Origin: an uncultured Syntrophobacterales bacterium
Lineage (GTDB): Bacteria; Desulfobacterota; Syntrophia; Syntrophales; UBA5619
DNA: 64,000 bases
Assembly: GCA_903928915.1 (NCBI GenBank)
Contig: CAIYSL010000040.1
Location: 1 to 64,000 of the forward strand
Reading direction: 5' to 3'
The position numbers and the translations under genes are program-made. Positions within the stretch are counted from its first letter, which is position 1. The number at the start of each line of letters is the position of its first letter. Under the pieces are notes generated by a model that worked only from the letters and a program-made list of their open reading frames with translations, made no database searches and had not been told where the DNA came from. This document shows positions 1 through 64,000 of this stretch, in pieces.

Positions 1-34
1 CTGATCAGGCAGGAAAAAAACTAAAACTCGGACC

Positions 35-63
35 TTGACAAACGTAACCAAAGGGGATATAAA
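35..63 (+). promoter_or_regulatory. Sigma-70 promoter of the tRNA operon
   Basis: A consensus -35 hexamer TTGACA (35-40) is followed after 17 bases by TATAAA (58-63). Transcription would start near 70, about 40 bases before the first tRNA, with a GC-rich stretch just upstream of the start as is usual for stable-RNA promoters. No gene lies between it and the tRNA cluster, so it most likely drives all four tRNAs. Confidence 0.75.
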
Positions 64-110
64 TCGCGATCTTTTCGAGGGTGACTGAACACAGTGCGTC
101 GCGAGGATAA

Positions 111-187
<77 letters not shown>

Positions 188-196
188 GGCATGGAT

Positions 197-274
197 GGTG
201 GGTGTAGCTCAACTGGTCAGAGTGCCGGGTTGTGGCCCCGGAGGCTGTGGGTTCAAGTCCCATCACTCACCCCA
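197..274 (+). tRNA. tRNA-His (anticodon GTG)
   Basis: The acceptor arm GTGGGTG pairs with CACTCAC. An extra 5' G at 197 can pair with the discriminator C at 271, the G-1 hallmark of bacterial tRNA-His. The anticodon loop is TTGTGGC with GTG. The CCA end is encoded. Confidence 0.94.
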
Positions 275-309
275 ACATAGAGCACCCTGGCCGCGCGGAA
301 AAGGATGAA

Positions 310-386
310 GCGCCCGTAGCTCAGCTGGATAGAGTCGCAGACTTCGAATCTGTTGGTCGTAGGTTCGAATCCTACCGGGCGCGCCA
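310..386 (+). tRNA. tRNA-Arg (anticodon TCG)
   Basis: The acceptor arm GCGCCCG pairs perfectly with CGGGCGC, the anticodon loop is CTTCGAA with TCG, and CCA is encoded. An unmodified T34 anticodon for CGA codons is less common than the ACG isoacceptor, but it occurs in GC-rich genomes. Confidence 0.93.
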
Positions 387-421
387 TATCAGGTGATGGA
401 GATGCAGTTACGACCGTTCAT

Positions 422-497
422 GGGCCCTTAGCTCAGCTGGTAGAGCAACTGACTCTTAATCAGTAGGTTGTCGGTTCGATCCCGACAGGGCTCACCA
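422..497 (+). tRNA. tRNA-Lys (anticodon CTT)
   Basis: The acceptor arm GGGCCCT pairs with AGGGCTC through one G-U pair. The anticodon loop CTCTTAA carries CTT, and CCA is encoded. It is the last tRNA of the operon and is followed directly by an intrinsic terminator. Confidence 0.94.
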
Positions 498-503
498 ATC
501 AAA

Positions 504-544
504 AAAGGGGTTACGGCAAGCAGGCCGTAACCCCTTTCTCTTTT
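504..544 (+). terminator. Intrinsic terminator of the tRNA operon
   Basis: A 14-base stem (504-517 paired with 523-536) containing GGGGTTACGGC and its complement encloses a short loop and runs into a T-rich tract (TTTCTCTTTT). It lies 7 bases after tRNA-Lys and closes the tRNA transcript. Confidence 0.85.
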
Positions 545-739
545 CGCGGTACGAGTGTACGGACGATTGGGTTGATCCCCGCGCTGCTGTCCGCCCCTCT
601 AGCGGTCTTTGAGATTGACGGGAATCGCGGGGTTAATATATAAGACAAACTCCATGAAGCGCAGGCCAAAGGCGCGGTCAAGGCGGCCCCATCCTCAATG
701 AGGAAATCGCCCTGCGGTGTATGTTGACTCAGGGGAGCT

Positions 740-2773
740 ATGGACAGCACGGCGTCAATCGGGAACGGGCTTCGGTTGGGGCCAACAGGGTCCGCCGGCT
801 TGGGACTCGACGCAGCGACGAAGCGGGAGATAAGCTGCCGGATCACCCGTACGCTGATCATGTACGTCCGGGAGGTGCATGGTTCGCTCGGGAACCTCCT
901 GGAGGGTCTCGACCTCGACGAGGCCTACCTTACCGACACCAACAACTGGGTCTCCCACGCATTTCTGCATGTCCTCTACGCACGGATGATCGCAATCCTC
1001 GGCGACGCCAACGCGGTGTATAAGATGACCCTGGCGGCGAAACGATTCCAGTCCCTGGGGCTGTTGGACTGGATCGCCCGGTTGCTGGGAAATCCGCGGC
1101 TGATCTATGCCGCGGGTCCCAAATACAACAAGCTGCTCAAGGCAAACGGGGATGTGTACATCCATGAACTGGGGGATTCCTGGGTGGTCCTGGAAGATCG
1201 GTATCACAGCAGCGCCCAGAAGACCCGGCACGACTGCGACTATACCCGCGGGGTCCTTGCCGGCATCCCGACCATCTTCGATATGCCGCTGGCCCACGTG
1301 GAGGAGATCGAATGCCAGGTGGCACCCGACGTGTACGGGGAGAGGGTCTGGCAGGACAGGCCCGTGTACGGGGCCAGGGGGTGCCTGTACCGGATCCGCT
1401 GGGATGCCAAAGAACACCCCAACCTCTGGAAGCGTATTTTTCAGCGGTACAGCGTCTACCGGAAGGCGATCGCGGACCTTCAGGAAACCAACAGGGTGAT
1501 CGAGGAGAAGTACGAGGAGGTGAAGAAACTGGCCAGCGCGCTGGAGACGACCAACCAGCAGCTCACCGAATCGAAGAAACAGCAGGAAGAATACATGGCT
1601 GAATTGAAGGTATCGGAACTCAGATACCGGCTCCTCGCGGAAAATGTGACAGACACCATCTGGACGATGAGCCTCGATCCGTTGCGGTTTACCTACGTAA
1701 GCCCTTCGGTGGAGCGGACACGCGGCTATACCGCGGAGGAGGCGATCGCGCTCCCGCTGGACAAGACTCTGACGCCTGAGTCGCTCGAACGGGTCACCCG
1801 GACGCTCACCGAAGAGCTCTCCCGGGAGGGGACCGAAACGGCTGACCCGAACAGATCAAGAACCGTCGAGGTTCAGCAATACCGGAAAGACGGATCGATC
1901 AGCTGGGTCGAGGTAACGACGTCATTCTTGCGGGATACGGAAGGAAAGCCGGTCGGGCTGCTGGGGGTTTCCCGCGACATCTCGGAGCGGAAGCGGGCGG
2001 AGCAGATGTATCAGGCCAAGATCGCCGCGGAGGCCTCGAACGCCGCCAAGAGCGAATTCCTCTCCCACATGAGCCATGAACTCAGGACCCCGCTGAACCA
2101 TATCATGGGGTTTACCGAGCTGATCCTCGGAAAAGATTTCGGTACGTTGAACCGCACCCAGGAAGAGTACCTCAGGGATGTCTATCACAGCGGCCAGCAT
2201 TTGCTTTCCCTGGTGAACGAGATACTTGACGTGTCGAAAATCGAAGCGGGGAAACTCGAGATAAAGCCGACGCGGATACACCTGAAACAGTTGTTGAAGG
2301 AGAGCCTGTCGATCATCACCGACGAGACGATGAAGCGGCGGATCACCCTTACGGCGGCGATCGATGAAATTCCCGATGTGATCACCGCCGATGAGCTGCG
2401 CGTGAAGCAGATCATGTACAACCTGCTGTCCAATGCCGTGAAGTTCACCGAAGACGGGGGGGATATCCGGCTCACGGCCCGTATCACCCGGCCTGCGGAG
2501 GGAGAACGACCCTCCGAAGCGGCAACGGGGGCGGATGGCGAACTGGAGATAAGCGTCGTAGATTCGGGAATCGGGATTCAACGGGAGGACAGGGAAATGA
2601 TTTTTGAGCCCTTTTCTCAACTGGAAAGCTCGTTGAGCAGGAAGTATCCCGGAACCGGACTGGGCCTGGGAGTCACCCGGAACCTGGTGGAATTGCACGG
2701 CGGGAGGATATGGGCGGAAAGCAAAGGGCCGGGAAAAGGATCGGCGTTTCGCTTCACCCTGCCGATCGTATGA
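740..2773 (+). CDS. Soluble hybrid-type PAS sensor histidine kinase with an N-terminal V4R-like sensor domain
   Basis: A 677-residue cytoplasmic two-component kinase. Residues about 20-230 form a globular domain ending in a Cys/Gly-rich pattern (CDYTRG, then EIECQVAP and GARGCLYRIRW) that recalls the V4R/heme-NO-binding-like sensor fold; this is tentative. A coiled coil spans about 240-290 and a PAS domain with PAC tail about 290-415. The HisKA phosphoacceptor is H446 in SHMSHELRTPLN. The ATPase domain has N-box NLLSNAVKF, G1 DSGIGI, F-box IFEPFSQL and G2 GTGLGLG. No membrane segment is visible, so the signal is probably internal. The start follows AGGGGAG by a short spacer. The receiver protein encoded 127 bases downstream is the likely partner. 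Confidence 0.88.
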   Translation: MDSTASIGNGLRLGPTGSAGLGLDAATKREISCRITRTLIMYVREVHGSLGNLLEGLDLDEAYLTDTNNWVSHAFLHVLYARMIAILGDANAVYKMTLAAKRFQSLGLLDWIARLLGNPRLIYAAGPKYNKLLKANGDVYIHELGDSWVVLEDRYHSSAQKTRHDCDYTRGVLAGIPTIFDMPLAHVEEIECQVAPDVYGERVWQDRPVYGARGCLYRIRWDAKEHPNLWKRIFQRYSVYRKAIADLQETNRVIEEKYEEVKKLASALETTNQQLTESKKQQEEYMAELKVSELRYRLLAENVTDTIWTMSLDPLRFTYVSPSVERTRGYTAEEAIALPLDKTLTPESLERVTRTLTEELSREGTETADPNRSRTVEVQQYRKDGSISWVEVTTSFLRDTEGKPVGLLGVSRDISERKRAEQMYQAKIAAEASNAAKSEFLSHMSHELRTPLNHIMGFTELILGKDFGTLNRTQEEYLRDVYHSGQHLLSLVNEILDVSKIEAGKLEIKPTRIHLKQLLKESLSIITDETMKRRITLTAAIDEIPDVITADELRVKQIMYNLLSNAVKFTEDGGDIRLTARITRPAEGERPSEAATGADGELEISVVDSGIGIQREDREMIFEPFSQLESSLSRKYPGTGLGLGVTRNLVELHGGRIWAESKGPGKGSAFRFTLPIV

Positions 2774-2900
2774 CCCCTGTCCGAGCCTGTGACGGCGGGT
2801 TTGCCCGCGGCGTCGATCCCGGGCCGTCGTCACGCGGAAGATCGCCCCGGTGCAGGGGAGGGCATTACCGTTTGTCTCACATTCCGGAGGGTAGAGCGAG

Positions 2901-3287
2901 ATGGAAGAAAAGACTATTCTGGTGATCGAAGACAATGAAATGAACATGAAGCTCATGCGGGCGGTTCTCCGGGTTGGCAAGTATCGGATGCTGGAGGCGA
3001 AGGATGCGGAAACGGGGCTGAGCCTGGCGCGGGAGCATCACCCGGACCTGATTCTGATGGACATCCAGCTTCCGGGCATGGATGGATTGAGTGCAACCAA
3101 GATCATCAAGGCGGACCCCGAACTGAAAGGGATCCCGATCTTTGCCCTGACCGGTTTTGCGATGGAAAGCGATAAAGCGAAGGCAACAGACATCGGACTT
3201 GCCGGCTATATCGTCAAGCCCTTCTCCGTCAAGTCGCTCCTGGAAACGCTCGAAAACCATTTCATCGGACCGACGGCACCACACTGA
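2901..3287 (+). CDS. Single-domain response regulator (CheY/DivK-like)
   Basis: A 128-residue stand-alone receiver domain with every active-site residue: the acidic pair E10/D11, phosphoacceptor D54 in LILMD, T84 and K106 in the VKPF motif. There is no output domain, so it acts through protein contact or as a phosphorelay intermediate, in the manner of DivK. It lies 127 bases after the PAS kinase on the same strand and is probably its target. A GGAGGGTAGAGCGAG ribosome-binding region precedes the ATG. Confidence 0.92.
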   Translation: MEEKTILVIEDNEMNMKLMRAVLRVGKYRMLEAKDAETGLSLAREHHPDLILMDIQLPGMDGLSATKIIKADPELKGIPIFALTGFAMESDKAKATDIGLAGYIVKPFSVKSLLETLENHFIGPTAPH

Positions 3288-3301
3288 TCAACACGGCGCA
3301 G

Positions 3302-4045
3302 TTATGAGGGGCCTGCCTCCGGCACGGGGCTTTCCACCCGGGGAGAGTCCCGGGGAACGGTGTTGCCTGCGGGGGGGCAGACGGCGTTCCGCTGCCGCTG
3401 ATCCCGTTCGACGTCATTCATCCGTTCCGGAGTCACTCTCCGCAGAATGCCCAGTGTGCGGACCAGGGGAAGCTCGGTGAACAGGCCGGAGGCGATCGCC
3501 AGCTGATAGATGCACCGCGGCGCCTGGCCTCCCTGTGCGGGGTCGAAGAAGACATCATGGATGAGGAGGAAGCCGCCGGGCCGGAGATGTGACACCCAAC
3601 TGCTGTAATCGGTGAAAACCGCATCATAGGCGTGGCTGCCGTCGATGAATACGAGGCTGAGCGGTGTTTGCCAGCAGCGGGCAACGACCTCGGAACGTGC
3701 GACGATGGGGACGACCGTGTCCTCAAGCGACAGTTCCCGGATCGTCCGGCGGAACAGCGGGAGGGTGTCGACGCGGCCCGTCTGCGGATCGATGAGCTCC
3801 GGGTCGAAATACTCCCCACCCGGTTGCTGTTCTTCCGATCCGCCGTGATGGTCTATGGAAAAGAGTATTCCCCCCGCTTCCCGGCATCCCAATCCGAGAT
3901 AGGCCGCCGAGAGGCCGCAATAGCTGCCGATCTCCAGGCAGGGGCCGAACCGTGCGGCTTCCCGGGCGATTTCATACAGGCGGTCTGCCTCATCCTCGGC
4001 CATGAATCCCTTGAAAACCCGCTTGTTCAATTCTTCTCTGGTCAT
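3302..4045 (-). CDS. Class I SAM-dependent methyltransferase (Methyltransf_24 type)
   Basis: A 247-residue protein with the Rossmann methyltransferase pattern. Motif I is CLEIGSYCG, where SAM binds. The acidic beta-2 end is FSIDHHGG, the beta-4 motif is LVFIDGSHAYD, and the later motif is LRPGGFLLIHD. These match the small-molecule/TylF-like methyltransferase group, but the substrate cannot be read from sequence. The C-terminal 40 residues are polar and Pro/Arg-rich and may be disordered. It converges with the response regulator and is divergent from nrdD. GGGAGCGGGG just before the ATG serves as ribosome-binding site. Confidence 0.82.
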   Translation of the reverse strand: MTREELNKRVFKGFMAEDEADRLYEIAREAARFGPCLEIGSYCGLSAAYLGLGCREAGGILFSIDHHGGSEEQQPGGEYFDPELIDPQTGRVDTLPLFRRTIRELSLEDTVVPIVARSEVVARCWQTPLSLVFIDGSHAYDAVFTDYSSWVSHLRPGGFLLIHDVFFDPAQGGQAPRCIYQLAIASGLFTELPLVRTLGILRRVTPERMNDVERDQRQRNAVCPPAGNTVPRDSPRVESPVPEAGPS

Positions 4046-4237
4046 CCCCCGCTCCCGGTCCGCAGATCATTGGACAGGGTGTTGTATACAATTGACCCCG
4101 GCAAAAGGCAAGTGTCGCCGGGTCAATTTCCCCCGGGAAGGGACGCCTCGCCGGAGGTACGCAAACCCTCCGAGATTAAACGAGATGACCGCAGCGCCCT
4201 TCCCCCGGGGCACAGCGATATTCCTGTAAAAAACTGC

Positions 4238-4266
4238 TTGACCGCATCAATATATGGTAGTATGAA
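4238..4266 (+). promoter_or_regulatory. nrdDG promoter
   Basis: TTGACC (4238-4243), a 17-base spacer and TATGAA (4261-4266) make a good sigma-70 promoter, with a start near 4273. It lies inside the paired NrdR boxes: the first box fills the spacer and the second covers the predicted transcription start. Repressor binding would therefore block RNA polymerase directly. Confidence 0.7.
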
Positions 4267-4291
4267 TGTGACAAACCCCAATATATAGCGT
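4245..4291 (+). promoter_or_regulatory. Paired NrdR boxes upstream of nrdD
   Basis: Two copies of the NrdR-box core AATATAT occur at 4249 and 4280, exactly 31 bases apart, which is about three helical turns. The downstream 16-mer (4276-4291) matches the established consensus ACACWATATATWGTGT at 13 of 16 positions; the upstream one (4245-4260) matches at about 10. Tandem boxes at this spacing are the known arrangement for NrdR, the ATP/dATP-sensing repressor of ribonucleotide reductase genes. No nrdR gene is in this window. Confidence 0.75.
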
Positions 4292-4341
4292 TACTGTATA
4301 CGCAATAGTTCGTAAATAATATCAAGAAAGAGGAGCACTTC

Positions 4342-6435
4342 ATGCACGCGAAGATCAAGAAAAGGGATGGCCGTCTTGTCAAATTCAATGCCGAAAAGAT
4401 CACCAACGCCATCGCCAAGGCAGGGGCGGCATCGGGCGAGTTTGATCTTGCGGCTGCAAAGATGCTCACCATCCGGGTGCTGAACCTGGCGGAGAAGGTC
4501 TTCGACGACCGGATCATCAACGTGGAAGAGATCCAGGATATCGTGGAAGAGGTCCTTCTTTCCTCCCCCTACCGCAAGACGGCAAAGGCGTACATCATCT
4601 ACCGCGATCAGCACGCCCGTCTGCGGGAAATCACCAACAAGATGGAGGTAGACCTGGTCGATCAGTACCTTAAAAAGATGGACTGGAAGATAAACGAAAA
4701 CAGCAATATGGACTATTCGCTCCAGGGGCTGAACAATTACATCTCCTCCGAGGTGAGCAAGGTCTACTGGCTGAACGAAATCTACTCCCCGGAGATCCGC
4801 CGGGCGCATACGGAGGGCGATTTCCATATCCATGACCTGAGCCTGCTGTCGGTCTATTGCGTGGGCTGGGACCTTTTCGACCTCCTGGTGGAGGGGTTTA
4901 GGGGCGTGTCCGGCAAGGTGGAGAGCAAACCGGCCAAGCACCTCCGCAGCGCCCTCGGACAGGTGGTGAATTTCTTCTATACCTTGCAGGGAGAGGCTGC
5001 CGGCGCGCAGGCCTTTTCAAACTTCGACACGCTGCTTGCCCCGTTCATCCGGTATGACCAGCTGAGCTACCAGGAGATCCGGCAGGCACTGCAGGAATTC
5101 ATTTTCAACATCAATGTCCCCACGCGAGTCGGGTTCCAGACGCCCTTTACCAATGTCACGCTCGACATAAACGTCCCCCGCTATTATGCGGACCGTAACG
5201 TCATCATCGGCGGAAAGCCCCAGAAGGAGACGTACGGTGAATTCCAGGAGGAGATGAACCTGTTCAACCGGGCCTTTCTCCAGGTGATGGCCGAGGGCGA
5301 CGCTCGGGGGCGCGTGTTTACGTTTCCGATTCCCACCTACAGCGTTACCAAGGATTTCAACTGGGACGATCCGAAACTCGAAGGATTGTGGGAAATGACG
5401 GCGAAGTACGGGGTTCCCTATTTTTCCAACTTCATCAACTCGGACATGAGCCCCGAAGATGCGCGCAGCATGTGCTGCCGGCTGCGCATCGACAACCGTG
5501 AACTGCAGAAACGGGGCGGGGGGCTGTTCGGTTCGAATCCCCTGACCGGATCGATCGGCGTGATCACGATCAACATGCCCAGGATCGGGTATCTGGCCGA
5601 CACGGAGAAGGGCTTCATGGAGCGGCTCGACCGGTTGATGGTGACCGCCAAAGAGAGCCTGGAAATCAAGCGTAAAGTACTGGAGAAATTCACCGACGGG
5701 AACCTCTATCCCTATACGCGCTACTACCTGCGGAGCGTGAAGGAACGGTTCGACGAATACTGGAAGAACCATTTTTCCACGATCGGTCTGGTGGGGATGA
5801 ACGAGGCCTGTCTCAACCTCCTCGGCCGGGACATCGCCTCGCCGGAGGGACAGCGGTTCACGAAGAAGGTCCTCGATTTCATGCGCAACCGTCTCATCCA
5901 GTTTCAGAAGGAGACGGGCAACAATTACAATCTCGAATCCACGCCGGCGGAAGGGACTTCCTATCGACTTGCCAAGTGCGACAAAGATAAGTATCCCGAG
6001 ATCATCTGCGCCAACGAAGAGCATTGCCGGCAGAGCAAGGCCGAGCCGTTCTACACGAACTCCACTCAGCTCCAGGTAAATTACACGAACGACGTGTTCG
6101 AAGCCCTCGACCTGCAAGACGACATCCAGACGAAGTACACCGGCGGGACGGTTTTTCATACCTACGCCGGGGAGCGGATCGCCGATCCGCAGGCGGTCAA
6201 GTCGCTGATCAGAAAGATCTGCGAGAATTACCATCTGCCCTACATCACCTTTACCCCTACTTTCAGCGTCTGTCCCTCGCATGGATACCTGACCGGGGAA
6301 ATACAGACCTGCCCGACCTGCCAGGAATCGTGCGAGGTGTATTCGCGGGTCGTCGGGTACCTCCGGCCGGTGAAGCAGTGGAACATGGGAAAGAAAGAGG
6401 AATTCAAATTGCGCAAGACCTATAATTTCCGATGA
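4342..6435 (+). CDS. nrdD: Anaerobic (class III) ribonucleoside-triphosphate reductase
   Basis: A 697-residue glycyl-radical enzyme that makes dNTPs from NTPs without oxygen. Residues about 3-95 are an ATP-cone (KIKKRDGRLVKFNAEKI), the allosteric site. The catalytic barrel carries the MCCRLRID motif. The C-terminal zinc site is formed by CPSHGY and CPTCQESC, followed by the glycyl-radical loop RVVGYLRPV and the tail WNMGKKEEF. Length and motif order are normal for NrdD. AGAGGAG precedes the start. The gene is first in an operon with its activase, whose ATG overlaps this stop codon, and has an NrdR-regulated promoter. It is the only ribonucleotide reductase in the window. Confidence 0.97.
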   Translation: MHAKIKKRDGRLVKFNAEKITNAIAKAGAASGEFDLAAAKMLTIRVLNLAEKVFDDRIINVEEIQDIVEEVLLSSPYRKTAKAYIIYRDQHARLREITNKMEVDLVDQYLKKMDWKINENSNMDYSLQGLNNYISSEVSKVYWLNEIYSPEIRRAHTEGDFHIHDLSLLSVYCVGWDLFDLLVEGFRGVSGKVESKPAKHLRSALGQVVNFFYTLQGEAAGAQAFSNFDTLLAPFIRYDQLSYQEIRQALQEFIFNINVPTRVGFQTPFTNVTLDINVPRYYADRNVIIGGKPQKETYGEFQEEMNLFNRAFLQVMAEGDARGRVFTFPIPTYSVTKDFNWDDPKLEGLWEMTAKYGVPYFSNFINSDMSPEDARSMCCRLRIDNRELQKRGGGLFGSNPLTGSIGVITINMPRIGYLADTEKGFMERLDRLMVTAKESLEIKRKVLEKFTDGNLYPYTRYYLRSVKERFDEYWKNHFSTIGLVGMNEACLNLLGRDIASPEGQRFTKKVLDFMRNRLIQFQKETGNNYNLESTPAEGTSYRLAKCDKDKYPEIICANEEHCRQSKAEPFYTNSTQLQVNYTNDVFEALDLQDDIQTKYTGGTVFHTYAGERIADPQAVKSLIRKICENYHLPYITFTPTFSVCPSHGYLTGEIQTCPTCQESCEVYSRVVGYLRPVKQWNMGKKEEFKLRKTYNFR

Positions 6436-7121
6436 GAATCGGAGGACTGCAGAAGGTCACCCTGATCGATTATCCGGGAAAGATCGGCGCAACCGTGTTT
6501 ACGCAGGGGTGCAATTTCCGCTGCCCCTACTGTCACAATCCGGAGCTCGTCGATGCAGGTCTTTACGGTCCGCCCGTCCCGGAGGCGGAAGTAATTTCCT
6601 TTCTCGAAAAGCGCAGGGGAAAGCTCGACGCGGTCACCGTGACGGGCGGAGAACCGACGCTCCAGCAGGACCTAGAGGGTTTCGTCGCAGCGCTCAAGGC
6701 GATGGGATATTTCGTCAAGGTCGATACCAACGGCTCGAACCCCGATCTCCTCGCGCGGCTGATCACCCGGGGCCTGGTCGACTATCTGGCCATGGATATC
6801 AAGGGTCCCCTGAAAAAATACGGGGCGATCGCTTCCGTCGCGGTCGATACCTCCCGGGTCCTCCGGAGCATCGAATTGATCATCTCCTCGGGTGTCGCGC
6901 ACGAATTCCGGACCACCATCGTTCGATCGCAGCTCACACCCCGGGACCTGGTGTCGATCGCGCGGATGATCCCGCAGGCCCGCCTGTATGTTCTGCAGCG
7001 CTTTGCGCCAACGAAGGTGCTGGACGACTCGTTTATTGCCGCAGCATCCTATTCACCGCAGGAACTGTCAACCATCCGGAAGAGTCTGGAAAAAGAGCCT
7101 GTTCCCGTGATAATCCGTTGA
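6432..7121 (+). CDS. nrdG: Anaerobic ribonucleotide reductase activating protein (radical SAM)
   Basis: A 229-residue radical-SAM activase that installs the glycyl radical on NrdD. The cluster motif CNFRCPYC lies near residue 30 (CxxxCxxC) and binds the [4Fe-4S] cluster; the VTGGEPT motif contacts SAM. The N-terminus GGLQKVTLIDYPG is typical of this family. It overlaps the nrdD stop by 4 bases (ATGA), so the two are translationally coupled. Confidence 0.95.
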   Translation: MRIGGLQKVTLIDYPGKIGATVFTQGCNFRCPYCHNPELVDAGLYGPPVPEAEVISFLEKRRGKLDAVTVTGGEPTLQQDLEGFVAALKAMGYFVKVDTNGSNPDLLARLITRGLVDYLAMDIKGPLKKYGAIASVAVDTSRVLRSIELIISSGVAHEFRTTIVRSQLTPRDLVSIARMIPQARLYVLQRFAPTKVLDDSFIAAASYSPQELSTIRKSLEKEPVPVIIR

Positions 7122-7204
7122 CGGGAGGGGGAGTTCGTTCCATAATCGGCCGACCAGCGGACGAGCGACGTTCGCAGCGCGGGCATCCGGAAGGCAGGTG
7201 AATC

Positions 7205-8860
7205 ATGAGCGGAAAGGATACCGACCTTTACCGTACAGCCGATGACAGCCAGATCGGCCGCCCGCTCGATCGGGTCGTTGCCGAGCTCCAGCGGTTTACC
7301 GAAGACCAGATGAAACAGATCAAACGGCTGACCCGCATCGGTACCGCCCTGTCGGCGGAACGGAACATCGAACGGCTCTTCGAGATGATCATCGCAGAGG
7401 CGCGGAAATTCACCGACGCCGACGGGGGGACTCTGTACATCATGTCCGACGACTGCCGGGAGCTTCAGTTTGCCGTCGTGCAAACGGAAACCCTCCGGAT
7501 CCGCATGGGGGGAACGGGGGGAAGAATCACCTGGAAGCCGGTGCCACTGTACCATCCCGACGGAGCGGCCAACCACGGCAACGTTTCCGCTCACGTTGCC
7601 CTGACGGGCACGATCGTCAATATCCCGGATGTCTATGACTCGGAGGGGTTCGACTTCAAGGGGACGCGGGCGTTCGATGCGGAGACGGGATACCGGTCGA
7701 AATCGATGCTGGTGGTGCCGATGAAGGACCACCGGAACGATATCATCGGGGTACTGCAGTTGCTCAACGCCCACGGTGATTCGCGCGGGGACGTGGTACC
7801 CTTCTCGTATGAATCCCAGGAAATGACCGAGTCCCTTGCGTCGCTGGCGGCCGTCGCCCTTTCGAACAACCGCCTGATTCACGAACTGGAAACCCTGATG
7901 GAATCCTTCATCCGCGCCATCGGCACTGCCGTCGACGAGAAATCGCCGTACACGGGCGGTCATGTCCGCCGCGTAGCCGAACTGACGATGGACATCGCCC
8001 GGAGGATCAACAGTGCGCACGAGGGGCCCTACGCGGCGGTGACGTTCTCTGCCGATGAACTGCAGGAACTCCAGATAGCGGCGTGGCTTCACGACGTGGG
8101 AAAGATAACGACCCCGGAGTATGTGATCGACAAGGCGACGAAGCTGGAAGCCATCTATGACGGCATCGAACTGCTGCGCCTTCGGTTCTTGCTCGCGGCG
8201 ATGCAGGAACGGATGCGGAAACTGCGGTCCCAACCGTCCCCGGCAGGGGGCGCCGACGAAAGCGACGGCAACGAGGCGGACCTGGCGCAGGAGTTTCAGT
8301 TCTTGACGGAAACGAACCTGGGGGCAGAGCGGATGTCCGACGAGCGGATGGAGCGTGTGCGGTCGATCGCCCGGCGGACGTGGGAATTGGACGGGGAACG
8401 AGTAGCGCTGCTTACGCCGAACGAGGTGGAACGGCTCAGCGTGCGGCAGGGAACGCTTACTCGGGCGGAACGGGAGATCGTGAAGAATCACGCGGCGGTG
8501 ACACAAAAAATCCTTTCCCAGTTACCCTTCCCGAAGAAACTGAGCCATGTCCCCGAATATGCGGCCAGTCATCATGAAACACTCACCGGCACGGGATATC
8601 CGCGCGGTCTCGACGCCAGCCGGCTCCCCCTGCAGGCCCGCATCCTGGCACTGGCGGACGTGTTCGAGGCGCTGACCGCCAAGGACAGGCCCTACAAGAA
8701 GGCGAAGCCCCTGTCCGAAGCGATGCAGATCATGCGTCTGATGGCAAACGACCGCCATATCGATCCCGATCTGTTCGAGCTGTTTCAACGGGACAAGGTC
8801 TACCTAGACTATGCCCGCCGTGAGCTCGCCCCCCAGCAAATCGACGTCACCGGCGCGTAG
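7205..8860 (+). CDS. GAF / HD-GYP domain protein (putative cyclic-di-GMP phosphodiesterase)
   Basis: A 551-residue cytoplasmic signalling protein. A GAF sensor domain covers about residues 45-215 and an HD-GYP catalytic domain about 230-535. Metal and substrate residues are present: GGHVRRV, LHDVGKI, NHAAV, SHHETLTGTGYPRGL with the GYP triplet, and DVFEALTAKDRPYK. HD-GYP enzymes hydrolyse cyclic di-GMP. An extra block of about 130 residues (about 315-440, Arg/Glu-rich) splits the HD and GYP halves, which is unusual. It lies 83 bases after nrdG but is functionally unrelated. Confidence 0.9.
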   Translation: MSGKDTDLYRTADDSQIGRPLDRVVAELQRFTEDQMKQIKRLTRIGTALSAERNIERLFEMIIAEARKFTDADGGTLYIMSDDCRELQFAVVQTETLRIRMGGTGGRITWKPVPLYHPDGAANHGNVSAHVALTGTIVNIPDVYDSEGFDFKGTRAFDAETGYRSKSMLVVPMKDHRNDIIGVLQLLNAHGDSRGDVVPFSYESQEMTESLASLAAVALSNNRLIHELETLMESFIRAIGTAVDEKSPYTGGHVRRVAELTMDIARRINSAHEGPYAAVTFSADELQELQIAAWLHDVGKITTPEYVIDKATKLEAIYDGIELLRLRFLLAAMQERMRKLRSQPSPAGGADESDGNEADLAQEFQFLTETNLGAERMSDERMERVRSIARRTWELDGERVALLTPNEVERLSVRQGTLTRAEREIVKNHAAVTQKILSQLPFPKKLSHVPEYAASHHETLTGTGYPRGLDASRLPLQARILALADVFEALTAKDRPYKKAKPLSEAMQIMRLMANDRHIDPDLFELFQRDKVYLDYARRELAPQQIDVTGA

Positions 8861-8975
8861 GAGGGTCTGCCTCCCGTCGTTCCCGGTCCCCCTGCGCTGC
8901 ATGGCCGGGAAGAACAGCGGCGAAACCGAAAACGGCGGGAAGATTCGCTTCCGCCGGGCGGAGGCGGGGGACGGA

Positions 8976-10376
8976 TCATCGCTTGAGCGATTCGGCCTCT
9001 TTGGCGATTTCCTTTCCGCGGGCAGAGTCGGCGGGGAAATGCTTTGCCGCCGCCTTCAGGTGGAAGAGGGCGCTCTCCGGTTTCCCTTTCTTCTTGAAGT
9101 AGATGCCGAAGAAGTAATGGGAGGCTCCGGGCTGGTCTGCCTTGCCGTAGGCCATGGCAAGGGTGTAGAGGATCTCCGGATCGTCGAGGTGCTTCCCCTC
9201 CAGCCGCTGGTACAGCCCGAGCGCCTTCTGCACATCACTCCGTGCCTCGAACGTCCGACCCAGGTACAGAATCGTCCGGAGGTCCTTCTCGTCGAGTCCG
9301 AACGCCCGTTCCAGGGAGCGGCCGGCTTCGGCATACTGCCCCTGTTTGAACAGGGTTATTCCCCTCTCGCGCAGGACGTCCGCGTCGTCGGGGGATATAC
9401 CCAAGGCCTTTTGGTAGGTGGCGAGCGATTCGCGAATCATCCCCAGTCTGTCCTGGGTGACGGCCAATCCGTACAGGGCGTCCGCGTTATCGGGGTCGCT
9501 GCTCAAGACTTTCTGGAAATGCTGGAGGTTGGCTGTCTCCGCGATCTTCCCGTCGAGCAGCAACAGGGTCTGTATGCGTCCGAGGTTTCCGATGATGCCG
9601 TCGGCGCCCTTTTGTGTGTAGGTGGTCTGCAGTAGGGCGTCGATGTACCGGGTCCGTTCATCCGTCCCGGGATGGGTGAGAAAATATGAGGGGACGGTGC
9701 TGGAGTAGTATTCATACCGTCGCATGATCTTGAGAAAATCGAGCATGGTGCCGCCGCCGTACCCGGCCTTGACGAGATATGCCATGCCCATCCTGTCTGC
9801 TGCCTCCTCCTGTTCCCTGCTGTACTGCAGAGAAAGCGTGGTTGCCGCGGCCATCGTGAACGCGGTGACCGCCGCGGTGAGGTCTCCCCCCCCGCCGAGA
9901 AAGGCGCCCGCCAGAATCGCCGCGAGGGAAGAGATGCCCAGTTTCTGCGATTTGTCGAGGATCTGGGAGATATGCCTGCCGTTGACATGGGCGATTTCGT
10001 GGGCGAGGACGCCTGCCAACTCTCCTTCATTTTCGACGAGGGTGATCAATCCCTGATTGACGTAGACGTAACCGCCGGGAGTGGCAAAGGCGTTTATCGC
10101 CGAACTGCGGATGATCGTAAATTTGAATGTAAAGGGGGCCTTGTCGCTATGGGCCAGGATCAGTTCGCCGAGCCTGCCGAGGTAGGCGTTGGCCCGTTCA
10201 TTCTGGGAGAGGACGTTCGCCTTTTCGAGTTTTTCGTAAAATTCCCTGCCCAGCTTCTTTTCGTCCTCCAGCGACAACGATGCCTCTGCGTTCCTTCCCG
10301 CCGGGTTCACCGCCCCGAAGATCAGGATCACCAGCAGCACAATCGCCCATTTCCCCACCGGTCGAATCGGTCGCAT
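8976..10376 (-). CDS. Exported M48 metalloprotease with TPR repeats (BepA/YfgC-like)
   Basis: A 466-residue protein with an N-terminal signal sequence (hydrophobic run at 10-23, AEA cleavage region near 30). The zinc protease motif is H126-E-I-A-H130, with the downstream glutamate in EEAADRMG. The C-terminal 200 residues contain tetratricopeptide repeats (ADALYGLAVTQDRLG, ADVLRERGITLFKQGQY). This architecture is that of BepA/YfgC, a periplasmic protease and chaperone of outer-membrane protein assembly. It is convergent with the HD-GYP gene across a 115-base gap. Confidence 0.9.
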   Translation of the reverse strand: MRPIRPVGKWAIVLLVILIFGAVNPAGRNAEASLSLEDEKKLGREFYEKLEKANVLSQNERANAYLGRLGELILAHSDKAPFTFKFTIIRSSAINAFATPGGYVYVNQGLITLVENEGELAGVLAHEIAHVNGRHISQILDKSQKLGISSLAAILAGAFLGGGGDLTAAVTAFTMAAATTLSLQYSREQEEAADRMGMAYLVKAGYGGGTMLDFLKIMRRYEYYSSTVPSYFLTHPGTDERTRYIDALLQTTYTQKGADGIIGNLGRIQTLLLLDGKIAETANLQHFQKVLSSDPDNADALYGLAVTQDRLGMIRESLATYQKALGISPDDADVLRERGITLFKQGQYAEAGRSLERAFGLDEKDLRTILYLGRTFEARSDVQKALGLYQRLEGKHLDDPEILYTLAMAYGKADQPGASHYFFGIYFKKKGKPESALFHLKAAAKHFPADSARGKEIAKEAESLKR

Positions 10377-10593
10377 TCACCCGTCCCTTCGTTCGCCGGA
10401 GCGCACATCCCGGATGGCCGGTGCGGCATCTCTCCGTTGTGTCTCCGCGCGATTCATCCTAGCCCTTTTCCGCGCTGTGATCAAGAGATCCTCCGCGAGC
10501 TTCCACCGGCGGGCGAACCTGCCCCCGGCGACAAACAGGGTAGGCAGTTGGGTCTCGATGTGATATACAACCCAAAAAGAAGCGGGGGATGCA

Positions 10594-11151
10594 GTGAAAA
10601 AGGAATTGATTCACACGCGCACGATTACCGTCAACTGTTTCGAAGCGGACGACGAGCGGCTGATCGTCGAAGGCTCGCTGACCGACGAGCGGCACTACCC
10701 CTACGTCCTGCATGCCCTGAATCAGCAGCGTGACGCCGGGTTGATGCACCAGATGACGCTGACGATGGAGCTGACGATTCCCCAGCTCGAGATCATTTCC
10801 CTCACGGCCGAGATGCCGGTGATCCCCGATCAGGGGTGCGGCGATGTCAAGGCAGCGGTGCAGAAGCTCGTGGGGCACCGCATTCAGCCGGGATTTACTA
10901 CGCAGGTGCGGGCGCTCTTCGGTAAGGCAGCGGGGTGCGTTCATCTGACGAATCTGATATTGACGATGGCCTCGGCCGCGGTCCAGGGGCTCTGGAGCTA
11001 TTTCAGCCGTTCCCGCGAGGGAGGGGCGCTTTCGCTCCCCGACATGGACGGATCGATGCTGCTGGACAGCTGCTATATGTGGCGCAAGGACGGTCCGTTC
11101 GTGCGCACTGTCCGGCGGCGCGCAGCGGCGGGAAAGAACAGGGGACGGTGA
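10594..11151 (+). CDS. DUF2889 family protein
   Basis: A 185-residue protein beginning with the ITVNCFEADDERLIVEGSLTD pattern typical of DUF2889, a family of unknown function common in proteobacteria that handle acyl-CoA or aromatic compounds. There is no signal peptide or membrane segment. Conserved acidic and Cys residues (DQGCGDV, AAGCVHLTNL) occur mid-protein. The GTG start follows GGGGGA by 5 bases. It is probably the first gene of a run with the VanZ-like gene and cmk, 7 bases from the next start. Confidence 0.75.
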   Translation: MKKELIHTRTITVNCFEADDERLIVEGSLTDERHYPYVLHALNQQRDAGLMHQMTLTMELTIPQLEIISLTAEMPVIPDQGCGDVKAAVQKLVGHRIQPGFTTQVRALFGKAAGCVHLTNLILTMASAAVQGLWSYFSRSREGGALSLPDMDGSMLLDSCYMWRKDGPFVRTVRRRAAAGKNRGR

Positions 11152-11158
11152 GGACGCG

Positions 11159-11611
11159 GTGAGACCCCAACGCACCCCGAGCCCCCCGCTGCGCCATGCA
11201 CTGCTGTACGGACTGCCGGTCGTGATGTACGCCGGGCTGATCTTCCTGCTTTCCTCCCTGCCTCCGTTCCCCGATGATCCGATTCCCTTCGTCGGCTATG
11301 ACAAGCTGGCGCACCTGGTGGAATACGTTCTGTTCGGCATGCTGATGTGCCGCTGGTTCAGCAACGCGCGGGCGCCCCGAATCAGAAGGCACGCCGCTTT
11401 GCTGACCGTTTTGCTCGGGCTGTGTTACGGCGTCAGCGACGAATGGCATCAATCCTTCATCCCCGGGCGCGTCGCATCGGCCTGGGACGTGCTGTTCGAT
11501 ACGCTGGGCGTCGTGACGGCTGCGCTCGCGTATCCGCTGACTATGAAACGCTATCCTGCGCTCCAGCGGCTCGATCGGACACTCGAAAGGAAATTCATCC
11601 ATGAACCGTAA
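11159..11611 (+). CDS. VanZ-like membrane protein
   Basis: A 150-residue integral membrane protein with about four hydrophobic segments and the VanZ-family signatures YDKLAHLVEYVLFG and GVSDEWHQSFIPGR near the second and third helices. Members occur widely as small membrane proteins of uncertain role; the founding member affects teicoplanin resistance, but that should not be assumed here. It starts with GTG, and its 3' end overlaps the cmk start by 11 bases, so the two are co-transcribed. Confidence 0.82.
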   Translation: MRPQRTPSPPLRHALLYGLPVVMYAGLIFLLSSLPPFPDDPIPFVGYDKLAHLVEYVLFGMLMCRWFSNARAPRIRRHAALLTVLLGLCYGVSDEWHQSFIPGRVASAWDVLFDTLGVVTAALAYPLTMKRYPALQRLDRTLERKFIHEP

Positions 11612-12284
11612 ACCGGTAGTGACCATCGACGGTCCGGCAGGGGCGGGCAAGAGTACGATAAGCAGGGAGGTCGCACGGCGCCTTTGCTTCCTCTACCTGG
11701 ATACCGGTGCCCTGTATCGGGCGGTGGCATACGGTCTTACCGTCCGGGGGTACTCGGGGAACGATGCGGAACTCGCTGGTCTGTGCCGGTCGCTGCGGGT
11801 CGAGCTGCAAAACAGGGATGGCGAACTGCGGGTATCAGTCGACGGTGAAGAGGTGACGGGAAAGCTACGGACGGAGGAAATCGGCATTCTGGCATCGACG
11901 GTTTCCGCCTCCCCCGCGGTCCGTGAAGCGCTGCTGTCACTGCAGCGCGACATCGCGGCGGAGGGGGGGGTCGTCGCGGAAGGGCGGGACATGGGTACGG
12001 TCGTGTTTCCCGGGGCCGAGGTAAAATTTTTTCTCGACGCATCGGTGGAGGAGCGTGCCGAACGGAGGTATCGAGAATTGATCGGCAAGGGGGAACGGAC
12101 CAGCCTCGCGGAGGTCACCCGCGGCATCGTCATCAGGGACCGGCAGGACCGGGAGCGGGCTGTTTCCCCTCTGCGGGTTCCCCCCGATGCCAGGATCATC
12201 GATACTACGGGTAAGCCGATACCGCAAGTTGTCGATATCATGATGCGTATCCTGGAGGATGCCGGAGCGTCTCCCGCGCGGTGA
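11601..12284 (+). CDS. cmk: Cytidylate kinase
   Basis: A 227-residue (d)CMP kinase that transfers phosphate from ATP to CMP/dCMP in pyrimidine nucleotide synthesis. The P-loop is GPAGAGKST, the CMP-binding motif is YLDTGALYRA, and the strand GVVAEGRDMGTVVFP and lid region RERYREL-like RAERRYRELI are present. Length is standard. cmk immediately before rpsA is a widespread bacterial arrangement, which supports both calls. Confidence 0.96.
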   Translation: MNRKPVVTIDGPAGAGKSTISREVARRLCFLYLDTGALYRAVAYGLTVRGYSGNDAELAGLCRSLRVELQNRDGELRVSVDGEEVTGKLRTEEIGILASTVSASPAVREALLSLQRDIAAEGGVVAEGRDMGTVVFPGAEVKFFLDASVEERAERRYRELIGKGERTSLAEVTRGIVIRDRQDRERAVSPLRVPPDARIIDTTGKPIPQVVDIMMRILEDAGASPAR

Positions 12285-12324
12285 GGAATGGTCACGGCCG
12301 GCGTGTTTTTTTCCCTGAATTCGC

Positions 12325-12353
12325 TTGATATTTGAAAATCAGTGTGTTAGGTA
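12325..12353 (+). promoter_or_regulatory. Probable rpsA promoter
   Basis: TTGATA (12325-12330), 17 bases, then TAGGTA (12348-12353), inside the 116-base AT-rich gap between cmk and rpsA. The predicted transcript would have a short leader of about 40 bases. Both hexamers deviate from consensus at one or two positions, so support is moderate. Confidence 0.5.
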
Positions 12354-12400
12354 ACGCATCTACACAATAAAACACAAAAATTACAGGGGGTATGGGTTTA

Positions 12401-14173
12401 ATGGTTAACGATGATAACTTAATCTCAGATCAGCCGATCACTAACGCGGTCAACACCGAAAAGGATCCGGAAAGCTCCTCCGACGAAGGTGGCCAGGGCA
12501 AGGAGGAAAGCATCGGGTTCAGGGAACTGTATGAACAGAGCCTGCAGTCCGTGCAGATGGGAGGTGTGCTGACCGGCCGGATAGTCCAGATAAACGCCGA
12601 TACCATCATGGTCGATGTGGGATGGAAGACGGAAGGGTATATCCCTGCGCGGGAATTGCGGGATGATCAGGGGAATATCACCGTCAACGTGGGGGACGAG
12701 ATCGAGATACTCGTCGACCGCAGGGACCAAGACGGGAATCTGGTATTATCGCGAGACAAAGCCGCCAAGATCAAGATCTGGGATGACGTCAAAGTAGCCT
12801 GTGAACAGAATACCCCCGTGAAGGGCACTATCATCGAGCGGGTCAAGGGAGGCCTCTCCGTCGACATCGGCATACCGGCTTTTCTGCCCGGTTCCCAGGT
12901 GGATATCCGTCCGGTGCGCGATCTTGATCGGTATGTCGGCCAGTCCTTTCTGTTCAATGTCCTGAAGTACGATCGGAAGAGAAACAACGTGGTCCTCTCG
13001 AGGCGGACAATCCTGGAAAAGGAGCGTGAGGCGGAAAAACTGGACACCCTGAAGAACATCGAGGAGGGGAAGATCGTCGAGGGTATCATCAAGAACATCA
13101 CCGACTACGGTCTGTTCATCGATCTCGGCGGCATCGACGGCCTCCTGCACGTCACCGACATCTCCTGGGGCAGGATCACCCGTCCCTCCGACCATTTTTC
13201 CAAAGGCGAGAAGATCCGGGTAAAGGTGTTGTCCTTCGACCGCGAGAAGGAGCGTGTCGCTCTGGGGCTGAAGCAATTGACGGAGAATCCCTGGGAGACG
13301 ATCAAGGACAAATACCCCGTCCAGACGATCGTCGACGGACGGGTGGTCAACCTGACCGATTACGGCGTGTTCGTCGAGCTGGAGCCGGGGGTGGAGGGAC
13401 TCATCCACGTCTCCGAGATGTTCTGGACACGGGAAATCCGCCATCCCTCCAAAGTACTGTCGATCGATCAGCGGATCAACGTCATGATTCTCGACATCAA
13501 CACGGAGACGAAGCGAATATCCCTGGGCCTGAAACAGACCACGGCGAATCCCTGGGAGACGCTGAAACAGAAATATCCGGAGGGAAGCGTAATCAAGGGG
13601 TTGATACGGAACATCACAAATTTCGGTATCTTCGTGGGCGTGGAAGAGGGGATAGACGGCCTGATTCACATGTCCGATATTTCCTGGAAGCAACGGGTCA
13701 AGCACCCCTCCGAGATGTTCAAGAAGGGGCAGGAGATCGAAGTGATGGTCCTGAGCATCGATGTGGAGCATGAGAAGTTTTCTCTAGGCCTCAAACAGAT
13801 CGAAAAGAATCCCTGGGAGGAGCTGAGCGTCAAGTATCCTTCCGGTTCGGTCGTCTCGGGAAAAGTTACCAATATTACCGACTTCGGTATTTTTGTCGAG
13901 ATCGAAGAGGGGATCGAAGGGCTGGTGCACATCTCTGAACTGAGCTCCCGCAGGGTGAAATCGTCCGCGGAACTGTTCGCCGTCGGCGACAATGTGTCGG
14001 CCATCGTAAAGAACGTCGACCCAAAGAGCAGGAAGATCCGATTGAGCATCAAGGATTACGAAACGGGCAGCGATGGCAACCCGGTTCATCAGTATCTCAA
14101 CAACAAGGAAAATATCGGATCCAGCTTGAGCAAGGCCCTGGCCGACATCAAGATTGTGGATTCGGACGAATAG
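12401..14173 (+). CDS. rpsA: 30S ribosomal protein S1
   Basis: A 590-residue protein with six S1 OB-fold RNA-binding repeats, at about 30-100, 115-180, 200-270, 285-360, 370-445 and 455-530. Repeats 3-6 share the pattern TDYGxFVELxxGxEGLxHxSE. S1 helps recruit mRNA to the 30S subunit. The start was placed at the second ATG: the strong AGGGGG at 12385-12390 sits 10 bases before it but only 1 base before the in-frame ATG at 12392. The length is slightly above the E. coli protein (557). It lies downstream of cmk and upstream of sppA. Confidence 0.96.
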   Translation: MVNDDNLISDQPITNAVNTEKDPESSSDEGGQGKEESIGFRELYEQSLQSVQMGGVLTGRIVQINADTIMVDVGWKTEGYIPARELRDDQGNITVNVGDEIEILVDRRDQDGNLVLSRDKAAKIKIWDDVKVACEQNTPVKGTIIERVKGGLSVDIGIPAFLPGSQVDIRPVRDLDRYVGQSFLFNVLKYDRKRNNVVLSRRTILEKEREAEKLDTLKNIEEGKIVEGIIKNITDYGLFIDLGGIDGLLHVTDISWGRITRPSDHFSKGEKIRVKVLSFDREKERVALGLKQLTENPWETIKDKYPVQTIVDGRVVNLTDYGVFVELEPGVEGLIHVSEMFWTREIRHPSKVLSIDQRINVMILDINTETKRISLGLKQTTANPWETLKQKYPEGSVIKGLIRNITNFGIFVGVEEGIDGLIHMSDISWKQRVKHPSEMFKKGQEIEVMVLSIDVEHEKFSLGLKQIEKNPWEELSVKYPSGSVVSGKVTNITDFGIFVEIEEGIEGLVHISELSSRRVKSSAELFAVGDNVSAIVKNVDPKSRKIRLSIKDYETGSDGNPVHQYLNNKENIGSSLSKALADIKIVDSDE

Positions 14174-14190
14174 TCCGCTGAGATCAGCTC

Positions 14191-15078
14191 ATGCGAAGAC
14201 ACCCGATCGTCATAGGGATCGGCATACTCCTGGTTGTCGGGCTCGGTTTCTTTATCCTGGTCGTTAGCCTGAGCGTGTTCCGCACAGAGGGAAGCTCTTT
14301 CAGCCTTCGCGAGAAGGTCGGCGTCGTCGCGATCGAAGGGGTCATCCGCGACGGCAGCATGATCGTCGACCAGCTCGGGGAATTTGCCGACGATGACGCC
14401 ATTCGGGCGGTTGTTCTGCGGATCGACTCCCCGGGCGGGGGAGCGGCGGCCGCACAGGAGATCTACCAGGAAGTCAGCAGACTGCGAAAAAAGAAAAAGG
14501 TCGTTGCCTCCCTGGGATCCGTAGCGGCGTCTGGTGGATACCTGATCGCCACCGGCGCCGACAGGATCGTGGCCAATCCCGGAACGATCACCGGCAGTAT
14601 TTCTGCCGTGATGCACTTTGCAGACGTCCAAGAGCTGATGAAAAAGGTCGGGGTCCGCGCTTCAGTCGTGAAAAGCGGGAAATTCAAGGATATCGGCTCC
14701 CCGCTGCGCGACATGACGGCCGAAGAGCGGCAGCTGATCCAAGGCATCGTTGACGATATCTACGATCAGTTCGTCCGGACCATTGCGGAAAATCGAAAGC
14801 TCCCCCTCGACAATGTCGTGAAAATCGCCGATGGAAGAATTTTTTCCGGGCGGCAGGCACAGCAGCTGAAACTGGTTGATGAGCTGGGAGGGCTGCAGGA
14901 CGCAGTGCTGACCGCCGGCAGGTTGGCGGGTATCGAAGGGAAGCCGGGAATCGTCCCTGCGGCGAAGAAGAAAGCCGGCATCCTGCGGTACCTCTTGGAG
15001 AACATGACCTCCGTCGTTGTAGACGAGTTACGGAGGGGCACGAAAGAATTCATCGGGGCGCACTACCTTTTTCCCTGA
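14191..15078 (+). CDS. sppA: Signal peptide peptidase SppA, short form
   Basis: A 295-residue membrane-anchored serine protease that degrades cleaved signal peptides. One N-terminal helix (residues about 6-28) anchors it, with the catalytic domain outside. The nucleophile region is GSVAASGGYLIATGA and the general-base lysine is in VKSGKFKDIGSP, the Ser-Lys dyad of the SppA/S49 family. IDSPGGG forms the oxyanion region. This is the single-domain form found in most bacteria rather than the double-length E. coli form. It is 17 bases after rpsA and probably in the same transcript. Confidence 0.93.
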   Translation: MRRHPIVIGIGILLVVGLGFFILVVSLSVFRTEGSSFSLREKVGVVAIEGVIRDGSMIVDQLGEFADDDAIRAVVLRIDSPGGGAAAAQEIYQEVSRLRKKKKVVASLGSVAASGGYLIATGADRIVANPGTITGSISAVMHFADVQELMKKVGVRASVVKSGKFKDIGSPLRDMTAEERQLIQGIVDDIYDQFVRTIAENRKLPLDNVVKIADGRIFSGRQAQQLKLVDELGGLQDAVLTAGRLAGIEGKPGIVPAAKKKAGILRYLLENMTSVVVDELRRGTKEFIGAHYLFP

Positions 15079-15141
15079 TCAAGCGAGGCCGTGCCCGATC
15101 GGCCGCCGGGGGCGGGAATCGGAAGAGGGCAGAAGGAAGCA

Positions 15142-15909
15142 ATGATGACCTATCGCACGCTCCTCCTCACGCAGCGGGAAGGATATGCAGTCGTCACGAT
15201 GCACCGTCCCCGCGAAATGAACGCCCTTTCCCGGGAAATGCGCGGTGAACTGGAAGAGTGTTTCCTCCGCCTGTCCGCCGACAAGGGGGTGCGGGCCATC
15301 ATCCTCACGGGCGGGGATTACGTTTTTTCCGCAGGGCTGGATCTGAAAGAACTGTCGGCACTGGCCGATGCGGACATCGAGGATTTCTTCCGTTCCCTCA
15401 CGCGGCAGCTCAAGACGATCTATACGTGCGCAAAGCCCCTGATCGCGGCTGTGGGCGGCATCGCCCTCGGCGGAGGGTTCAACCTTGCCACCTTCTGCGA
15501 TCTGATCATCGCCTCGGAAAGCGCAATCTTCGGCCATCCCGAGCTGATGTTCGGCCTCAATCCGCTGTTCAACCCGTTGCAGCGAATAGTTGGGATAGCC
15601 AAGGCAAAGGAGCTCATCATGCTGGGGCAGCCGATTGGCGCCAGGGAGGCTCTGCGGATAGGCCTCGTCAATAAGGTCAGCCCTCCGGAAAAATTGATGC
15701 TCGATGCCGAGTCGATGGCCGGAGAGCTGGCGAAACGATCTCCCACGGCGCTGGAGGCGGTTAAACGGATCTCCGATCTGGTACCGCGCCTCGACCGGGC
15801 GGCCGCCCTCGACGTGGAGCAGGATGTCGAGACGCTCCTTTTTTCCAGTCAGGAACGGAAGGAGCACATGAAGGTCTTTATGGATAACCTGAGAAGCAGA
15901 AAAAAGTGA
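15142..15909 (+). CDS. Enoyl-CoA hydratase/isomerase (crotonase) family protein
   Basis: A 255-residue crotonase-fold enzyme acting on acyl-CoA substrates. The two oxyanion-hole segments are FSAGLDLKEL and GIALGGGFNLATFCDLI, and the helix with the usual catalytic position is GHPELMFGLNP. The reaction (hydratase, isomerase or other) cannot be fixed from this. The start is the ATG at 15142, with AAGGAAG 4 bases upstream; the frame stays open back to a GTG at 15091 with no ribosome-binding site. Beta-oxidation-type CoA chemistry fits a syntrophic anaerobe. It follows sppA on the same strand. Confidence 0.88.
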   Translation: MMTYRTLLLTQREGYAVVTMHRPREMNALSREMRGELEECFLRLSADKGVRAIILTGGDYVFSAGLDLKELSALADADIEDFFRSLTRQLKTIYTCAKPLIAAVGGIALGGGFNLATFCDLIIASESAIFGHPELMFGLNPLFNPLQRIVGIAKAKELIMLGQPIGAREALRIGLVNKVSPPEKLMLDAESMAGELAKRSPTALEAVKRISDLVPRLDRAAALDVEQDVETLLFSSQERKEHMKVFMDNLRSRKK

Positions 15910-15963
15910 ATTCCGGCGCGCGCCGTTTCCCCTCTGTCTCGCCTCTCCCCGCAAAAAACCCGG

Positions 15964-16248
15964 TCAAATGATGTCCCATTCGCTGTCCGGGGAAGCAAAG
16001 TCGCGTAGTTGATCCCGCCGCTTCTTATGCTGCAACTTCTTGAGCGCCTTTGCCTCGATCTGTCGTATTCGTTCGCGGGTGACCCCCATCATCTCACCGA
16101 CTTCTTCGAGGGTGAACGGGCCGAAGTTACAGGCAACCCACGTACAGTTGAAGAAGGATTCATTCTTAAGACGCCACTCGCACGTCGTGTCTTGACAGAT
16201 TTCGGCGATGAAAGTGCCTTTTTTCTTGCATTTATACAGACTGTTCAA
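15964..16248 (-). CDS. Free-standing sigma-70 region 4 mini-protein with Cys-rich N-terminus
   Basis: A 94-residue protein. Residues about 44-75 closely match region 4.2 of primary sigma factors ([22 protein letters not shown]), the helix-turn-helix that reads the -35 hexamer. No region 2 or 3 is present. The first 40 residues carry five cysteines (C7, C18, C23, C35, C40) that could bind a metal or act as a redox switch. A TTG start is chosen because GAGGAG lies 9 bases upstream and a consensus promoter lies just beyond. Possible roles are an RNA-polymerase-binding regulator or a transcription factor; this is inference. Confidence 0.75.
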
Positions 16249-16280
16249 CGACGCTTCTCCTCTTTGGGCAGTTTACCCGT

Positions 16281-16309
16281 AACATAGGGTTTCTTCCCTT
16301 CGTTGTCAA
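16281..16309 (-). promoter_or_regulatory. Promoter of the sigma region-4 mini-protein gene
   Basis: On the minus strand TTGACA (16309-16304), a 17-base spacer and TATGTT (16286-16281) form a near-consensus promoter. Transcription would begin near 16274, about 25 bases before the TTG start, leaving room for the GAGGAG ribosome-binding site. Its position also shows the small gene is transcribed separately from the gamma-glutamyltransferase-like gene upstream. Confidence 0.7.
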
Positions 16310-16339
16310 TGCAAAAAGGGCACTCAAGAGGGCGATTGC

Positions 16340-17923
16340 CTACAACCCCGCCGCTTGCCCGTCCTTCCGCGGGTCCGACGCCGCGCAATAGCCGCCCGGC
16401 AGGCAGTGGATGAGCTGCGCACCGCCGAACAGGGAGGTCGGGGCCGTGGGTGTCAGGTGATGGCCGAGGCGTTCCAGCCCCTCCCGGACTGCGGGGCCGA
16501 ATCCTGGCTCGAGGGAGAGATGCGAATCCTCGCTCAGATACCATCGCGGGGCGTCGGCCGCTGCCTGAGGATTCTGACCGTAGGCGATGATGCGGACCAT
16601 CATCTGCAGGTGACCCTGGGCCTGCATGTGGGCGCCCATCACGCCGAAACTCAGCAGCGGAGCTTGGTCGCGCATCACAAAGGCCGGGATTATCGTGTGA
16701 TAGGGGCGTTTCCCGCCTGCGACGCAGTTGGGGTGCCCCTCTGCGAGGGTGAACCCGGCCCCCCTGTTCTGGAGACTGATCGCCGTGCCGGGGATGACGA
16801 CCCCTGATCCGAACCCATGGTAGTTCGACTGGATGTAGGAGATCATCATGCCCTGCGCATCGGCGGCCGTGAGATAGACGGTCCCGCCGTCCGGGGGAAT
16901 CGGACCGGAGGGGGGGGCGGCGCGGTCGATCCGGATAGCGCTCGCGAGCCCCTTGAGGCGCGCACCGTCGAGCAGTGAGGCAGGAGGGATCGTCATCCAG
17001 TCGGGGTCGGCGATGTGGGGCTTTGCAGCGGCGAAAGCCGCCTTCATCGCCTCGATCTGGAGGTGCAGGCTGGCGACGGAATCGACCGGGGTTTGATCGA
17101 GGGGGAGGTGGTTCAGGATACCCAAGGCGATGAGCACGTTGAGCCCCTGGCCGTTCGGGGGGAGTTCGTACAGGGTGACGCCATGCCAGTCCTGGGAGAG
17201 CGGACGAACCCAGTCCGAACGGTGATCCGACAGGTCCGCTGCCGTCAGCAGGCCGCCCGTTTCTCGCGCGTGGGAGACGATCCGCGCCGCCAGTTCTCCC
17301 CGGTAGAAGGACTCGCCTCCTGTCTCCGCGATGTCCTGCAGGGTGCCTGCCATTCCCGGCGGCCGGAAGAGCTCTCCCGTCAGGGGGGCGCGTCCGCCGA
17401 GTAGAAAGGTCGCGGAAAAAGAGGGGATGTCTCGGAAGGGTTTGGTCGTGGCCGACCATTTTCCCGCCGTTATCGGAGAGACGAGGTAGCCGTCGGAGGC
17501 ATAGCGGATGGCGTATTCGAACAGGTCCGCAAAGGGAAGCCGACCGAAGGTGCGGGAAAGGCTCGCCCAGACGTCGACCGCACCGGGGACCGTCACCGCA
17601 TCCCATCCGTGCAACGGCATGGCTCTGCGGGCGCCGAAATGGGTCCGGCTCCAGGCGCGCGGCGCACGTCCGGAGCCGTTCAGGCCGTGCAGCTCCTTCC
17701 CGTCCCAGATCAGTGCAAAGGCGTCGCTGCCGATGCCGTTGCTGGTCGGTTCGACGACGGTAAGGGTGATCGCAGCGGCGAGGGCCGCGTCGACCGCATT
17801 GCCGCCCTTCGCCAGCATCTGCAGCCCCGCTTGCGCGGCAAGGGGCTGGGACGTGGCAACGACATTCCGCGCAAATACGGGCATCCGCTGCGACGGGTAC
17901 GGAAAGGTCCAGTTGAGCGTCAT
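16340..17923 (-). CDS. Gamma-glutamyltransferase (GGT)-like N-terminal-nucleophile hydrolase
   Basis: A 527-residue member of the GGT family, which is made as a proenzyme and cleaves itself before a threonine nucleophile. The large-subunit start motif NVVATSQPLAAQAGLQML and GGNAVDAA are present. The autocleavage site is in GGTVYLTAADAQG (about residue 348), matching the TVYF-type variant seen in GGT-like proteins rather than the TTH of E. coli GGT. GFGSGVVIPGTAISLQNRGAGF follows. No signal peptide is visible, so it is probably cytoplasmic. The start is the ATG at 17923 with GAGGA upstream; an ATG 18 bases earlier is the alternative. Confidence 0.87.
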   Translation of the reverse strand: MTLNWTFPYPSQRMPVFARNVVATSQPLAAQAGLQMLAKGGNAVDAALAAAITLTVVEPTSNGIGSDAFALIWDGKELHGLNGSGRAPRAWSRTHFGARRAMPLHGWDAVTVPGAVDVWASLSRTFGRLPFADLFEYAIRYASDGYLVSPITAGKWSATTKPFRDIPSFSATFLLGGRAPLTGELFRPPGMAGTLQDIAETGGESFYRGELAARIVSHARETGGLLTAADLSDHRSDWVRPLSQDWHGVTLYELPPNGQGLNVLIALGILNHLPLDQTPVDSVASLHLQIEAMKAAFAAAKPHIADPDWMTIPPASLLDGARLKGLASAIRIDRAAPPSGPIPPDGGTVYLTAADAQGMMISYIQSNYHGFGSGVVIPGTAISLQNRGAGFTLAEGHPNCVAGGKRPYHTIIPAFVMRDQAPLLSFGVMGAHMQAQGHLQMMVRIIAYGQNPQAAADAPRWYLSEDSHLSLEPGFGPAVREGLERLGHHLTPTAPTSLFGGAQLIHCLPGGYCAASDPRKDGQAAGL

Positions 17924-17953
17924 TGTTGTAGATCCTCGCATCGATGGAACGGG

Positions 17954-18289
17954 TCAGTAGGGGAGCTTATCGGGGGGTCTCCGTTCCGGCACGTAGAGGT
18001 GCGGAGGCGCCTTTTCATTCCAGGCCGCCGTTACGTAGAGATTGCAGTAGCAGCTGCCGAATTCGCGCACATCCGCCTCTCGGTAGACGCAGGGGCAGAT
18101 GATGTCCCGGTCTGCGTCGCGGTCGCCCGATGCCAGACGGCAGGGGCAACACATGTATCCGTAGCGCTGGCGGTTTACGAGCAGGGCCGCCAGGAGATCC
18201 TCTACCCGCCCACGGTCACGGTTGAACTGGTAGCCTTTCGGCTCCTGGGCCCGTTTGAGCATGTCGTAGAGCTGCTCCACAGCAGTCAT
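17954..18289 (-). CDS. Ferredoxin-thioredoxin reductase catalytic-subunit-like protein
   Basis: A 111-residue protein with the cluster and disulfide motifs of the FTR catalytic chain: CPC, CPC and CYC, spaced by 14 and 12 residues. The cyanobacterial enzyme has CPC-x16-CPC-x8-CHC. The histidine of CHC, which assists the active disulfide, is replaced by tyrosine. FTR passes electrons from ferredoxin through a [4Fe-4S] cluster to a disulfide partner. No variable (alpha) subunit is encoded nearby. The start overlaps the stop of the upstream glutaredoxin-like gene by 4 bases, so that protein is the probable redox partner. Confidence 0.85.
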   Translation of the reverse strand: MTAVEQLYDMLKRAQEPKGYQFNRDRGRVEDLLAALLVNRQRYGYMCCPCRLASGDRDADRDIICPCVYREADVREFGSCYCNLYVTAAWNEKAPPHLYVPERRPPDKLPY

Positions 18290-18537
18290 ATGCCCAGCGC
18301 CTCCCGGATGGCTTGTTCGTTGAACCCGACGATGATCCGCCCGCCGATCAGTATGGTGGGAAAGCTGCACGCGGGGTTGAACTTCTTGACCTCTTCGATC
18401 ATCGCCTTCCGTTCGTCTCCGGTAAGGAGATCGACATCGGTGCACAGCGTGGTAACCGCATGATCCTTCATGAACTGTTTTGCCGCCTTGCAGTGACTGC
18501 ACGTACTCAGCGTATACATCCTGACCGTATCGCTCAT
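18286..18537 (-). CDS. Glutaredoxin-like small thioredoxin-fold protein
   Basis: An 83-residue thioredoxin-fold protein with active site CSHC in YTLSTCSHCKAAK, a cis-proline loop (FPTILIGG) and the C-terminal motif GFNEQAIREALG. Length and motifs match glutaredoxin/NrdH-like proteins. The start is the ATG at 18537, preceded by GGAGGCAGGA; the open frame extends 42 bases further without signal. It is followed, with a 4-base overlap, by the FTR-like gene, so it is probably reduced by ferredoxin through that protein instead of by glutathione. Confidence 0.88.
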   Translation of the reverse strand: MSDTVRMYTLSTCSHCKAAKQFMKDHAVTTLCTDVDLLTGDERKAMIEEVKKFNPACSFPTILIGGRIIVGFNEQAIREALGI

Positions 18538-18661
18538 TTCCTGCCTCCCGTCATCGATCTTGAAACGGCGTAACAACACCGCAGGTGCGGAGAATGCCGG
18601 GGCGGCGGCGCATCTATACGCCCCGATGCGGCGCCCTGACCGCTGCTCCCCGGTCCCGAGG

Positions 18662-18690
18662 CATCATGAGAAGAAAAAGGGATTTTGTCA
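18662..18690 (-). promoter_or_regulatory. Possible promoter of the glutaredoxin-FTR operon
   Basis: On the minus strand TTGACA (18690-18685), 17 bases, then CATGAT (18667-18662). The -10 is imperfect. This lies in the 337-base divergent gap between the glutaredoxin-like gene and the aldolase gene. I see no other gene, tRNA or clear terminator in that gap; its short open frames lack ribosome-binding sites. Confidence 0.45.
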
Positions 18691-18874
18691 AGGACGTTGT
18701 CGGTGATGCCTGCGTCTGGGCGGTGCGAATGGACAGCGCAGGGGAAAATGGCTTGTGGGGCGATCGGTCGTATGGTAGGAGAATTCCGAGCGGAATCTGG
18801 GCAGGGCAAAGGGCGGTTAGCCGAGAGAGCCGGGTTTGAGAAGGGAATACAGACTCGCCAGACGGGAGGCCGGG

Positions 18875-19894
18875 ATGCCGATTACCTATACGTCGCTGGG
18901 GTTTGTGAACACCGGGGCCATGTTCGTCGGGGCCATGCGGGGCGGATATGCCGTTCCGGCGTACAATTTCAACAATATGGAACAGCTCCAGGCGATCGTC
19001 ATGGCCTGCCTGGATACACAGTCGCCCGTCATACTGCAGGTATCGAAGGGTGCGCGGGACTATGCGGACAGAACCCTCCTGACCCGTATGGGGCAGGGGG
19101 CGGTCGAGATGATGAAGAGGGTAGCAGGGGAACGGGGGGTTGGTGAAATCCCGATCGCCCTGCATCTCGATCACGGCGATTCCGTTGCGCTGTGCGTCTC
19201 ATGCATCGATACCGGATTTTCCTCCGTCATGATCGACGGCTCGCACCTCGCCTCGGCGGACAATGTTGCCGTCACGCAGGCAGTTGTTGCGTGCGCCCAT
19301 CCCCGGGGCGTGACCGTGGAGGGAGAACTGGGGATACTTGCGGGCGTGGAGGACGAGGTGGCGGCCGGCGAACACACCTACACGAGTCCCGATGAAGTGG
19401 AGGAGTTTGTCGAGCGGACCGGGGTCGATTCCCTGGCGATCTCGATCGGCACATCGCACGGCGCATACAAGTTCAAGGCAGGGCAGAAGCCGGAGATCCG
19501 ACTGGACATCCTGCATGAGATCGAGCGGCGCATCCCGGGATTTCCCATCGTGCTCCACGGTTCCTCTTCGATCCCCCCGGATGCGGTGGCAGCGATAAAC
19601 CGCTATGGAGGGCGTATGAAGGACTCGATCGGCATCCCCGAGTCGCAGCTGCGGGAAGCGGCCCGCTCCTCCGTCTGCAAGATAAACATCGACTCCGACG
19701 GGCGGATCGTGATGACCGCGAAGCTCCGCGAGATCCTGGCGCTGAACCCCCAGGAGTTCGATCCGCGCAAGTATCTCGGACCTGCACGGGAGGCGCTGTT
19801 GGCCATGTACCGGGAAAAGAATCACAGCGTGCTGGGAAGTGCCGGACGGGCGCCGGAGATCATGCGCGAGATCTCGGACGGCTGCCGTTTGTGA
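18875..19894 (+). CDS. Class II fructose-bisphosphate aldolase
   Basis: A 339-residue zinc aldolase that splits or forms fructose 1,6-bisphosphate in glycolysis and gluconeogenesis. The N-terminal motif is AVPAYNFNNMEQ. The metal-binding segments are IALHLDHGDS and the glutamate and histidine motifs VEGELGILAG, ISIGTSHGAYK and IVLHGSSSIP. KINIDSDGR closes the phosphate site. The start is the ATG at 18875 with GGGAGGCC just upstream; the frame is open back to a TTG 39 bases earlier. A closely related tagatose-bisphosphate aldolase role cannot be excluded. Confidence 0.9.
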   Translation: MPITYTSLGFVNTGAMFVGAMRGGYAVPAYNFNNMEQLQAIVMACLDTQSPVILQVSKGARDYADRTLLTRMGQGAVEMMKRVAGERGVGEIPIALHLDHGDSVALCVSCIDTGFSSVMIDGSHLASADNVAVTQAVVACAHPRGVTVEGELGILAGVEDEVAAGEHTYTSPDEVEEFVERTGVDSLAISIGTSHGAYKFKAGQKPEIRLDILHEIERRIPGFPIVLHGSSSIPPDAVAAINRYGGRMKDSIGIPESQLREAARSSVCKINIDSDGRIVMTAKLREILALNPQEFDPRKYLGPAREALLAMYREKNHSVLGSAGRAPEIMREISDGCRL

Positions 19895-19967
19895 TCAGCG
19901 CGATCACCGCAGCGTCCGGGGTGCAAACCGGTCTCTCCTGCGGGCCTCGCGGCGGCGTAATTTGTTC

Positions 19968-19997
19968 TTGACAACGGCTTGAGTTGCAGTGTATCGG
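19968..19997 (+). promoter_or_regulatory. Promoter of the class V aminotransferase gene
   Basis: TTGACA (19968-19973), an 18-base spacer and TATCGG (19992-19997). The -10 is weak in its last two bases and the spacer is one base long. It lies about 100 bases before the chosen start codon, and the resulting leader contains the GC-rich inverted repeat at 20001-20037. Confidence 0.5.
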
Positions 19998-20000
19998 AAG

Positions 20001-20037
20001 CCCGCCGGGTGGGGGTATGTTACCCCACCCCGCCGGG
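20001..20037 (+). repeat. GC-rich imperfect inverted repeat in an mRNA leader
   Basis: The arms 20001-20017 and 20021-20037 are near-complementary (inner core GGGGTA/TACCCC, with a one-base slip further out) and enclose TGT. The same sequence also holds a direct repeat of CCCGCCGGG at both ends. It would form a stable hairpin just after the promoter, without a T-tract, so it is not an intrinsic terminator. A regulatory role is possible but unsupported. Confidence 0.5.
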
Positions 20038-20095
20038 AATGTCCTGGTTTATCGGGAAGTTCATCTCAGCGCAGCACACAGGAACAGGTAACCCT

Positions 20096-21223
20096 ATGGC
20101 AACCGCAGTGAATGATCTGAATGTACCGCATCGCCTCCTCCTCGGACCCGGTCCCAGTGCAGTCCACCCCCGCGTGCTTCGCACCATGAGCACTGCACTC
20201 GTGGGGTACCTCGACCCGGAGTGGCTGGCCCTGATGGACGAAGAGCAGGATCTCCTGCGGGCTGTTTTTCAGACCGCGAACGCCCTGACGCTGCCCATGT
20301 CGGGAACGGGCAGCACGGGAATGGAAACCGCCTTCTGCAACTTCGTCGAACCGGGCGATACGGTGGTCATCGGCTGCAACGGCTATTTCAGTGAACGGAT
20401 GTGCGAAATGGCCCGTCTGTACGGAGCGAAGGTGATCCGGATCGAAAAACCCTGGGGTGCGGTGCTCACGCCGGCTGAGGTTGAGGAGACCCTGAGGGCG
20501 CACAGGCCGGTGAAGATATTTGCGTTGATCCATGCGGAGACATCCACGGGCGCCCTTCAGCCGCTGACGGGAATGGCGGAGGCGGCGCACCGGCACGGCG
20601 CGCTGTTCTTGATCGACTGCGTCACGTCGCTCAGCGGCGTACCCCTGAATATCGACGAATGGGGGGTCGATGTGGCCTTCAGCGCATCGCAGAAATGCCT
20701 TGGCTGCCCCCCGGGGCTCTCGCCGTTTACCGCCAACGAACGGGCTCTGCGGCTGCTCCATGCACGGAAGACCCGGGTACCCAACTGGTATCTCGACCTG
20801 ACGATGATCGAGAAATACTGGAACAAGGAGCGGCTCTACCACCATACCCCGTCGACCACGCTGCATTACGGACTCCGGGAAGGGCTCCGGCTCGTCCTGG
20901 AAGAGGGGCTGGAGGACCGGTGGTTCCGGCATCAGGCAATCGCCGAGTACCTCTGGGAGAAGATGGAAAACCTCGGCCTGAAGCTCTTCGTCCCGCGCGA
21001 GCACCGGTTGGCATCGCTGACAACCGTCTGCGTACCCGAGGGGGTCGAAGATGCCACCGTCCGGACGCGTCTGCGTGAGATCTACAACATCGACATCGCA
21101 GGGGGATTCGGGCCGCTGAAGGGCAAGATCTGGCGGGTGGGGCTGATGGGATTCTCGAGCCGGAGGGAAAATGTCACCCTGCTTTCCGAGGCGCTGCGCG
21201 AGATCCTCCATGGGAGGAACTGA
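20096..21223 (+). CDS. Class V PLP aminotransferase (alanine-glyoxylate / serine-glyoxylate family)
   Basis: A 375-residue pyridoxal-phosphate enzyme. LLLGPGPSAVHPRVL is the family's N-terminus, HAETSTGALQPL and LIDCVTSLSGVPL hold the cofactor-ring contacts, and the Schiff-base lysine is in FSASQKCLGCPPGL. C-terminal FGPLKGKIWRVGLMG binds the substrate carboxylate. It transfers amino groups between alanine or serine and glyoxylate or a related oxoacid; the exact pair is uncertain. The ATG at 20096 follows an AGGAACAGG region and fits family length, whereas the longer frame adds 39 atypical residues. Confidence 0.9.
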   Translation: MATAVNDLNVPHRLLLGPGPSAVHPRVLRTMSTALVGYLDPEWLALMDEEQDLLRAVFQTANALTLPMSGTGSTGMETAFCNFVEPGDTVVIGCNGYFSERMCEMARLYGAKVIRIEKPWGAVLTPAEVEETLRAHRPVKIFALIHAETSTGALQPLTGMAEAAHRHGALFLIDCVTSLSGVPLNIDEWGVDVAFSASQKCLGCPPGLSPFTANERALRLLHARKTRVPNWYLDLTMIEKYWNKERLYHHTPSTTLHYGLREGLRLVLEEGLEDRWFRHQAIAEYLWEKMENLGLKLFVPREHRLASLTTVCVPEGVEDATVRTRLREIYNIDIAGGFGPLKGKIWRVGLMGFSSRRENVTLLSEALREILHGRN

Positions 21224-21297
21224 GCCTGCCCGGATCGAGGTAGAGACGATTGCGGACGTCTCCGCTCCGGCGGCCAGCCGACAGCAAAAAAAATATC

Positions 21298-21328
21298 TTG
21301 ACATCATTCCCATAATCAACTATATAAT
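21298..21328 (+). promoter_or_regulatory. Strong sigma-70 promoter of the EF-G gene
   Basis: TTGACA (21298-21303) is followed by TATATA at 17 bases (21321-21326), overlapping a perfect TATAAT at 21323-21328. The sequence is AT-rich on both sides. Transcription would start near 21335, giving a leader of about 125 bases that contains the hairpin at 21366-21406. Confidence 0.8.
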
Positions 21329-21365
21329 ACACCTTTTTAGCGTATCAGTTTAAACAACCGTAGAT

Positions 21366-21406
21366 CCCCCCATCTGGTGCGGCATCTCCAAATGAGGGGT
21401 TTTTTT
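21366..21406 (+). terminator. Terminator-like hairpin inside the EF-G leader
   Basis: The arms 21366-21375 (CCCCCCATCT) and 21390-21399 (AAATGAGGGG) pair at 8 of 10 positions and run straight into seven T residues (21400-21406). It lies downstream of the promoter at 21298 and upstream of the EF-G start at 21461, with no gene between, so it would act as an attenuator on the EF-G transcript if it is functional. Confidence 0.55.
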
Positions 21407-21460
21407 ATATTTCTGTGTTACCGTAACCCGCGGGTCGTTCGCAGCAAAAGGAAGAAACGT

Positions 21461-23554
21461 ATGAATACCACCGTAGAGAATGTCAGGAACATCGGAATCA
21501 GCGCCCATATCGATTCGGGGAAGACCACCCTCTCCGAACGGATACTGTTCTATACGAAGCGCATCCACGCAATCCACGACGTCAAGGGCAAGGACGGCGT
21601 GGGCGCAACGATGGATTCGATGGAACTCGAGAAGGAGCGGGGGATCACGATCGCCTCGGCGGCTACTTTCTGCGAATGGCTCGACCACGAGATCAACATC
21701 ATCGATACCCCCGGGCACGTGGACTTCACGATCGAGGTCGAACGGTCTCTCCGGGTACTCGACGGCGCGGTGCTGGTTCTCTGCTCGGTGGGCGGCGTGC
21801 AGTCGCAATCCATCACCGTCGATCTCCAGATGAAACGCTACCAGGTGCCCTGCCTGGCGTTCATAAACAAGTGCGACCGGAGCGGCGCAGACCCTGCCCG
21901 GGTAATCGGCCAGCTCCGCTCTAAGCTGGGCCATAACGCCGTGGCGCTGCAGATCCCCATCGGTCTGGAGGCAAATTTTCAAGGCATCGTCGATCTGCTG
22001 GCCATGAAGGCGGTTTATTTCGACGGAAGCAACGGCGAAAAGGTGAGGATTGAGGAGATACCGGCGGAACTCCGGGACGAGGCGCGCAAGCAGCGGGAAG
22101 AGATGATCGATGCCGCCACGATGTTTTCCGATGAGTTGATGGAGGCCGTCCTGGAAGAGAGGCCGATTCCTGACGCGCTGATCATCGCCGCGCTCCGCCG
22201 GGGAACGCTGGCGCGGAAAATCACTCCCGTTCTGATCGGCTCGGCGTATAAGAATAAGGGCGTGCAACCGTTGCTGGATGCGGTTACCCGTTACCTTCCC
22301 TGTCCCTCCGATGTGGAGAATACCGCCCTCGACCTCGAGCACAACGAGGCCCCGGTGGTGCTTTCCACCGACCCTGACAAGCCGATCGTGGCCTTGGCAT
22401 TCAAACTCGAAGACGGAACGTACGGGCAGTTGACGTACATCCGGGTTTACCAGGGGACATTGGCAAAAGGGGCGGTGATCGTCAACACCCGGACGGGCAA
22501 GAAGACCAAAGTGGGACGCGTAGTCCGCATGCACGCCGATCAGATGGAGGACATCGAAGCCATTTCGGCTGGGTATATCGGGGCACTGTTCGGAATCGAA
22601 TGTTCATCCGGGGATACCTTTGTGTCGCCGGGCCAGAATCTGACGATGACCTCGATGTTCGTTCCGGAGCCGGTCATCTCGCTGGCGATCTTCCCCAAGG
22701 ACAACAAGTCCCAGATCAACATGTCCAAGGCGTTGAACCGGTTCACGAAGGAGGATCCCACCTTCCGTACCCACATGGACGAGGAAACGAACGAAACAAT
22801 CATCGAGGGGATGGGCGAGCTGCACCTGGAGATCTATGTCGAGCGGATGAAGCGGGAGTACGGCGCCGAGGTGGAGACGGGAAAGCCCCGGGTGGCCTAT
22901 CGCGAAACGATCACCCAGCGCGCGGAGTTCAACTACACCCACAAGAAGCAGACGGGCGGCTCCGGCCAGTATGCCCGCATTGCGGGGTATCTGGAGCCGA
23001 TCACGGAGGGACCGGAGGATTTCCTGTTCGTGAACGAGGTGCGGGGAGGGGCGATCCCGACTCAGTACATCCCGGCCTGCGAAAAGGGGTTCCACCTCTG
23101 CATGGCAAAAGGGCCGAAGATGGAATTTCCGGTAACGGGGGTGCGGGTCGTCATCAACGACGGCGCTTCGCACGCCGTGGATTCCTCCGATATGGCATTT
23201 CAGGCAGCGGCGCGCGGCGCCTTCCGCGAGGGCTATGCCAAGGCCAAGCCCGTCGTCCACGAACCGATCATGAAGGTGGTCGTGGAGTCGCCGACCGAGT
23301 TTCAGGGCGCGGTGATGGGGCTGCTCAACCAGCGGCGGGGCATGATCGTCGGGGCGCAGGACGAGGGAGTGATGACCGTGGTGGAGGCGCAGGTACCGTT
23401 GGCCGAGATGTTCGGCTTCTCGACGATACTCAGATCCGCCACGCAGGGGAAGGCGCAGTTTACGATGGAATTCGCCGTGTACCGTCAGGTCCCGCAGTCT
23501 ATTGCGGAACAGATTGCAGAAGAGGTGGCGTTGAGAAAAAAGAGCGCGGCATGA
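21461..23554 (+). CDS. fusA: Elongation factor G, spdEFG1-type
   Basis: A 697-residue translational GTPase for ribosome translocation. G-motifs are AHIDSGKTT, the RGIT switch, DTPGHVDF and NKCD. The domain 2 to 5 order is normal, including [14 protein letters not shown] in domain IV. The segment [21 protein letters not shown] matches the pattern of mitochondrial EF-G1 and the spirochaete/planctomycete/delta EF-G1 group rather than ordinary bacterial EF-G (AHVDAGKTT). The gene stands away from any ribosomal operon. The start is the ATG at 21461 after AAGGAAGAAACGT; the 28 in-frame codons before it cover the leader hairpin. Confidence 0.93.
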
Positions 23555-23628
23555 AGTCCGCGGCGTCACCGATGTTCATCCGCTCGTCCGCCGGACGGGT
23601 GATCAAACTCAAAGACAGGAATACCGCC

Positions 23629-24333
23629 ATGCTGAAACAAGAACTGATCCTTCGCAACCCCCTCCGGTACCTGGGCTTCGAACGGGAAGACGTTCTCGCC
23701 CCGGGTGAGTTCGGCGCCGTTCTCGCCCATGCGGGGGTCGGAAAAACCGCCCTGTTGGTCCAACTCGCGTTGAACGGAATGTTGCGGAGCAGAAACATCC
23801 TCCATGTCAGCCTGATCGACCCGGTGCAAAAGGTCAACCTCTGGTACGGGGAACTGTTCCACCATCTCGCCGACCGGTACGAGGCGCCGCAAATCAAGAG
23901 ACTCTGGGATTCCATTCTTCCCCATCGGTTCATCATGACCTTTCGCGTGGACAGCTTCAGCGTGCCGAAACTGGATGAACGGCTCAACGATCTCACCGAG
24001 CAGGGGATATTCAAGCCGGACATGATGATCATCGACGGTCTCCACTGCAACGCATCCCTGCGTCCCGCCATGGAAGCACTGAAGACCCTGGCCGTCAAGA
24101 ACGGGCTCCCGGTATGGTTTACCGTGCATACGCACCGGCATGAACAGCCGGAAGATGACGGGCTGCCGGCGTCGTTTTCTCCGCTGGTGGACCTGTTCGA
24201 TCTCGTTCTCGAGCTGCGGACGGAGCATGCCGATATCCACATCACGCCGCTGAAAGGTGCGCTGACCGGGGCGCCCGCCGCAGCCGACTTGCTTCTCGAT
24301 CCCTCGACCATGCTGATCAAGGACCGGGCGTGA
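23629..24333 (+). CDS. RecA-fold ATPase (RAD55/KaiC-like), function unknown
   Basis: A 234-residue single-domain P-loop ATPase. Walker A is AHAGVGKTALL, Walker B is DMMIIDGLHCN, and a histidine-rich sensor strand VWFTVHTHRHEQ follows, a layout like RAD55/KaiC/RadA cores without their accessory domains. The start at 23629 has AGGA 8 bases upstream. In-frame ATGs at 23551 (overlapping the EF-G stop) and 23572 are alternatives. Either way it is closely coupled to EF-G. No membrane or DNA-binding motif is visible and I do not assign a function. Confidence 0.7.
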   Translation: MLKQELILRNPLRYLGFEREDVLAPGEFGAVLAHAGVGKTALLVQLALNGMLRSRNILHVSLIDPVQKVNLWYGELFHHLADRYEAPQIKRLWDSILPHRFIMTFRVDSFSVPKLDERLNDLTEQGIFKPDMMIIDGLHCNASLRPAMEALKTLAVKNGLPVWFTVHTHRHEQPEDDGLPASFSPLVDLFDLVLELRTEHADIHITPLKGALTGAPAAADLLLDPSTMLIKDRA

Positions 24334-24390
24334 TCACCCGGTGCACCCCGGAGGCTTTCCTGCCCCGGGGAATGAGGGAAGGGTAAGCGC

Positions 24391-24431
24391 GGCAGGGTGA
24401 CCCCTGCCTCTGCAGGGGCTCGACCCCTGCC
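24391..24431 (+). repeat. Alternating complementary segments able to form competing hairpins
   Basis: Four short blocks occur in a row: GCAGGG, CCCCTGC, GCAGGGG and CCCCTGC. Each can pair with either neighbour, so mutually exclusive hairpins are possible (24391-24408, 24401-24418 and 24412-24431). There is no T-tract. It sits in the 252-base gap before the PTS genes, whose other content is a possible promoter at 24520. Confidence 0.5.
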
Positions 24432-24519
24432 CGAGGAGATGCCGTGAGCCCAGTCCGGCCCCGTTCACTGCCTGGTCCCGCCGCCTGCACGCTTGCTCTG
24501 GCGGGCGTTCCGATTCGCC

Positions 24520-24548
24520 TTGACAATTGAAATTGAATCTATTAGCGT
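24520..24548 (+). promoter_or_regulatory. Possible promoter of the PTS operon
   Basis: A perfect TTGACA (24520-24525) sits 60 bases before the IIA start. The best -10 at 17 bases is TAGCGT (24543-24548), which is poor. Two AATTGA direct repeats fall in the spacer. Placement before the operon is the main support. Confidence 0.4.
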
Positions 24549-24585
24549 ACCTGCCGAATGTGCCGGTATCTGAGGGAGAATACCC

Positions 24586-24996
24586 ATGATAGGCGTTCTG
24601 GTCACGACCCACGGAAATCTGGGAAGCGAGCTGATCAAGGCTGCGGAGTTGATCCGCGGCAGCCTGAAAGGCATCGTCCACGTTTCCGTGGACCAGAAAA
24701 AGGGGGTCGAGGACCTGAAGAAGGAGATCAGCACGGCGATAAAAAAACTCGACCAGGGTCAGGGGGTGCTGATCCTGACCGATCTCTTCGGCGGAACGCC
24801 GTCGAACATCTCCCTCTCCTTCCTGAAGGAGGGGAAAGTGGAGGTCATTACCGGCGTTAACCTCCCGATGCTCCTGAAACTGCCCGACATACGAGAGGGA
24901 ATGCAGTTGCAGGAATTTGCCCGGCTCATCAAAGATTACGGCGTCAAAAATATCTCCTTAGCAAGTGAAATCCTTAGCAAAAAGGCCGGCGGATAG
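24586..24996 (+). CDS. PTS mannose/fructose-type IIA component
   Basis: A 136-residue IIA(Man) domain. The phosphoacceptor histidine is H10 in VLVTTHGNLGSEL and the second motif is LTDLFGGTPSN, both diagnostic. In a complete system it receives phosphate from HPr and passes it to IIB. It is first of three PTS genes (IIA, IIB, IIC), while IID, HPr and enzyme I are absent from this window. Incomplete PTSs of this sort are known in deltaproteobacteria and may be regulatory. Confidence 0.92.
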   Translation: MIGVLVTTHGNLGSELIKAAELIRGSLKGIVHVSVDQKKGVEDLKKEISTAIKKLDQGQGVLILTDLFGGTPSNISLSFLKEGKVEVITGVNLPMLLKLPDIREGMQLQEFARLIKDYGVKNISLASEILSKKAGG

Positions 24997-25501
24997 GCTA
25001 TTGCAGGCTTTGCGGGACATAACCCTCGTACGGGTCGACAACAGGCTTGTCCACGGTCAGATTCTGGAGGCATGGGTTCCCTTCCTCCAGGCGGCCTGCA
25101 TCATTGTCGTCGACGACCAGGTGGCATCCGATTACTATTGCGAAACAGTGATCCGGATGGCGGTCCCCCGCGAAGTAGAGGTTGTCATCTGCGGAACCCA
25201 GGATTTCGCCGACGCCTATTCGTTTCACCGGGGGAGCGGTCAAAAGACGATCGTTCTGTTCAGCAAGATCGCCGATGCGCTGACGGTCTACCGCCGCGGG
25301 TATCGCTTCGACACGTTGAACATCGGCAATGTGTACAGCGAGAATTGCCGGCTGTGCTGCACCCCCTCCGTCCTCTTGAGTGACGTCGACATCCGCGACA
25401 TTTCCCTTCTCCATGGCGAGGGGGTGAAAATAGAACTCCGGCGCGTGCCGCGGGAGAAACCGGTCGATTTTGCTCATGTCCTGCGGTGTGCAGGTTCCTA
25501 G
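24965..25501 (+). CDS. PTS mannose/sorbose-type IIB component
   Basis: A protein of about 163-178 residues with the IIB signature VRVDNRLVHGQILEAW, whose histidine accepts phosphate from IIA, followed by IIVVDDQVASD and the usual alpha/beta core. The start is uncertain: the GTG at 24965 overlaps IIA by 32 bases, while TTG codons at 25001 and 25010 would give an N-terminus closer to homologues. None has a strong ribosome-binding site, and translational coupling to IIA is likely. Confidence 0.87.
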   Translation: MKSLAKRPADRLLQALRDITLVRVDNRLVHGQILEAWVPFLQAACIIVVDDQVASDYYCETVIRMAVPREVEVVICGTQDFADAYSFHRGSGQKTIVLFSKIADALTVYRRGYRFDTLNIGNVYSENCRLCCTPSVLLSDVDIRDISLLHGEGVKIELRRVPREKPVDFAHVLRCAGS

Positions 25502-25529
25502 GACACAGAGAATCGCTCAGGCGAACGCC

Positions 25530-26225
25530 ATGCTACCGAAGCTCATCGCCGTATCAATCGCCGGCGGCATCCTCTGTCTGGACCGAATAGTCCTGCAGGC
25601 GATGGTATCGCGGCCGATCGTTGCGGCGCCCGTCATCGGTAGTATCCTCGGGGATGCCTACACCGGCCTTATCGCCGGCGCGTTCATAGAACTCCTCTGG
25701 ATCGACAGGCTGCCCATCGGTACCTATCTCCCGCCCAACGATACCGTTGTTTCCATCGTGCTTACCGCCGCGTCGATAGAGAGCGCTCATCTAATCGGCG
25801 GACCTTCCCGGGAGCTGCTCGTACTGTCGCTCCTCGGCACCGTACCGCTCGGCATTCTCGCCCAGCGCCTGGAGCTGTGGCTGGGGAGAGGCAACGAGAA
25901 ACTGGCCGCGGCGGCCGTGAGCGAAGCACCGCGGGGGGATGTTCGGTCGGTCTCCCGGAGGCATCTCTTCGCCATTTTGCGCAGCTACCTGCTGTGGGTC
26001 GTTTTGATCTTCGCTTCGCTGGCAGCGGTGATTCCTGCCCTGGCCTGGCTCTCGCCCCGACTGGGAACGCCCATCACCCGGGGGCTTACGCTGCTGTACG
26101 GATTCCTGCCGCTGCTGGGTGCGGCCGTGGCCCTCAACACCATCAGCGTGCGCGGGGTCATTCCCGTATTCTGCGCTGCATTTCTTTGTGCTTCGGTTAT
26201 CATCGGTCTTCTGCGGAGCGGGTAG
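25530..26225 (+). CDS. PTS mannose/sorbose-type IIC membrane component
   Basis: A 231-residue integral membrane protein with about six to seven hydrophobic helices. The motifs VAAPVIGSILGDAYTGLIAGAFIELLWI and IGTYLPPNDTVVS match the EIIC sorbose-specific family, which forms the sugar channel together with IID. No IID gene follows; an acetyltransferase gene starts 2 bases later instead. The ATG at 25530 fits homologues better than the longer frame beginning at 25470. Confidence 0.87.
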   Translation: MLPKLIAVSIAGGILCLDRIVLQAMVSRPIVAAPVIGSILGDAYTGLIAGAFIELLWIDRLPIGTYLPPNDTVVSIVLTAASIESAHLIGGPSRELLVLSLLGTVPLGILAQRLELWLGRGNEKLAAAAVSEAPRGDVRSVSRRHLFAILRSYLLWVVLIFASLAAVIPALAWLSPRLGTPITRGLTLLYGFLPLLGAAVALNTISVRGVIPVFCAAFLCASVIIGLLRSG

Positions 26226-26227
26226 CG

Positions 26228-26746
26228 ATGGAAACCGACGGCTGTGAAATCGGGGACTGCGAGGAGGGGGATATCGACCAGATCATCGCCATCGAACGGG
26301 ACGCCTTTCCGACCCCCTGGTCGGAGAACATCTTCCGCGGCGAAATCGCCTCTCCCCTTTCCCGGCTGCGCGTTGCCCGGGAAGGCGGTGACCGGAGGGG
26401 GGCGGTCCTGGGCTACGCCGTCACCTGGCGGGTAGCCGATGAAATCCACCTGCACAACATCGCGGTTCGCCGGGACAGGCGGCGGCAGGGAATCGGGTCG
26501 CGCCTGCTCGGCGAGGCAATGGGGCGTTCGCGATCGGAGGGGGCCCGCTGGATGACGCTCGAAGTCCGCCGCACGAACGACGCCGCGCAGCGGTTCTATC
26601 AGAAATTCGGGTTTTCCTGCCGGGGTGTCAGACCCGGCTACTACACCGATACGGGGGAGGACGCCCTGATACTGTGGACGGATCTGTGTCCGGTCCCTGT
26701 GGCGGAGTCGGCACTGCGGGCAATAGGGGAGGGGGACGATGGATGA
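26228..26746 (+). CDS. rimI: GNAT N-acetyltransferase, RimI-like
   Basis: A 172-residue GNAT acetyltransferase. The acetyl-CoA loop is VRRDRRRQGIGSRLL, preceded by EIHLHNIAV. The substrate side has IERDAFPTPWSENIF and the C-terminal pair NDAAQRFYQKFGF. These are the RimI pattern (N-terminal acetylation of ribosomal protein S18 and others). The start is the ATG at 26228, 2 bases after the IIC stop, with GGAGCGGG upstream. Its end overlaps pyrK by 8 bases, so it belongs to the same transcript. Confidence 0.88.
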   Translation: METDGCEIGDCEEGDIDQIIAIERDAFPTPWSENIFRGEIASPLSRLRVAREGGDRRGAVLGYAVTWRVADEIHLHNIAVRRDRRRQGIGSRLLGEAMGRSRSEGARWMTLEVRRTNDAAQRFYQKFGFSCRGVRPGYYTDTGEDALILWTDLCPVPVAESALRAIGEGDDG

Positions 26747-27581
26747 AACGCAGGCCGTGAGGGGGGATATTGTCGAAAACCGCGCCGTTGCCCCCGGCCA
26801 TTTCCAGATGTCCATCCGGCTGCCCGGTTCCTTTCCGACCCCTGTGCCGGGACAGTTCGTGATGGTAAGAAGCGCAGACCACGAGGAACCCCTCCTTGCC
26901 CGGCCCTTTAGCGTGTACGGATTTCAGCGGCGCCGGGGGGAAACCGCCGTCGACCTTCTCTATCGCACAGCCGGACGGGGTACGGCGCTGCTTTCCCGGC
27001 TGGAACCGGGGGCGCGATTGGTCGTACTCGGTCCCCTGGGAAGGGGGTTTGCACCGCCCGAGGGGATGAAGAAGGTGATCCTGCTTGCCGGCGGCGTCGG
27101 CGTGGCCCCGCTGGTTTTCCTGCTGAGGAGCGGCCGGCTCGCAGGGACAAACGCCTGCACCTGCTACGTGGGCGCACGTACGGGCGAACAGCTGACCGGC
27201 CTGGAACTGCTGCGGGGGGCAGACCTTCACGTCTGCACCGATGACGGAAGCAGGGCATTCTGCGGGCAGGTTACGGATCTGCTCCGCCGCGATATCGGGG
27301 GGTACGACCCCCCAGAGACGATGATCTATGCCTGCGGCCCGTCGCCGATGATCCGGACGCTGGGGCGACTGCTCGGCGATCGTCCTATCCGCTGCCAGGT
27401 TTCCCTCGAGGAACGGATGGCCTGCGGACTCGGCGCCTGTCTGGGGTGCGCGGTAGCGGTGCGCGGGGAATCGGGGAGGAAGGAATACCGGCGCGTGTGC
27501 AAGGACGGTCCCGTGTTCGATCTGCGGGAGATCCTCTTTGCCTCCCCCGGCGGCGCGGAGGAGGGACAGCAAAATGGATGA
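26739..27581 (+). CDS. pyrK: Dihydroorotate dehydrogenase electron-transfer subunit
   Basis: A 280-residue iron-sulfur flavoprotein that carries electrons from PyrD to NAD+ (class 1B enzyme). RPFSVYG binds [14 protein letters not shown] binds the pyridine nucleotide, and four cysteines near the C-terminus (CGLGACLGC and RRVCKDG) bind the [2Fe-2S] cluster. The order pyrK then pyrD with an 8-base overlap is typical, and both are needed for pyrimidine synthesis without a quinone acceptor. Confidence 0.94.
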
Positions 27582-28554
27582 ACTGCCGAATCAGGACGGT
27601 GGCTATCACCCCGTTCTCGCAGTGGAAATCGGCCGTCTCCGGTTGCAGAATCCCGTCATGACGGCATCGGGTACGTTCGGCTACGGCCAGGAGTACACCC
27701 CGTTCGTCGACCTTGGCCGGCTGGGGGCGGTCGTGGTGAAGGGGTTGTCGCTGGAACGACGCGACGGGAACCCGCCGCCGAGGATCGTGGAAACGCCGGC
27801 GGGGATGCTTAACGCCGTGGGGCTCCAGAATATCGGCGTCCGGGCGTTCATCGCCGAGAAGATGCCGCAGCTTCGACCGTACAACGTTCCGGTGATCGCC
27901 AACATTTTCGGCGAGACCGTCGAGGAGTACCGGCGTGTAGCGGAGATCCTGGCCGATTGCCCCGGGATCGGCGGCATCGAGATCAACGTCTCCTGTCCGA
28001 ACGTCAAGCAGGGGGGGATCACCTTCGGCGCCTGCCCCGACACTGTTCAGGAAGTCACCGGTGAGGTCCGGAAGGCGACCTGCCTCCCGGTGATCGTCAA
28101 GCTGACCCCGAACGTCACCGACGTGCGGGACGTTGCCCGTGCCGCGGAAGCGGGCGGCGCGGACGCCGTCTCCTTGATCAACACCCTGACCGGGATGTCC
28201 GTGGACATCGAACGTAGGCGCCCGCGGCTGGCGAACGTCACCGGCGGCCTTTCGGGCCCGGCGATTCGGCCGATCGCCCTCCGTATGGTCTGGCAGGTTG
28301 TCCAGGCGGTTCGGATCCCCGTCGTCGGCGTCGGCGGCATCATGACCGCCGCCGACGCCCTCGAATTCCTGATCGCGGGAGCCACCGCGGTCGAGGTCGG
28401 GACGGCGAATTTCGTCCGGCCCGCGGCGACGATGGAGATCATCGCCGGCATCGAGGCCTATCTGGTCCGTCATCGGATCGGGGACATCGCGGAGTTGATC
28501 GGCACGCTGAAGGTCGATGCGGAAACCGATGCGGGGCAGGCAGAGGGCTGCTGA
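27574..28554 (+). CDS. pyrD: Dihydroorotate dehydrogenase, catalytic subunit (class 1B)
   Basis: A 326-residue FMN enzyme oxidising dihydroorotate to orotate. The FMN phosphate site is [20 protein letters not shown]. The catalytic cysteine is in [11 protein letters not shown], as in class 1B enzymes (class 2 has serine), and TASGTFGYG is the N-terminal FMN contact. The ATG at 27574 follows GGAGGGACAGC and overlaps the end of pyrK. The C-terminal 20 residues are acidic and variable. Confidence 0.95.
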
Positions 28555-28649
28555 AGGACGCACCGCCGGAAAAGGCTTCACCGAGAATCCGTTGTAGTCG
28601 GCCCACGAAAAGCCGGATTCGGAACCGATGGTCTCAAGGAGGTTACCCG

Positions 28650-30800
28650 ATGAACGCGCCAAACAGCAATCTCCACGAACGTCTCCGGGCCCTGGCCATG
28701 AACCTCTGGTGGTCATGGCATCCCGATATGATCGACCTGATGCGGGACTTGAACCCGCACCTCTGGCGCGAGGTCGATCACAATCCGATCGCGTTCCTCA
28801 ACCGCTTCACACCGGAAGAGGTGGAGGAGCGGGCCGCGGAGTTCGTGCTCCACAGCCGGATCAACTATGCCTTCCGGAGGCTGCACGAGTACCTGGAAGC
28901 GGGGCAGACATGGGGGGCCATGCATTGCGCCAACCTGAAGCAGAAGCCGGTCGTGTATTTTTCCGCCGAGTTCGGGCTGCATGAATCGCTGCCGATCTAC
29001 TCCGGCGGGCTGGGGATTCTGGCGGGCGACCATCTGAAGAGCGCCTCCGATCTGGGGATCCCGTTGATCGGGATCGGCCTCCTCTACCAGCAGGGGTATT
29101 TCGGTCAACGTCTGAACGGGGATGGCTGGCAGGAAGAGGACTATGTCGAACTCGACGTCAATAATCTGCCGTTGCAGCCGGTAACCGCTGCGGATGGCCG
29201 GCCGCTTGTCGTGCAGATGGCGACGCGCAGCGGTACGCTTCTCGCCAGGGTATGGCTGCTCCAGGTGGGCCGGGTCCGGCTGTTTCTGCTGGATTCGAAC
29301 ATCGACGGCAATTCCACGGACGATCGGCGATTGACCTCCCGGCTGTACGGGGGCGACAACCGGTTGCGCATCCGCCAGGAGCTGCTGCTGGGGGTGGGCG
29401 GAGCGCGGATCATGCAGGCGTTGAACATCCACCCCGGTGTGCTCCACCTGAACGAGGGACACAGTGCCTTCGCCATCCTCGAGGAGATCCGCCGGGTCAT
29501 GGAGTACGACCGGATCCCGTTCCATCGCGCCCAGCGCCGCGTCTCCCTCTACACGGTGTTTACGACCCACACCCCGGTTGCCGCCGGCCATGACCGGTTC
29601 TCCCCGGACCTGGTCGAGGAGCATCTCGGCGTGTTCCGGGAAGGGTTGGGGTTGTCGACGGATGACTTCATGGCCTTGGGGCGGATCAACCCGCACGATC
29701 GATCGGAGCCGTTCTGTATGACGGTCCTGGCGTTGAAGAACTCACGCCGGGCAAATGGCGTCTCGGCAATCCATGGGACGGTCAGCCGGTTGATGTGGCA
29801 GCCGTTGTGGCCGAATCGGCCCGAAGGGGAAGTGCCGATCGGGCACATCACCAACGGGGTGCACATCCTCTCCTGGCTGGCGCCCCAGCAGTACCAGCTG
29901 TTCGAGACGCGGCTCGGACGCGACTGGGTCACGCGCATGACCCATCCCGACATGTGGGCGCGGGTGGCGGAGGTAGACGACGGGGAGCTCTGGGAGACGC
30001 ACCAGAACTTGAACATGCAGCTCATCCGGTTCGTTCGCCGGCGGTTGCTGATGCAGTCAGAACGGCTGGGCCATCGCGAGACTCTCGCCCAGATCGATCA
30101 GGTGCTCGATCCCGACGTCCTGACGATCGGCTGTGCTCGGAGGTTTGCCACCTATAAACGGGTAGACCTGATTCTGTCGCAGCCCGAGCGGCTCACGAAA
30201 TTGATCGGGGATCCGCACCGGCCGATCCAGATCGTGTTTGCCGGCAAGGCGCACCCCCGGGACGATGACGGCAAACGGCTCTTGCAGCGTATCGCGCAGT
30301 ACAGCTATACCGCCGCCTGCTGCCGGCGGGTCGTGTTCGTGGAGAACTACGATTACAATGTGGCGCGGCATCTCATCCAGGGGGTCGATGTCTGGCTGAA
30401 CACCCCCCGGCGACCGCTGGAGGCCTGCGGGACCAGCGGCCAGAAGGTACTGCTCAACGGCGGATTGAACCTCTCGGTACTGGACGGCTGGTGGGCTGAG
30501 GCATACGACGGCAAGAACGGCTTCGCCATCGGCCACGGCGGGATGCACGACGATCCGGATGTGCAGTACCAGCGGGATGCAGAATATCTGTACGAAACCC
30601 TCGAACAGGAGGTGATTCCGCTGTACTACGAACGGGAGGCGGACGGCATCCCGCACCAGTGGATCAAGCGGATGAAGTATGCCATCCAGAACCTCGGGTG
30701 GCGTTTCAGTGCGGACCGGATGGTAAAAGACTACACCGAGCGGTTCTATCTGCCCGCGGCGAATGCGACCTCGGCGGAAACGGCCTGCTTCATCAAGTGA
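28650..30800 (+). CDS. glgP: Alpha-glucan (glycogen) phosphorylase
   Basis: A 716-residue GT35 phosphorylase that releases glucose 1-phosphate from alpha-1,4-glucans. It matches the shorter form found in many thermophiles and anaerobes: N-terminal [10 protein letters not shown], then [20 protein letters not shown] and [12 protein letters not shown]. The pyridoxal-phosphate lysine is in [14 protein letters not shown], and RRFATYKR contacts phosphate. AGGAGGTTACCCG is the ribosome-binding site. The GH57-GT5 fusion gene lies 4 kb downstream on the same strand, beyond hrpA on the other. Confidence 0.94.
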
Positions 30801-30821
30801 AACGCACGGCCGGGTGAATAA

Positions 30822-33800
30822 TCAGAGCATCCGGTCGATCTCCCGGAGTTTCCTGTCGAGGCGCTTGCGCGAAACCGGAACGGGCGTCTTGAGCTCCTGT
30901 GCGAACAGGGATATCTTGTACTCTTCGATCAGCCACTGGAATTCTTCGATCTCCCGGATCTTTTCCTCCGAGGCGTCCGGGGACAGATTCCGGACGATTA
31001 CCTGCACCCGTTCGACGAACTCCGCGACCTCAGCGCCCCGGGTGAGGATCTTCTCCAGATGGAGGGCCCCGCGCTCGGCACGGACGGCCAGACCGCGGAG
31101 ATACCGGGCGATGTGACCGATCCGTTCTTCGGGATGGCGGACCAGGAAATCGGGGGGGACGAGGCGGGTGAGTTCCTCGCGGAGGCCGGCAAGAAAAGCG
31201 AGGACCGGTTTGTTCCCCCGCTGCGCCGCTTCTTGGCCGCTGATCTGCGACGAGACTTCGTACAGCGCCCTGATCAGCGGTGTGCACATCCGCAGGATCG
31301 CGTGTCCCCGGGAAAGGATCTGCGGCCGGACGGCCTCTGCGTGGGCGTGGAATGCCTCCGCCGTGCGGCAATCCGCTTCGAACAGATCATGCATCACCTT
31401 CTCGGCCACGGCGTTTTCCAGCGCCTTCGCCCCCCCGAACGCAGCCGCCCAGAGCTTCAGGTCCCCGGTGGGGGCAAGCGCCTTGTGCAGGTGTCTCAGT
31501 TCCTGGGGAAAGCGCAATGCCACGAGCGCGCGCACCCCCTGGCGGTGGGACTGCCGCGCCTCGGCCTCGGAGCGGAACAGCACAATGGCGACGTCGGTTT
31601 CGGCGACGCAGAGGCCCGGAAAGGCGACGGGACCGGTCCGCGCGTCTGCGGTAAGCGCCACCCGTTCGGGCAGGGCTCCGAAATCCCAGCCGGTCAGGCC
31701 GGATTGCTCCCATCTCCGGCGGGCCTCGGCATAGGCCTGCGGTTCCCGCTCTCCGCCGAACTCCTGTCTGAGTACACCGATGTCGCGGCCGGCTGCCAAT
31801 TCGCGGTCCCCCTCGTCGACGACGGCATAGCGAAATCTCAGGTGCTCTTCGAGCCCGTCCATTTGCCAGCGGTCCGCCGGGATATCGATCCCGAATTTCC
31901 GGAAAACGGCACGACCGAGGGCGGTGGGGAGCGGTCCCTGCCGCTCCATCTCCCGCAGCAGGGTTTCGCAGGTCTGGGCGATCGGCTGCAGTTTCTTGCG
32001 GTACTCCTTGGGCAGTCCTCGGAGGAGGGCCAGGACCTTCTCCCGCAGGAGGCCGGGGACCGCCCAGTCCAGTGACTGGGCAGGGAGCGAGGGGGCGGCG
32101 TGTACCGGGATCTTCAGGGTAACGCCGTCCAGGGGCCTTCCGGGTTCGAAACGGTAGACGCATTCCAGACGCCACCCGCCGGCGGCGACGGTGGAGGGAA
32201 ACTGGGCGATCTCCTCCGGATCGGGCGGTTTGACCAGCAGGTCCTCCTCGGTCATCCGGAGGAATCCGTCGCTTCCCCTCTCCCGGATCAGGCGCTGCAG
32301 CGACCGGATATCGGAGAGCGGGGGAAGCCGCTGTTCGTAGAACTGCGCCATCTCCTCCTCGCCGATCAGCAGATCGTGACGGCGGACTTTCTCCTCCAGA
32401 CCGGCGATCTTTTCAATCAGGGACTGGTTGTGGGCCAGGAAGGGGAGGGGACGCGTTACCTCACCGCCGACAAGGGCGCTGCGGATGAATATCCGCGCCG
32501 CCTCGGCGGGATCGATCCGGCCGAAGGAGACGGACCGGCCCGCTACGATGATCAGGCCGAAGAGGGTGACTTGCTCCGAGGCGACGACTTCACCGCGGTT
32601 CTTTTCCCAGCGGGGATTGGAGTAGCTGTGCCGGCAGAGACCGCCCCCCAGCTTCTCCAGCCACCCGCAGTCGATGTTTGCCACGGTCCGCGCGAAGAGC
32701 CGCGAGGTCTCGACCATCTCGGCGCTGACGATCCATTTTCCTCCCCGGCCGAACAGGCCGGAGCCGGGAAAGAGCATCGCCTGCCGCCCCTGGGTTGCCG
32801 TGTAAAGGTTCTTTTCCTTCTTCTGCGCGATCTGTCCCAGAAAGCCGCTGAGGATGGAGCGGTGGAGTGCCGCGTACAGCTCCGCACCTTCCTTTCCTGC
32901 CGCTTCCCGCGGCCGCGAACGGCCCGTGTGCCGCGGGAGAAACCGCTGTTCAGCGAGGAGCGCAAGGATCTGGTCGTGGATGTCCCGCCATTCCCGCATC
33001 CGCCGGTAGGAGAGAAAGTGGTCCCGGCAGAAGCGGCGGAGGCCGCCTCCGGTCTTCGGTGAGTCACCGTTTTCATAGGAATGGCGCCAGAGGGAAAGAA
33101 GCGCCGAGAAGTCCGATGCAGGGTCCTTGAACCGGGCATGCGCTTGATCCGCCTGCGCCTCCTTGTCTGCGGGCCGCTCGCGGGGATCCTGGATGGAGAG
33201 GGCTGCGGCGATGACGGCGACCTCCGGCAGGCATCCCTCCCCCCGGGCCTCGAGAATCATCCGGGAGATCCGCGGGTCGAGGGGGAGCCTGGACATGATC
33301 CGGCCCCGTTCGGTCAGACGCCAGGGACGGGCGGGGTCCTGCGGCTCTCTCTCCTGCGGTTCGATGGCGCCGATTTCCAGGAGTATCTCGATACCGTCGC
33401 GGACGCTCTTCGGGGTGGGGCGGTCGATGAACGGAAAGGAGTCGATATCGCCCAGATTCAGGGCGAGCATCCGCAGGATCACCCCGGCAAGGTTGGCGCG
33501 GAGGATCTCCGGTGCCGTGTACAGCGGGCGGGCGAGATAATCTTCCTCATCGTACAGGCGGATGCAGATCCCGTTCTGGACGCGGCCGCAGCGCCCCTTG
33601 CGCTGGTCGGCGCTGCTGCGGGAAATCCTGCGCACGGGGAGTCCCGCCGTACGGGAACGGGGATTGTACTGGGCGATGCGGGCCAGCCCCGTGTCGATCA
33701 CGTACCGGATCCCGGGGATGGTGAGCGAAGTCTCCGCCACGTTCGTCGCGACCACGATCTTCCGCCGGTCGAGCAGCCGAAAAACCCGTTGCTGCTCTGC

Positions 33801-34661
33801 GTTGGTGAGGCGTGAGAATAGCGGGAGGATTGCCGTTTCCTCCCGATGCCGGCCGGCGAGGAGTGCACAGACCTCGCGGATGTCCCGCTCCGTCGGCATG
33901 AAGATGAGCACGTCCCCCAAATCGCGCCGCTCGATCAGCTCGTCGACGACGCGGACCGCGGCCTCTACCGGGGTGATTTCCCCCTTCTCCTCGGCCCCCG
34001 GGTCGAGCGGCCGGTAGCGGACCTCGACGGGGTAGAGGCGGCCCGACACCTCGATGATCGGGGCCTCTGCGAAGGCCTGGGAGAACTTCTGGGTGTCGAT
34101 GGTCGCCGAGGTGATGATCAGATGCAGGTCGCGCCTCCGGTTCAGGAGGTCCCGCAGGATGCCGAGGATAAAATCGATGTTGAGACTCCGCTCGTGGGCC
34201 TCGTCGACGATGATCGTGTCATAGGCGCTGAGCAGGGGGTCGCGCTGGGCCTCCATCAGCAGGATGCCGTCGGTCATGATCTTGATGGTAGCTGCCCGCG
34301 GGGTGGCGTCGTCGAAACGAATCTTGTACCCCACGGAACGGCCGACCTCTTCGCCGAGCTCTTCAGCGATCCGGCGGGCGACGGTGGTCGCCGCGATCCG
34401 CCGGGGCTGGGTACAGCCGATCTGCCCCCGCAGCCCGCGGCCGGCCTCGATGCACATCTTCGGGATCTGGGTGGTCTTTCCGGAGCCAGTTTCCCCGGTT
34501 ATGACGAGGACGCGGTGCCGCCGGATCGCCTGTACGATGGCCTCCTTCCGTTCCAGGATCGGCAAGCCGGCGGGGTAGACGATCCTCGGCAGCTCTCGGC
34601 AGCGTCGCACGGTCTTTTTCTGCACGGGTGTGGTTTCGGACACGGTCAGTCTCACAGTCAA
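30822..34661 (-). CDS. hrpA: ATP-dependent RNA helicase, DEAH-box (HrpA)
   Basis: A 1279-residue DEAH helicase. Motif I is GETGSGKTTQIPKMC, Ia is TQPRRIAA, II is DEAH, III is SAT, IV-VI include ATNVAETSLTIPGI and QRKGRCGRV. The ratchet and OB-fold region follow, then the long DUF3418 C-terminal part typical of HrpA, which helps resolve stalled ribosomes. Length is normal. The start is TTG at 34661 or GTG 6 bases inside; neither has a clear ribosome-binding site. It is divergent from the GH57-GT5 gene with overlapping upstream regions. Confidence 0.94.
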   Translation of the reverse strand: MTVRLTVSETTPVQKKTVRRCRELPRIVYPAGLPILERKEAIVQAIRRHRVLVITGETGSGKTTQIPKMCIEAGRGLRGQIGCTQPRRIAATTVARRIAEELGEEVGRSVGYKIRFDDATPRAATIKIMTDGILLMEAQRDPLLSAYDTIIVDEAHERSLNIDFILGILRDLLNRRRDLHLIITSATIDTQKFSQAFAEAPIIEVSGRLYPVEVRYRPLDPGAEEKGEITPVEAAVRVVDELIERRDLGDVLIFMPTERDIREVCALLAGRHREETAILPLFSRLTNAEQQRVFRLLDRRKIVVATNVAETSLTIPGIRYVIDTGLARIAQYNPRSRTAGLPVRRISRSSADQRKGRCGRVQNGICIRLYDEEDYLARPLYTAPEILRANLAGVILRMLALNLGDIDSFPFIDRPTPKSVRDGIEILLEIGAIEPQEREPQDPARPWRLTERGRIMSRLPLDPRISRMILEARGEGCLPEVAVIAAALSIQDPRERPADKEAQADQAHARFKDPASDFSALLSLWRHSYENGDSPKTGGGLRRFCRDHFLSYRRMREWRDIHDQILALLAEQRFLPRHTGRSRPREAAGKEGAELYAALHRSILSGFLGQIAQKKEKNLYTATQGRQAMLFPGSGLFGRGGKWIVSAEMVETSRLFARTVANIDCGWLEKLGGGLCRHSYSNPRWEKNRGEVVASEQVTLFGLIIVAGRSVSFGRIDPAEAARIFIRSALVGGEVTRPLPFLAHNQSLIEKIAGLEEKVRRHDLLIGEEEMAQFYEQRLPPLSDIRSLQRLIRERGSDGFLRMTEEDLLVKPPDPEEIAQFPSTVAAGGWRLECVYRFEPGRPLDGVTLKIPVHAAPSLPAQSLDWAVPGLLREKVLALLRGLPKEYRKKLQPIAQTCETLLREMERQGPLPTALGRAVFRKFGIDIPADRWQMDGLEEHLRFRYAVVDEGDRELAAGRDIGVLRQEFGGEREPQAYAEARRRWEQSGLTGWDFGALPERVALTADARTGPVAFPGLCVAETDVAIVLFRSEAEARQSHRQGVRALVALRFPQELRHLHKALAPTGDLKLWAAAFGGAKALENAVAEKVMHDLFEADCRTAEAFHAHAEAVRPQILSRGHAILRMCTPLIRALYEVSSQISGQEAAQRGNKPVLAFLAGLREELTRLVPPDFLVRHPEERIGHIARYLRGLAVRAERGALHLEKILTRGAEVAEFVERVQVIVRNLSPDASEEKIREIEEFQWLIEEYKISLFAQELKTPVPVSRKRLDRKLREIDRML

Positions 34662-34715
34662 TACGGGAGCGCCATGGGATAATACTCATCGGGGCCGCGG
34701 ATGTCAAAGGATCGA

Positions 34716-34744
34716 TTGATTTTGGCGCTACAATCCCTTATAGT
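34716..34744 (+). promoter_or_regulatory. Promoter of the GH57-GT5 fusion gene
   Basis: TTGATT (34716-34721), 17 bases, TATAGT (34739-34744). The start would be near 34751, after the in-frame ATG at 34748 and before the better one at 34778, which fixes the start codon of the downstream gene. Confidence 0.65.
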
Positions 34745-34777
34745 GGCATGAAGGCCCTGCGACCCCTGAGGTGGATC

Positions 34778-37480
34778 ATGCCGCTCGTCACGTTTTACTT
34801 CCAGCTGCACCAGCCGTTCCGCCTCCATCCGGACCGGAACAAGTATCTCTGGGAAGAAAAGAACCGGGAGGTGTTCCTCAAAGTCGCCGAGAAGTGCTAC
34901 CTGCCGGCGACGCGGATGTTCACCGAGCTGATCTCAGCCTGGCCGGGATTCAAGGTCACCTTTGGGATGTCGGGAACCTTTCTGGAGCAGGCCGAGCTGT
35001 ACAAGCCGGAGGTGATCGCCGCGCTCCAAGAGCTTCATGCCGCGGGAAAGGAAAACAGCCAGGTCGAGTTTCTCGACGAGACCTACTACCACTCCCTGAC
35101 CAGCCTGTTCGAGGATCCGCACAAGACCGAGTTCCGGGAGCAGTCGTCCCTCCACCGGGAGAAGATGCGCAAGCTGTTCGGCATCTTCCCGACCTCGTAT
35201 CGGAACACGGAGCTGATGTACAACAACCATATCGCCGATGCGGTCGCCGACATGGGGTATCAATCGATCCTCTGCGAGAAACGGGACGACATGTTCACCG
35301 GCGAGGAGGGGGGGATCTCCCCCAACGCCGTTTTTCGGGCGCGCGACACGAACCTCATCGTCATCCCGCGCAACCGGGAGCTGAGCGACGACGTCGCCTA
35401 TCGCTTCCCCCATACGCCGATCAGGCCGGAACAGTATGCCGGCTACCTCGCCCTGATCGACGGCGAGGTCGTTCTGCTGGGGTACGACTTCGAGCACATC
35501 GGCGAGCACATCTGGAGCGAACGGGGAATATTTGAATTCTGGCGCGGGCTCCCGGAGGCGCTCGCCAGCCATCGCAACGTGGTCGCGGCCACGCCGACCG
35601 AAATCGCGCAGAGTTTCCGGGAGACCCTCTGCCCGGAGGTGAGCATCCACGGCCTTGCTACCTCCTCCTGGGCGGATGCCGGCCGGAACACCTTCGGATG
35701 GCTGGGAAACCCCACCCAGTACGAGCTGTTTCGGGATATCGAGCTGATGGAGAAGGGCGCCAAGCGCGCCGGAGGGGAGCTCCTCACCAAGTGGCGCCAC
35801 TTGACCACGTCGGACCATGTCTATTTCCTGCATGAGCGGGTCGGGGAGGATCATGCGGTACACTCCTATTTCAACCCCTACGACAACTCGATCGCCCGGC
35901 CGACCCATGTCCTGACGCGGAAGATCGATGACCTGGAGGTTGTCATCCGGCGCTTCGAAGTCCTCAAGAAGAGAGAGACCACCGCTATCCTGATCATCTC
36001 TCCGGAGACGGGGCGCCTTCCCGAGGACATGGGGGGGCTCGCCCGGTTCATCTCCGGAAAGAGCGGCGGACAGGGGGAGGTCGTCTCGGCCCTGTGCGAG
36101 GGGCTTACCGAACGGGGATACGACGTGCACCTGGCCATTCTCAACCTCAAGAAGCGGTTCCAGCGCGAATCGCAGATGAACGAGCTGCAGTGGCGGGAGG
36201 TGCGCTACCGGATCGACTCGGAGAAGATCTATCTCGTCAGCTCCGCCATCTTTGCCGACAACCTGAGCGCCTATGCCGGCGATCCGATCATGACGGCCGT
36301 GGAGTTCCAGCGCGAGATCGTCAACAACGTGATCAAGGTGGTTCGGGCGCGGAGCGAAGGAAAGCTGATCATCCACAGCCATGACTGGATGGCAGGGGGC
36401 GCGATCAGCGCCTACGCGAGTGCGACCGGCCTCCCGGTCCTCCATACGGTTCACAATGTGTTCACCGCCTGTCTCCCGCTCGACCAGCTCGGCGGGATCG
36501 GCCTCAAGAACATCTCGGACCGGCTCTACTTCCAGGAGAAGAACGGTCAGGCCTGCATCGACTGCCAGGCGACGGCGATCAAGAATGCGACGATGATCAA
36601 CTTCGTGGGGGAGCGGTTTCTGCGCGAGATCGTGGAAGATTATTTTCTCGACCGGGAATTGGTGCCTCCCAGCGTCCGCCAGGAGGTGAAGGAGAAGTAC
36701 CGCCACGACGCCGCGCGGGCAATCATCAACGCCCCTGCGTCCAGCATGTATCCGGAGAAATGCGAAGCGCTCGTGAGGAAATACGGCCCGGAGGACGATA
36801 TCCTGGAGGCAAAACGGGAGAATCTACTCGCCTTCCAGAACCGGACGGGGCTCAAGGTCAACCCCGATGCCCTGCTGTATTTCTGGCCTTCCCGGCTGGA
36901 CCCCTTCCAGAAGGGGGTGGAACTGCTCGAAACGATCCTCGGCCCGTTCGTCAAGACCCACCCCGATGTCCAGATCGCCATCGTCGCTGACGGGATCGGC
37001 AATGACCGGACCCATGTGGATCTCCTGGGGGGAATTGCCTGGGCCTCCGGGGGGCGGATCAGTTACCACCCCTTCGACGAGGGGCTTTCGCTTCTGGGGT
37101 ATGCGGCGGCGTGCGATGTGTTCGGGGCCTCGCTGTACGAACCCTGCGGGCAGATCGATCAGGTAGGCAACCTTTTCGGGGCGACGGCAACGAACCGCGA
37201 TACGGGAGGGTACCACGACAAGATCCGGGAGTTGCGGCTGAAGGCGAACGGCGCCCCGCAAGACGAGGGGAACGGCTTTCTGTTTCGGGATTATGATGCC
37301 GGCGGACTCTGGTATGCCCTCGAAAAGAGTCTGGCTTTCCATCGGCTTCCCGGGGCGGCGCGGGAGAAACAGCTCCGGCGGATCATGCGGGAGGCGCGGG
37401 AGAAGTACAGCCTCGGCCACATGATCGCCGAGTACATCCGTATCTACGAAAAGCTCAACGGCGGCAGGCCGCTGGTCTGA
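34778..37480 (+). CDS. GH57 glycoside hydrolase - GT5 glycogen synthase fusion
   Basis: A 900-residue two-domain protein. Residues 1-390 are a GH57 domain: HQP at 11-13, nucleophile E145 in RNTELMYNN and acid D237 in GYDFEHIGEH. Residues about 400-890 are a GT5 glycogen/starch synthase: KSGGQGEV carries the ADP-sugar K-x-G-G element, IHSHDWMAG and HTVHNVFT follow, and the C-terminal loop is LYEPCGQIDQVGNLFG. GH57 enzymes cleave or rearrange alpha-glucans; GT5 extends them. The start has GAGGTG 5 bases upstream and lies after the promoter. With glgP nearby it suggests a glycogen store. Confidence 0.9.
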   Translation: MPLVTFYFQLHQPFRLHPDRNKYLWEEKNREVFLKVAEKCYLPATRMFTELISAWPGFKVTFGMSGTFLEQAELYKPEVIAALQELHAAGKENSQVEFLDETYYHSLTSLFEDPHKTEFREQSSLHREKMRKLFGIFPTSYRNTELMYNNHIADAVADMGYQSILCEKRDDMFTGEEGGISPNAVFRARDTNLIVIPRNRELSDDVAYRFPHTPIRPEQYAGYLALIDGEVVLLGYDFEHIGEHIWSERGIFEFWRGLPEALASHRNVVAATPTEIAQSFRETLCPEVSIHGLATSSWADAGRNTFGWLGNPTQYELFRDIELMEKGAKRAGGELLTKWRHLTTSDHVYFLHERVGEDHAVHSYFNPYDNSIARPTHVLTRKIDDLEVVIRRFEVLKKRETTAILIISPETGRLPEDMGGLARFISGKSGGQGEVVSALCEGLTERGYDVHLAILNLKKRFQRESQMNELQWREVRYRIDSEKIYLVSSAIFADNLSAYAGDPIMTAVEFQREIVNNVIKVVRARSEGKLIIHSHDWMAGGAISAYASATGLPVLHTVHNVFTACLPLDQLGGIGLKNISDRLYFQEKNGQACIDCQATAIKNATMINFVGERFLREIVEDYFLDRELVPPSVRQEVKEKYRHDAARAIINAPASSMYPEKCEALVRKYGPEDDILEAKRENLLAFQNRTGLKVNPDALLYFWPSRLDPFQKGVELLETILGPFVKTHPDVQIAIVADGIGNDRTHVDLLGGIAWASGGRISYHPFDEGLSLLGYAAACDVFGASLYEPCGQIDQVGNLFGATATNRDTGGYHDKIRELRLKANGAPQDEGNGFLFRDYDAGGLWYALEKSLAFHRLPGAAREKQLRRIMREAREKYSLGHMIAEYIRIYEKLNGGRPLV

Positions 37481-37495
37481 CCCGCGCAGGCGGGT

Positions 37496-38821
37496 TCATC
37501 CCCGAATACTCTTCTGCACGCGCTCGGCAATCCCGCGGACACGGCGCATCGCTTCCTGCTCGTCGATTGTCAGCAAGTGGCGGTCCCGCATGACGACCTT
37601 TCCGTTGATCAGCACCGTATCCACGTCCGCACCGCCGACGGTGTAGACGAGGTGCGAGTACTCGTCGTACAGCGGCGTCAGGTGGGGCTTGTTCATGTCG
37701 ATGATGCAGACATCCGCCTTCTTCCCGGCTTCCAGCGTGCCGATCAGGCGCTCGAGCCCCAGGACCTTGGCGCCGTCGCAGGTCGCCATCCTGAGGACCG
37801 TTCGCGCCGACATGACGGTGGGGTCGAGGCGGGCGGATTTTTCCAGTTTCGCGGCGGTGTCCATTTCCTGGAACATGTCGAGATTGTTGTTGCTGGCACA
37901 GCCGTCGGTTCCCAGGCCGACGGTGACTCCCAGCCGCAGCATGGCGGAAATCGGGGCCACGCCGGAGGCCAGTTTCATATTGCTTTCGGGATTGTGGACG
38001 ACCTTGCAGCCGTGATCGGCGAAGACCCGGATGTCTTCTTCGTCCATGACCACACAGTGGAAGGCGAAGAATCGTTCGTCGAGCATCCCCAGTTCCTTGA
38101 GGAACGTCGTAGCGCGCTTCCCGAATTTTTCCTTCAGCTGTCTCGCCTCGGCCGCATTTTCGAGGAGATGGGTGGACAGGGGCACCCGGTACCGGTCCGC
38201 AAGCTCCTTGGCGGATTTGAGGAGTTCCGGGGAACAGGTGTACAGGGAATGGGGCTCTACCATGATGTTGACCAGCGGATCGTCGGTCCATTTCCGAATC
38301 AGCCTTTCCGTATAGGCAAGACCTTCCGCGGGTGTCGGGAAGTTGGGGGAGGGGAAATCGAAGAGGACTTCGCCCAGCAGGCAGCGCATTCCGGACTGTT
38401 TCGCCACCCGGGCCGTTTCCTCCTCGAAGATGTACATGTCGGAAAAGGTGGTCGTTCCCGACTTGATCATTTCAGCACAGGCGAGCATGCTCCCCCAGTA
38501 GGCAAGTTCGGGGTCCACGTTGCGGGCCTCGGCGGGGAAGATGTAGTTGTTGAGCCAGTCCATCAATTCCATGTCGTCGGCGATGCCCCGAAAGCAGGTC
38601 ATGGCCGCATGGGTGTGGGCATTGATGAGGCCCGGCATGATGAGGCACCCCGGAACGTCGATCGTCTCCCGCCCCCGGTAGGCGGAAAGGATCTCCTCGC
38701 TCGGTCCCAGCGCGGTGATGGAATCGCCGGTGATGGCAAGCGCGCCGGAGGGGATGATCGTGTCCCTCTCATCCAGTGAAACGACCGTTCCACCGGTAAT
38801 CAGTATGTCCGTTTCCCGCAT
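37496..38821 (-). CDS. Amidohydrolase, MTA/SAH deaminase family (copy 1)
   Basis: A 441-residue metal-dependent hydrolase. Metal ligands are HTH in INAHTHAAM, H in LSTHLLENAAEA, H in FAFHCVVMDEED, and D in GLGTDGCASNNNLDMF. These fit MtaD, which deaminates the adenine of 5'-methylthioadenosine or S-adenosylhomocysteine; other aromatic deaminases share the fold, so the substrate is inferred. AAAGGAGG precedes the start. It is convergent with the glucan fusion gene and divergent from the ParA-like gene. A paralogue lies at 44508-45893. Confidence 0.87.
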   Translation of the reverse strand: MRETDILITGGTVVSLDERDTIIPSGALAITGDSITALGPSEEILSAYRGRETIDVPGCLIMPGLINAHTHAAMTCFRGIADDMELMDWLNNYIFPAEARNVDPELAYWGSMLACAEMIKSGTTTFSDMYIFEEETARVAKQSGMRCLLGEVLFDFPSPNFPTPAEGLAYTERLIRKWTDDPLVNIMVEPHSLYTCSPELLKSAKELADRYRVPLSTHLLENAAEARQLKEKFGKRATTFLKELGMLDERFFAFHCVVMDEEDIRVFADHGCKVVHNPESNMKLASGVAPISAMLRLGVTVGLGTDGCASNNNLDMFQEMDTAAKLEKSARLDPTVMSARTVLRMATCDGAKVLGLERLIGTLEAGKKADVCIIDMNKPHLTPLYDEYSHLVYTVGGADVDTVLINGKVVMRDRHLLTIDEQEAMRRVRGIAERVQKSIRG

Positions 38822-38909
38822 GCTGCCTCCTTTGCGCCCTGTCGTGCTCAGCCCTTAACATAACTGCTGGGTACTGTTCAACTGAATTTCGGACCGGCCG
38901 GAATTCTGC

Positions 38910-38937
38910 TTGCATTTTCGTCGCGAATTCCTATACG
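38910..38937 (+). promoter_or_regulatory. Possible promoter of the ParA-HAMP-dehydrogenase-SAHH-like cluster
   Basis: TTGCAT (38910-38915), 16 bases, TATACG (38932-38937), in the 246-base divergent gap before the ParA-like gene. Quality is moderate. No later promoter is obvious before the next three genes, which follow with gaps of 2, 7 and 41 bases. Confidence 0.4.
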
Positions 38938-39067
38938 GTCACTTCGGGGCGGGAAACGATTCGCGCACCCTGTCAACCGCACACGAGCCCCGACGATCCG
39001 AGTCGGGGAGACGCGTCTGGGGCGGGCGGCTGCCCGTGCTGCATGATCCGGGAGAGGCGTTGAGCGC

Positions 39068-39823
39068 ATGGCCAAGATCGTTGCCGTTCATTCATTCCGG
39101 GGAGGAACGGGCAAGTCGAACACCACAGCCAATCTGGCGTGCCTGCTGGCGCAGAAGGGGCACCGGGTAGGCATTATCGACACGGATATTCAGTCTCCGG
39201 GGATCCATGTCCTTTTCAGCCTCGACCCGAACGACTGCCCCTGTGCCTTGAACGATTACCTCTGGGGGAGATGCGAAATCAGCCAGACCGCATATGAGGT
39301 AACCCCGACAGCCGACCCTGCAAGCTCGGGGAAGCTTTTCCTCATCCCGTCCAGTATCCGCACCGGAGACATTGCCCGGGTCATCCATTACGGCTATGAC
39401 GTCAATCTGCTGAAAGAGGGGTGCCAGCGTCTGATCCGGGAGCTGCCGCTGGACTACCTGTTCATCGATACCCATCCCGGTCTCAACGAGGAGACTCTGC
39501 TTTCCATCGCCATAGCCGATATGCTGCTCATCATCCTCCGCCCGGACCACCAGGACTACCAGGGGACGGCGGTGACCGTGGAGGTCGGCCGGCATCTCGA
39601 GGTCCCCCGGATGAGCCTCCTCCTCAACAAGGTCCCGGCATGTTTTTCGCGCGAGGCGCTGACTGACCAGGTGGCGCACACGTACGGTTGCGAAGTGGTC
39701 GGTGTGCTGCCCCATGCCGAGGAGATGATGACCCTTGCCAGTTCCGGGATATTTGTCGTCCGCTATCCCGATCATCACGTCAGCAGGGAGCTGCGGACCG
39801 TCACGGCCATGATCGAGGCATAG
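39068..39823 (+). CDS. ParA/MinD-family ATPase with variant Walker A
   Basis: A 251-residue deviant-Walker ATPase. The P-loop is SFRGGTGKSNTTANL: the position that normally carries the signature lysine of ParA/MinD (K-G-G-x-G-K) is R11. The catalytic lysine K16 is present, as are switch I (IIDTDIQSPG), switch II (LFIDTHPG) and the LNK nucleotide-base motif (LLLNKVP). No plasmid ParB or MinE partner is nearby. The next gene starts 2 bases later and encodes a HAMP membrane protein, so this ATPase is probably recruited to or signals with a membrane receptor, not to DNA. Confidence 0.85.
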   Translation: MAKIVAVHSFRGGTGKSNTTANLACLLAQKGHRVGIIDTDIQSPGIHVLFSLDPNDCPCALNDYLWGRCEISQTAYEVTPTADPASSGKLFLIPSSIRTGDIARVIHYGYDVNLLKEGCQRLIRELPLDYLFIDTHPGLNEETLLSIAIADMLLIILRPDHQDYQGTAVTVEVGRHLEVPRMSLLLNKVPACFSREALTDQVAHTYGCEVVGVLPHAEEMMTLASSGIFVVRYPDHHVSRELRTVTAMIEA

Positions 39824-39825
39824 GC

Positions 39826-40854
39826 ATGGATGCGCGCAGAATCATCCTCACCGGGTGTGGATGGGGGGCGGTCTTTGGGATCCTCAACTGTGCATCCAAT
39901 GTGTTTCTCCTGCCGTCGGCACCGTTTATCTCGCTGCGTCCGCAGATTGCCCTTCCCATGGTCGTAGGAATAACCGTTCATCCCGTGGCCGGTTTTCTCG
40001 TCGGGTTCGTGGGAAACATCATCGGGGACGGGCTGTCGGGTTTTGGATTGTGGAAGTTCTGGAACTGGCATCTGGCCAACGGTCTGATGGGATTTCTTCC
40101 CGGTCTGGTCAGGTATGGGGGAAGTAACAGGATCAGTACCGTTCGTGATTTCGGCGTCCTGGAGATGAGCGTTGTCCTGGCGAGCGGCGCGTCAGTCGCC
40201 TTTGCCGTCTTGCTGGATGTCCTGTTCCTCGAGTTCATGCGTTTTCCTTCCTCGTTTCATTCCTGGATACTGCCGGCGTTTCTCACCGACGCGGTGAACG
40301 GGTTCGTCCTGGTGCCCGTCCTCCTGCTTCCGGCAGGACGATTATTGATTACCCTGGAGACACGGACGATCCTGCTCATCACGGCTCTGCTGGTAGTTGC
40401 CGTACTCAGCACGGCCGGCGCAATAACCTGGTCTGTTTGGGACGATCTCAGCTCTCCCGCCGCAACGATAGAAAATTTCTACATCGCCGGCATCGTTTCG
40501 GTGATTCTGCTTGTGCTCGGATTCATTGCCGCCCTCGGATTTGTGCGGAAGATCACCGATCCTATCGGAGAACTCACCCGGGCCGCAGAGGCTGTGGAAA
40601 ACGGGGACTATGATCTCGGGCATCTTGGCCACGTCTCGGCGCGACAGGACGAGCTGGGCAGGCTCTCCCGTGTTCTCCAGGGAATGGCAGGCCAGGTCAG
40701 GAAACGGGAGGAGGCGCTGCGCAGTCAGGTCCAGGAGCTGCGGATACGGATCGATCCGCAGCGGCGGGAGCGGGAAGTGGCAGCGATCGTGGAAACGGAT
40801 TACTTTCAACAGCTGAAGAAAAAGGCCAAAGAGCTGCGCCAGGGCATGAGTTGA
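39826..40854 (+). CDS. Polytopic membrane protein with HAMP domain and no output domain
   Basis: A 342-residue protein. Residues 1-180 hold about five hydrophobic helices with a pattern (LPSAPFISLRPQIALPMVVG, GFLVGFVGNIIGDGLSG) resembling S-components of ECF vitamin transporters. A further helix pair brackets a short outside loop (about 190-240). A HAMP linker follows (FVRKITDPIGELTRAAEAVENGDY), then a coiled coil ending in IVETDYFQQLKKKAKELR. No kinase, cyclase or methyl-accepting region exists. It would sense a small molecule and pass a conformational signal to a partner, most simply the ParA-like ATPase encoded just upstream; this is inference. Confidence 0.8.
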   Translation: MDARRIILTGCGWGAVFGILNCASNVFLLPSAPFISLRPQIALPMVVGITVHPVAGFLVGFVGNIIGDGLSGFGLWKFWNWHLANGLMGFLPGLVRYGGSNRISTVRDFGVLEMSVVLASGASVAFAVLLDVLFLEFMRFPSSFHSWILPAFLTDAVNGFVLVPVLLLPAGRLLITLETRTILLITALLVVAVLSTAGAITWSVWDDLSSPAATIENFYIAGIVSVILLVLGFIAALGFVRKITDPIGELTRAAEAVENGDYDLGHLGHVSARQDELGRLSRVLQGMAGQVRKREEALRSQVQELRIRIDPQRREREVAAIVETDYFQQLKKKAKELRQGMS

Positions 40855-40861
40855 GGACGCG

Positions 40862-41833
40862 ATGAACGGGATGTCAGCGGCGGTGTTTGGAGGCGCACTC
40901 GCGTACGTGCGGGATTACCCCGTGCCGGAGGTGAAGCCGGGCTGGGCGAGGATCCGGGTGCAGGTGGCCGGGATCTGTAAGACCGATATGGAAATCATGA
41001 AGGGATATTTGGGCTTCACCGGGATCCTGGGTCATGAATTCGTCGGCGTGGTCGATCGGTGCGAAGATCGGGCATTGATCGGCAAGCGCGTGGTCGGCGA
41101 CATCAACGCCGCCTGCGGGCACTGTGCATGGTGCGCCCGGGGATTGGGTCGTCATTGCCCGCAGCGGACTACCCTGGGGATCGCGAATCTCAACGGCTGC
41201 ATGGCTGAATTCTGTATCCTGCCGCGGGAGAACCTGCTGGTCGTTCCCGAGCAGATGCCCGCTGAACGGGCGGTCCTGACGGAACCTCTTGCAGCGGCCT
41301 GCGAGATCCTGGAGCAGCTGAGCATTGAGAAGACGGACCGCATCGTCGTTCTCGGCGACGGCCGGCTCGGGGTGCTCTGTGCCTGGGCCCTCGCAACGGC
41401 GGCGCCCGATGTGACGATCATCGGCCATCACCCCGCGAAGCTCTCCCTTGCCCGCTGGCGGGGAATAACGACCCTCCTCGGTGACGACCAGGTCATGCCC
41501 GGAGCGGACATTGTCGTTGAGGCAACCGGCACCAGCCAGGGGATCAGCCGGGCGATGAAACTCTGCCGCCCCCGGGGGACCATCGTGCTCAAATCGACCG
41601 TTGCGATCCCCGGGGACGTGAATCTTGCCCCCGTCGTCATCAACGAGCAGACGATTGTCGGGTCCCGGTGCGGCAGGTTCCCCGCTGCGCTCGCGATGAT
41701 GGGGAGTTTCCCCGACATGCCCCTGGACAGGATCATAACCGGCCGTTTTGCCTTGGAACGCGTGGAAGAGGCATTTGCCCGCGCCCAACAGAAAGATGCC
41801 CTGAAGGTGCTTCTGGACATCGCATCCCGATGA
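40862..41833 (+). CDS. Zinc-dependent alcohol dehydrogenase family (MDR) protein
   Basis: A 323-residue medium-chain dehydrogenase/reductase. The catalytic zinc site is CKTDMEIMKGY with GHEFVGVV. The four-cysteine structural zinc lobe is CGHCAWCARGLGRHC. The nucleotide-binding glycine motif is VVLGDGRLGVLCAW, and the strand VVEATGTSQG follows. It should oxidise an alcohol or reduce a carbonyl with NAD(P); the substrate is unknown. It lies 7 bases after the HAMP gene with GAGGACGCG before the ATG, so it is part of the cluster. Confidence 0.87.
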   Translation: MNGMSAAVFGGALAYVRDYPVPEVKPGWARIRVQVAGICKTDMEIMKGYLGFTGILGHEFVGVVDRCEDRALIGKRVVGDINAACGHCAWCARGLGRHCPQRTTLGIANLNGCMAEFCILPRENLLVVPEQMPAERAVLTEPLAAACEILEQLSIEKTDRIVVLGDGRLGVLCAWALATAAPDVTIIGHHPAKLSLARWRGITTLLGDDQVMPGADIVVEATGTSQGISRAMKLCRPRGTIVLKSTVAIPGDVNLAPVVINEQTIVGSRCGRFPAALAMMGSFPDMPLDRIITGRFALERVEEAFARAQQKDALKVLLDIASR

Positions 41834-41874
41834 GTCCGGAAGACCGGAGACGAACCGATGCGTGGTGATGGCAG

Positions 41875-44412
41875 ATGAAACGTGATGTCAGCGGTGTGAT
41901 CAGGTCCTTGATCCGGGATGAGGCGGCACGTGCGGAAGGCGCGGCATCGGAACGGGATCCACCCGCCGAGATGACGTCTCTTGGCGTTCCGTTGGTGCGC
42001 GGGGATGATCGCCACCGTATCATCGACCTGACAAACGTCCATGCAATTCGCAACCTGCACACCTTTGTCCGGCTCCTCATCAATGAGGTCGTGGAGCAGT
42101 GCGGGTTCGGGAGCGGCGACATCATGGTGCGCAGAAAGGTCGACGCCAACCTGACCCCGGAACTCTGCGCCCTGGGACTCGACTGGGTAATGATCTACGC
42201 CCGGATCGACGCCGCCGAGAGTCTGCCCTTTTACCATTGCCACTTCGGCAACTGCATGCAGGTGATTTTCCGAGCCCTGCAGACCCAGCGCTGGGGAGGC
42301 ATGCTGTTCCCCGATTTCTTCGGCATCCCCGGGTCCTCTGCCGAAGCGGCGCCGCCGGCGCTCCTGTTCCCCTTCCATCTGCAGGAAACGGACAACCGAC
42401 AGGGGCAGTATTTCCTGGTCGAATACGGCAGGTCGGGTCGTTACCTGCGCATCACCATCGAGGATGCGGCTTCGTCGCGCCTGCAGCTGAGGCACATCCC
42501 GCACCGCGTCGTCGACCAGCGCGTGCGGCAGTCATACCTTGCCGATGTGCACCTGATCGCCGAGCAGATTCACCAGGGGATTCTCCGGGAATGCATGAAT
42601 TCCCGGGCTGAGTATACCCTCATGCCCGCACAGCAGGGCGGACTCTTCGCCCATCTGCGCAGCTGCGGCCTGGACAATCTCCAGTCGCTGCACTTCACCT
42701 GGCCGACCGATGACATCCAGGTGATGCTGCTCGAAAAACAGCAGTCACCCGAATCCCCGAGCGAGTCCTTTGCGACCCTCGTCAAAGAGATGCAGCTGAT
42801 CGAAGATCCTCTGGTGCTGTCCTGCCTCGCCCGGGGCGACATTGTCGAGATGATCGCGGGGAGGGTGCATGTTTTTATCGACCTGTCCCGTTACGGTGCA
42901 TCGCTGAACGTGAGCTTCAACGAGCGCCGGAGCGTGCTCTCCCTGGAGGACTATCTCGGGCAGATGCCCGCCCTCGAACAGGCCGTGCAGTCGCGAAAAG
43001 CGGCACTCAGTGGGGTGCGGCTGTTTATGATCCATCACATCACCGCCGAAGTGATCGGCCTCCTCCGGGCCTTCCAGACGGCCGGATGCGAAACCGTGAC
43101 GACGTTCTTCGTCAAGTACGGCGGGATCATTCCCGATGCCTATCTGGAGACGCTGATGTCGCTTCCCCCCGAGGCATTTCGGTTTTACAGCCTGCAGCGG
43201 CTCGAGTCCCGGGAGCTTCTGTCCGGCAAATTCTCCTTCTCGCGGTTCTTCTCCCCCGTGACGGGTTTGGAAGAAGTTGAACAGGCCGTCTTTCTCGGCT
43301 GTCGTGATATTTTCGGAGCGATGCGTCTCGCCGCCGGCCATCTGTTCTTTACAGAGGTCGGCAAGGCCCGGGAGGCGGGAGAACAGCTCCTGCTGGTGGA
43401 GGATGGCGGTTACCTGGCCCCGCTGATCAACCGGTTCGCACAGGAAGGACGCACCGTGCGGGAAGTTCTTTCCCAGTTTCACGTCCCGCCTCCCGCCTGT
43501 GCGGAAGAGATGCTTTTTTCCGACTGGGTCGGCCATGTCTTCCTGGGGGGGATCGAGCACACACGAAACGGGTATGATTACAATTCCGAAGTCAGGGACG
43601 AATTCGGCCAATTGCGCTTTCCCGTGGCCAGCATAGCCGTCTCCCGGCTCAAGCGAGGGCCGGAAGCGCGGGAATGCGCGGTTTCGATCCTCAACGCTGC
43701 CGAAAACATCCTGCATCGGTTGGGTGTCCTGCTTTCGAAGCGCAATGTGCTCGTCCTCGGGTCCTCCGGCGCCATCGGAGGTTACCTGAAGCGCGATCTG
43801 GTTCAGCGTCTCGATTCGGGCCGTCTCTTCGGCGTGGACATCGCCGCATCCGGAGATGCGGGAGAGAAAATCGTCGAGGCCCGGACCCTGGAAGACCTGG
43901 GGAGCACGGAACTTGCGGAAATCGACGTAGTGATCGGCGTTATCGGCAGGTCGATCCTCAGGAAGGAACACCTCGACCAGATGATCCTGCACGGCCGTAG
44001 AAAAGCGCTGTATTTCATCAGCGGTTCAACCAAGACGGTCGAATTCTCCGCTGTCGAGGCGTACCTGCAGTCCCTGCGCGAGCAAGGCACCCCGCGGATC
44101 GGCGACACTCCCGTAACGGTCGCGTTCAGCGCCCTGCGCGATCTCCAGACCGGGATACTGCAGGGGTACCGGGTCGATCTGGCCCTCGGCGATGATCGGA
44201 CAAGAGACAAGACCTTGTACCTGCTGGGCGAACTGATGCCGATAAATTTTCTGTATTACGGTATCCCCCGGGAAATCGTCGACGAGGTCATGGCGCAGCT
44301 GTTTACCCTTTCCTGCGGTGTCGTGCGACGGCAGCGATCGACGGACAGGCTCCCTCCGCAGCTGCTGGCTGTCGATCAGAATATCGATGCGGATGCGAAT
44401 CCGCTCCGGTAG
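41875..44412 (+). CDS. Large unassigned protein with S-adenosylhomocysteine-hydrolase-like C-terminal half
   Basis: An 845-residue soluble protein I do not recognise as a whole. Residues 1-370 match nothing I can name. From about 370, GVRLFMIHHITAEVIGLLR, LLVEDGGYL, GGIEHTRNGYD, LRFPVASIAVSRLK and NVLVLGSSGAIGGYLKRDL follow the order of S-adenosylhomocysteine hydrolase (substrate lobe, DDGGDL, EETTTG, NVNDSVTKSK, NAD-binding GYGxVGKG). The NAD-loop glycines are kept, but the catalytic lysine/aspartate pair (VTKSKFDN) is replaced by AVSRLKRG. It may therefore bind NAD and an adenosyl compound without the classical reaction. It ends the four-gene cluster. Confidence 0.7.
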   Translation: MKRDVSGVIRSLIRDEAARAEGAASERDPPAEMTSLGVPLVRGDDRHRIIDLTNVHAIRNLHTFVRLLINEVVEQCGFGSGDIMVRRKVDANLTPELCALGLDWVMIYARIDAAESLPFYHCHFGNCMQVIFRALQTQRWGGMLFPDFFGIPGSSAEAAPPALLFPFHLQETDNRQGQYFLVEYGRSGRYLRITIEDAASSRLQLRHIPHRVVDQRVRQSYLADVHLIAEQIHQGILRECMNSRAEYTLMPAQQGGLFAHLRSCGLDNLQSLHFTWPTDDIQVMLLEKQQSPESPSESFATLVKEMQLIEDPLVLSCLARGDIVEMIAGRVHVFIDLSRYGASLNVSFNERRSVLSLEDYLGQMPALEQAVQSRKAALSGVRLFMIHHITAEVIGLLRAFQTAGCETVTTFFVKYGGIIPDAYLETLMSLPPEAFRFYSLQRLESRELLSGKFSFSRFFSPVTGLEEVEQAVFLGCRDIFGAMRLAAGHLFFTEVGKAREAGEQLLLVEDGGYLAPLINRFAQEGRTVREVLSQFHVPPPACAEEMLFSDWVGHVFLGGIEHTRNGYDYNSEVRDEFGQLRFPVASIAVSRLKRGPEARECAVSILNAAENILHRLGVLLSKRNVLVLGSSGAIGGYLKRDLVQRLDSGRLFGVDIAASGDAGEKIVEARTLEDLGSTELAEIDVVIGVIGRSILRKEHLDQMILHGRRKALYFISGSTKTVEFSAVEAYLQSLREQGTPRIGDTPVTVAFSALRDLQTGILQGYRVDLALGDDRTRDKTLYLLGELMPINFLYYGIPREIVDEVMAQLFTLSCGVVRRQRSTDRLPPQLLAVDQNIDADANPLR

Positions 44413-44507
44413 CAGCCCCGACGGGATTACCGGCGAAGGGTGGAAAGGCCGCAGCGCGACTCGCCACGACTGAATCCCACGGCGGTCGCATTCAGCGGAC
44501 CGTAACC

Positions 44508-45893
44508 TCAGGCAGGAGTGGCCGGCGCGCAGCTGGATCTGCGGCGCGGCCGGGAGTAGCCGGCGCCGACGATATCCGCTGCGATGGAGCGCACCGCAGC
44601 CATGGCGGAGTCGACGTCGACGGTGAGAAGCATGCGGTTCCGCATGACGATCCGGCCATTGATGATGCTGGTCGTCACATCGCTGCCCGCCGCGGCATAC
44701 ACGAGCTGGGAAAAGGGGTGGTACAGGGGCGTCAAGTGCGGTTTTCCCAAGTCCAGGATGATGATGTCGGCGCTTTTCCCCGGGACGATGGAGCCGATCC
44801 CCTCGGCCATACCCAGCACCCTCGCACCGCCGATCGTGGCCATTTCCACGACCCTCTCGGCAGGCAGGACGGTGGGGTCGGCAGCGAACACCTTGTGGAG
44901 CTTCGCACACATCCCCATCTCCCCGAACAGGTCGAGGTTGTTGTTGCTGGCGCAGCCGTCGGTTCCGAGACCCACGTCGATCCCCCGGGAGAGCATGGCC
45001 GGGACAGGGGCGACGCCGGCGCCGAGCTTCATGTTGCTCTCCGGATCGTGGGCCACTTTGACATTGCGCGCCGCCAGGACGTCGAGTTCGTCCTCATCCA
45101 GCCAGATACAGTGGGCGGCGACAGTCCCTGCGTCGAGGAGGTCGAGATCGCGCAGATGGTGGACGGGCTTCTTGCCGTACCGCTCCCGCAGGAGGGTGAT
45201 CTCGTCGCGGGTCTCGGCGAGGTGGATCTGGAAAGGGATCCGCGCCTCCCGGGTGACACGCTTGATCGTCCGGAGGGTCTCCGGCGAGCAGGTGTAGGGG
45301 GAATGGCAGACCAGGGCAGGGGTCACGAGCGCCGAATGCCCTTGCCAGCGGCCGACGAATCGCTCCGCCAGTTCCCGGTGGCGGGAGGTGTCGGGCTGGT
45401 CGGGTGTCGGGAAATCGATGAACCCCTGGGCCACGATCCCCCGCATCCCGCAGTCGATCGCCGCGCGGGCGACTGCGCCCTCAAAAAAATAGCCGTCGCA
45501 GAACGTGGTCGTCCCGGAGAGGATCATTTCGGCGATTGCCAGCGTGGTCGCCGCATACACGGTCTGCCGGTTGACGAAGCGGCCCTCCACGGGAAAGATG
45601 GTTTCGTTGAGCCAGCGCATCAGCGGGAGATCGTCGGCCAACCCCCGAAAGAGCACCATCGGAAGGTGGGTGTGGGTATTGACGAGGCCGGGCATGATCA
45701 GCGAGCCGGTTGCGTCGACGACCTCGCGGGCTACAGGGGTGTACCCCGCGGGCAGGGATTGCCTCTCGACGAAGAGGATCCTGCCGCCGCGGATGCCGAT
45801 GCAGGGGTTTGTGATGATATCCCCCGGGGCCGCCATGGTGAGCAGGGTCCCGCCGGTGATGAGGATGTCGAGCTCCTGATCGTCGCGGTTCAT
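44508..45893 (-). CDS. Amidohydrolase, MTA/SAH deaminase family (copy 2)
   Basis: A 461-residue paralogue of the enzyme at 37496-38821. Ligands are HTH in VNTHTHLPMVLFRG, H in FQIHLAETRDE, H in VAAHCIWLDEDELD and D in GLGTDGCASNNNLDLF. The same MtaD-like role is likely, again with uncertain substrate. The start is placed at the ATG at 45893: the open frame continues to a GTG at 45974, but that lies within the spacer of the tRNA-Leu promoter and adds low-complexity residues. It is convergent with the SAHH-like gene. Confidence 0.86.
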   Translation of the reverse strand: MNRDDQELDILITGGTLLTMAAPGDIITNPCIGIRGGRILFVERQSLPAGYTPVAREVVDATGSLIMPGLVNTHTHLPMVLFRGLADDLPLMRWLNETIFPVEGRFVNRQTVYAATTLAIAEMILSGTTTFCDGYFFEGAVARAAIDCGMRGIVAQGFIDFPTPDQPDTSRHRELAERFVGRWQGHSALVTPALVCHSPYTCSPETLRTIKRVTREARIPFQIHLAETRDEITLLRERYGKKPVHHLRDLDLLDAGTVAAHCIWLDEDELDVLAARNVKVAHDPESNMKLGAGVAPVPAMLSRGIDVGLGTDGCASNNNLDLFGEMGMCAKLHKVFAADPTVLPAERVVEMATIGGARVLGMAEGIGSIVPGKSADIIILDLGKPHLTPLYHPFSQLVYAAAGSDVTTSIINGRIVMRNRMLLTVDVDSAMAAVRSIAADIVGAGYSRPRRRSSCAPATPA

Positions 45894-45967
45894 CGCGGCA
45901 GGGGCCTGCGGCAGGGCGGGTGAAGCGCGGCTGAGCAGCGGCGAAAACGACGCAGGGAACGAACTCC

Positions 45968-45996
45968 TTGACACGGTGCGGCAGAACGCATATAGA
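45968..45996 (+). promoter_or_regulatory. Promoter of tRNA-Leu
   Basis: TTGACA (45968-45973), exactly 17 bases, TATAGA (45991-45996). The start would be near 46003, 14 bases before the mature tRNA 5' end. Confidence 0.75.
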
Positions 45997-46016
45997 AAAA
46001 ATCCTGTTCATTCCCT

Positions 46017-46104
46017 GCCTGGGTGGCGGAATTGGTAGACGCAAGGGACTTAAAATCCCTCGGTCCTCGCGGCTGTGCGGGTTCGATTCCCGCCCCAGGC
46101 ACCA
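46017..46104 (+). tRNA. tRNA-Leu (anticodon TAA)
   Basis: An 88-base class II tRNA. The acceptor arm GCCTGGG pairs with CCCAGGC, the anticodon stem is AGGGA/TCCCT with loop CTTAAAA and anticodon TAA, a long variable arm (GGTCCTCGCGGCTGT region) is present, and CCA is encoded. It is transcribed alone, between its own promoter and terminator. Confidence 0.96.
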
Positions 46105-46122
46105 GGTATGGGGAAGATCCGC

Positions 46123-46159
46123 ACGAGCCAGGCAGTGACTGCCTGGCTCGTCTTTTCTT
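46123..46159 (+). terminator. Intrinsic terminator of tRNA-Leu
   Basis: A perfect 13-base stem (46123-46135 with 46139-46151) and a TGA loop are followed by CTTTTCTT. It closes the tRNA-Leu transcript 18 bases after the gene. Confidence 0.88.
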
Positions 46160-46211
46160 GTCGATAGGGATGGGTGTGCCCGGCTTGACCCGCAGCCGCG
46201 TTTCTGTCGCG

Positions 46212-46490
46212 CTACTGACGTATCGCATCCAAATCCCCGACGGGCCTCGTGAAGGTACACTTGAACGGTGCAACGATCAACTTTTCCGCCGTCAACTTGA
46301 CGCTGCCGCTTGGGATGGCAAAGGGGAGCGATACGACGAACAAGGCCGTGCCGAGCACCGTGCCGACCAGAGTCACCGGCCTGACGAGCAACACATCTAC
46401 CGGGATGTCCAACTCACTGGCTCCGAACGCCGGCCCCGAAACCGCGACGAGGGCGATTGCGGCAACCAGGGTCAAAAATGCTTTTCTCAT
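46212..46490 (-). CDS. Small exported protein of unknown function
   Basis: A 92-residue protein with a clear signal peptide (MRKAFLTLVAAIALVAVSG, cleavage after AFG). The mature part has one long hydrophobic stretch (VRPVTLVGTVLGTALFVVSLP) and ends in a conserved-looking CTFTRPVGDLD. It is likely periplasmic or membrane-attached. I have no functional assignment. AAAAGGAGG precedes the ATG, so it is well translated. Confidence 0.7.
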   Translation of the reverse strand: MRKAFLTLVAAIALVAVSGPAFGASELDIPVDVLLVRPVTLVGTVLGTALFVVSLPFAIPSGSVKLTAEKLIVAPFKCTFTRPVGDLDAIRQ

Positions 46491-46532
46491 GGATGCACCT
46501 CCTTTTCCCAGTCTGAGTCTTTATGAACCCGG

Positions 46533-47594
46533 TCAGATCTTTCCCCGCTCCTGGGCGATGCGGATGTAGGTTTCCATCCCGGTCTCCGGAGGGATATACT
46601 GCAGCTCCGCTGTCTTCTTCCGCAGCCCGATTGCCTCGGTCGGGCAGGTGGAGACGCACAGGCCGCAGCCGATGCAGCGGGTGAGGTCGACCAGCGCCGT
46701 GCCGTCAACGATCGCGATGGCGTCCATCTGGCACCGCTCCCGGCATACCTCGCACCCGGTGCAGGAATCCGCTTTCACCCGGGCGAAATAGTTGCTCTTC
46801 ACCGCGGCCGCGGGGTTCGACTGCCGCTTGAGCGAACGGAGCATACCGCAGCAATCGCCGCAGCAGCTGCACATGCCGCCGACGTTCTGGGAGTTGAACG
46901 GCTGCATCACCAGCCCGGCGGCCTCGTTCTTGCGGGCAATCTCCTTCGCCTCTTCGCTGGTTACATACCGCCCCATGCCGTTGTCGACGTAAAAACTGGC
47001 ATGGGAGCCGAACAGGAAGCAGGCCTCCATCGGCTTGTCGCAGCCCCGGTCGTCCATCTTCGCGATCGTCCGGCAGATACACGGGGCGATGGCGATCTTT
47101 TTCTGGTTCTCCAGAATCCGCATCACATCCTCGTAGGGGGCGATGGGCCATTCGGTCACGAGCTCCCGGTTGATCGGAATGGTCCGCATGACCGGGGTAT
47201 CGCAGGCCTGGAGGGTCTTGCCGAGGGCCTGCTCGTGGTACGTTTCGATATCCCGGGCGAGAGCCGCATCGACGAATGGCAGCTGGTATTCGAAGATACC
47301 CACGATGAAGGGCACTGCTGCGTACCGGGCGATTGCGTCCTTCTTCTGGCGAAACACGAGCCCCCGCTTCGCCATGTCTTCGATATGGCCGGCGACGGAC
47401 TCGGGGGTGAGCCCCAGCCGCACGGCGATGCCCTCCGGGGTCTCGAGCATCGGGGACAGGGCCAGGAACAGCTCCGCGTCCGCCTCGGTGAACAGCCGCT
47501 TCAGGATCCGCAGCTCGATGCCGTCCGGCGTGGCGGGAAAACCGGGCCCCATGTCGTCAAGCCTCGCTCTCAGCTTTTCGTAGAGATCTTCCAT
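46533..47594 (-). CDS. Iron-sulfur protein with N-terminal winged-helix-like region and two [4Fe-4S] clusters
   Basis: A 353-residue protein. Residues about 25-110 look like a winged-helix fold (ETPEGIAVRLGLTPESVAGHIEDMAKRG cut short here to the core ETPEGIAVRLGL). The middle holds further cysteines, APCICRTIAKM and then CSCCGDCCG. The C-terminal 80 residues form a bacterial two-cluster ferredoxin (CTGCEVCRERCQMDAI and CIGCGLCVSTCPTEAI). It could be a redox regulator or an electron-transfer adaptor; the sequence does not decide. It is the middle gene of a minus-strand run. Confidence 0.8.
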   Translation of the reverse strand: MEDLYEKLRARLDDMGPGFPATPDGIELRILKRLFTEADAELFLALSPMLETPEGIAVRLGLTPESVAGHIEDMAKRGLVFRQKKDAIARYAAVPFIVGIFEYQLPFVDAALARDIETYHEQALGKTLQACDTPVMRTIPINRELVTEWPIAPYEDVMRILENQKKIAIAPCICRTIAKMDDRGCDKPMEACFLFGSHASFYVDNGMGRYVTSEEAKEIARKNEAAGLVMQPFNSQNVGGMCSCCGDCCGMLRSLKRQSNPAAAVKSNYFARVKADSCTGCEVCRERCQMDAIAIVDGTALVDLTRCIGCGLCVSTCPTEAIGLRKKTAELQYIPPETGMETYIRIAQERGKI

Positions 47595-47648
47595 CCTGTC
47601 CCTCCGTGTTCGTGAGGTGAACTGTGGTGCACACCGAGGAGCGGCGGG

Positions 47649-49178
47649 TCAGTCTCTGCTCCTCGCCTCGATCTGTTTGATCAGATTATTGAACAATATT
47701 TCGTGGAAAGGCAAGAAAATAAACCAGTACACCCTTCCCAGGTACCCTTCGGGGTGGTAGTACGCCGAGATGGTGAGGATCCGTCGGGTCCGATCATCCC
47801 GGACCGTGAATTCAAGCCAGGCCTTTCCCGGCAGTTTCATCTCGGCGCGCAGCAGCAGCCGCCGGTCCTTTTGCAGGTCCTCGACCCGCCAGAAATCGAT
47901 CACGTCGTTAATCCTGAGCGAGGAGTGGCTTTTCCTTCCGCGGGCGGTGCCCACACCCAGCAGCATCTTATCGATCGCACCCCGCATACGCCACAGAAGG
48001 TTGTTCGAAAACCATCCCTCCTTGCCGCCGATCTTGCAGATCGCCGCAAACAGCGCCGAGCCCTCCTTGGCAGTTGTCAAGGAATAGGTGCCGGTATACC
48101 GGGGGCCGCCCGTGAGTTCGTGAAACTTGAGGGCTAGTTCGTGGGCAGGCGGGTAGGCGTCGGACCAGCGGGTATGGATCTGATCCTGCTCCTCACGGTT
48201 CATCGCCCGGATGATCGCTTCCCGGTAGCTCAACGTTCTGAACGGCAGGTAGTGCCGGATGGCCGTATTCTGGCAGATCACCTCGTTCTTCAGACCCTCC
48301 ATCAGCGAGCGGGTAATCGGGGCCGGTACCGGTGTGACGAAGCTGCCCACGTACGAGTACAGGGGAAGGATGGAAAAGAACGGGATAAACAGGCGTTTTT
48401 TCCCAAGCAGTTCGGCCCGGATGTTCAGCATCTCGTGATAGCTCAGGATGTCGTTTCCCCCGATGTCAAAGGAGCAGCCGGCCGTCTCCGGGATTTCCAT
48501 CGTCCCCACGAGGTACTTGATGACGTCGCGGATGGCGATCGGCTGGCATTTCGTTTTGGCCCAGCGGGGGATTACCAGGATCGGGAGCTTCTTGACCAGA
48601 TGCTGGATGATTTCGTAGGAGGCGCTCCCGGAGCCGATGATAATGGCGGCCCGCAGCGTGGTAACCGGAACGGATCCTTTCCGTAATTCCTCGGCGACCT
48701 GGATGCGGCTCTGCAGGTGCAATGAGAGCGTCGATTGGGTGTCGCCGAGGCCTCCGAGGTAGATAATCCGGTTGAGCTTGTTTTCTTCTGCTGCCGTACG
48801 GAAATTGATCGCCGCCTGGATATCGGCCGCGGCGAACTCCCTCTGTCCCAACAACAGGGAATGGATCAGATAGAATGCCGTGTCGACGCCGTGGAGTGCG
48901 ATCCTGAGCTGAGTTGGGTCGAGTGCGTCCGCTGCGACCACCTCTACCTGCGGCCACTGCTCCTGATACACCGGTGATGGCGCCCGCACCATGATTCTGA
49001 CTGAGTATCCCCGCGCCAGCAGTTCGGGGACCAGTCGTCCGCCGATGTATCCGGAAGCCCCCGTTACCAGCACCCGGCCCATCCCAGGCAGCGGCCCGGA
49101 GGGGAGATCACTGCAGAAAAGGTCGCGGTGCGGCTCGGCCGCGGAAACCGTGTCGCGTTCGGTCTGATTCGTCATCAT
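47649..49178 (-). CDS. NAD(P)-binding epimerase-like protein with DUF2867 domain
   Basis: A 509-residue protein. Residues about 30-330 are an atypical short-chain dehydrogenase/NmrA-like Rossmann domain (VLVTGASGYIGGRLVPELLARGY). Residues about 340-505 match DUF2867 (LSLRINDVIDFWRVE-like region, DDRTRRILTISAYYHPEG, GRVYWFIFLPFHEILF). Proteins of this fusion type are common but biochemically undescribed. Its stop is 54 bases upstream of the iron-sulfur gene, and it is on the same strand as the NADH dehydrogenase-like gene. Confidence 0.83.
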   Translation of the reverse strand: MMTNQTERDTVSAAEPHRDLFCSDLPSGPLPGMGRVLVTGASGYIGGRLVPELLARGYSVRIMVRAPSPVYQEQWPQVEVVAADALDPTQLRIALHGVDTAFYLIHSLLLGQREFAAADIQAAINFRTAAEENKLNRIIYLGGLGDTQSTLSLHLQSRIQVAEELRKGSVPVTTLRAAIIIGSGSASYEIIQHLVKKLPILVIPRWAKTKCQPIAIRDVIKYLVGTMEIPETAGCSFDIGGNDILSYHEMLNIRAELLGKKRLFIPFFSILPLYSYVGSFVTPVPAPITRSLMEGLKNEVICQNTAIRHYLPFRTLSYREAIIRAMNREEQDQIHTRWSDAYPPAHELALKFHELTGGPRYTGTYSLTTAKEGSALFAAICKIGGKEGWFSNNLLWRMRGAIDKMLLGVGTARGRKSHSSLRINDVIDFWRVEDLQKDRRLLLRAEMKLPGKAWLEFTVRDDRTRRILTISAYYHPEGYLGRVYWFIFLPFHEILFNNLIKQIEARSRD

Positions 49179-49252
49179 CGGACTGCCCCGTTGTCCATTT
49201 GAGAAGGCCCCGTTCTGGTCCTCCAGGTCCCGGAGATCGGTCGCCGGAGGCC

Positions 49253-50572
49253 TTACGGATTCAAACGCTCATCGTCGCACCGGGTTCTAAATACGCAGGA
49301 AGGGGATTTAGAGAGGGAAGGAGTCTGAGAGGGAAAGACAAAACGAACGGCGCGCTCGTACAGCAGGTAATCCCACGCCCAGTTGATCAGGACCATCACC
49401 CGGTTACGGAAACCGATCAGGTTGGCAAGATGGATGACGAGCCACAGAACCCAGGCAAAGAATCCGGTAAATGTACGAGAACCGATGACCGCGCCGGCCG
49501 CATTCCGGCCGATGGTGATCATCGAACCCCGGTCCCGGTAGCGGAAGGGGAGGGGCTGGCGGCCCGTGATCTGGAGTCCGATATTCCGGGCGGCCGTAGC
49601 TGCCGATTGGATCGCCACTTGGGCTACCATCGGCAACGCCCCGCCTTCCGTGTCGATGAACGCGGCATCCCCAACGACGTAGATCTCTGGGTGACCGGGA
49701 ACCTGGAGAGTGGGTGTCACCGGGACCCGTCCGTCGTTGCGTACCGGGATACCCGAAAGCGCGGCGACAGGCTCGGCCCGCACACCTGCGGTCCACACGA
49801 CAGTCTGGGTGGGGATCGTCTCGCCGTCCGAAAGGACCACCGTCTCGGGGGTTACCGCGGTGACCTTTGTGGACAGACGGACTTCAACGCCGAGCTGGCG
49901 AAGCTTGCCGAGGGTGTACGATCGAATCGACTCGGGCATATTGGCGACGAGGCCCTCCGCTGCTTCCAGCAGGATTATCCGCACCGAACGGAAATCGATG
50001 TTCTGGTAATCCCGGACGATCGATCCGTGAATCAGTTCGCTCAGCGCACCCGCGTATTCCACGCCGGTAGCGCCGCCGCCGACAATGACGAAAGTGAGTA
50101 TTCCACTATCACCGGCCCGGTCGCCGAGCATCGCGGCGCTTTCGAAACAGCAGACGATGTGGTTCTTCAGCTCCACACCCTCTTCCAGGGTCTTGAGAAA
50201 AAAGGCGTGCGTATCGACCCCCGGCACGCCGAAGGTATGGGGGATGCTTCCGGTAGCCACGATCAAGTAATCGTACGGGAAGGCCTTCTTGTCCGTGGTC
50301 ACGATACGCTTTTCCGTATCGATGCGGTGCACGTAGGCCAATGCAAAGTCAACGTCCGGAAAGTCCCGGAAGATGCTCCGTATGGGGTAGGCAATGTCTT
50401 CCGCCTCCAGTTCGGCGGCCGCCACCTGGTACAGCAGGGCGAGGAAGGTGTGATAGTTGTTCCGATCGATGACCCGGATGTCGACGGGTCCGCCTGCCAG
50501 GGTCTTCACGGCCCAAAGACCACCGAACCCGGCCCCGATCACGATGACACGAGGTTTTGCAGTCACAGCCAT
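49253..50572 (-). CDS. NDH-2-type NAD(P)H dehydrogenase (FAD-dependent)
   Basis: A 439-residue flavoprotein of the type II NADH:quinone oxidoreductase family. The FAD site is VIVIGAGFGGLWAV, the NADH site is FVIVGGGATGVEYAGAL, and the second FAD motif is IYVVGDAAF. The C-terminal segment FFAWVLWLVIHLANLIGF is hydrophobic and would hold it to the membrane. It passes electrons from NADH to quinone without pumping. The ATG at 50572 (GAGGGCG upstream) is chosen; the longer frame adds 39 Arg/Gly-rich residues. Confidence 0.88.
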   Translation of the reverse strand: MAVTAKPRVIVIGAGFGGLWAVKTLAGGPVDIRVIDRNNYHTFLALLYQVAAAELEAEDIAYPIRSIFRDFPDVDFALAYVHRIDTEKRIVTTDKKAFPYDYLIVATGSIPHTFGVPGVDTHAFFLKTLEEGVELKNHIVCCFESAAMLGDRAGDSGILTFVIVGGGATGVEYAGALSELIHGSIVRDYQNIDFRSVRIILLEAAEGLVANMPESIRSYTLGKLRQLGVEVRLSTKVTAVTPETVVLSDGETIPTQTVVWTAGVRAEPVAALSGIPVRNDGRVPVTPTLQVPGHPEIYVVGDAAFIDTEGGALPMVAQVAIQSAATAARNIGLQITGRQPLPFRYRDRGSMITIGRNAAGAVIGSRTFTGFFAWVLWLVIHLANLIGFRNRVMVLINWAWDYLLYERAVRFVFPSQTPSLSKSPSCVFRTRCDDERLNP

Positions 50573-50842
50573 GCGCCAACGCCCTCGCCGATGTCCCATC
50601 CCTGCCCTGCGGCAGGCCGCCGGAGGGGAACCCTCCCCGCGCAGCAACCGACCGCCTCGCAGGTAGAATTGTACCGGTGCTTCTGCCAAGTGTCAACACA
50701 GGATGTGGCGCACAGGATGCCCATCAACAGACGGAACGCCGCGGACCGGGAGAACCCGCAGCCTGCGCGCCGGATTGACAAATCGATCTGCATCCGGTAT
50801 GAGCTCAGACAAATTCGGTGCATCCGGTAGGGAGGCAGTGGG

Positions 50843-51412
50843 ATGATTCTTGAATTCGAGGGGAAACGGCCCCTTATCGACCCTCGGTCGTTCGTGGCGG
50901 ACAATGCCCTGATCATCGGCGATGTAGAGATCGGACCGGATGCGAATATCTGGTTCTTCAGCCTGCTGCGCGGGGACGTAAATTTCATCCGGATCGGATC
51001 GGGATGCAATATCCAGGACGGCTGCATCCTCCATGTAGCGAAAGACCGATTCCCGACGGTGCTGGACGAAAACGTCGTCCTGGGACACCGGGTCACGGTA
51101 CACGGGTGCCACATCGAGCGCGGGGTGCTGGTTGGGATCGGCGCCACCGTCTTGAACGGCGCCCGCATCGGCGAGGAAGCGATCGTCGGCGCAGGCTCGG
51201 TCGTTACGGCCGGCACGGTCATACCACCCCGGGTGCTTGCCCTGGGAATCCCGGCAAAACCCATTCGCGACCTGACGGAGCGAGACCTCGCCATGGTACG
51301 CACTACCTGGTCCAATTACCAACAGCTGATGCACCTCTACCGGAACAAGCCATCCGCACAGGCCGGGGCAGAATCGCTCCGGCAGGAGGGTGGGAAGGGG
51401 GTATCGGCATGA
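50843..51412 (+). CDS. Gamma-class carbonic anhydrase-like protein
   Basis: A 189-residue left-handed beta-helix protein with hexapeptide repeats (IIGDVEIGPDANIWFFSLLRGD, then IRIGSGCNIQDG). The three zinc histidines typical of gamma carbonic anhydrases are present, H64 in CILHVAKD and two in LGHRVTVHGC. The members closest to this (YrdA/CaiE-like) often have unknown substrates, so CO2 hydration is likely but not certain. It is 89 bases before the DUF362 gene. Confidence 0.88.
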   Translation: MILEFEGKRPLIDPRSFVADNALIIGDVEIGPDANIWFFSLLRGDVNFIRIGSGCNIQDGCILHVAKDRFPTVLDENVVLGHRVTVHGCHIERGVLVGIGATVLNGARIGEEAIVGAGSVVTAGTVIPPRVLALGIPAKPIRDLTERDLAMVRTTWSNYQQLMHLYRNKPSAQAGAESLRQEGGKGVSA

Positions 51413-51500
51413 CCGGCACGGGGCTGGCGGGGTAAGCGATTTTACGGTACGAAAAGGAATAGCTAACCGAACGGGTGAACGGACTACTCTGAGGTGAACG

Positions 51501-52517
51501 ATGGCCGCTGTCAGAAAGGTGCGGGGGGGGACGGTGGAAACGCTACGCCGGCTGCTCGACGGTATCGGCAACCCATTTGCCGCCGGGGATTCGGTAGGGG
51601 TGAAGATTCACTGGGGAGAGCGGGGGAATCACGGGTATCTGCACCCCCGGTATACCCGGGAGATCGTCCGGTGGCTCGATGAATGCGGGGCGCGCCCCTT
51701 CGTGTTCGACACGACGGTTCTGTATTCCGGCGGCCGCCGCACGGCCGCAGACAGTCTGCGGACGGCGGCCGAGCACGGCTTCACCGAGGACTACCTCGGT
51801 TGCCCGATCCTGATCGGCGACGGTTCCGACGGCCGCGACGTCACGGACCTTTCCTGCGGCTACCGACACTTTACGTCGGTTCAGGTCGCTGGGATCGTGC
51901 GGAAGACCGACGGGTACGTCATCTTCTCCCACTTCAAGGGGCATATCGAATCCTCCTTCGGAGGCGCGATCAAGAACATCTCTATGGGGCTGGCCTCGCG
52001 GGCGCAGAAGCAGCGGATGCACGCCGATGCCCATCCCGTCCTGAGTGCGAAGAGGTGCACCCGCTGCGGTCTCTGCGCCGAGGTTTGTCCCACCGGCGCG
52101 GCTCTTCTCCCGCCGGAGGGCCTGCCCACCTACGACCTTGCCGCCTGCGTCGGATGCTCCCAGTGCATCGCCCTCTGCCCGGAGGTTGCGCTGAAGATCA
52201 TCTGGGATACGGATATGACCGACTTCCAGGAACGGCTCGTGGAGACCGCAGCGGCCCTGTGGCAGGTTATCGGGGAAAAGACCGTCATCATCAACGCCCT
52301 GCTGAACATTACGACCGAGTGCGACTGCCTGCCGGGAAATCACCCGAAGATCGCCGATGATTACGGATTCATCGGCGGCAGACACCCTCTTGCCGTCGAT
52401 GAGGCATCCCTGGGTGTGATCGGCGCGGAACCCTTCGACCGGGCGCATCCGGGACTGCCCTGGGCGAGGCAGTTCGCCTACGCGCGGGAGATCGGCTTTA
52501 CCCCCGAGGCGGAGTGA
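51501..52517 (+). CDS. DUF362 protein with two [4Fe-4S] clusters
   Basis: A 338-residue protein. The N-terminal 190 residues match DUF362 (GVKIHWGERGNHGYLHPRY, SHFKGHIESSFGGAIKNISMG). A two-cluster ferredoxin insert follows (CTRCGLCAEVCPTGAA and CVGCSQCIALCPEVAL). Members are common in anaerobes; function is unknown, possibly electron transfer to an unidentified partner. GAGGTGAACG precedes the ATG. Its last bases overlap the convergent metallo-beta-lactamase gene by 20. Confidence 0.87.
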   Translation: MAAVRKVRGGTVETLRRLLDGIGNPFAAGDSVGVKIHWGERGNHGYLHPRYTREIVRWLDECGARPFVFDTTVLYSGGRRTAADSLRTAAEHGFTEDYLGCPILIGDGSDGRDVTDLSCGYRHFTSVQVAGIVRKTDGYVIFSHFKGHIESSFGGAIKNISMGLASRAQKQRMHADAHPVLSAKRCTRCGLCAEVCPTGAALLPPEGLPTYDLAACVGCSQCIALCPEVALKIIWDTDMTDFQERLVETAAALWQVIGEKTVIINALLNITTECDCLPGNHPKIADDYGFIGGRHPLAVDEASLGVIGAEPFDRAHPGLPWARQFAYAREIGFTPEAE

Positions 52518-53400
52518 ACATCGTTTTCCGGTACCGCCCCTCTTCCCGGACTACAATGCCGCGGTTCTCAAGATGGAGCAGGTGCTTGAGCATGTGGGCG
52601 CGCTCTCCGAAGGCGAAGAACGCCTTCGGCTCCCGCTGCCTGCCGTAGATGATGCAGGCGTCCACGATCTCCTCCAGGCTCCGGGGCTGTTCCAGCACCG
52701 ACAGGAGCTTGGTTTCCCGCTCGGCGATGACCGAAGCGTAGCGATCCCAGAGTACTGCGGGCGGCCGGGCGAACACGCCGGACTCGTGTCCGGTCAGGAC
52801 GACCTGCGCCGGGACCGTCCGGAGGCGCAGGATCGAGGAGCGAGTTGAATCGATGTCGGAAAAGCGGTCGCCGTACCAGGGTCCGAAGGGGGTAAGGTCG
52901 TAATCACCCGTGTACAGGACCGCTGCCTCGCGAAAGAAGAAGGCAAGGTGGCCGGGGGTGTGGCCGGGGGTGGCGATGACGTCCACCGTGACGGACCCCA
53001 TCGCTATCGTCTCACCGCCGATCAGGTTACGGGCGGGATACCGGGGCCGGAAATGGAACTGGTCGATCAGGAGCGGTTCCCAGAAACAGCGTTCCTCAGC
53101 GGAAACCCCGTACCAATCGAGCAGGAGCGAGAGATCGGCGAGCGGCGGCGCATCGCCGGCGGAGATCCAGAAAGGAATATCGTCGAACAGGTCGAGGTGC
53201 AGGAAGTGGTCCTCGTGCCAGTGGCTGAGCCAAACCACCTTCACCCCGGTCTCTTCGCGCAGCCGGATCAGACGCTCCCGGTTGCAGGCCGGGTCGATCA
53301 GGACTCCCGCGCCTTCGATGTAGAGGGAATTACAGAAGGGGTACCGGCCCCGATTATCACCGGGGATGAACCGGACGGGTCCGAAGGTCTGCTCTTCCAT
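52498..53400 (-). CDS. Metallo-beta-lactamase-fold hydrolase
   Basis: A 300-residue MBL-fold enzyme with the metal motif SHWHEDHF (HxHxDH), the histidine in ATPGHTPGH, the bridging aspartate in YTGDYDL and the last histidine in LTGHESGVF. The C-terminal 80 residues resemble a winged helix (RAHMLKHLLHLENRGIVVREE). This is the layout of glyoxalase II/LACTB2-like hydrolases; the substrate is unknown. It overlaps the convergent DUF362 gene and is divergent from the helicase gene. Confidence 0.87.
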   Translation of the reverse strand: MEEQTFGPVRFIPGDNRGRYPFCNSLYIEGAGVLIDPACNRERLIRLREETGVKVVWLSHWHEDHFLHLDLFDDIPFWISAGDAPPLADLSLLLDWYGVSAEERCFWEPLLIDQFHFRPRYPARNLIGGETIAMGSVTVDVIATPGHTPGHLAFFFREAAVLYTGDYDLTPFGPWYGDRFSDIDSTRSSILRLRTVPAQVVLTGHESGVFARPPAVLWDRYASVIAERETKLLSVLEQPRSLEEIVDACIIYGRQREPKAFFAFGERAHMLKHLLHLENRGIVVREEGRYRKTMFTPPRG

Positions 53401-53608
53401 GGTAATGCCGAAACCGAGTCAGGGGGAGTGGGTGCCTTCCTTATAGTCGGGGAGGGAAGCGGCTGTCAAGGGACAATGCCCCGGGTATTCCCTTGACCGG
53501 CCCGTCGTTTTCCCCTATAGTCCGCCGCGGCGTGAATCGCCAGGCGCGCGTGCCAGGGGGCAGGCAAACCGGCTGAGGACGCGCACGCGGTGCGGCAATG
53601 GTGCAAAG

Positions 53609-55564
53609 GTGATCGATTTCGAAAGAGAACTGAACCCGGAGCAGCTTCCCGTTGTCCTCGAAGAAGGGGGGCCGCTGCTGGTAATCGCCGGCGCGGGCAG
53701 CGGCAAGACGAGAACCCTGACGTACCGGGTAGCTCGCCTGATGGAGAAGGGCACCCCCCCGGAGAGGATCCTCCTGGCCACGTTCACGAACAAGGCAGCA
53801 CGCTCGATGCTTTCCCGGGTGGAGCAGCTGATCGGCCGCGACGTCGGCGGTCTCTGGGGGGGAACGTTTCACCACTGCGCCCATATGACCCTCCGCGCCA
53901 ATGCGCATCACCTGGGATACGACAGGAATTTTTCTATTCTCGACAGTGAAGACGCCCGTCAGTTGATCAACACTTGCATTACCGAGGAAGGGGTGGATTC
54001 CAAGAGTGAGAAATTCCCGCGGGCAGACGTGGTGGGGGAGATGATCAGCCTCTCCCTCAACACGGAGACGGACCTGACCGACGTGGTGATGAACCGGTAT
54101 CCCTTCTTTGCGCACCGGACGGAGGAGATAGCAGGAATCGCCGCGCGATACAGGGCCCGGAAGAAGGCGCTCGCCGTGATGGATTTCGACGATCTGCTGT
54201 ACAACTGGCGGGAACTGCTGCGGAGCGTCCCGGACGTCCGCGAGGCCTATGCCGCCCGTTTCCTCCAGGTCCTCGTCGACGAGTACCAGGATACGAACAG
54301 GCTCCAGGCGGAGATCATGGACCTGATCTCCTCCCGGCACCGGAACCTGATGGTGGTGGGCGACGACTCCCAGAGCATCTACTCCTTCCGGGGGGCGAAT
54401 TTCGAGAACATCATGCGGTTTCCGGAGCGGTATCCCGACTGTAAGATATTCAAGCTGGAAACCAACTACCGCAGTACCCCGGAGATACTGCACCTGGCCA
54501 ATCTGAGCATCACCAACAACGAAAATCAGTTCCAAAAGACCTTGCGGGCGGTCCGGACGCAGGGGATCCGCCCCGTCCTCGTCCCGGCGCGGAATGTCCT
54601 GCAGCAGGCGGATTTTGTCGCCCAGCGGATCCTCGAACTCCGCCGCAGCGGCATCCCCCTCGGCGAGATAGCGGTGCTCTACCGCGCCCATTTCCACTCG
54701 ATGGAACTCCAGATGGAGCTGACCCGCCGGGGGATTCCCTTCGAAATCCGTTCCGGCATCCGCTTCTTCGAACAGGCCCATATCAAGGATGTGACGGCCT
54801 ACCTCAGGCTGTTTGCCAACGCCCGCGACGAGCTCGCCTGGAAGCGGGCGTTGGGGCTGTACGCAAAGATCGGCAGGGCGACTGCGGAGAAGGTCTGGCG
54901 CTATCTGTCCCGGTCGACGGATCCCCTCGGGGCCGTTCACGGTCCGGCCTTCTGTCAGTGTGCGGGGAAAGCCGCCGCTGCGGGGCTCGGACGGTTCCAG
55001 GAGACGTTCTGCGCGCTCCACGATTCGGACGGAGTCGTGCTGCCGGAGCTGATCGATATCATCCTGAAGAGCGGGTATCGGGAGCTGCTGCGGGAGCGGT
55101 ATCCCGATGCAGCCTCCCGGGAGGAGGACCTGCTCCAGTTGGCGGGTTTTTCGGCCCGCTTCGTTTCCCTCGAAGCGTTCCTGAGCGAATTGGCGCTGCT
55201 CAGCGGCGTGACCGAGGAGAGCCGGGCGGATGAGGCTGCGGAGGACCGGGTGGTGCTGTCGTCGATACACCAGGCAAAGGGGCTGGAATGGACGGCGGTA
55301 TTCATGATCTGGTGCAGCGAAGGAATGGTCCCCCTCGCCCGGGCGCTCAAAGAACCCGGCGGGGAAGAGGAGGAGCGGCGCCTTTTCTACGTGGCCGCCA
55401 CGCGTGCCAAGGACCACCTGTACCTCTGCTATCCGCTGACCGACTATTCGCGGGGGATGGGGAACCTTCCCGTGAGCCCCTCGCGGTTCATCAGCGAGCT
55501 TTCCCCGTACACGACTCGGGGCAGAGACCTTCCCTACGATCAGTGGGTGATCGAGGGGGAATAA
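53609..55564 (+). CDS. UvrD/Rep-family DNA helicase (superfamily 1)
   Basis: A 651-residue helicase. Motif I is AGAGSGKTRTL, motif II is DEYQDTN, motif III is GDDSQSIYSFRGA, motif IV is LETNYRST, motif V is SSIHQAKGLEW and motif VI is VAATRAKDHL. It unwinds DNA 3' to 5'. At 651 residues it is at the short end of UvrD/PcrA/Rep, mainly in the C-terminal tail. The GTG start follows AAAGGT. The 208-base gap before it is the divergent region with the metallo-beta-lactamase gene, with no other feature seen. Confidence 0.93.
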   Translation: MIDFERELNPEQLPVVLEEGGPLLVIAGAGSGKTRTLTYRVARLMEKGTPPERILLATFTNKAARSMLSRVEQLIGRDVGGLWGGTFHHCAHMTLRANAHHLGYDRNFSILDSEDARQLINTCITEEGVDSKSEKFPRADVVGEMISLSLNTETDLTDVVMNRYPFFAHRTEEIAGIAARYRARKKALAVMDFDDLLYNWRELLRSVPDVREAYAARFLQVLVDEYQDTNRLQAEIMDLISSRHRNLMVVGDDSQSIYSFRGANFENIMRFPERYPDCKIFKLETNYRSTPEILHLANLSITNNENQFQKTLRAVRTQGIRPVLVPARNVLQQADFVAQRILELRRSGIPLGEIAVLYRAHFHSMELQMELTRRGIPFEIRSGIRFFEQAHIKDVTAYLRLFANARDELAWKRALGLYAKIGRATAEKVWRYLSRSTDPLGAVHGPAFCQCAGKAAAAGLGRFQETFCALHDSDGVVLPELIDIILKSGYRELLRERYPDAASREEDLLQLAGFSARFVSLEAFLSELALLSGVTEESRADEAAEDRVVLSSIHQAKGLEWTAVFMIWCSEGMVPLARALKEPGGEEEERRLFYVAATRAKDHLYLCYPLTDYSRGMGNLPVSPSRFISELSPYTTRGRDLPYDQWVIEGE

Positions 55565-55593
55565 AAAGAGGGATGCCGGCGCATCCCCCTTTC
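55563..55593. terminator. Bidirectional intrinsic terminator between convergent genes
   Basis: A stem GGGATGC (55570-55576) and GCATCCC (55581-55587) with a CGGC loop has A-rich bases on its left and CCTTTCT on its right. It works best for the minus strand (TTTTTAT), ending the Re-citrate-synthase-like transcript, and less well for the helicase gene. Confidence 0.75.
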
Positions 55594-55613
55594 TGGTGTC
55601 CGCATCCTGCGGT

Positions 55614-57503
55614 CTACAGCCAGCGATCGGATTTTGCCTTCGCCTCGTATTCGCCGCGGAGGGCGATCTGCGTCGCCTCGGCGATGTCCTCGGCCCGCTT
55701 GACCCAGTCCTCGAACTTGATGTCGACACCGAAGATCCCGAGCATCTCGTCCTTGTCATCCACGATCGGCGCGGAAACGGTGATGCAGAGCGCACCGGTC
55801 ATCTTGGAGATGTAGAATTCGGTCACATGGATCTTTCCCGACTGTAGCGGCTTTATGAACCACTCGCGGTCCGACTGATCGGTGCCGATCCCGTAGTTTT
55901 CGTACTTCGCCCGATCGACGATGTTGGTGATGTTGCGCGTCGTTTTCCGGCCGTTCATGTCGACCACGTAGGCGAACTGGATCGAGGGGTTTTCTTCGAT
56001 GAACTGCTGCATCACCGGCTCCTGCAGCTGGGGCTTCATCGTTTTCATGTCGGGGTGTTCGATGACCTTTTTCACGACCGCCACGGCCGCCTGCGCCGCC
56101 ATGAATTTGATTTTCTCCAGGTCGGACATGAACAGCTCGGGGAGGTACTTCCGCACCCGCTTTTCCAGCTCTTCGTTCGAGATGCCGGTCATGCGGCCGC
56201 TTTCGTACTGTTCGGTGATCCACTTGTGGATCCGGGAGACGCCGGGGTGGCGCTTGTCCACGGCATTGTCGCCCGACAGGCCGAGATGGGCGTTGATCCA
56301 GAAGGCGATCCCGGATTTGCCCGATTTGTCGGTTATCATCGGGACGATCGGGCGGTTCAGGATTTTCGTCGTGTCGAAGATGTTGTAGATCTCCTCGCAC
56401 TTGATCAGGCCGTCGACGTGAACGCCGGCCCGCGTCACGTTGAAGTCCGCCCCGACAAAGGGGAAGTTCGTGGGTATGCGGATCCCGATCTCCTTTTCGA
56501 AATACCGGGCGATTTCGGTGATCATCGTCGTGTCGATGCCGTTGGCGTTGCCGCGCAGGCTGATGTACTCGATGATCAAACCCTCCAGGGGCGGGTTGCC
56601 GGTCCGCTCACCCAGGCCGAGAAGCGTCGTGTTGGCCGCGGCGCAGCCGTACAGCCACGCGGTGGTGGCATTGATCATCGCCTTGTGAAAATCGTTGTGT
56701 CCGTGCCATTCCAGCAGGTGGCCGGGGACGCCGGCGTCCTCGATGAAGGCACGCACGAGCTTGTCCACGCTCCGCGGCAGGGCAGCACCGGGGAAGGTGA
56801 TTCCGTACCCCATCGTGTCGCAGAGCCTGATCTTGATGTCGATCCCGCTCTCCTGTCTGAGTTTCATCAATTCGATGGCGAAGGGGATGCAGAAACCGTA
56901 TACATCCGCCCGGGTGATGTCCTCGAAATGGCAGCGGGGCTTGATGCCGGCGTCGAGGATCGATTTGACGATGCCCAGATAGTCGTCCATCGCCTGCCTG
57001 CGGTTCTTGCCGAGCTTGAGGAAGATGTGATAATCCGAGACGGACGTGAGGATGCCGGTTTCCCTGAGCCCCGCCTGCTTGACCAGCGGCACATCGTCCG
57101 CACTGGCCCTGATCCAGCCGGTAATCTCCGGGTACCGCAACCCCGTCTCCTGGCATTTCTCCACGGCCTCGCGGTCTTTGGCACTGTACAGGAAAAACTC
57201 CGCCTGCCGAATGACGCCGTTCGGTCCGCCGAGATGGCTCATCAGCGTGTAGAGATCCACGATCTGCTGCACCGTATACGGAGGCCGCGCCTGCTGTCCG
57301 TCCCGGAACGTCGTGTCGGTTATGAAGATCTCCTCTGCCGGGTTGATGGGGATGATCTTATGGTCGAAATCGATTCGACACACCTCGTCATAGGGGAACA
57401 CATCCTTCTGGAGATTCGGCTCGTTGACATCCTTGAGGTCGAACTTCCAGAACTGCGTGTGTTCGTGATCCAGCACCTTCTTGTCCTTGTTCCATTTTGC
57501 CAT
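55614..57503 (-). CDS. HMGL-like synthase with C-terminal Cache domain (candidate Re-citrate synthase)
   Basis: A 629-residue protein. Residues 55-480 form the isopropylmalate/homocitrate synthase fold: ITDTTFRDGQQA (R67, D68), the metal histidines H267 and H269 in EWHGHNDFHKA, and LLGLGERTGNPPLEG. These features fit Re-citrate synthase, established in Syntrophus aciditrophicus and Clostridium kluyveri, which condenses oxaloacetate and acetyl-CoA; the substrate is inferred. Residues about 490-605 are a Cache-like domain (IQFAYVVDMNG, DQSDREWF) normally found outside the cell in receptors, but no membrane segment is present. The start is the ATG at 57503 after GGGGGGA. A long leader precedes it. 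Confidence 0.82.
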   Translation of the reverse strand: MAKWNKDKKVLDHEHTQFWKFDLKDVNEPNLQKDVFPYDEVCRIDFDHKIIPINPAEEIFITDTTFRDGQQARPPYTVQQIVDLYTLMSHLGGPNGVIRQAEFFLYSAKDREAVEKCQETGLRYPEITGWIRASADDVPLVKQAGLRETGILTSVSDYHIFLKLGKNRRQAMDDYLGIVKSILDAGIKPRCHFEDITRADVYGFCIPFAIELMKLRQESGIDIKIRLCDTMGYGITFPGAALPRSVDKLVRAFIEDAGVPGHLLEWHGHNDFHKAMINATTAWLYGCAAANTTLLGLGERTGNPPLEGLIIEYISLRGNANGIDTTMITEIARYFEKEIGIRIPTNFPFVGADFNVTRAGVHVDGLIKCEEIYNIFDTTKILNRPIVPMITDKSGKSGIAFWINAHLGLSGDNAVDKRHPGVSRIHKWITEQYESGRMTGISNEELEKRVRKYLPELFMSDLEKIKFMAAQAAVAVVKKVIEHPDMKTMKPQLQEPVMQQFIEENPSIQFAYVVDMNGRKTTRNITNIVDRAKYENYGIGTDQSDREWFIKPLQSGKIHVTEFYISKMTGALCITVSAPIVDDKDEMLGIFGVDIKFEDWVKRAEDIAEATQIALRGEYEAKAKSDRWL

Positions 57504-57548
57504 GGTCGCAATCCCCCCGCATTCTTCAGGATACTGTCCCGGTCGGAT

Positions 57549-57582
57549 AAATAAAAAAGGGCACCCAAACAGCAAGTGCCCC
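57549..57582 (-). terminator. Intrinsic terminator in the leader of the Re-citrate-synthase-like gene
   Basis: On the minus strand GGGCAC (57581-57576) pairs with GTGCCC (57564-57559) across an 11-base loop and is followed by six T residues. It lies 46 bases before the start codon and about 175 bases after the promoter at 57757-57785. It could end the aspS-hisS transcript read from upstream, or act as an attenuator for the downstream gene, or both. Confidence 0.65.
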
Positions 57583-57588
57583 GCTTCC

Positions 57589-57621
57589 CGTGACGCCGGA
57601 TGCCTCTATCCGGATGTCACG
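57589..57621 (-). promoter_or_regulatory. Leader hairpin preceding the terminator
   Basis: Two stacked helices, CGTGAC/GTCACG and CCGGAT/ATCCGG, separated by small bulges and capped by a six-base loop, form a 12-base-pair hairpin ending 7 bases before the terminator stem. With the promoter and terminator it makes a structured 5' leader. I could not match it to a known riboswitch class. Confidence 0.6.
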
Positions 57622-57756
57622 AGAATGCGCGACGGCAACGCCCCGCAGGCGGTGGCGTGCACCCGTTTACTGAATTGCCCTGCTTTCCGCATCGAATACC
57701 ACTCCTGTTGCCCATACTCTGTGCAGGCCCCCGATTGTTGAGCGCCCCGCAGGAAA

Positions 57757-57785
57757 AAGATAGGCGTCGTGCCGGACGTTGTCAA
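57757..57785 (-). promoter_or_regulatory. Promoter of the Re-citrate-synthase-like gene
   Basis: On the minus strand TTGACA (57785-57780), 17 bases, TATCTT (57762-57757), just past the end of aspS. Transcription would begin near 57750, giving a leader of about 247 bases before the start codon. Confidence 0.7.
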
Positions 57786-57794
57786 TAAAAAAGA

Positions 57795-59573
57795 TCAGGT
57801 CGCGATCTTCAGCGATAGCTCCATCAGTTGCTGGAGGGCGACCGGCGATGGGGCGTCGGTGAGCAGACAGGTTGCCTTCTGCGTCTTGGGAAAGGCGATT
57901 ACGTCGCGGATCGATTCCGCCCCCGTCATCAGCATGATCAACCGGTCGAGACCGAAGGCAATCCCGCCGTGCGGCGGTGTCCCGTACTCGAGCGCGTCGA
58001 GGAGGAACCCGAACTTGCTGCGCGCATCGTCGTCGCTCAGGCCGAGCGCCTTGAAGATCATCTGCTGCACCTCTTTCCGGTGGATCCGTATGCTTCCGCC
58101 CCCGATTTCGGAACCGTTGAGCACCAGGTCATAGGCGCGGGCGCGGACCTTTCCCGGGTCTGTGGCGATCAGGGGAACGTCGCTCAGGACCGGTGAGGTA
58201 AACGGATGGTGGGTGGCGACGAACCGTTTTTCCGTCTCGCTGTAGTCGAACAGCGGAAACGAGGTCACCCAGGTGAAGGCCAAGAGACCGGGGGTGATGC
58301 GATTAAGCTTTTTTGCCAGCTGAATCCGCAGGTTACCAAGGGCGTCGCGGGCAACGGTGGGTGAATCCGCCACGAACAGAATGACGTCCCCTTCGCCGGC
58401 CTCCATGGTCCGGTTGATGGCCGAGACCTCTTCCGGCGTGAGGAATTTAAAAATCGGCGATGTCCAACCGGTGGCAGTTACCCGCGCCCAGGCCAGGCCC
58501 TTCGCGCCGTACTGGGCGACGAAGTCCTTGAGGTCGTCGAGATCCTTCCGCGACAGAGCCTCCCCGTCATCGACCCGAATAGCCTTGATAACGCCTCCCC
58601 CGGCGGCAATCTCGGCAAAAAGCTTAAACCCGGTACATTTCAGGATACCCGTCAGGTCGCGGATCTCCAGACCGAAACGGATGTCGGGATTGTCCTTCCC
58701 GTACCGGTCCATCGCGTCCTGATAGGCAATCCTGGGGAAGGGGAGGGTAAGCTCGCGTCCGAGGCAGGTCTTGAACAGATGGGCGATCATTCCCTCCATC
58801 AGTCGGATGATGTCCTCTTCGGTGATGAAGGACATTTCCAGGTCGATCTGCGTGAATTCCGGCTGCCGGTCCGCCCGGAGGTCTTCATCGCGGAAACATT
58901 TCACGATTTGAAAATAGCGGTCGAAGCCCGAGACCATCAGCAGCTGCTTGAAAATCTGCGGCGACTGCGGAAGGGCGTAGAACATTCCGGGGTTGACCCG
59001 GCTCGGGACCAGGTAATCCCGGGCGCCTTCCGGGGTGCTTTTCGTCAGGAACGGGGTCTCGATCTCGATGAACCCGCTTCCGTGGAGATAGTCCCGTGTC
59101 GCCGCGGCGACGCGGCTTCTTAAGATGAGGTTTTTCTGGATCTCCGGGCGTCTGAGGTCGAGATAGCGATACTTCAAGCGCACGTTCTCGGAGATATCCG
59201 ACAACCCGTCGAGCATGAACGGAGGGGTCTTCGATTCGTTGAGGATCTCGAGCTCATGCACCATGACCTCGATCGCACCGGTCCGCAGGTCCGGATTCTC
59301 CATCCCCTCCGGCCGCATGCGTACGGTGCCTCTGACGGCAAGGACGAATTCACTCCTGATCCTCTCCGCTTCGGCGTGGCAGGCGACGCTCGTCGCCGGA
59401 TTGAATACTACCTGAACGATCCCTTCCCGATCCCGGAGATCGACGAAGATTACGCCACCATGGTCGCGACGCCGGTGGGCCCAACCCATCAGGACCACCT
59501 CGGCGCCGGCATGGGAGGCGTCCAGATCGCCGCAGTACTGGGTCCTCTTCTGGACAGTCAAGAAATCGGTCAA
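57795..59573 (-). CDS. aspS: Aspartyl-tRNA synthetase
   Basis: A 592-residue class II synthetase that charges tRNA-Asp (and, in some bacteria, tRNA-Asn as well). The N-terminal OB-fold anticodon-binding domain ([20 protein letters not shown]) is followed by motif 2 ([18 protein letters not shown]) and motif 3 ([13 protein letters not shown]). The inserted GAD domain typical of bacterial AspRS lies between. Whether it is discriminating cannot be told here. It starts 7 bases after hisS, so the two share a transcript. Confidence 0.97.
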
Positions 59574-59580
59574 AGCTCAG

Positions 59581-60840
59581 TTACCTCGCTAGTATCGTAA
59601 TGATAGCATCGACATCATCAAGGGCAACCTTGTCCTGAGTGCCGGTGTGCATGTTCCTCAGGAGGGCACTGTTTTCCTCGATCTCCCTGTCGCCGACGAT
59701 CAGGGCAAAGGAACTCTGCATCTTATCGGCCCGTTTCATCTGGCTCTTGAGGCTCCGGCCGGCGTAATCGATCTCTACGGGGATCCCCTGTATCCGTAGC
59801 CGGTTGCATAGGGTGAAGCCGCTCTCGACGGCCCGATCGCCGAGGGCGGCGATGAACAGGCGCGGCCCCGGTGCCCCGTATGTCTTCCCTTCGGGCATGA
59901 GCGCCGCCAGCCGTTCGATGCCGATCGCAAACCCGATCCCGGAAACGTCGGGACCGCCGAGGTCGCGAACAAGGTGATCGTACCGGCCGCCACCCAGGAT
60001 GGCATTCTGCGCGCCGGAGGATTGAGTGGTAACTTCGAATGCGGTCCGTGTGTAGTAGTCGAGCCCCCGGACCATTTTGGGGTTGACACGAAACGGGACG
60101 GAAAAAAGGTTCAGGCAGGCCTGAAGCTTGGTGAAGTGATCCGCGCAGGGCGGGCAGAGGAATCCGAGCAGGAGGGGGGCATTCGCGATAACTTCTCCAC
60201 ACTGCTCAACCTTGCAGTCAAAGACCCGCAGGGGGTTGGTGTCGAGCCGGCGCAGGCAGTCCGGGCAGAGTCCGTCCTTGCCTGCACTGAGATACCGGAC
60301 GACGGCTTCCCGGAAGACCGGACGGCACTGCGCGCAGCCAAGGGAGTTGATCTGCAGCGAGAGCTGTTCGCAACCGAGCCGGCCGAGGAAGTGCATCAGC
60401 ATCAGGATAAGCTCGGCATCGATCTGCGGGGCGTCGGGACCGAGTACCTCTACATCGATCTGATGGAACTGCCGGTACCGCCCTTTTTGCGGCCGCTCCC
60501 GCCGAAACATCGGTCCGATCGTGAAGAGTTTGGTTATCGATTCGGCGGTGGGAAGGCCGTGCTCCAGGTAGGCGCGGATGACGGATGCCGTAGCCTCAGG
60601 CCGGAGCGTCAGGGATTCATCCCCGCGGTCGATGAAGGTGTACATCTCTTTTTCGACGATGTCCGTAGACTCCCCGATCCCCCGGCGAAACAGTTCGGTC
60701 TTCTCCACGAGGGGGACACGGATCTCGCTGAACCCGAAGGTGCGAAAGACGTCGAGGGCCGTCGTCTCTATATGCCGCCACGTATCGGTTTCCGGTGCAA
60801 GGATATCCTTAAACCCTTTGACGGCGGTGATGATTTCCAT
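59581..60840 (-). CDS. hisS: Histidyl-tRNA synthetase
   Basis: A 419-residue class II synthetase charging tRNA-His. The N-terminus IRVPLVEKTELFRRGIGE, motif 2 FRRERPQKGRYRQFHQID and the HisRS signature VRGLDYYTRTAFEV are present, along with a cysteine-containing insert (CAQCRP, CPDCLRRL). The C-terminal anticodon domain ends in VALDDVDAIITILAR. Length is normal. hisS followed by aspS is a common bacterial pair. Confidence 0.97.
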   Translation of the reverse strand: MEIITAVKGFKDILAPETDTWRHIETTALDVFRTFGFSEIRVPLVEKTELFRRGIGESTDIVEKEMYTFIDRGDESLTLRPEATASVIRAYLEHGLPTAESITKLFTIGPMFRRERPQKGRYRQFHQIDVEVLGPDAPQIDAELILMLMHFLGRLGCEQLSLQINSLGCAQCRPVFREAVVRYLSAGKDGLCPDCLRRLDTNPLRVFDCKVEQCGEVIANAPLLLGFLCPPCADHFTKLQACLNLFSVPFRVNPKMVRGLDYYTRTAFEVTTQSSGAQNAILGGGRYDHLVRDLGGPDVSGIGFAIGIERLAALMPEGKTYGAPGPRLFIAALGDRAVESGFTLCNRLRIQGIPVEIDYAGRSLKSQMKRADKMQSSFALIVGDREIEENSALLRNMHTGTQDKVALDDVDAIITILAR

Positions 60841-60879
60841 CCGTTGAAACCTCTCCCTGAGAGCTGAGTCAATTAAATA

Positions 60880-60908
60880 GTATTACCAAACTATGCTGAG
60901 AAACGCAA
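60880..60908 (-). promoter_or_regulatory. Possible hisS-aspS promoter
   Basis: On the minus strand TTGCGT (60908-60903), 17 bases, TAATAC (60885-60880), in the 98-base AT-rich gap between comEC and hisS. Transcription would start near 60873. Confidence 0.5.
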
Positions 60909-60938
60909 CAGAAATGATGGGGTAGTGGATGACTGTCA

Positions 60939-63521
60939 TCAGGATTTTCTCTGCCGAAATGTTTTGACCCGGAGGCCATCGCCATCCGTTTCGATCGTTA
61001 CTGCGCCATCACGATCGGTGCGGTAGATGTGGGAACAGGACCGTGCGAGCCTCCTCAGCACATCCGGGTGGGGAACACGAAAGACGTTATCAACGCCACA
61101 GCTGATGACGGCCAGGCGGGGACTCACCTTTTCTAGGAACGGGGCAGTACTGGAACGGGCGCTGCCGTGGTGGGGGACGAACAGCACGTCACTGGCGAGC
61201 GGAGCGGAGGTATATGCGAGGCGCGATTCTGCGACAGTGGAGACGTCTCCCGGCAGGAGAAGCGAACGCCTGCTGAAGGTGAGCTTGATGACGAGCGAGC
61301 GATCATTCACCTCGTCCGCTGCCCGGGGGCCGCGCTTGGCTGAAAGCGGCGACGGAGAGTTCGGATCCTCGGCATCGTCGTTTTCCCCGCGGGAACTGGC
61401 GCCGGGTATCACTGATGCTCCCGGGGGGTTCAGGATGTGGATCAGCACCCCGGATATCTCGTGCAACGGGGTGAGAGCCGAGACGGCATGCACGGGGATA
61501 TGCCGCGTCCGGATGATGCGGTGAAATTCCTGGGCGGCCGCGGTATCGGACGGGTCACCGTTGGTCCATACTTCCCCCACGGAAAAATGCTGCAGGATAT
61601 ACAGAAGTCCCTGGAGATGATCGGGATGCGGATGCGTAAGGACAACAGTGTCGATACGGGTGATCCGCTCCTTCCAGAGAAAGGGAGCCACGACGTATCT
61701 ACCGACGTCGAAGGAATCGTCGAAAAACCCCCCGCCGTCGATGAGGAAGCGCTTTCCGCCGGGAAAACGGACGAGAATCGCGCTCCCCTGACCGACATCG
61801 ATCGCGGTGACCGTCAGTTTGCCTGCCTGCCTGCTCTGGAGATAGAACCAGGCCCCGTCCAGGAGGAAGAAAAGTGCGGCGATCACCGGCACGATCTTCA
61901 CGAAAAGCACTGTATGCCCGGGTAGGGCGTGAGGAGCTTTCCGGGTTCGGCCGTCCATCCAGAACCCCGCCGCTGCGAGCAGGAGATAGAACGCGCCGAT
62001 TTCGGGCAGTGTCGGTGTGGGCACGGGGACCGAAGACCAGAGAACCGCCGCAAGCAGAGTGACCAGCGAAAGCGATACGCTGACAAGGGCCTCGGCGATA
62101 CGAATGGTTACCTCCGTCAGCACGGTGGACAGGGGTACGGCGACGACGATGAAGAGGCACAGCGGGATGGCGATGACGCCGAGGATGGGGACGACGATCA
62201 GATTCGCCGCGAGACCGATCAGCGACAGCCGGTTGAAGTAGAGCAGGATGAGCGGCAAGGTTCCGATGGTGGCGCTGAGCGAAGCGAAGAAGAAGAGCAG
62301 ACCGCCGCGGACCAACTTCCTTCCCCAGGAGAGGATCCGATGTTTCCGGGTGGGGGTTGCCGCTCGCGGGGGGGGAAGCGGAGGCAGCAGCGCCGCCAGC
62401 CGTGGTGTCAGAAACAGGAGCGCGACGACCGCGGTGAACGAAAGCTGGAAGGAGATGTCGAAGAGGGAGTAGGGGCTCGCGACGAGGATGACGAACGCGG
62501 CGAGGGCGAGCGTGTTGTACAGATCGTACTCCCGATTGATCAGGATAGCGATCATGAACAGCACGACCATCAGGGATGCCCGCATGACGGATATGCCGGC
62601 GCCGGCGATGAAGGCGTAGAAGATGACGACGACAATCGCCCCGAGGGTGGCAACGCGGGTGACGGTATAGCGCAACAGGAGGTATTCCGATGAGTTCAGG
62701 AGCCGGCGGATGACGAAGAGCGAGAATACCGCCACGATACCGATATTGAACCCAGATATGGCGATGATGTGCGTGGTCCCTGTTCGGTTGAAGTTCTCCA
62801 TGACATCCCGGGGGATCCCTTTCTGGTCACCGAGGATCATTGCCTGAATGATCGCCCCTTCAGTTCCGGGCGCGGTTTCCCGAATTCGTTCCCGGATAAG
62901 GTTCCGGAAACGCTCCAAACCTGTCCGGAGACGGTCGCCCGTTTCTTTCCGGATGACGACGAACCCCGTTGCGTCGCTTACGAAGGCCCGTGCCAGGATG
63001 CCGCGCTGACGAAGATACCGTTCATAGTCAAAACCGCCCGGGTTCCCGAAATTGCGGGGCATGCGGATTCGCGACTGGAAACGGATGTAGTCTCCGTAGC
63101 TGAACGGGTAGGGCTCTCGGATGTGGAGCAGGACACGTCCCCAGACGGGATGATACCGGCCGCCGACGAGAACCCGGGAAGTCTGCACCAGCAGTTCAGT
63201 CCGATCCGGTGAAACGCGGGGATCATCAACGATCATCCCTTCCACCGCGATCTTGCCGGCCCGGGAGAAGCCGCTGATATGGTTGTCGTCGAGCCGCGGG
63301 TGGAGATACAGAGTCATCTCCAGAAGGCCGAGGAAGAAAAAGGCGGCGAGAACGCGCCAGGCAAGCGCACGCTCCCGTTTTTCCTTGCGCAACTCTCGGA
63401 GGATCAGGAGCAGGGCCAATACCAGACAGAGCTGAACCGGTAGGACAGGAATCGCAACGAGGCCGGCGCAGACGATTCCTGCCATGAGCGCAATCAGGAG
63501 AGGGATGACCGGTCTGGACAT
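60939..63521 (-). CDS. comEC: ComEC/Rec2 DNA-uptake channel protein
   Basis: An 860-residue membrane protein with an N-terminal helical region and DUF4131/OB-type domain (about 1-220), a multi-helix ComEC competence domain (about 230-560) and a C-terminal metallo-beta-lactamase domain (HPHPDHLQGLLYILQHF and FVPHHGSARSS). ComEC imports single-stranded DNA during natural transformation. The ATG at 63521 gives MSRPVIPLLIALMAG; the open frame continues 139 codons further into polar sequence without a ribosome-binding site. Intact length suggests it is functional, though other competence genes are not in view. Confidence 0.93.
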   Translation of the reverse strand: MSRPVIPLLIALMAGIVCAGLVAIPVLPVQLCLVLALLLILRELRKEKRERALAWRVLAAFFFLGLLEMTLYLHPRLDDNHISGFSRAGKIAVEGMIVDDPRVSPDRTELLVQTSRVLVGGRYHPVWGRVLLHIREPYPFSYGDYIRFQSRIRMPRNFGNPGGFDYERYLRQRGILARAFVSDATGFVVIRKETGDRLRTGLERFRNLIRERIRETAPGTEGAIIQAMILGDQKGIPRDVMENFNRTGTTHIIAISGFNIGIVAVFSLFVIRRLLNSSEYLLLRYTVTRVATLGAIVVVIFYAFIAGAGISVMRASLMVVLFMIAILINREYDLYNTLALAAFVILVASPYSLFDISFQLSFTAVVALLFLTPRLAALLPPLPPPRAATPTRKHRILSWGRKLVRGGLLFFFASLSATIGTLPLILLYFNRLSLIGLAANLIVVPILGVIAIPLCLFIVVAVPLSTVLTEVTIRIAEALVSVSLSLVTLLAAVLWSSVPVPTPTLPEIGAFYLLLAAAGFWMDGRTRKAPHALPGHTVLFVKIVPVIAALFFLLDGAWFYLQSRQAGKLTVTAIDVGQGSAILVRFPGGKRFLIDGGGFFDDSFDVGRYVVAPFLWKERITRIDTVVLTHPHPDHLQGLLYILQHFSVGEVWTNGDPSDTAAAQEFHRIIRTRHIPVHAVSALTPLHEISGVLIHILNPPGASVIPGASSRGENDDAEDPNSPSPLSAKRGPRAADEVNDRSLVIKLTFSRRSLLLPGDVSTVAESRLAYTSAPLASDVLFVPHHGSARSSTAPFLEKVSPRLAVISCGVDNVFRVPHPDVLRRLARSCSHIYRTDRDGAVTIETDGDGLRVKTFRQRKS

Positions 63522-63774
63522 GCGGTGCCGCCGTTTCCGTATACCGGCATCGAACAAAAAACAACCGTCTTCCTGGTCAGTTATATCGATGAACCGGGAC
63601 GCTGTCAATAAGGAAGATCCTTTACCGCCACCGGGCGAAGCGGGGCCGGTATCTCTGTTCTCCGCTGCCGAACGCAGCTCCCTTAACAGATTGACTTTTT
63701 CTGGCAGTGAAAGTAGCGTACGGCTGAAACGGAGACGATGCCGTCGAGAAGCAAAACGGAGAGGGAGCACGTGC

Positions 63775-64000
63775 ATGGCGAATTCCGTCATCCCTGAATA
63801 TCTGACGTTGCGGGTTCGGTGGTTGCTGCTCGCGCGGGTGGTGATCATCACCTTCATCCTCGGACTTGCCGCTTTCGGGGAATTCATGAGAATGGAGCCA
63901 CTCTCGGCGATATCCGCTTCGCTGCTGTTCATGACCATTCTCGTCGCCTACATTTTTTCTATTCTCTTTCTGATCCTCCTGAAGCACCTGCCTCCCGTCT
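63775..64000 (+). CDS. N-terminus of a membrane sensor kinase (PilS/NtrB-like), truncated by the window edge
   Basis: The ATG at 63775 follows GAGAGGGAG and opens a frame of 75 codons that runs off the end. The peptide (MANSVIPEYLTLRVRWLLL and on) has two hydrophobic helices (about 16-35 and 47-68) separated by a short loop, with the RVRWLLLARVVIITFILG pattern common at the start of PilS/NtrB-type histidine kinases. No catalytic domain is visible in this window. It is divergent from comEC; the 253-base gap between them holds nothing else I can support. Confidence 0.6.
   Translation, partial: MANSVIPEYLTLRVRWLLLARVVIITFILGLAAFGEFMRMEPLSAISASLLFMTILVAYIFSILFLILLKHLPPV

Follow-up and report, generated by a model that had tools for sequence, protein, structure and literature searches.

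Gene content of the locus

The window analysed in this study is a 64,000-nt stretch of DNA from an uncultured Syntrophobacterales bacterium (UBA5619; assembly GCA_903928915.1, contig CAIYSL010000040.1, positions 1–64,000). It contains four tightly spaced forward genes, labelled B (the ATPase), C (the receptor), D (the MDR dehydrogenase) and E (the 845-aa protein), with an amidohydrolase gene on the reverse strand at either side:

37496..38821, reverse strand: flanking amidohydrolase 1, MTA/SAH/5'-deoxyadenosine-deaminase-like (Pfam, NCBIfam)
39068..39823, forward strand: B, MinD/ParA-type ATPase, 251 aa (Pfam ParA/AAA_31/CbiA)
39826..40854, forward strand: C, membrane receptor, 342 aa (Pfam; co-occurs with B in 19/19 B loci)
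40862..41833, forward strand: D, zinc MDR dehydrogenase, 323 aa (Pfam/NCBIfam, alignment)
41875..44412, forward strand: E, 845 aa, very probably the founder of a new family (44 aligned rows)
44508..45974, reverse strand: flanking amidohydrolase 2, 47% identical to flanking amidohydrolase 1 (Pfam, NCBIfam)

The ORF coordinates give gaps of 2, 7 and 41 bases for B–C, C–D and D–E, as the original prediction had read them. Its assignments of B to variant ParA/MinD ATPases (Pfam domains, Arg for the signature Lys), of D to zinc MDR dehydrogenases (Pfam domains, zinc ligands) and of the C-terminus of E to an SAHH-like protein (structure match, profile comparison) were likewise borne out. The longest ORF for C begins inside B, at 39688; a start at the ATG at 39826 agrees with the relatives.

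E belongs to the SAHH superfamily

No Pfam or NCBIfam family matched E above cut-off. The window protein did not match PF05221 up to an E-value of 10, and seven of the 44 E members did so weakly (best 4.9e-5). Searched by sequence against solved structures, E gave matches at chance or Rossmann level only. AlphaFold2 prediction with the 44 sequences gave a pLDDT of 88.5 and a pTM of 0.80, with the following domains and signature residues:

41875..42999, forward strand: N-terminal domain of E, residues 1–375 (predicted alone by AlphaFold2: pLDDT 88, pTM 0.83)
43000..44409, forward strand: C-terminal SAHH-fold domain of E, residues 376–845 (Foldseek, hhalign, PF05221 in 7/44)
43036..43050, forward strand: HxTxE, residues 388–392, equivalent to SAHH H55/T57/E59 (44/44)
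43399..43413, forward strand: EDGGY, residues 509–513, with D510 equivalent to SAHH D131 (44/44)
43651..43665, forward strand: K593, equivalent to SAHH K186, and E597, at or next to D190 (44/44)
44020..44034, forward strand: SGSTK, residues 716–720, where SAHH has its H301 loop, with Ser718 for His (44/44)

Against solved structures the N-terminal domain gave no Foldseek match below an E-value of 0.001 (best 0.037, TM about 0.1). For E, Foldseek revealed a match to SAHH (3x2f, E-value 1.7e-13; 5tov, TM 0.72 of target; about 16% identity), and the best 50 solved matches listed were all SAHH or SAHH-like, including human SAHH-like 3gvp and 3mtg. Profile comparison yielded an E-value of 3e-7 against the genome's own SAHH, and hhalign one of 2.1e-11 against the family alignment.

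About 42 positions are invariant across the 44 E sequences, which come from several phyla, and these include H388-x-T390-x-E392, EDGGY, EHTxNG, K593, E597, SGSTKxxEF and PxNFxxxG. At least 43/44 sequences retain the NAD glycine motif, and the N-terminal domain is less conserved, with three invariant positions. H388 is the equivalent of the catalytic H55, and in SAHH the HxTxQ(E) signature touches the nucleobase (PMC10978960). The place of H301 is taken by Ser718, in an E–SAHH alignment that is approximate around this residue, and the adenine-site H353 position is V/I797 in 43/44. Because of these two replacements, the SAHH reaction is not to be assumed for E. Canonical SAHH is encoded elsewhere in the window's genome and in 18 of the 20 E genomes tested, so the explanation that E is a normal SAHH standing in for an absent one was rejected. 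Since Ser invariably replaces the second catalytic His and most E genomes have a canonical SAHH elsewhere, E is very probably a new family within the SAHH superfamily rather than SAHH itself.

Residues 376–845 of E share with SAHH (PF05221) and S-inosylhomocysteine hydrolase the fold, the NAD glycine motif, HxTxE and the His55/Asp131/Lys186 equivalents. However, E differs from SAHH in its low sequence identity, in the His-to-Ser and His-to-Val/Ile changes, in a His at the E156 position and in the 375-residue N-terminal domain of unmatched fold. AgmF, the nucleoside dehydratase of angustmycin A, is an NAD-dependent enzyme of the SAHH family in which H56, D129, K184 and H299 are essential (PMC8599513). 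Compared by these published residues rather than by the AgmF sequence, E resembles AgmF in superfamily, in a presumably changed reaction and in H388/D510/K593 as equivalents of H56/D129/K184, but it lacks the H299 that AgmF needs and has other neighbour genes. E is probably an active NAD-dependent enzyme with a nucleoside-like substrate.

Conservation and distribution of the gene block

The order B-C-D-E was identical in 6/6 other intact loci of the same order-level group, at 49–74% identity and with varying outer neighbours; a seventh relative locus (G020), whose contig breaks within E, was left out of this count. Occurrence is patchy: of 61 genomes, made up of the window's genome and those of 60 relatives, 8 carry E. 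When the genomes of 84,980 species were scanned for E, 50 loci emerged, some of them duplicates of one place; all 50 came from genomes that are metagenome-assembled by title, and the system was seen in uncultured organisms only. Across these species B-C-(D)-E occurs in 19 loci, the window counted, from seven or more phyla (Desulfobacterota, Bipolaricaulota, Acidobacteriota, Verrucomicrobiota, Kiritimatiellota, Lentisphaerota and Bacteroidota), and the system was found in about eight phyla altogether.

C accompanied B at every B locus, and the sole C without B (L056) sits at a contig end. Among 297 genomes of the same phylum, B (E-value ≤1e-70) was present in 7 and E in 11, and all 7 B genomes were among the 11 (naive hypergeometric 9e-12, ignoring genome relatedness and linkage). 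B, C and E diverge in step, their pairwise distances having correlations of 0.91–0.97, part of which common descent alone can explain. No E was found on plasmids. A phage defence system was considered and rejected, since a PADLOC search left E, C and D without a match and gave only a weak P-loop match for B.

The original prediction had named the search for neighbouring homologues elsewhere as the test that would expose a coincidental cluster; the genes were found to adjoin across many phyla. With the B-C-(D)-E block repeated in at least seven of them, the cluster is not a product of chance, and the four genes almost certainly form a real conserved unit.

Two clades of E and their MDR partners

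The tree of E splits in two. In clade I, B-C is present in 19/20; at the exception, Acidobacteriota locus L031, E is surrounded by a histidine-kinase-type ATPase, a Cache-HAMP-SpoIIE phosphatase, a STAS protein, a purine permease and an MDR. Clade II comprises Planctomycetota and Spirochaetota together with three further rows, one of Desulfobacteraceae and two unclassified. B-C is missing throughout this clade, so E has no need of B-C there. In 16 of its 24 members the gene immediately before E encodes a larger MDR of about 470–500 residues, which also occurs upstream of E in G150, a genome that is not in the tree but belongs to the window's phylum. A PF06172 cupin with a leader-like N-terminus was seen downstream of E in six loci.

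D has the Pfam domains ADH_N and Glu_dehyd_C of a zinc MDR of Tdh/polyol type, and C39, H58-E59 and C85/C88/C91/C99 are invariant in the seven aligned rows; it stays under every listed NCBIfam cut-off. In the genomes of L032, L033, L036 and G327, D is present elsewhere, unlinked to B-C-E, and at the 1e-70 threshold it was not found in G240, G286 and G314. D as a strictly E-specific marker was rejected on the ground that the wider D family, common without E, occurs in 59/297 genomes of the phylum; no fixed D neighbourhood was found in D-only genomes. D is thus often absent or unlinked and not strictly required. Although D is not obligatory, the coupling of E to an MDR recurs with two distinct kinds of MDR, one or the other being present in 33 of the 51 E loci.

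B is a variant MinD/ParA-type ATPase

B scored 62.4 bits against Pfam ParA (cut-off 27.1), and its P-loop departs from the usual signature:

39098–39118, forward strand: P-loop of B, RGGTGKS, with Arg for the usual signature Lys

The relatives of B are 47–74% identical over 19 aligned rows, in which R11-K16 is invariant; all have RGG instead of KGG in the P-loop. Two results speak against a partition ParA, namely 52 bits against a cut-off of 180 for NCBIfam ParA_partition and the lack of a ParB partner next to B, whose neighbours are the HAMP receptor, the MDR and E. B is 40–59% identical to MinD/ParA family proteins on plasmids of Deinococcus, Nostoc, Pseudanabaena, Kovacikia, Rhizobium and Streptomyces, and it shares the HSxRGGTGKS motif with those of Deinococcus, Nostoc and Streptomyces, which have SpoIIE/STAS/HAMP neighbours. 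The plasmid loci of the B family that were examined carry STAS, SpoIIE/partner-switching, glycogen/AGE epimerase or RiPP genes, without E or D.

C is an ECF-S-like HAMP receptor with a distinctive tail

The domain search of C located three regions:

39868..40326, forward strand: sensor of C, ECF riboflavin S-component-like membrane domain PF07155 (ECF-ribofla_trS; E-value 2.7e-11, 44.2 bits, cut-off 26.7)
40540..40701, forward strand: HAMP domain of C, PF00672 (E-value 2.1e-8, 34.8 bits, cut-off 25)
40675..40851, forward strand: tail of C, overlapping the HAMP end, a coil plus the peptide V.xI.ETDYF..LK.KA..LR, candidate docking site for B

A hydrophobic peak at residues 222–240 precedes HAMP, and Pfam recognised no output domain. 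The prediction of a membrane HAMP protein without output domain therefore stood, and its sensor, left without a type at that time, can be described as ECF S-component-like. A PF07155-type sensor is also present in the C protein of L036. Like ECF vitamin transporters, C has a membrane domain of the riboflavin S-component family; unlike them, it has HAMP and a coil, and neither EcfA nor EcfT was recognised among the genes adjoining it. Three EcfT homologues lie elsewhere in the window's genome.

An HMM profile of the tail was taken from the last 60 residues of C. In the scanned loci it matched only clade I C proteins and HAMP/coil proteins adjoining B-family ATPases. Outside clade I, the carriers belong to other phyla, on plasmids of Deinococcus (two), Nostoc C057 and Rhizobium, and these ATPase loci share the tail with C on HAMP or coil proteins; the sensors attached are of other types, including Cache-HAMP. 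Three further plasmid loci that were inspected (L077, L078 and L080) showed no such tail in the vicinity of B. On the simplest reading, the tail is a candidate docking site for the ATPase. The constant pairing of C with B and their co-varying divergence make signalling from receptor to ATPase plausible.

Flanking deaminases and nucleoside context

Both flanking genes encode Amidohydro_1 proteins (Pfam). The original prediction had placed them in the MTA/SAH deaminase family; they are amidohydrolases of a related type but miss the curated cut-off for the bifunctional MTA/SAH deaminase (297 and 310 bits against 779). Their best NCBIfam model, at 475 and 471 bits with a cut-off of 609, points to TRZ/ATZ-type amidohydrolases. 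The further proposal that they are co-occurring parts of the system failed, and we rejected them as fixed components: both flanks are conserved only in L018 and L025 (= L012/L011), which are of the same family. They are probably mostly local synteny and not obligatory. We retain them as a hint because the association is repeated in the Bacteroidota locus L036, where an MtaD-type amidohydrolase lies divergent beside B, and in L117, another genome, where a relative of D lies between a deaminase and a PNP-type phosphorylase.

These deaminase neighbours and the purine permease next to E in L031 point weakly to nucleoside metabolism, in agreement with HxTxE. The earlier idea of a nucleoside or adenosyl compound thus gains support from HxTxE in 44/44 and from the neighbours in L036, L031 and L117, but not from the flanks or D as fixed parts.

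Discussion

In this study, we describe a conserved block in which a membrane receptor, a variant ATPase and an enzyme of the SAHH superfamily are encoded side by side. We tentatively propose that it is a ligand-controlled nucleoside-modifying system running from C through B to E and the MDR, a chain that as a whole could well be right. C, through its ECF-S-like sensor, HAMP and coil, would take a small ligand, perhaps vitamin- or nucleoside-like, and the state of its cytoplasmic tail would shift. B would dock on this tail, toggle between ATP and ADP states and govern the activity or location of E. E in turn may oxidise a sugar hydroxyl of an adenine-nucleoside-type substrate with NAD and then transform the activated sugar, and the MDR (D, or the larger MDR in other phyla) may process a ketone or alcohol before or after the E step. 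A more doubtful generalisation is that such loci constitute a new class of transmembrane signalling, in which S-component folds (elsewhere Cache or other sensors) would serve as HAMP receptors whose coil tail acts through a MinD/ParA-like ATPase on an NAD-dependent nucleoside enzyme making or removing a nucleoside-derived messenger or cofactor.

Other readings of the locus have to be considered. E might have the SAHH fold but act as a regulatory pseudo-enzyme, as mammalian AHCYL1 (IRBIT) does, binding NAD or a nucleotide and contacting proteins, with B-C and the MDR as partners, through its N-terminal domain. The combination of an N-terminal extension with an SAHH-like domain, the loss of the second catalytic His and the presence of human SAHH-like 3gvp and 3mtg among the structure matches are in keeping with this. 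However, the invariant positions, which include the His/Asp/Lys equivalents and the new motifs EHTxNG and SGSTKxxEF, are what an active enzyme predicts, and conservation is lower in the N-terminal domain than in the rest of E, so that we consider a pseudo-enzyme unlikely. Still less probable is a metabolic operon without signalling, in which C would be a vitamin S-component with an odd tail and B its energiser or chaperone, and D and E would break down or salvage the imported compound. It would accommodate the S-component match of C, the EcfT homologues elsewhere in the genome and the purine-salvage neighbours at some loci, but not readily the HAMP-type region and signalling coil in the aligned clade I relatives of C, the recurrence of this tail next to B-family ATPases on HAMP proteins, Cache-HAMP ones among them, or the lack of recognisable EcfA/EcfT genes alongside.

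ParA-type ATPases position receptors, as in the PpfA/TlpT and ParC/ParP systems, and B might position the receptor and the enzyme in the cell, as PpfA does cytoplasmic chemoreceptors, instead of switching activity. The family of B and the membrane coiled-coil protein always beside it fit such a role. Nevertheless, we give it little chance: B-C resembles these systems in pairing a ParA-like ATPase with a receptor but differs in that no chemotaxis or ParB-like proteins were recognised among the adjacent genes, the receptor is a membrane ECF-S/HAMP protein without a kinase or MCP domain, and the signature Lys is Arg in all aligned B relatives. A coincidental neighbourhood of unrelated genes, to which the patchy occurrence of E might point, is extremely improbable. 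For B-C-E it is refuted by the same order in many phyla, the confinement of B to E-bearing genomes of the phylum and the co-varying distances; for D, only the obligatory status is in doubt.

The four-gene set appears to be a previously undescribed bacterial system. No description of the B-C-D-E set was found in the open-access literature, an earlier account in other journals being possible. Although all parts belong to known superfamilies, neither Pfam nor NCBIfam has a family for E, and the PDB has no match to its N-terminal fold. E thus very probably adds a new enzyme family, with a well-predicted N-terminal fold lacking a solved relative and tied to a receptor–ATPase pair, and the common tail of C gives the proposed path from membrane sensor to ParA-type ATPase a concrete form that can be tested. 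If the proposed ligand-controlled chain is true, the role of MinD/ParA ATPases would reach beyond positioning into transmembrane signalling in many phyla, and the enzyme E of uncultured Syntrophales, Planctomycetota and Spirochaetota would gain a function.

Surroundings of the locus and of E

Outside the block encoding the MinD/ParA-type ATPase (B), HAMP receptor (C), zinc dehydrogenase (D) and SAHH-fold protein (E), the window carries:

34628-37480, 950-aa fusion protein joining a GH57 glycosidase to a starch-synthase-like glycosyltransferase, upstream of the locus
46017-46104, tRNA-Leu (taa), close past the second deaminase gene

The fusion gene is retained in L018 and L025, the same-family loci that keep both flanking deaminases, and the tRNA-Leu gene is a possible integration site.

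In six loci, E is followed by a gene for a Cupin_5 (PF06172, DUF985) protein whose N-terminus resembles a signal peptide or that of a lipoprotein.

Cupin_5 genes after E (coordinates within each locus)
L033, 8375-8971
L037, 12809-13420
L038, 12040-12600
L112, 5786-6382
L113, 6043-6876
L114, 1440-2033

In an acidobacterial locus (L031 7470-9892 and 12309-15428), E is surrounded by partner-switching genes (HATPase, Cache-HAMP-SpoIIE and STAS) that replace B and C, and its neighbourhood also includes a purine permease and an MDR gene. In Leptospirales (L028, L029, L030 and L044), E is preceded by genes for a PrmA-like methyltransferase and an uncharacterised 600-aa protein, the latter giving no Pfam match. 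One genome from the window's phylum (L110 6862-10831) has a UDP-glucose/GDP-mannose dehydrogenase gene immediately upstream of E.

B-family ATPases on plasmids

Plasmids of Deinococcus, Nostoc, Pseudanabaena, Rhizobium and Streptomyces (L075-L080) carry B-family ATPases within other recurrent modules. The module in Deinococcus and Streptomyces comprises an AGE epimerase, STAS, GlgX and a SpoIIE phosphatase, and is found in part in Nostoc NIES-3756; in Nostoc C057 and Pseudanabaena, RiPP/NHLP bacteriocin genes accompany the ATPases. In Deinococcus, the protein with HAMP and a C-type tail is followed by:

L075 9389-10156, diverged second ParA-like protein (P-loop MRGTGKS)

This single locus thus holds two ATPases and two HAMP receptors.
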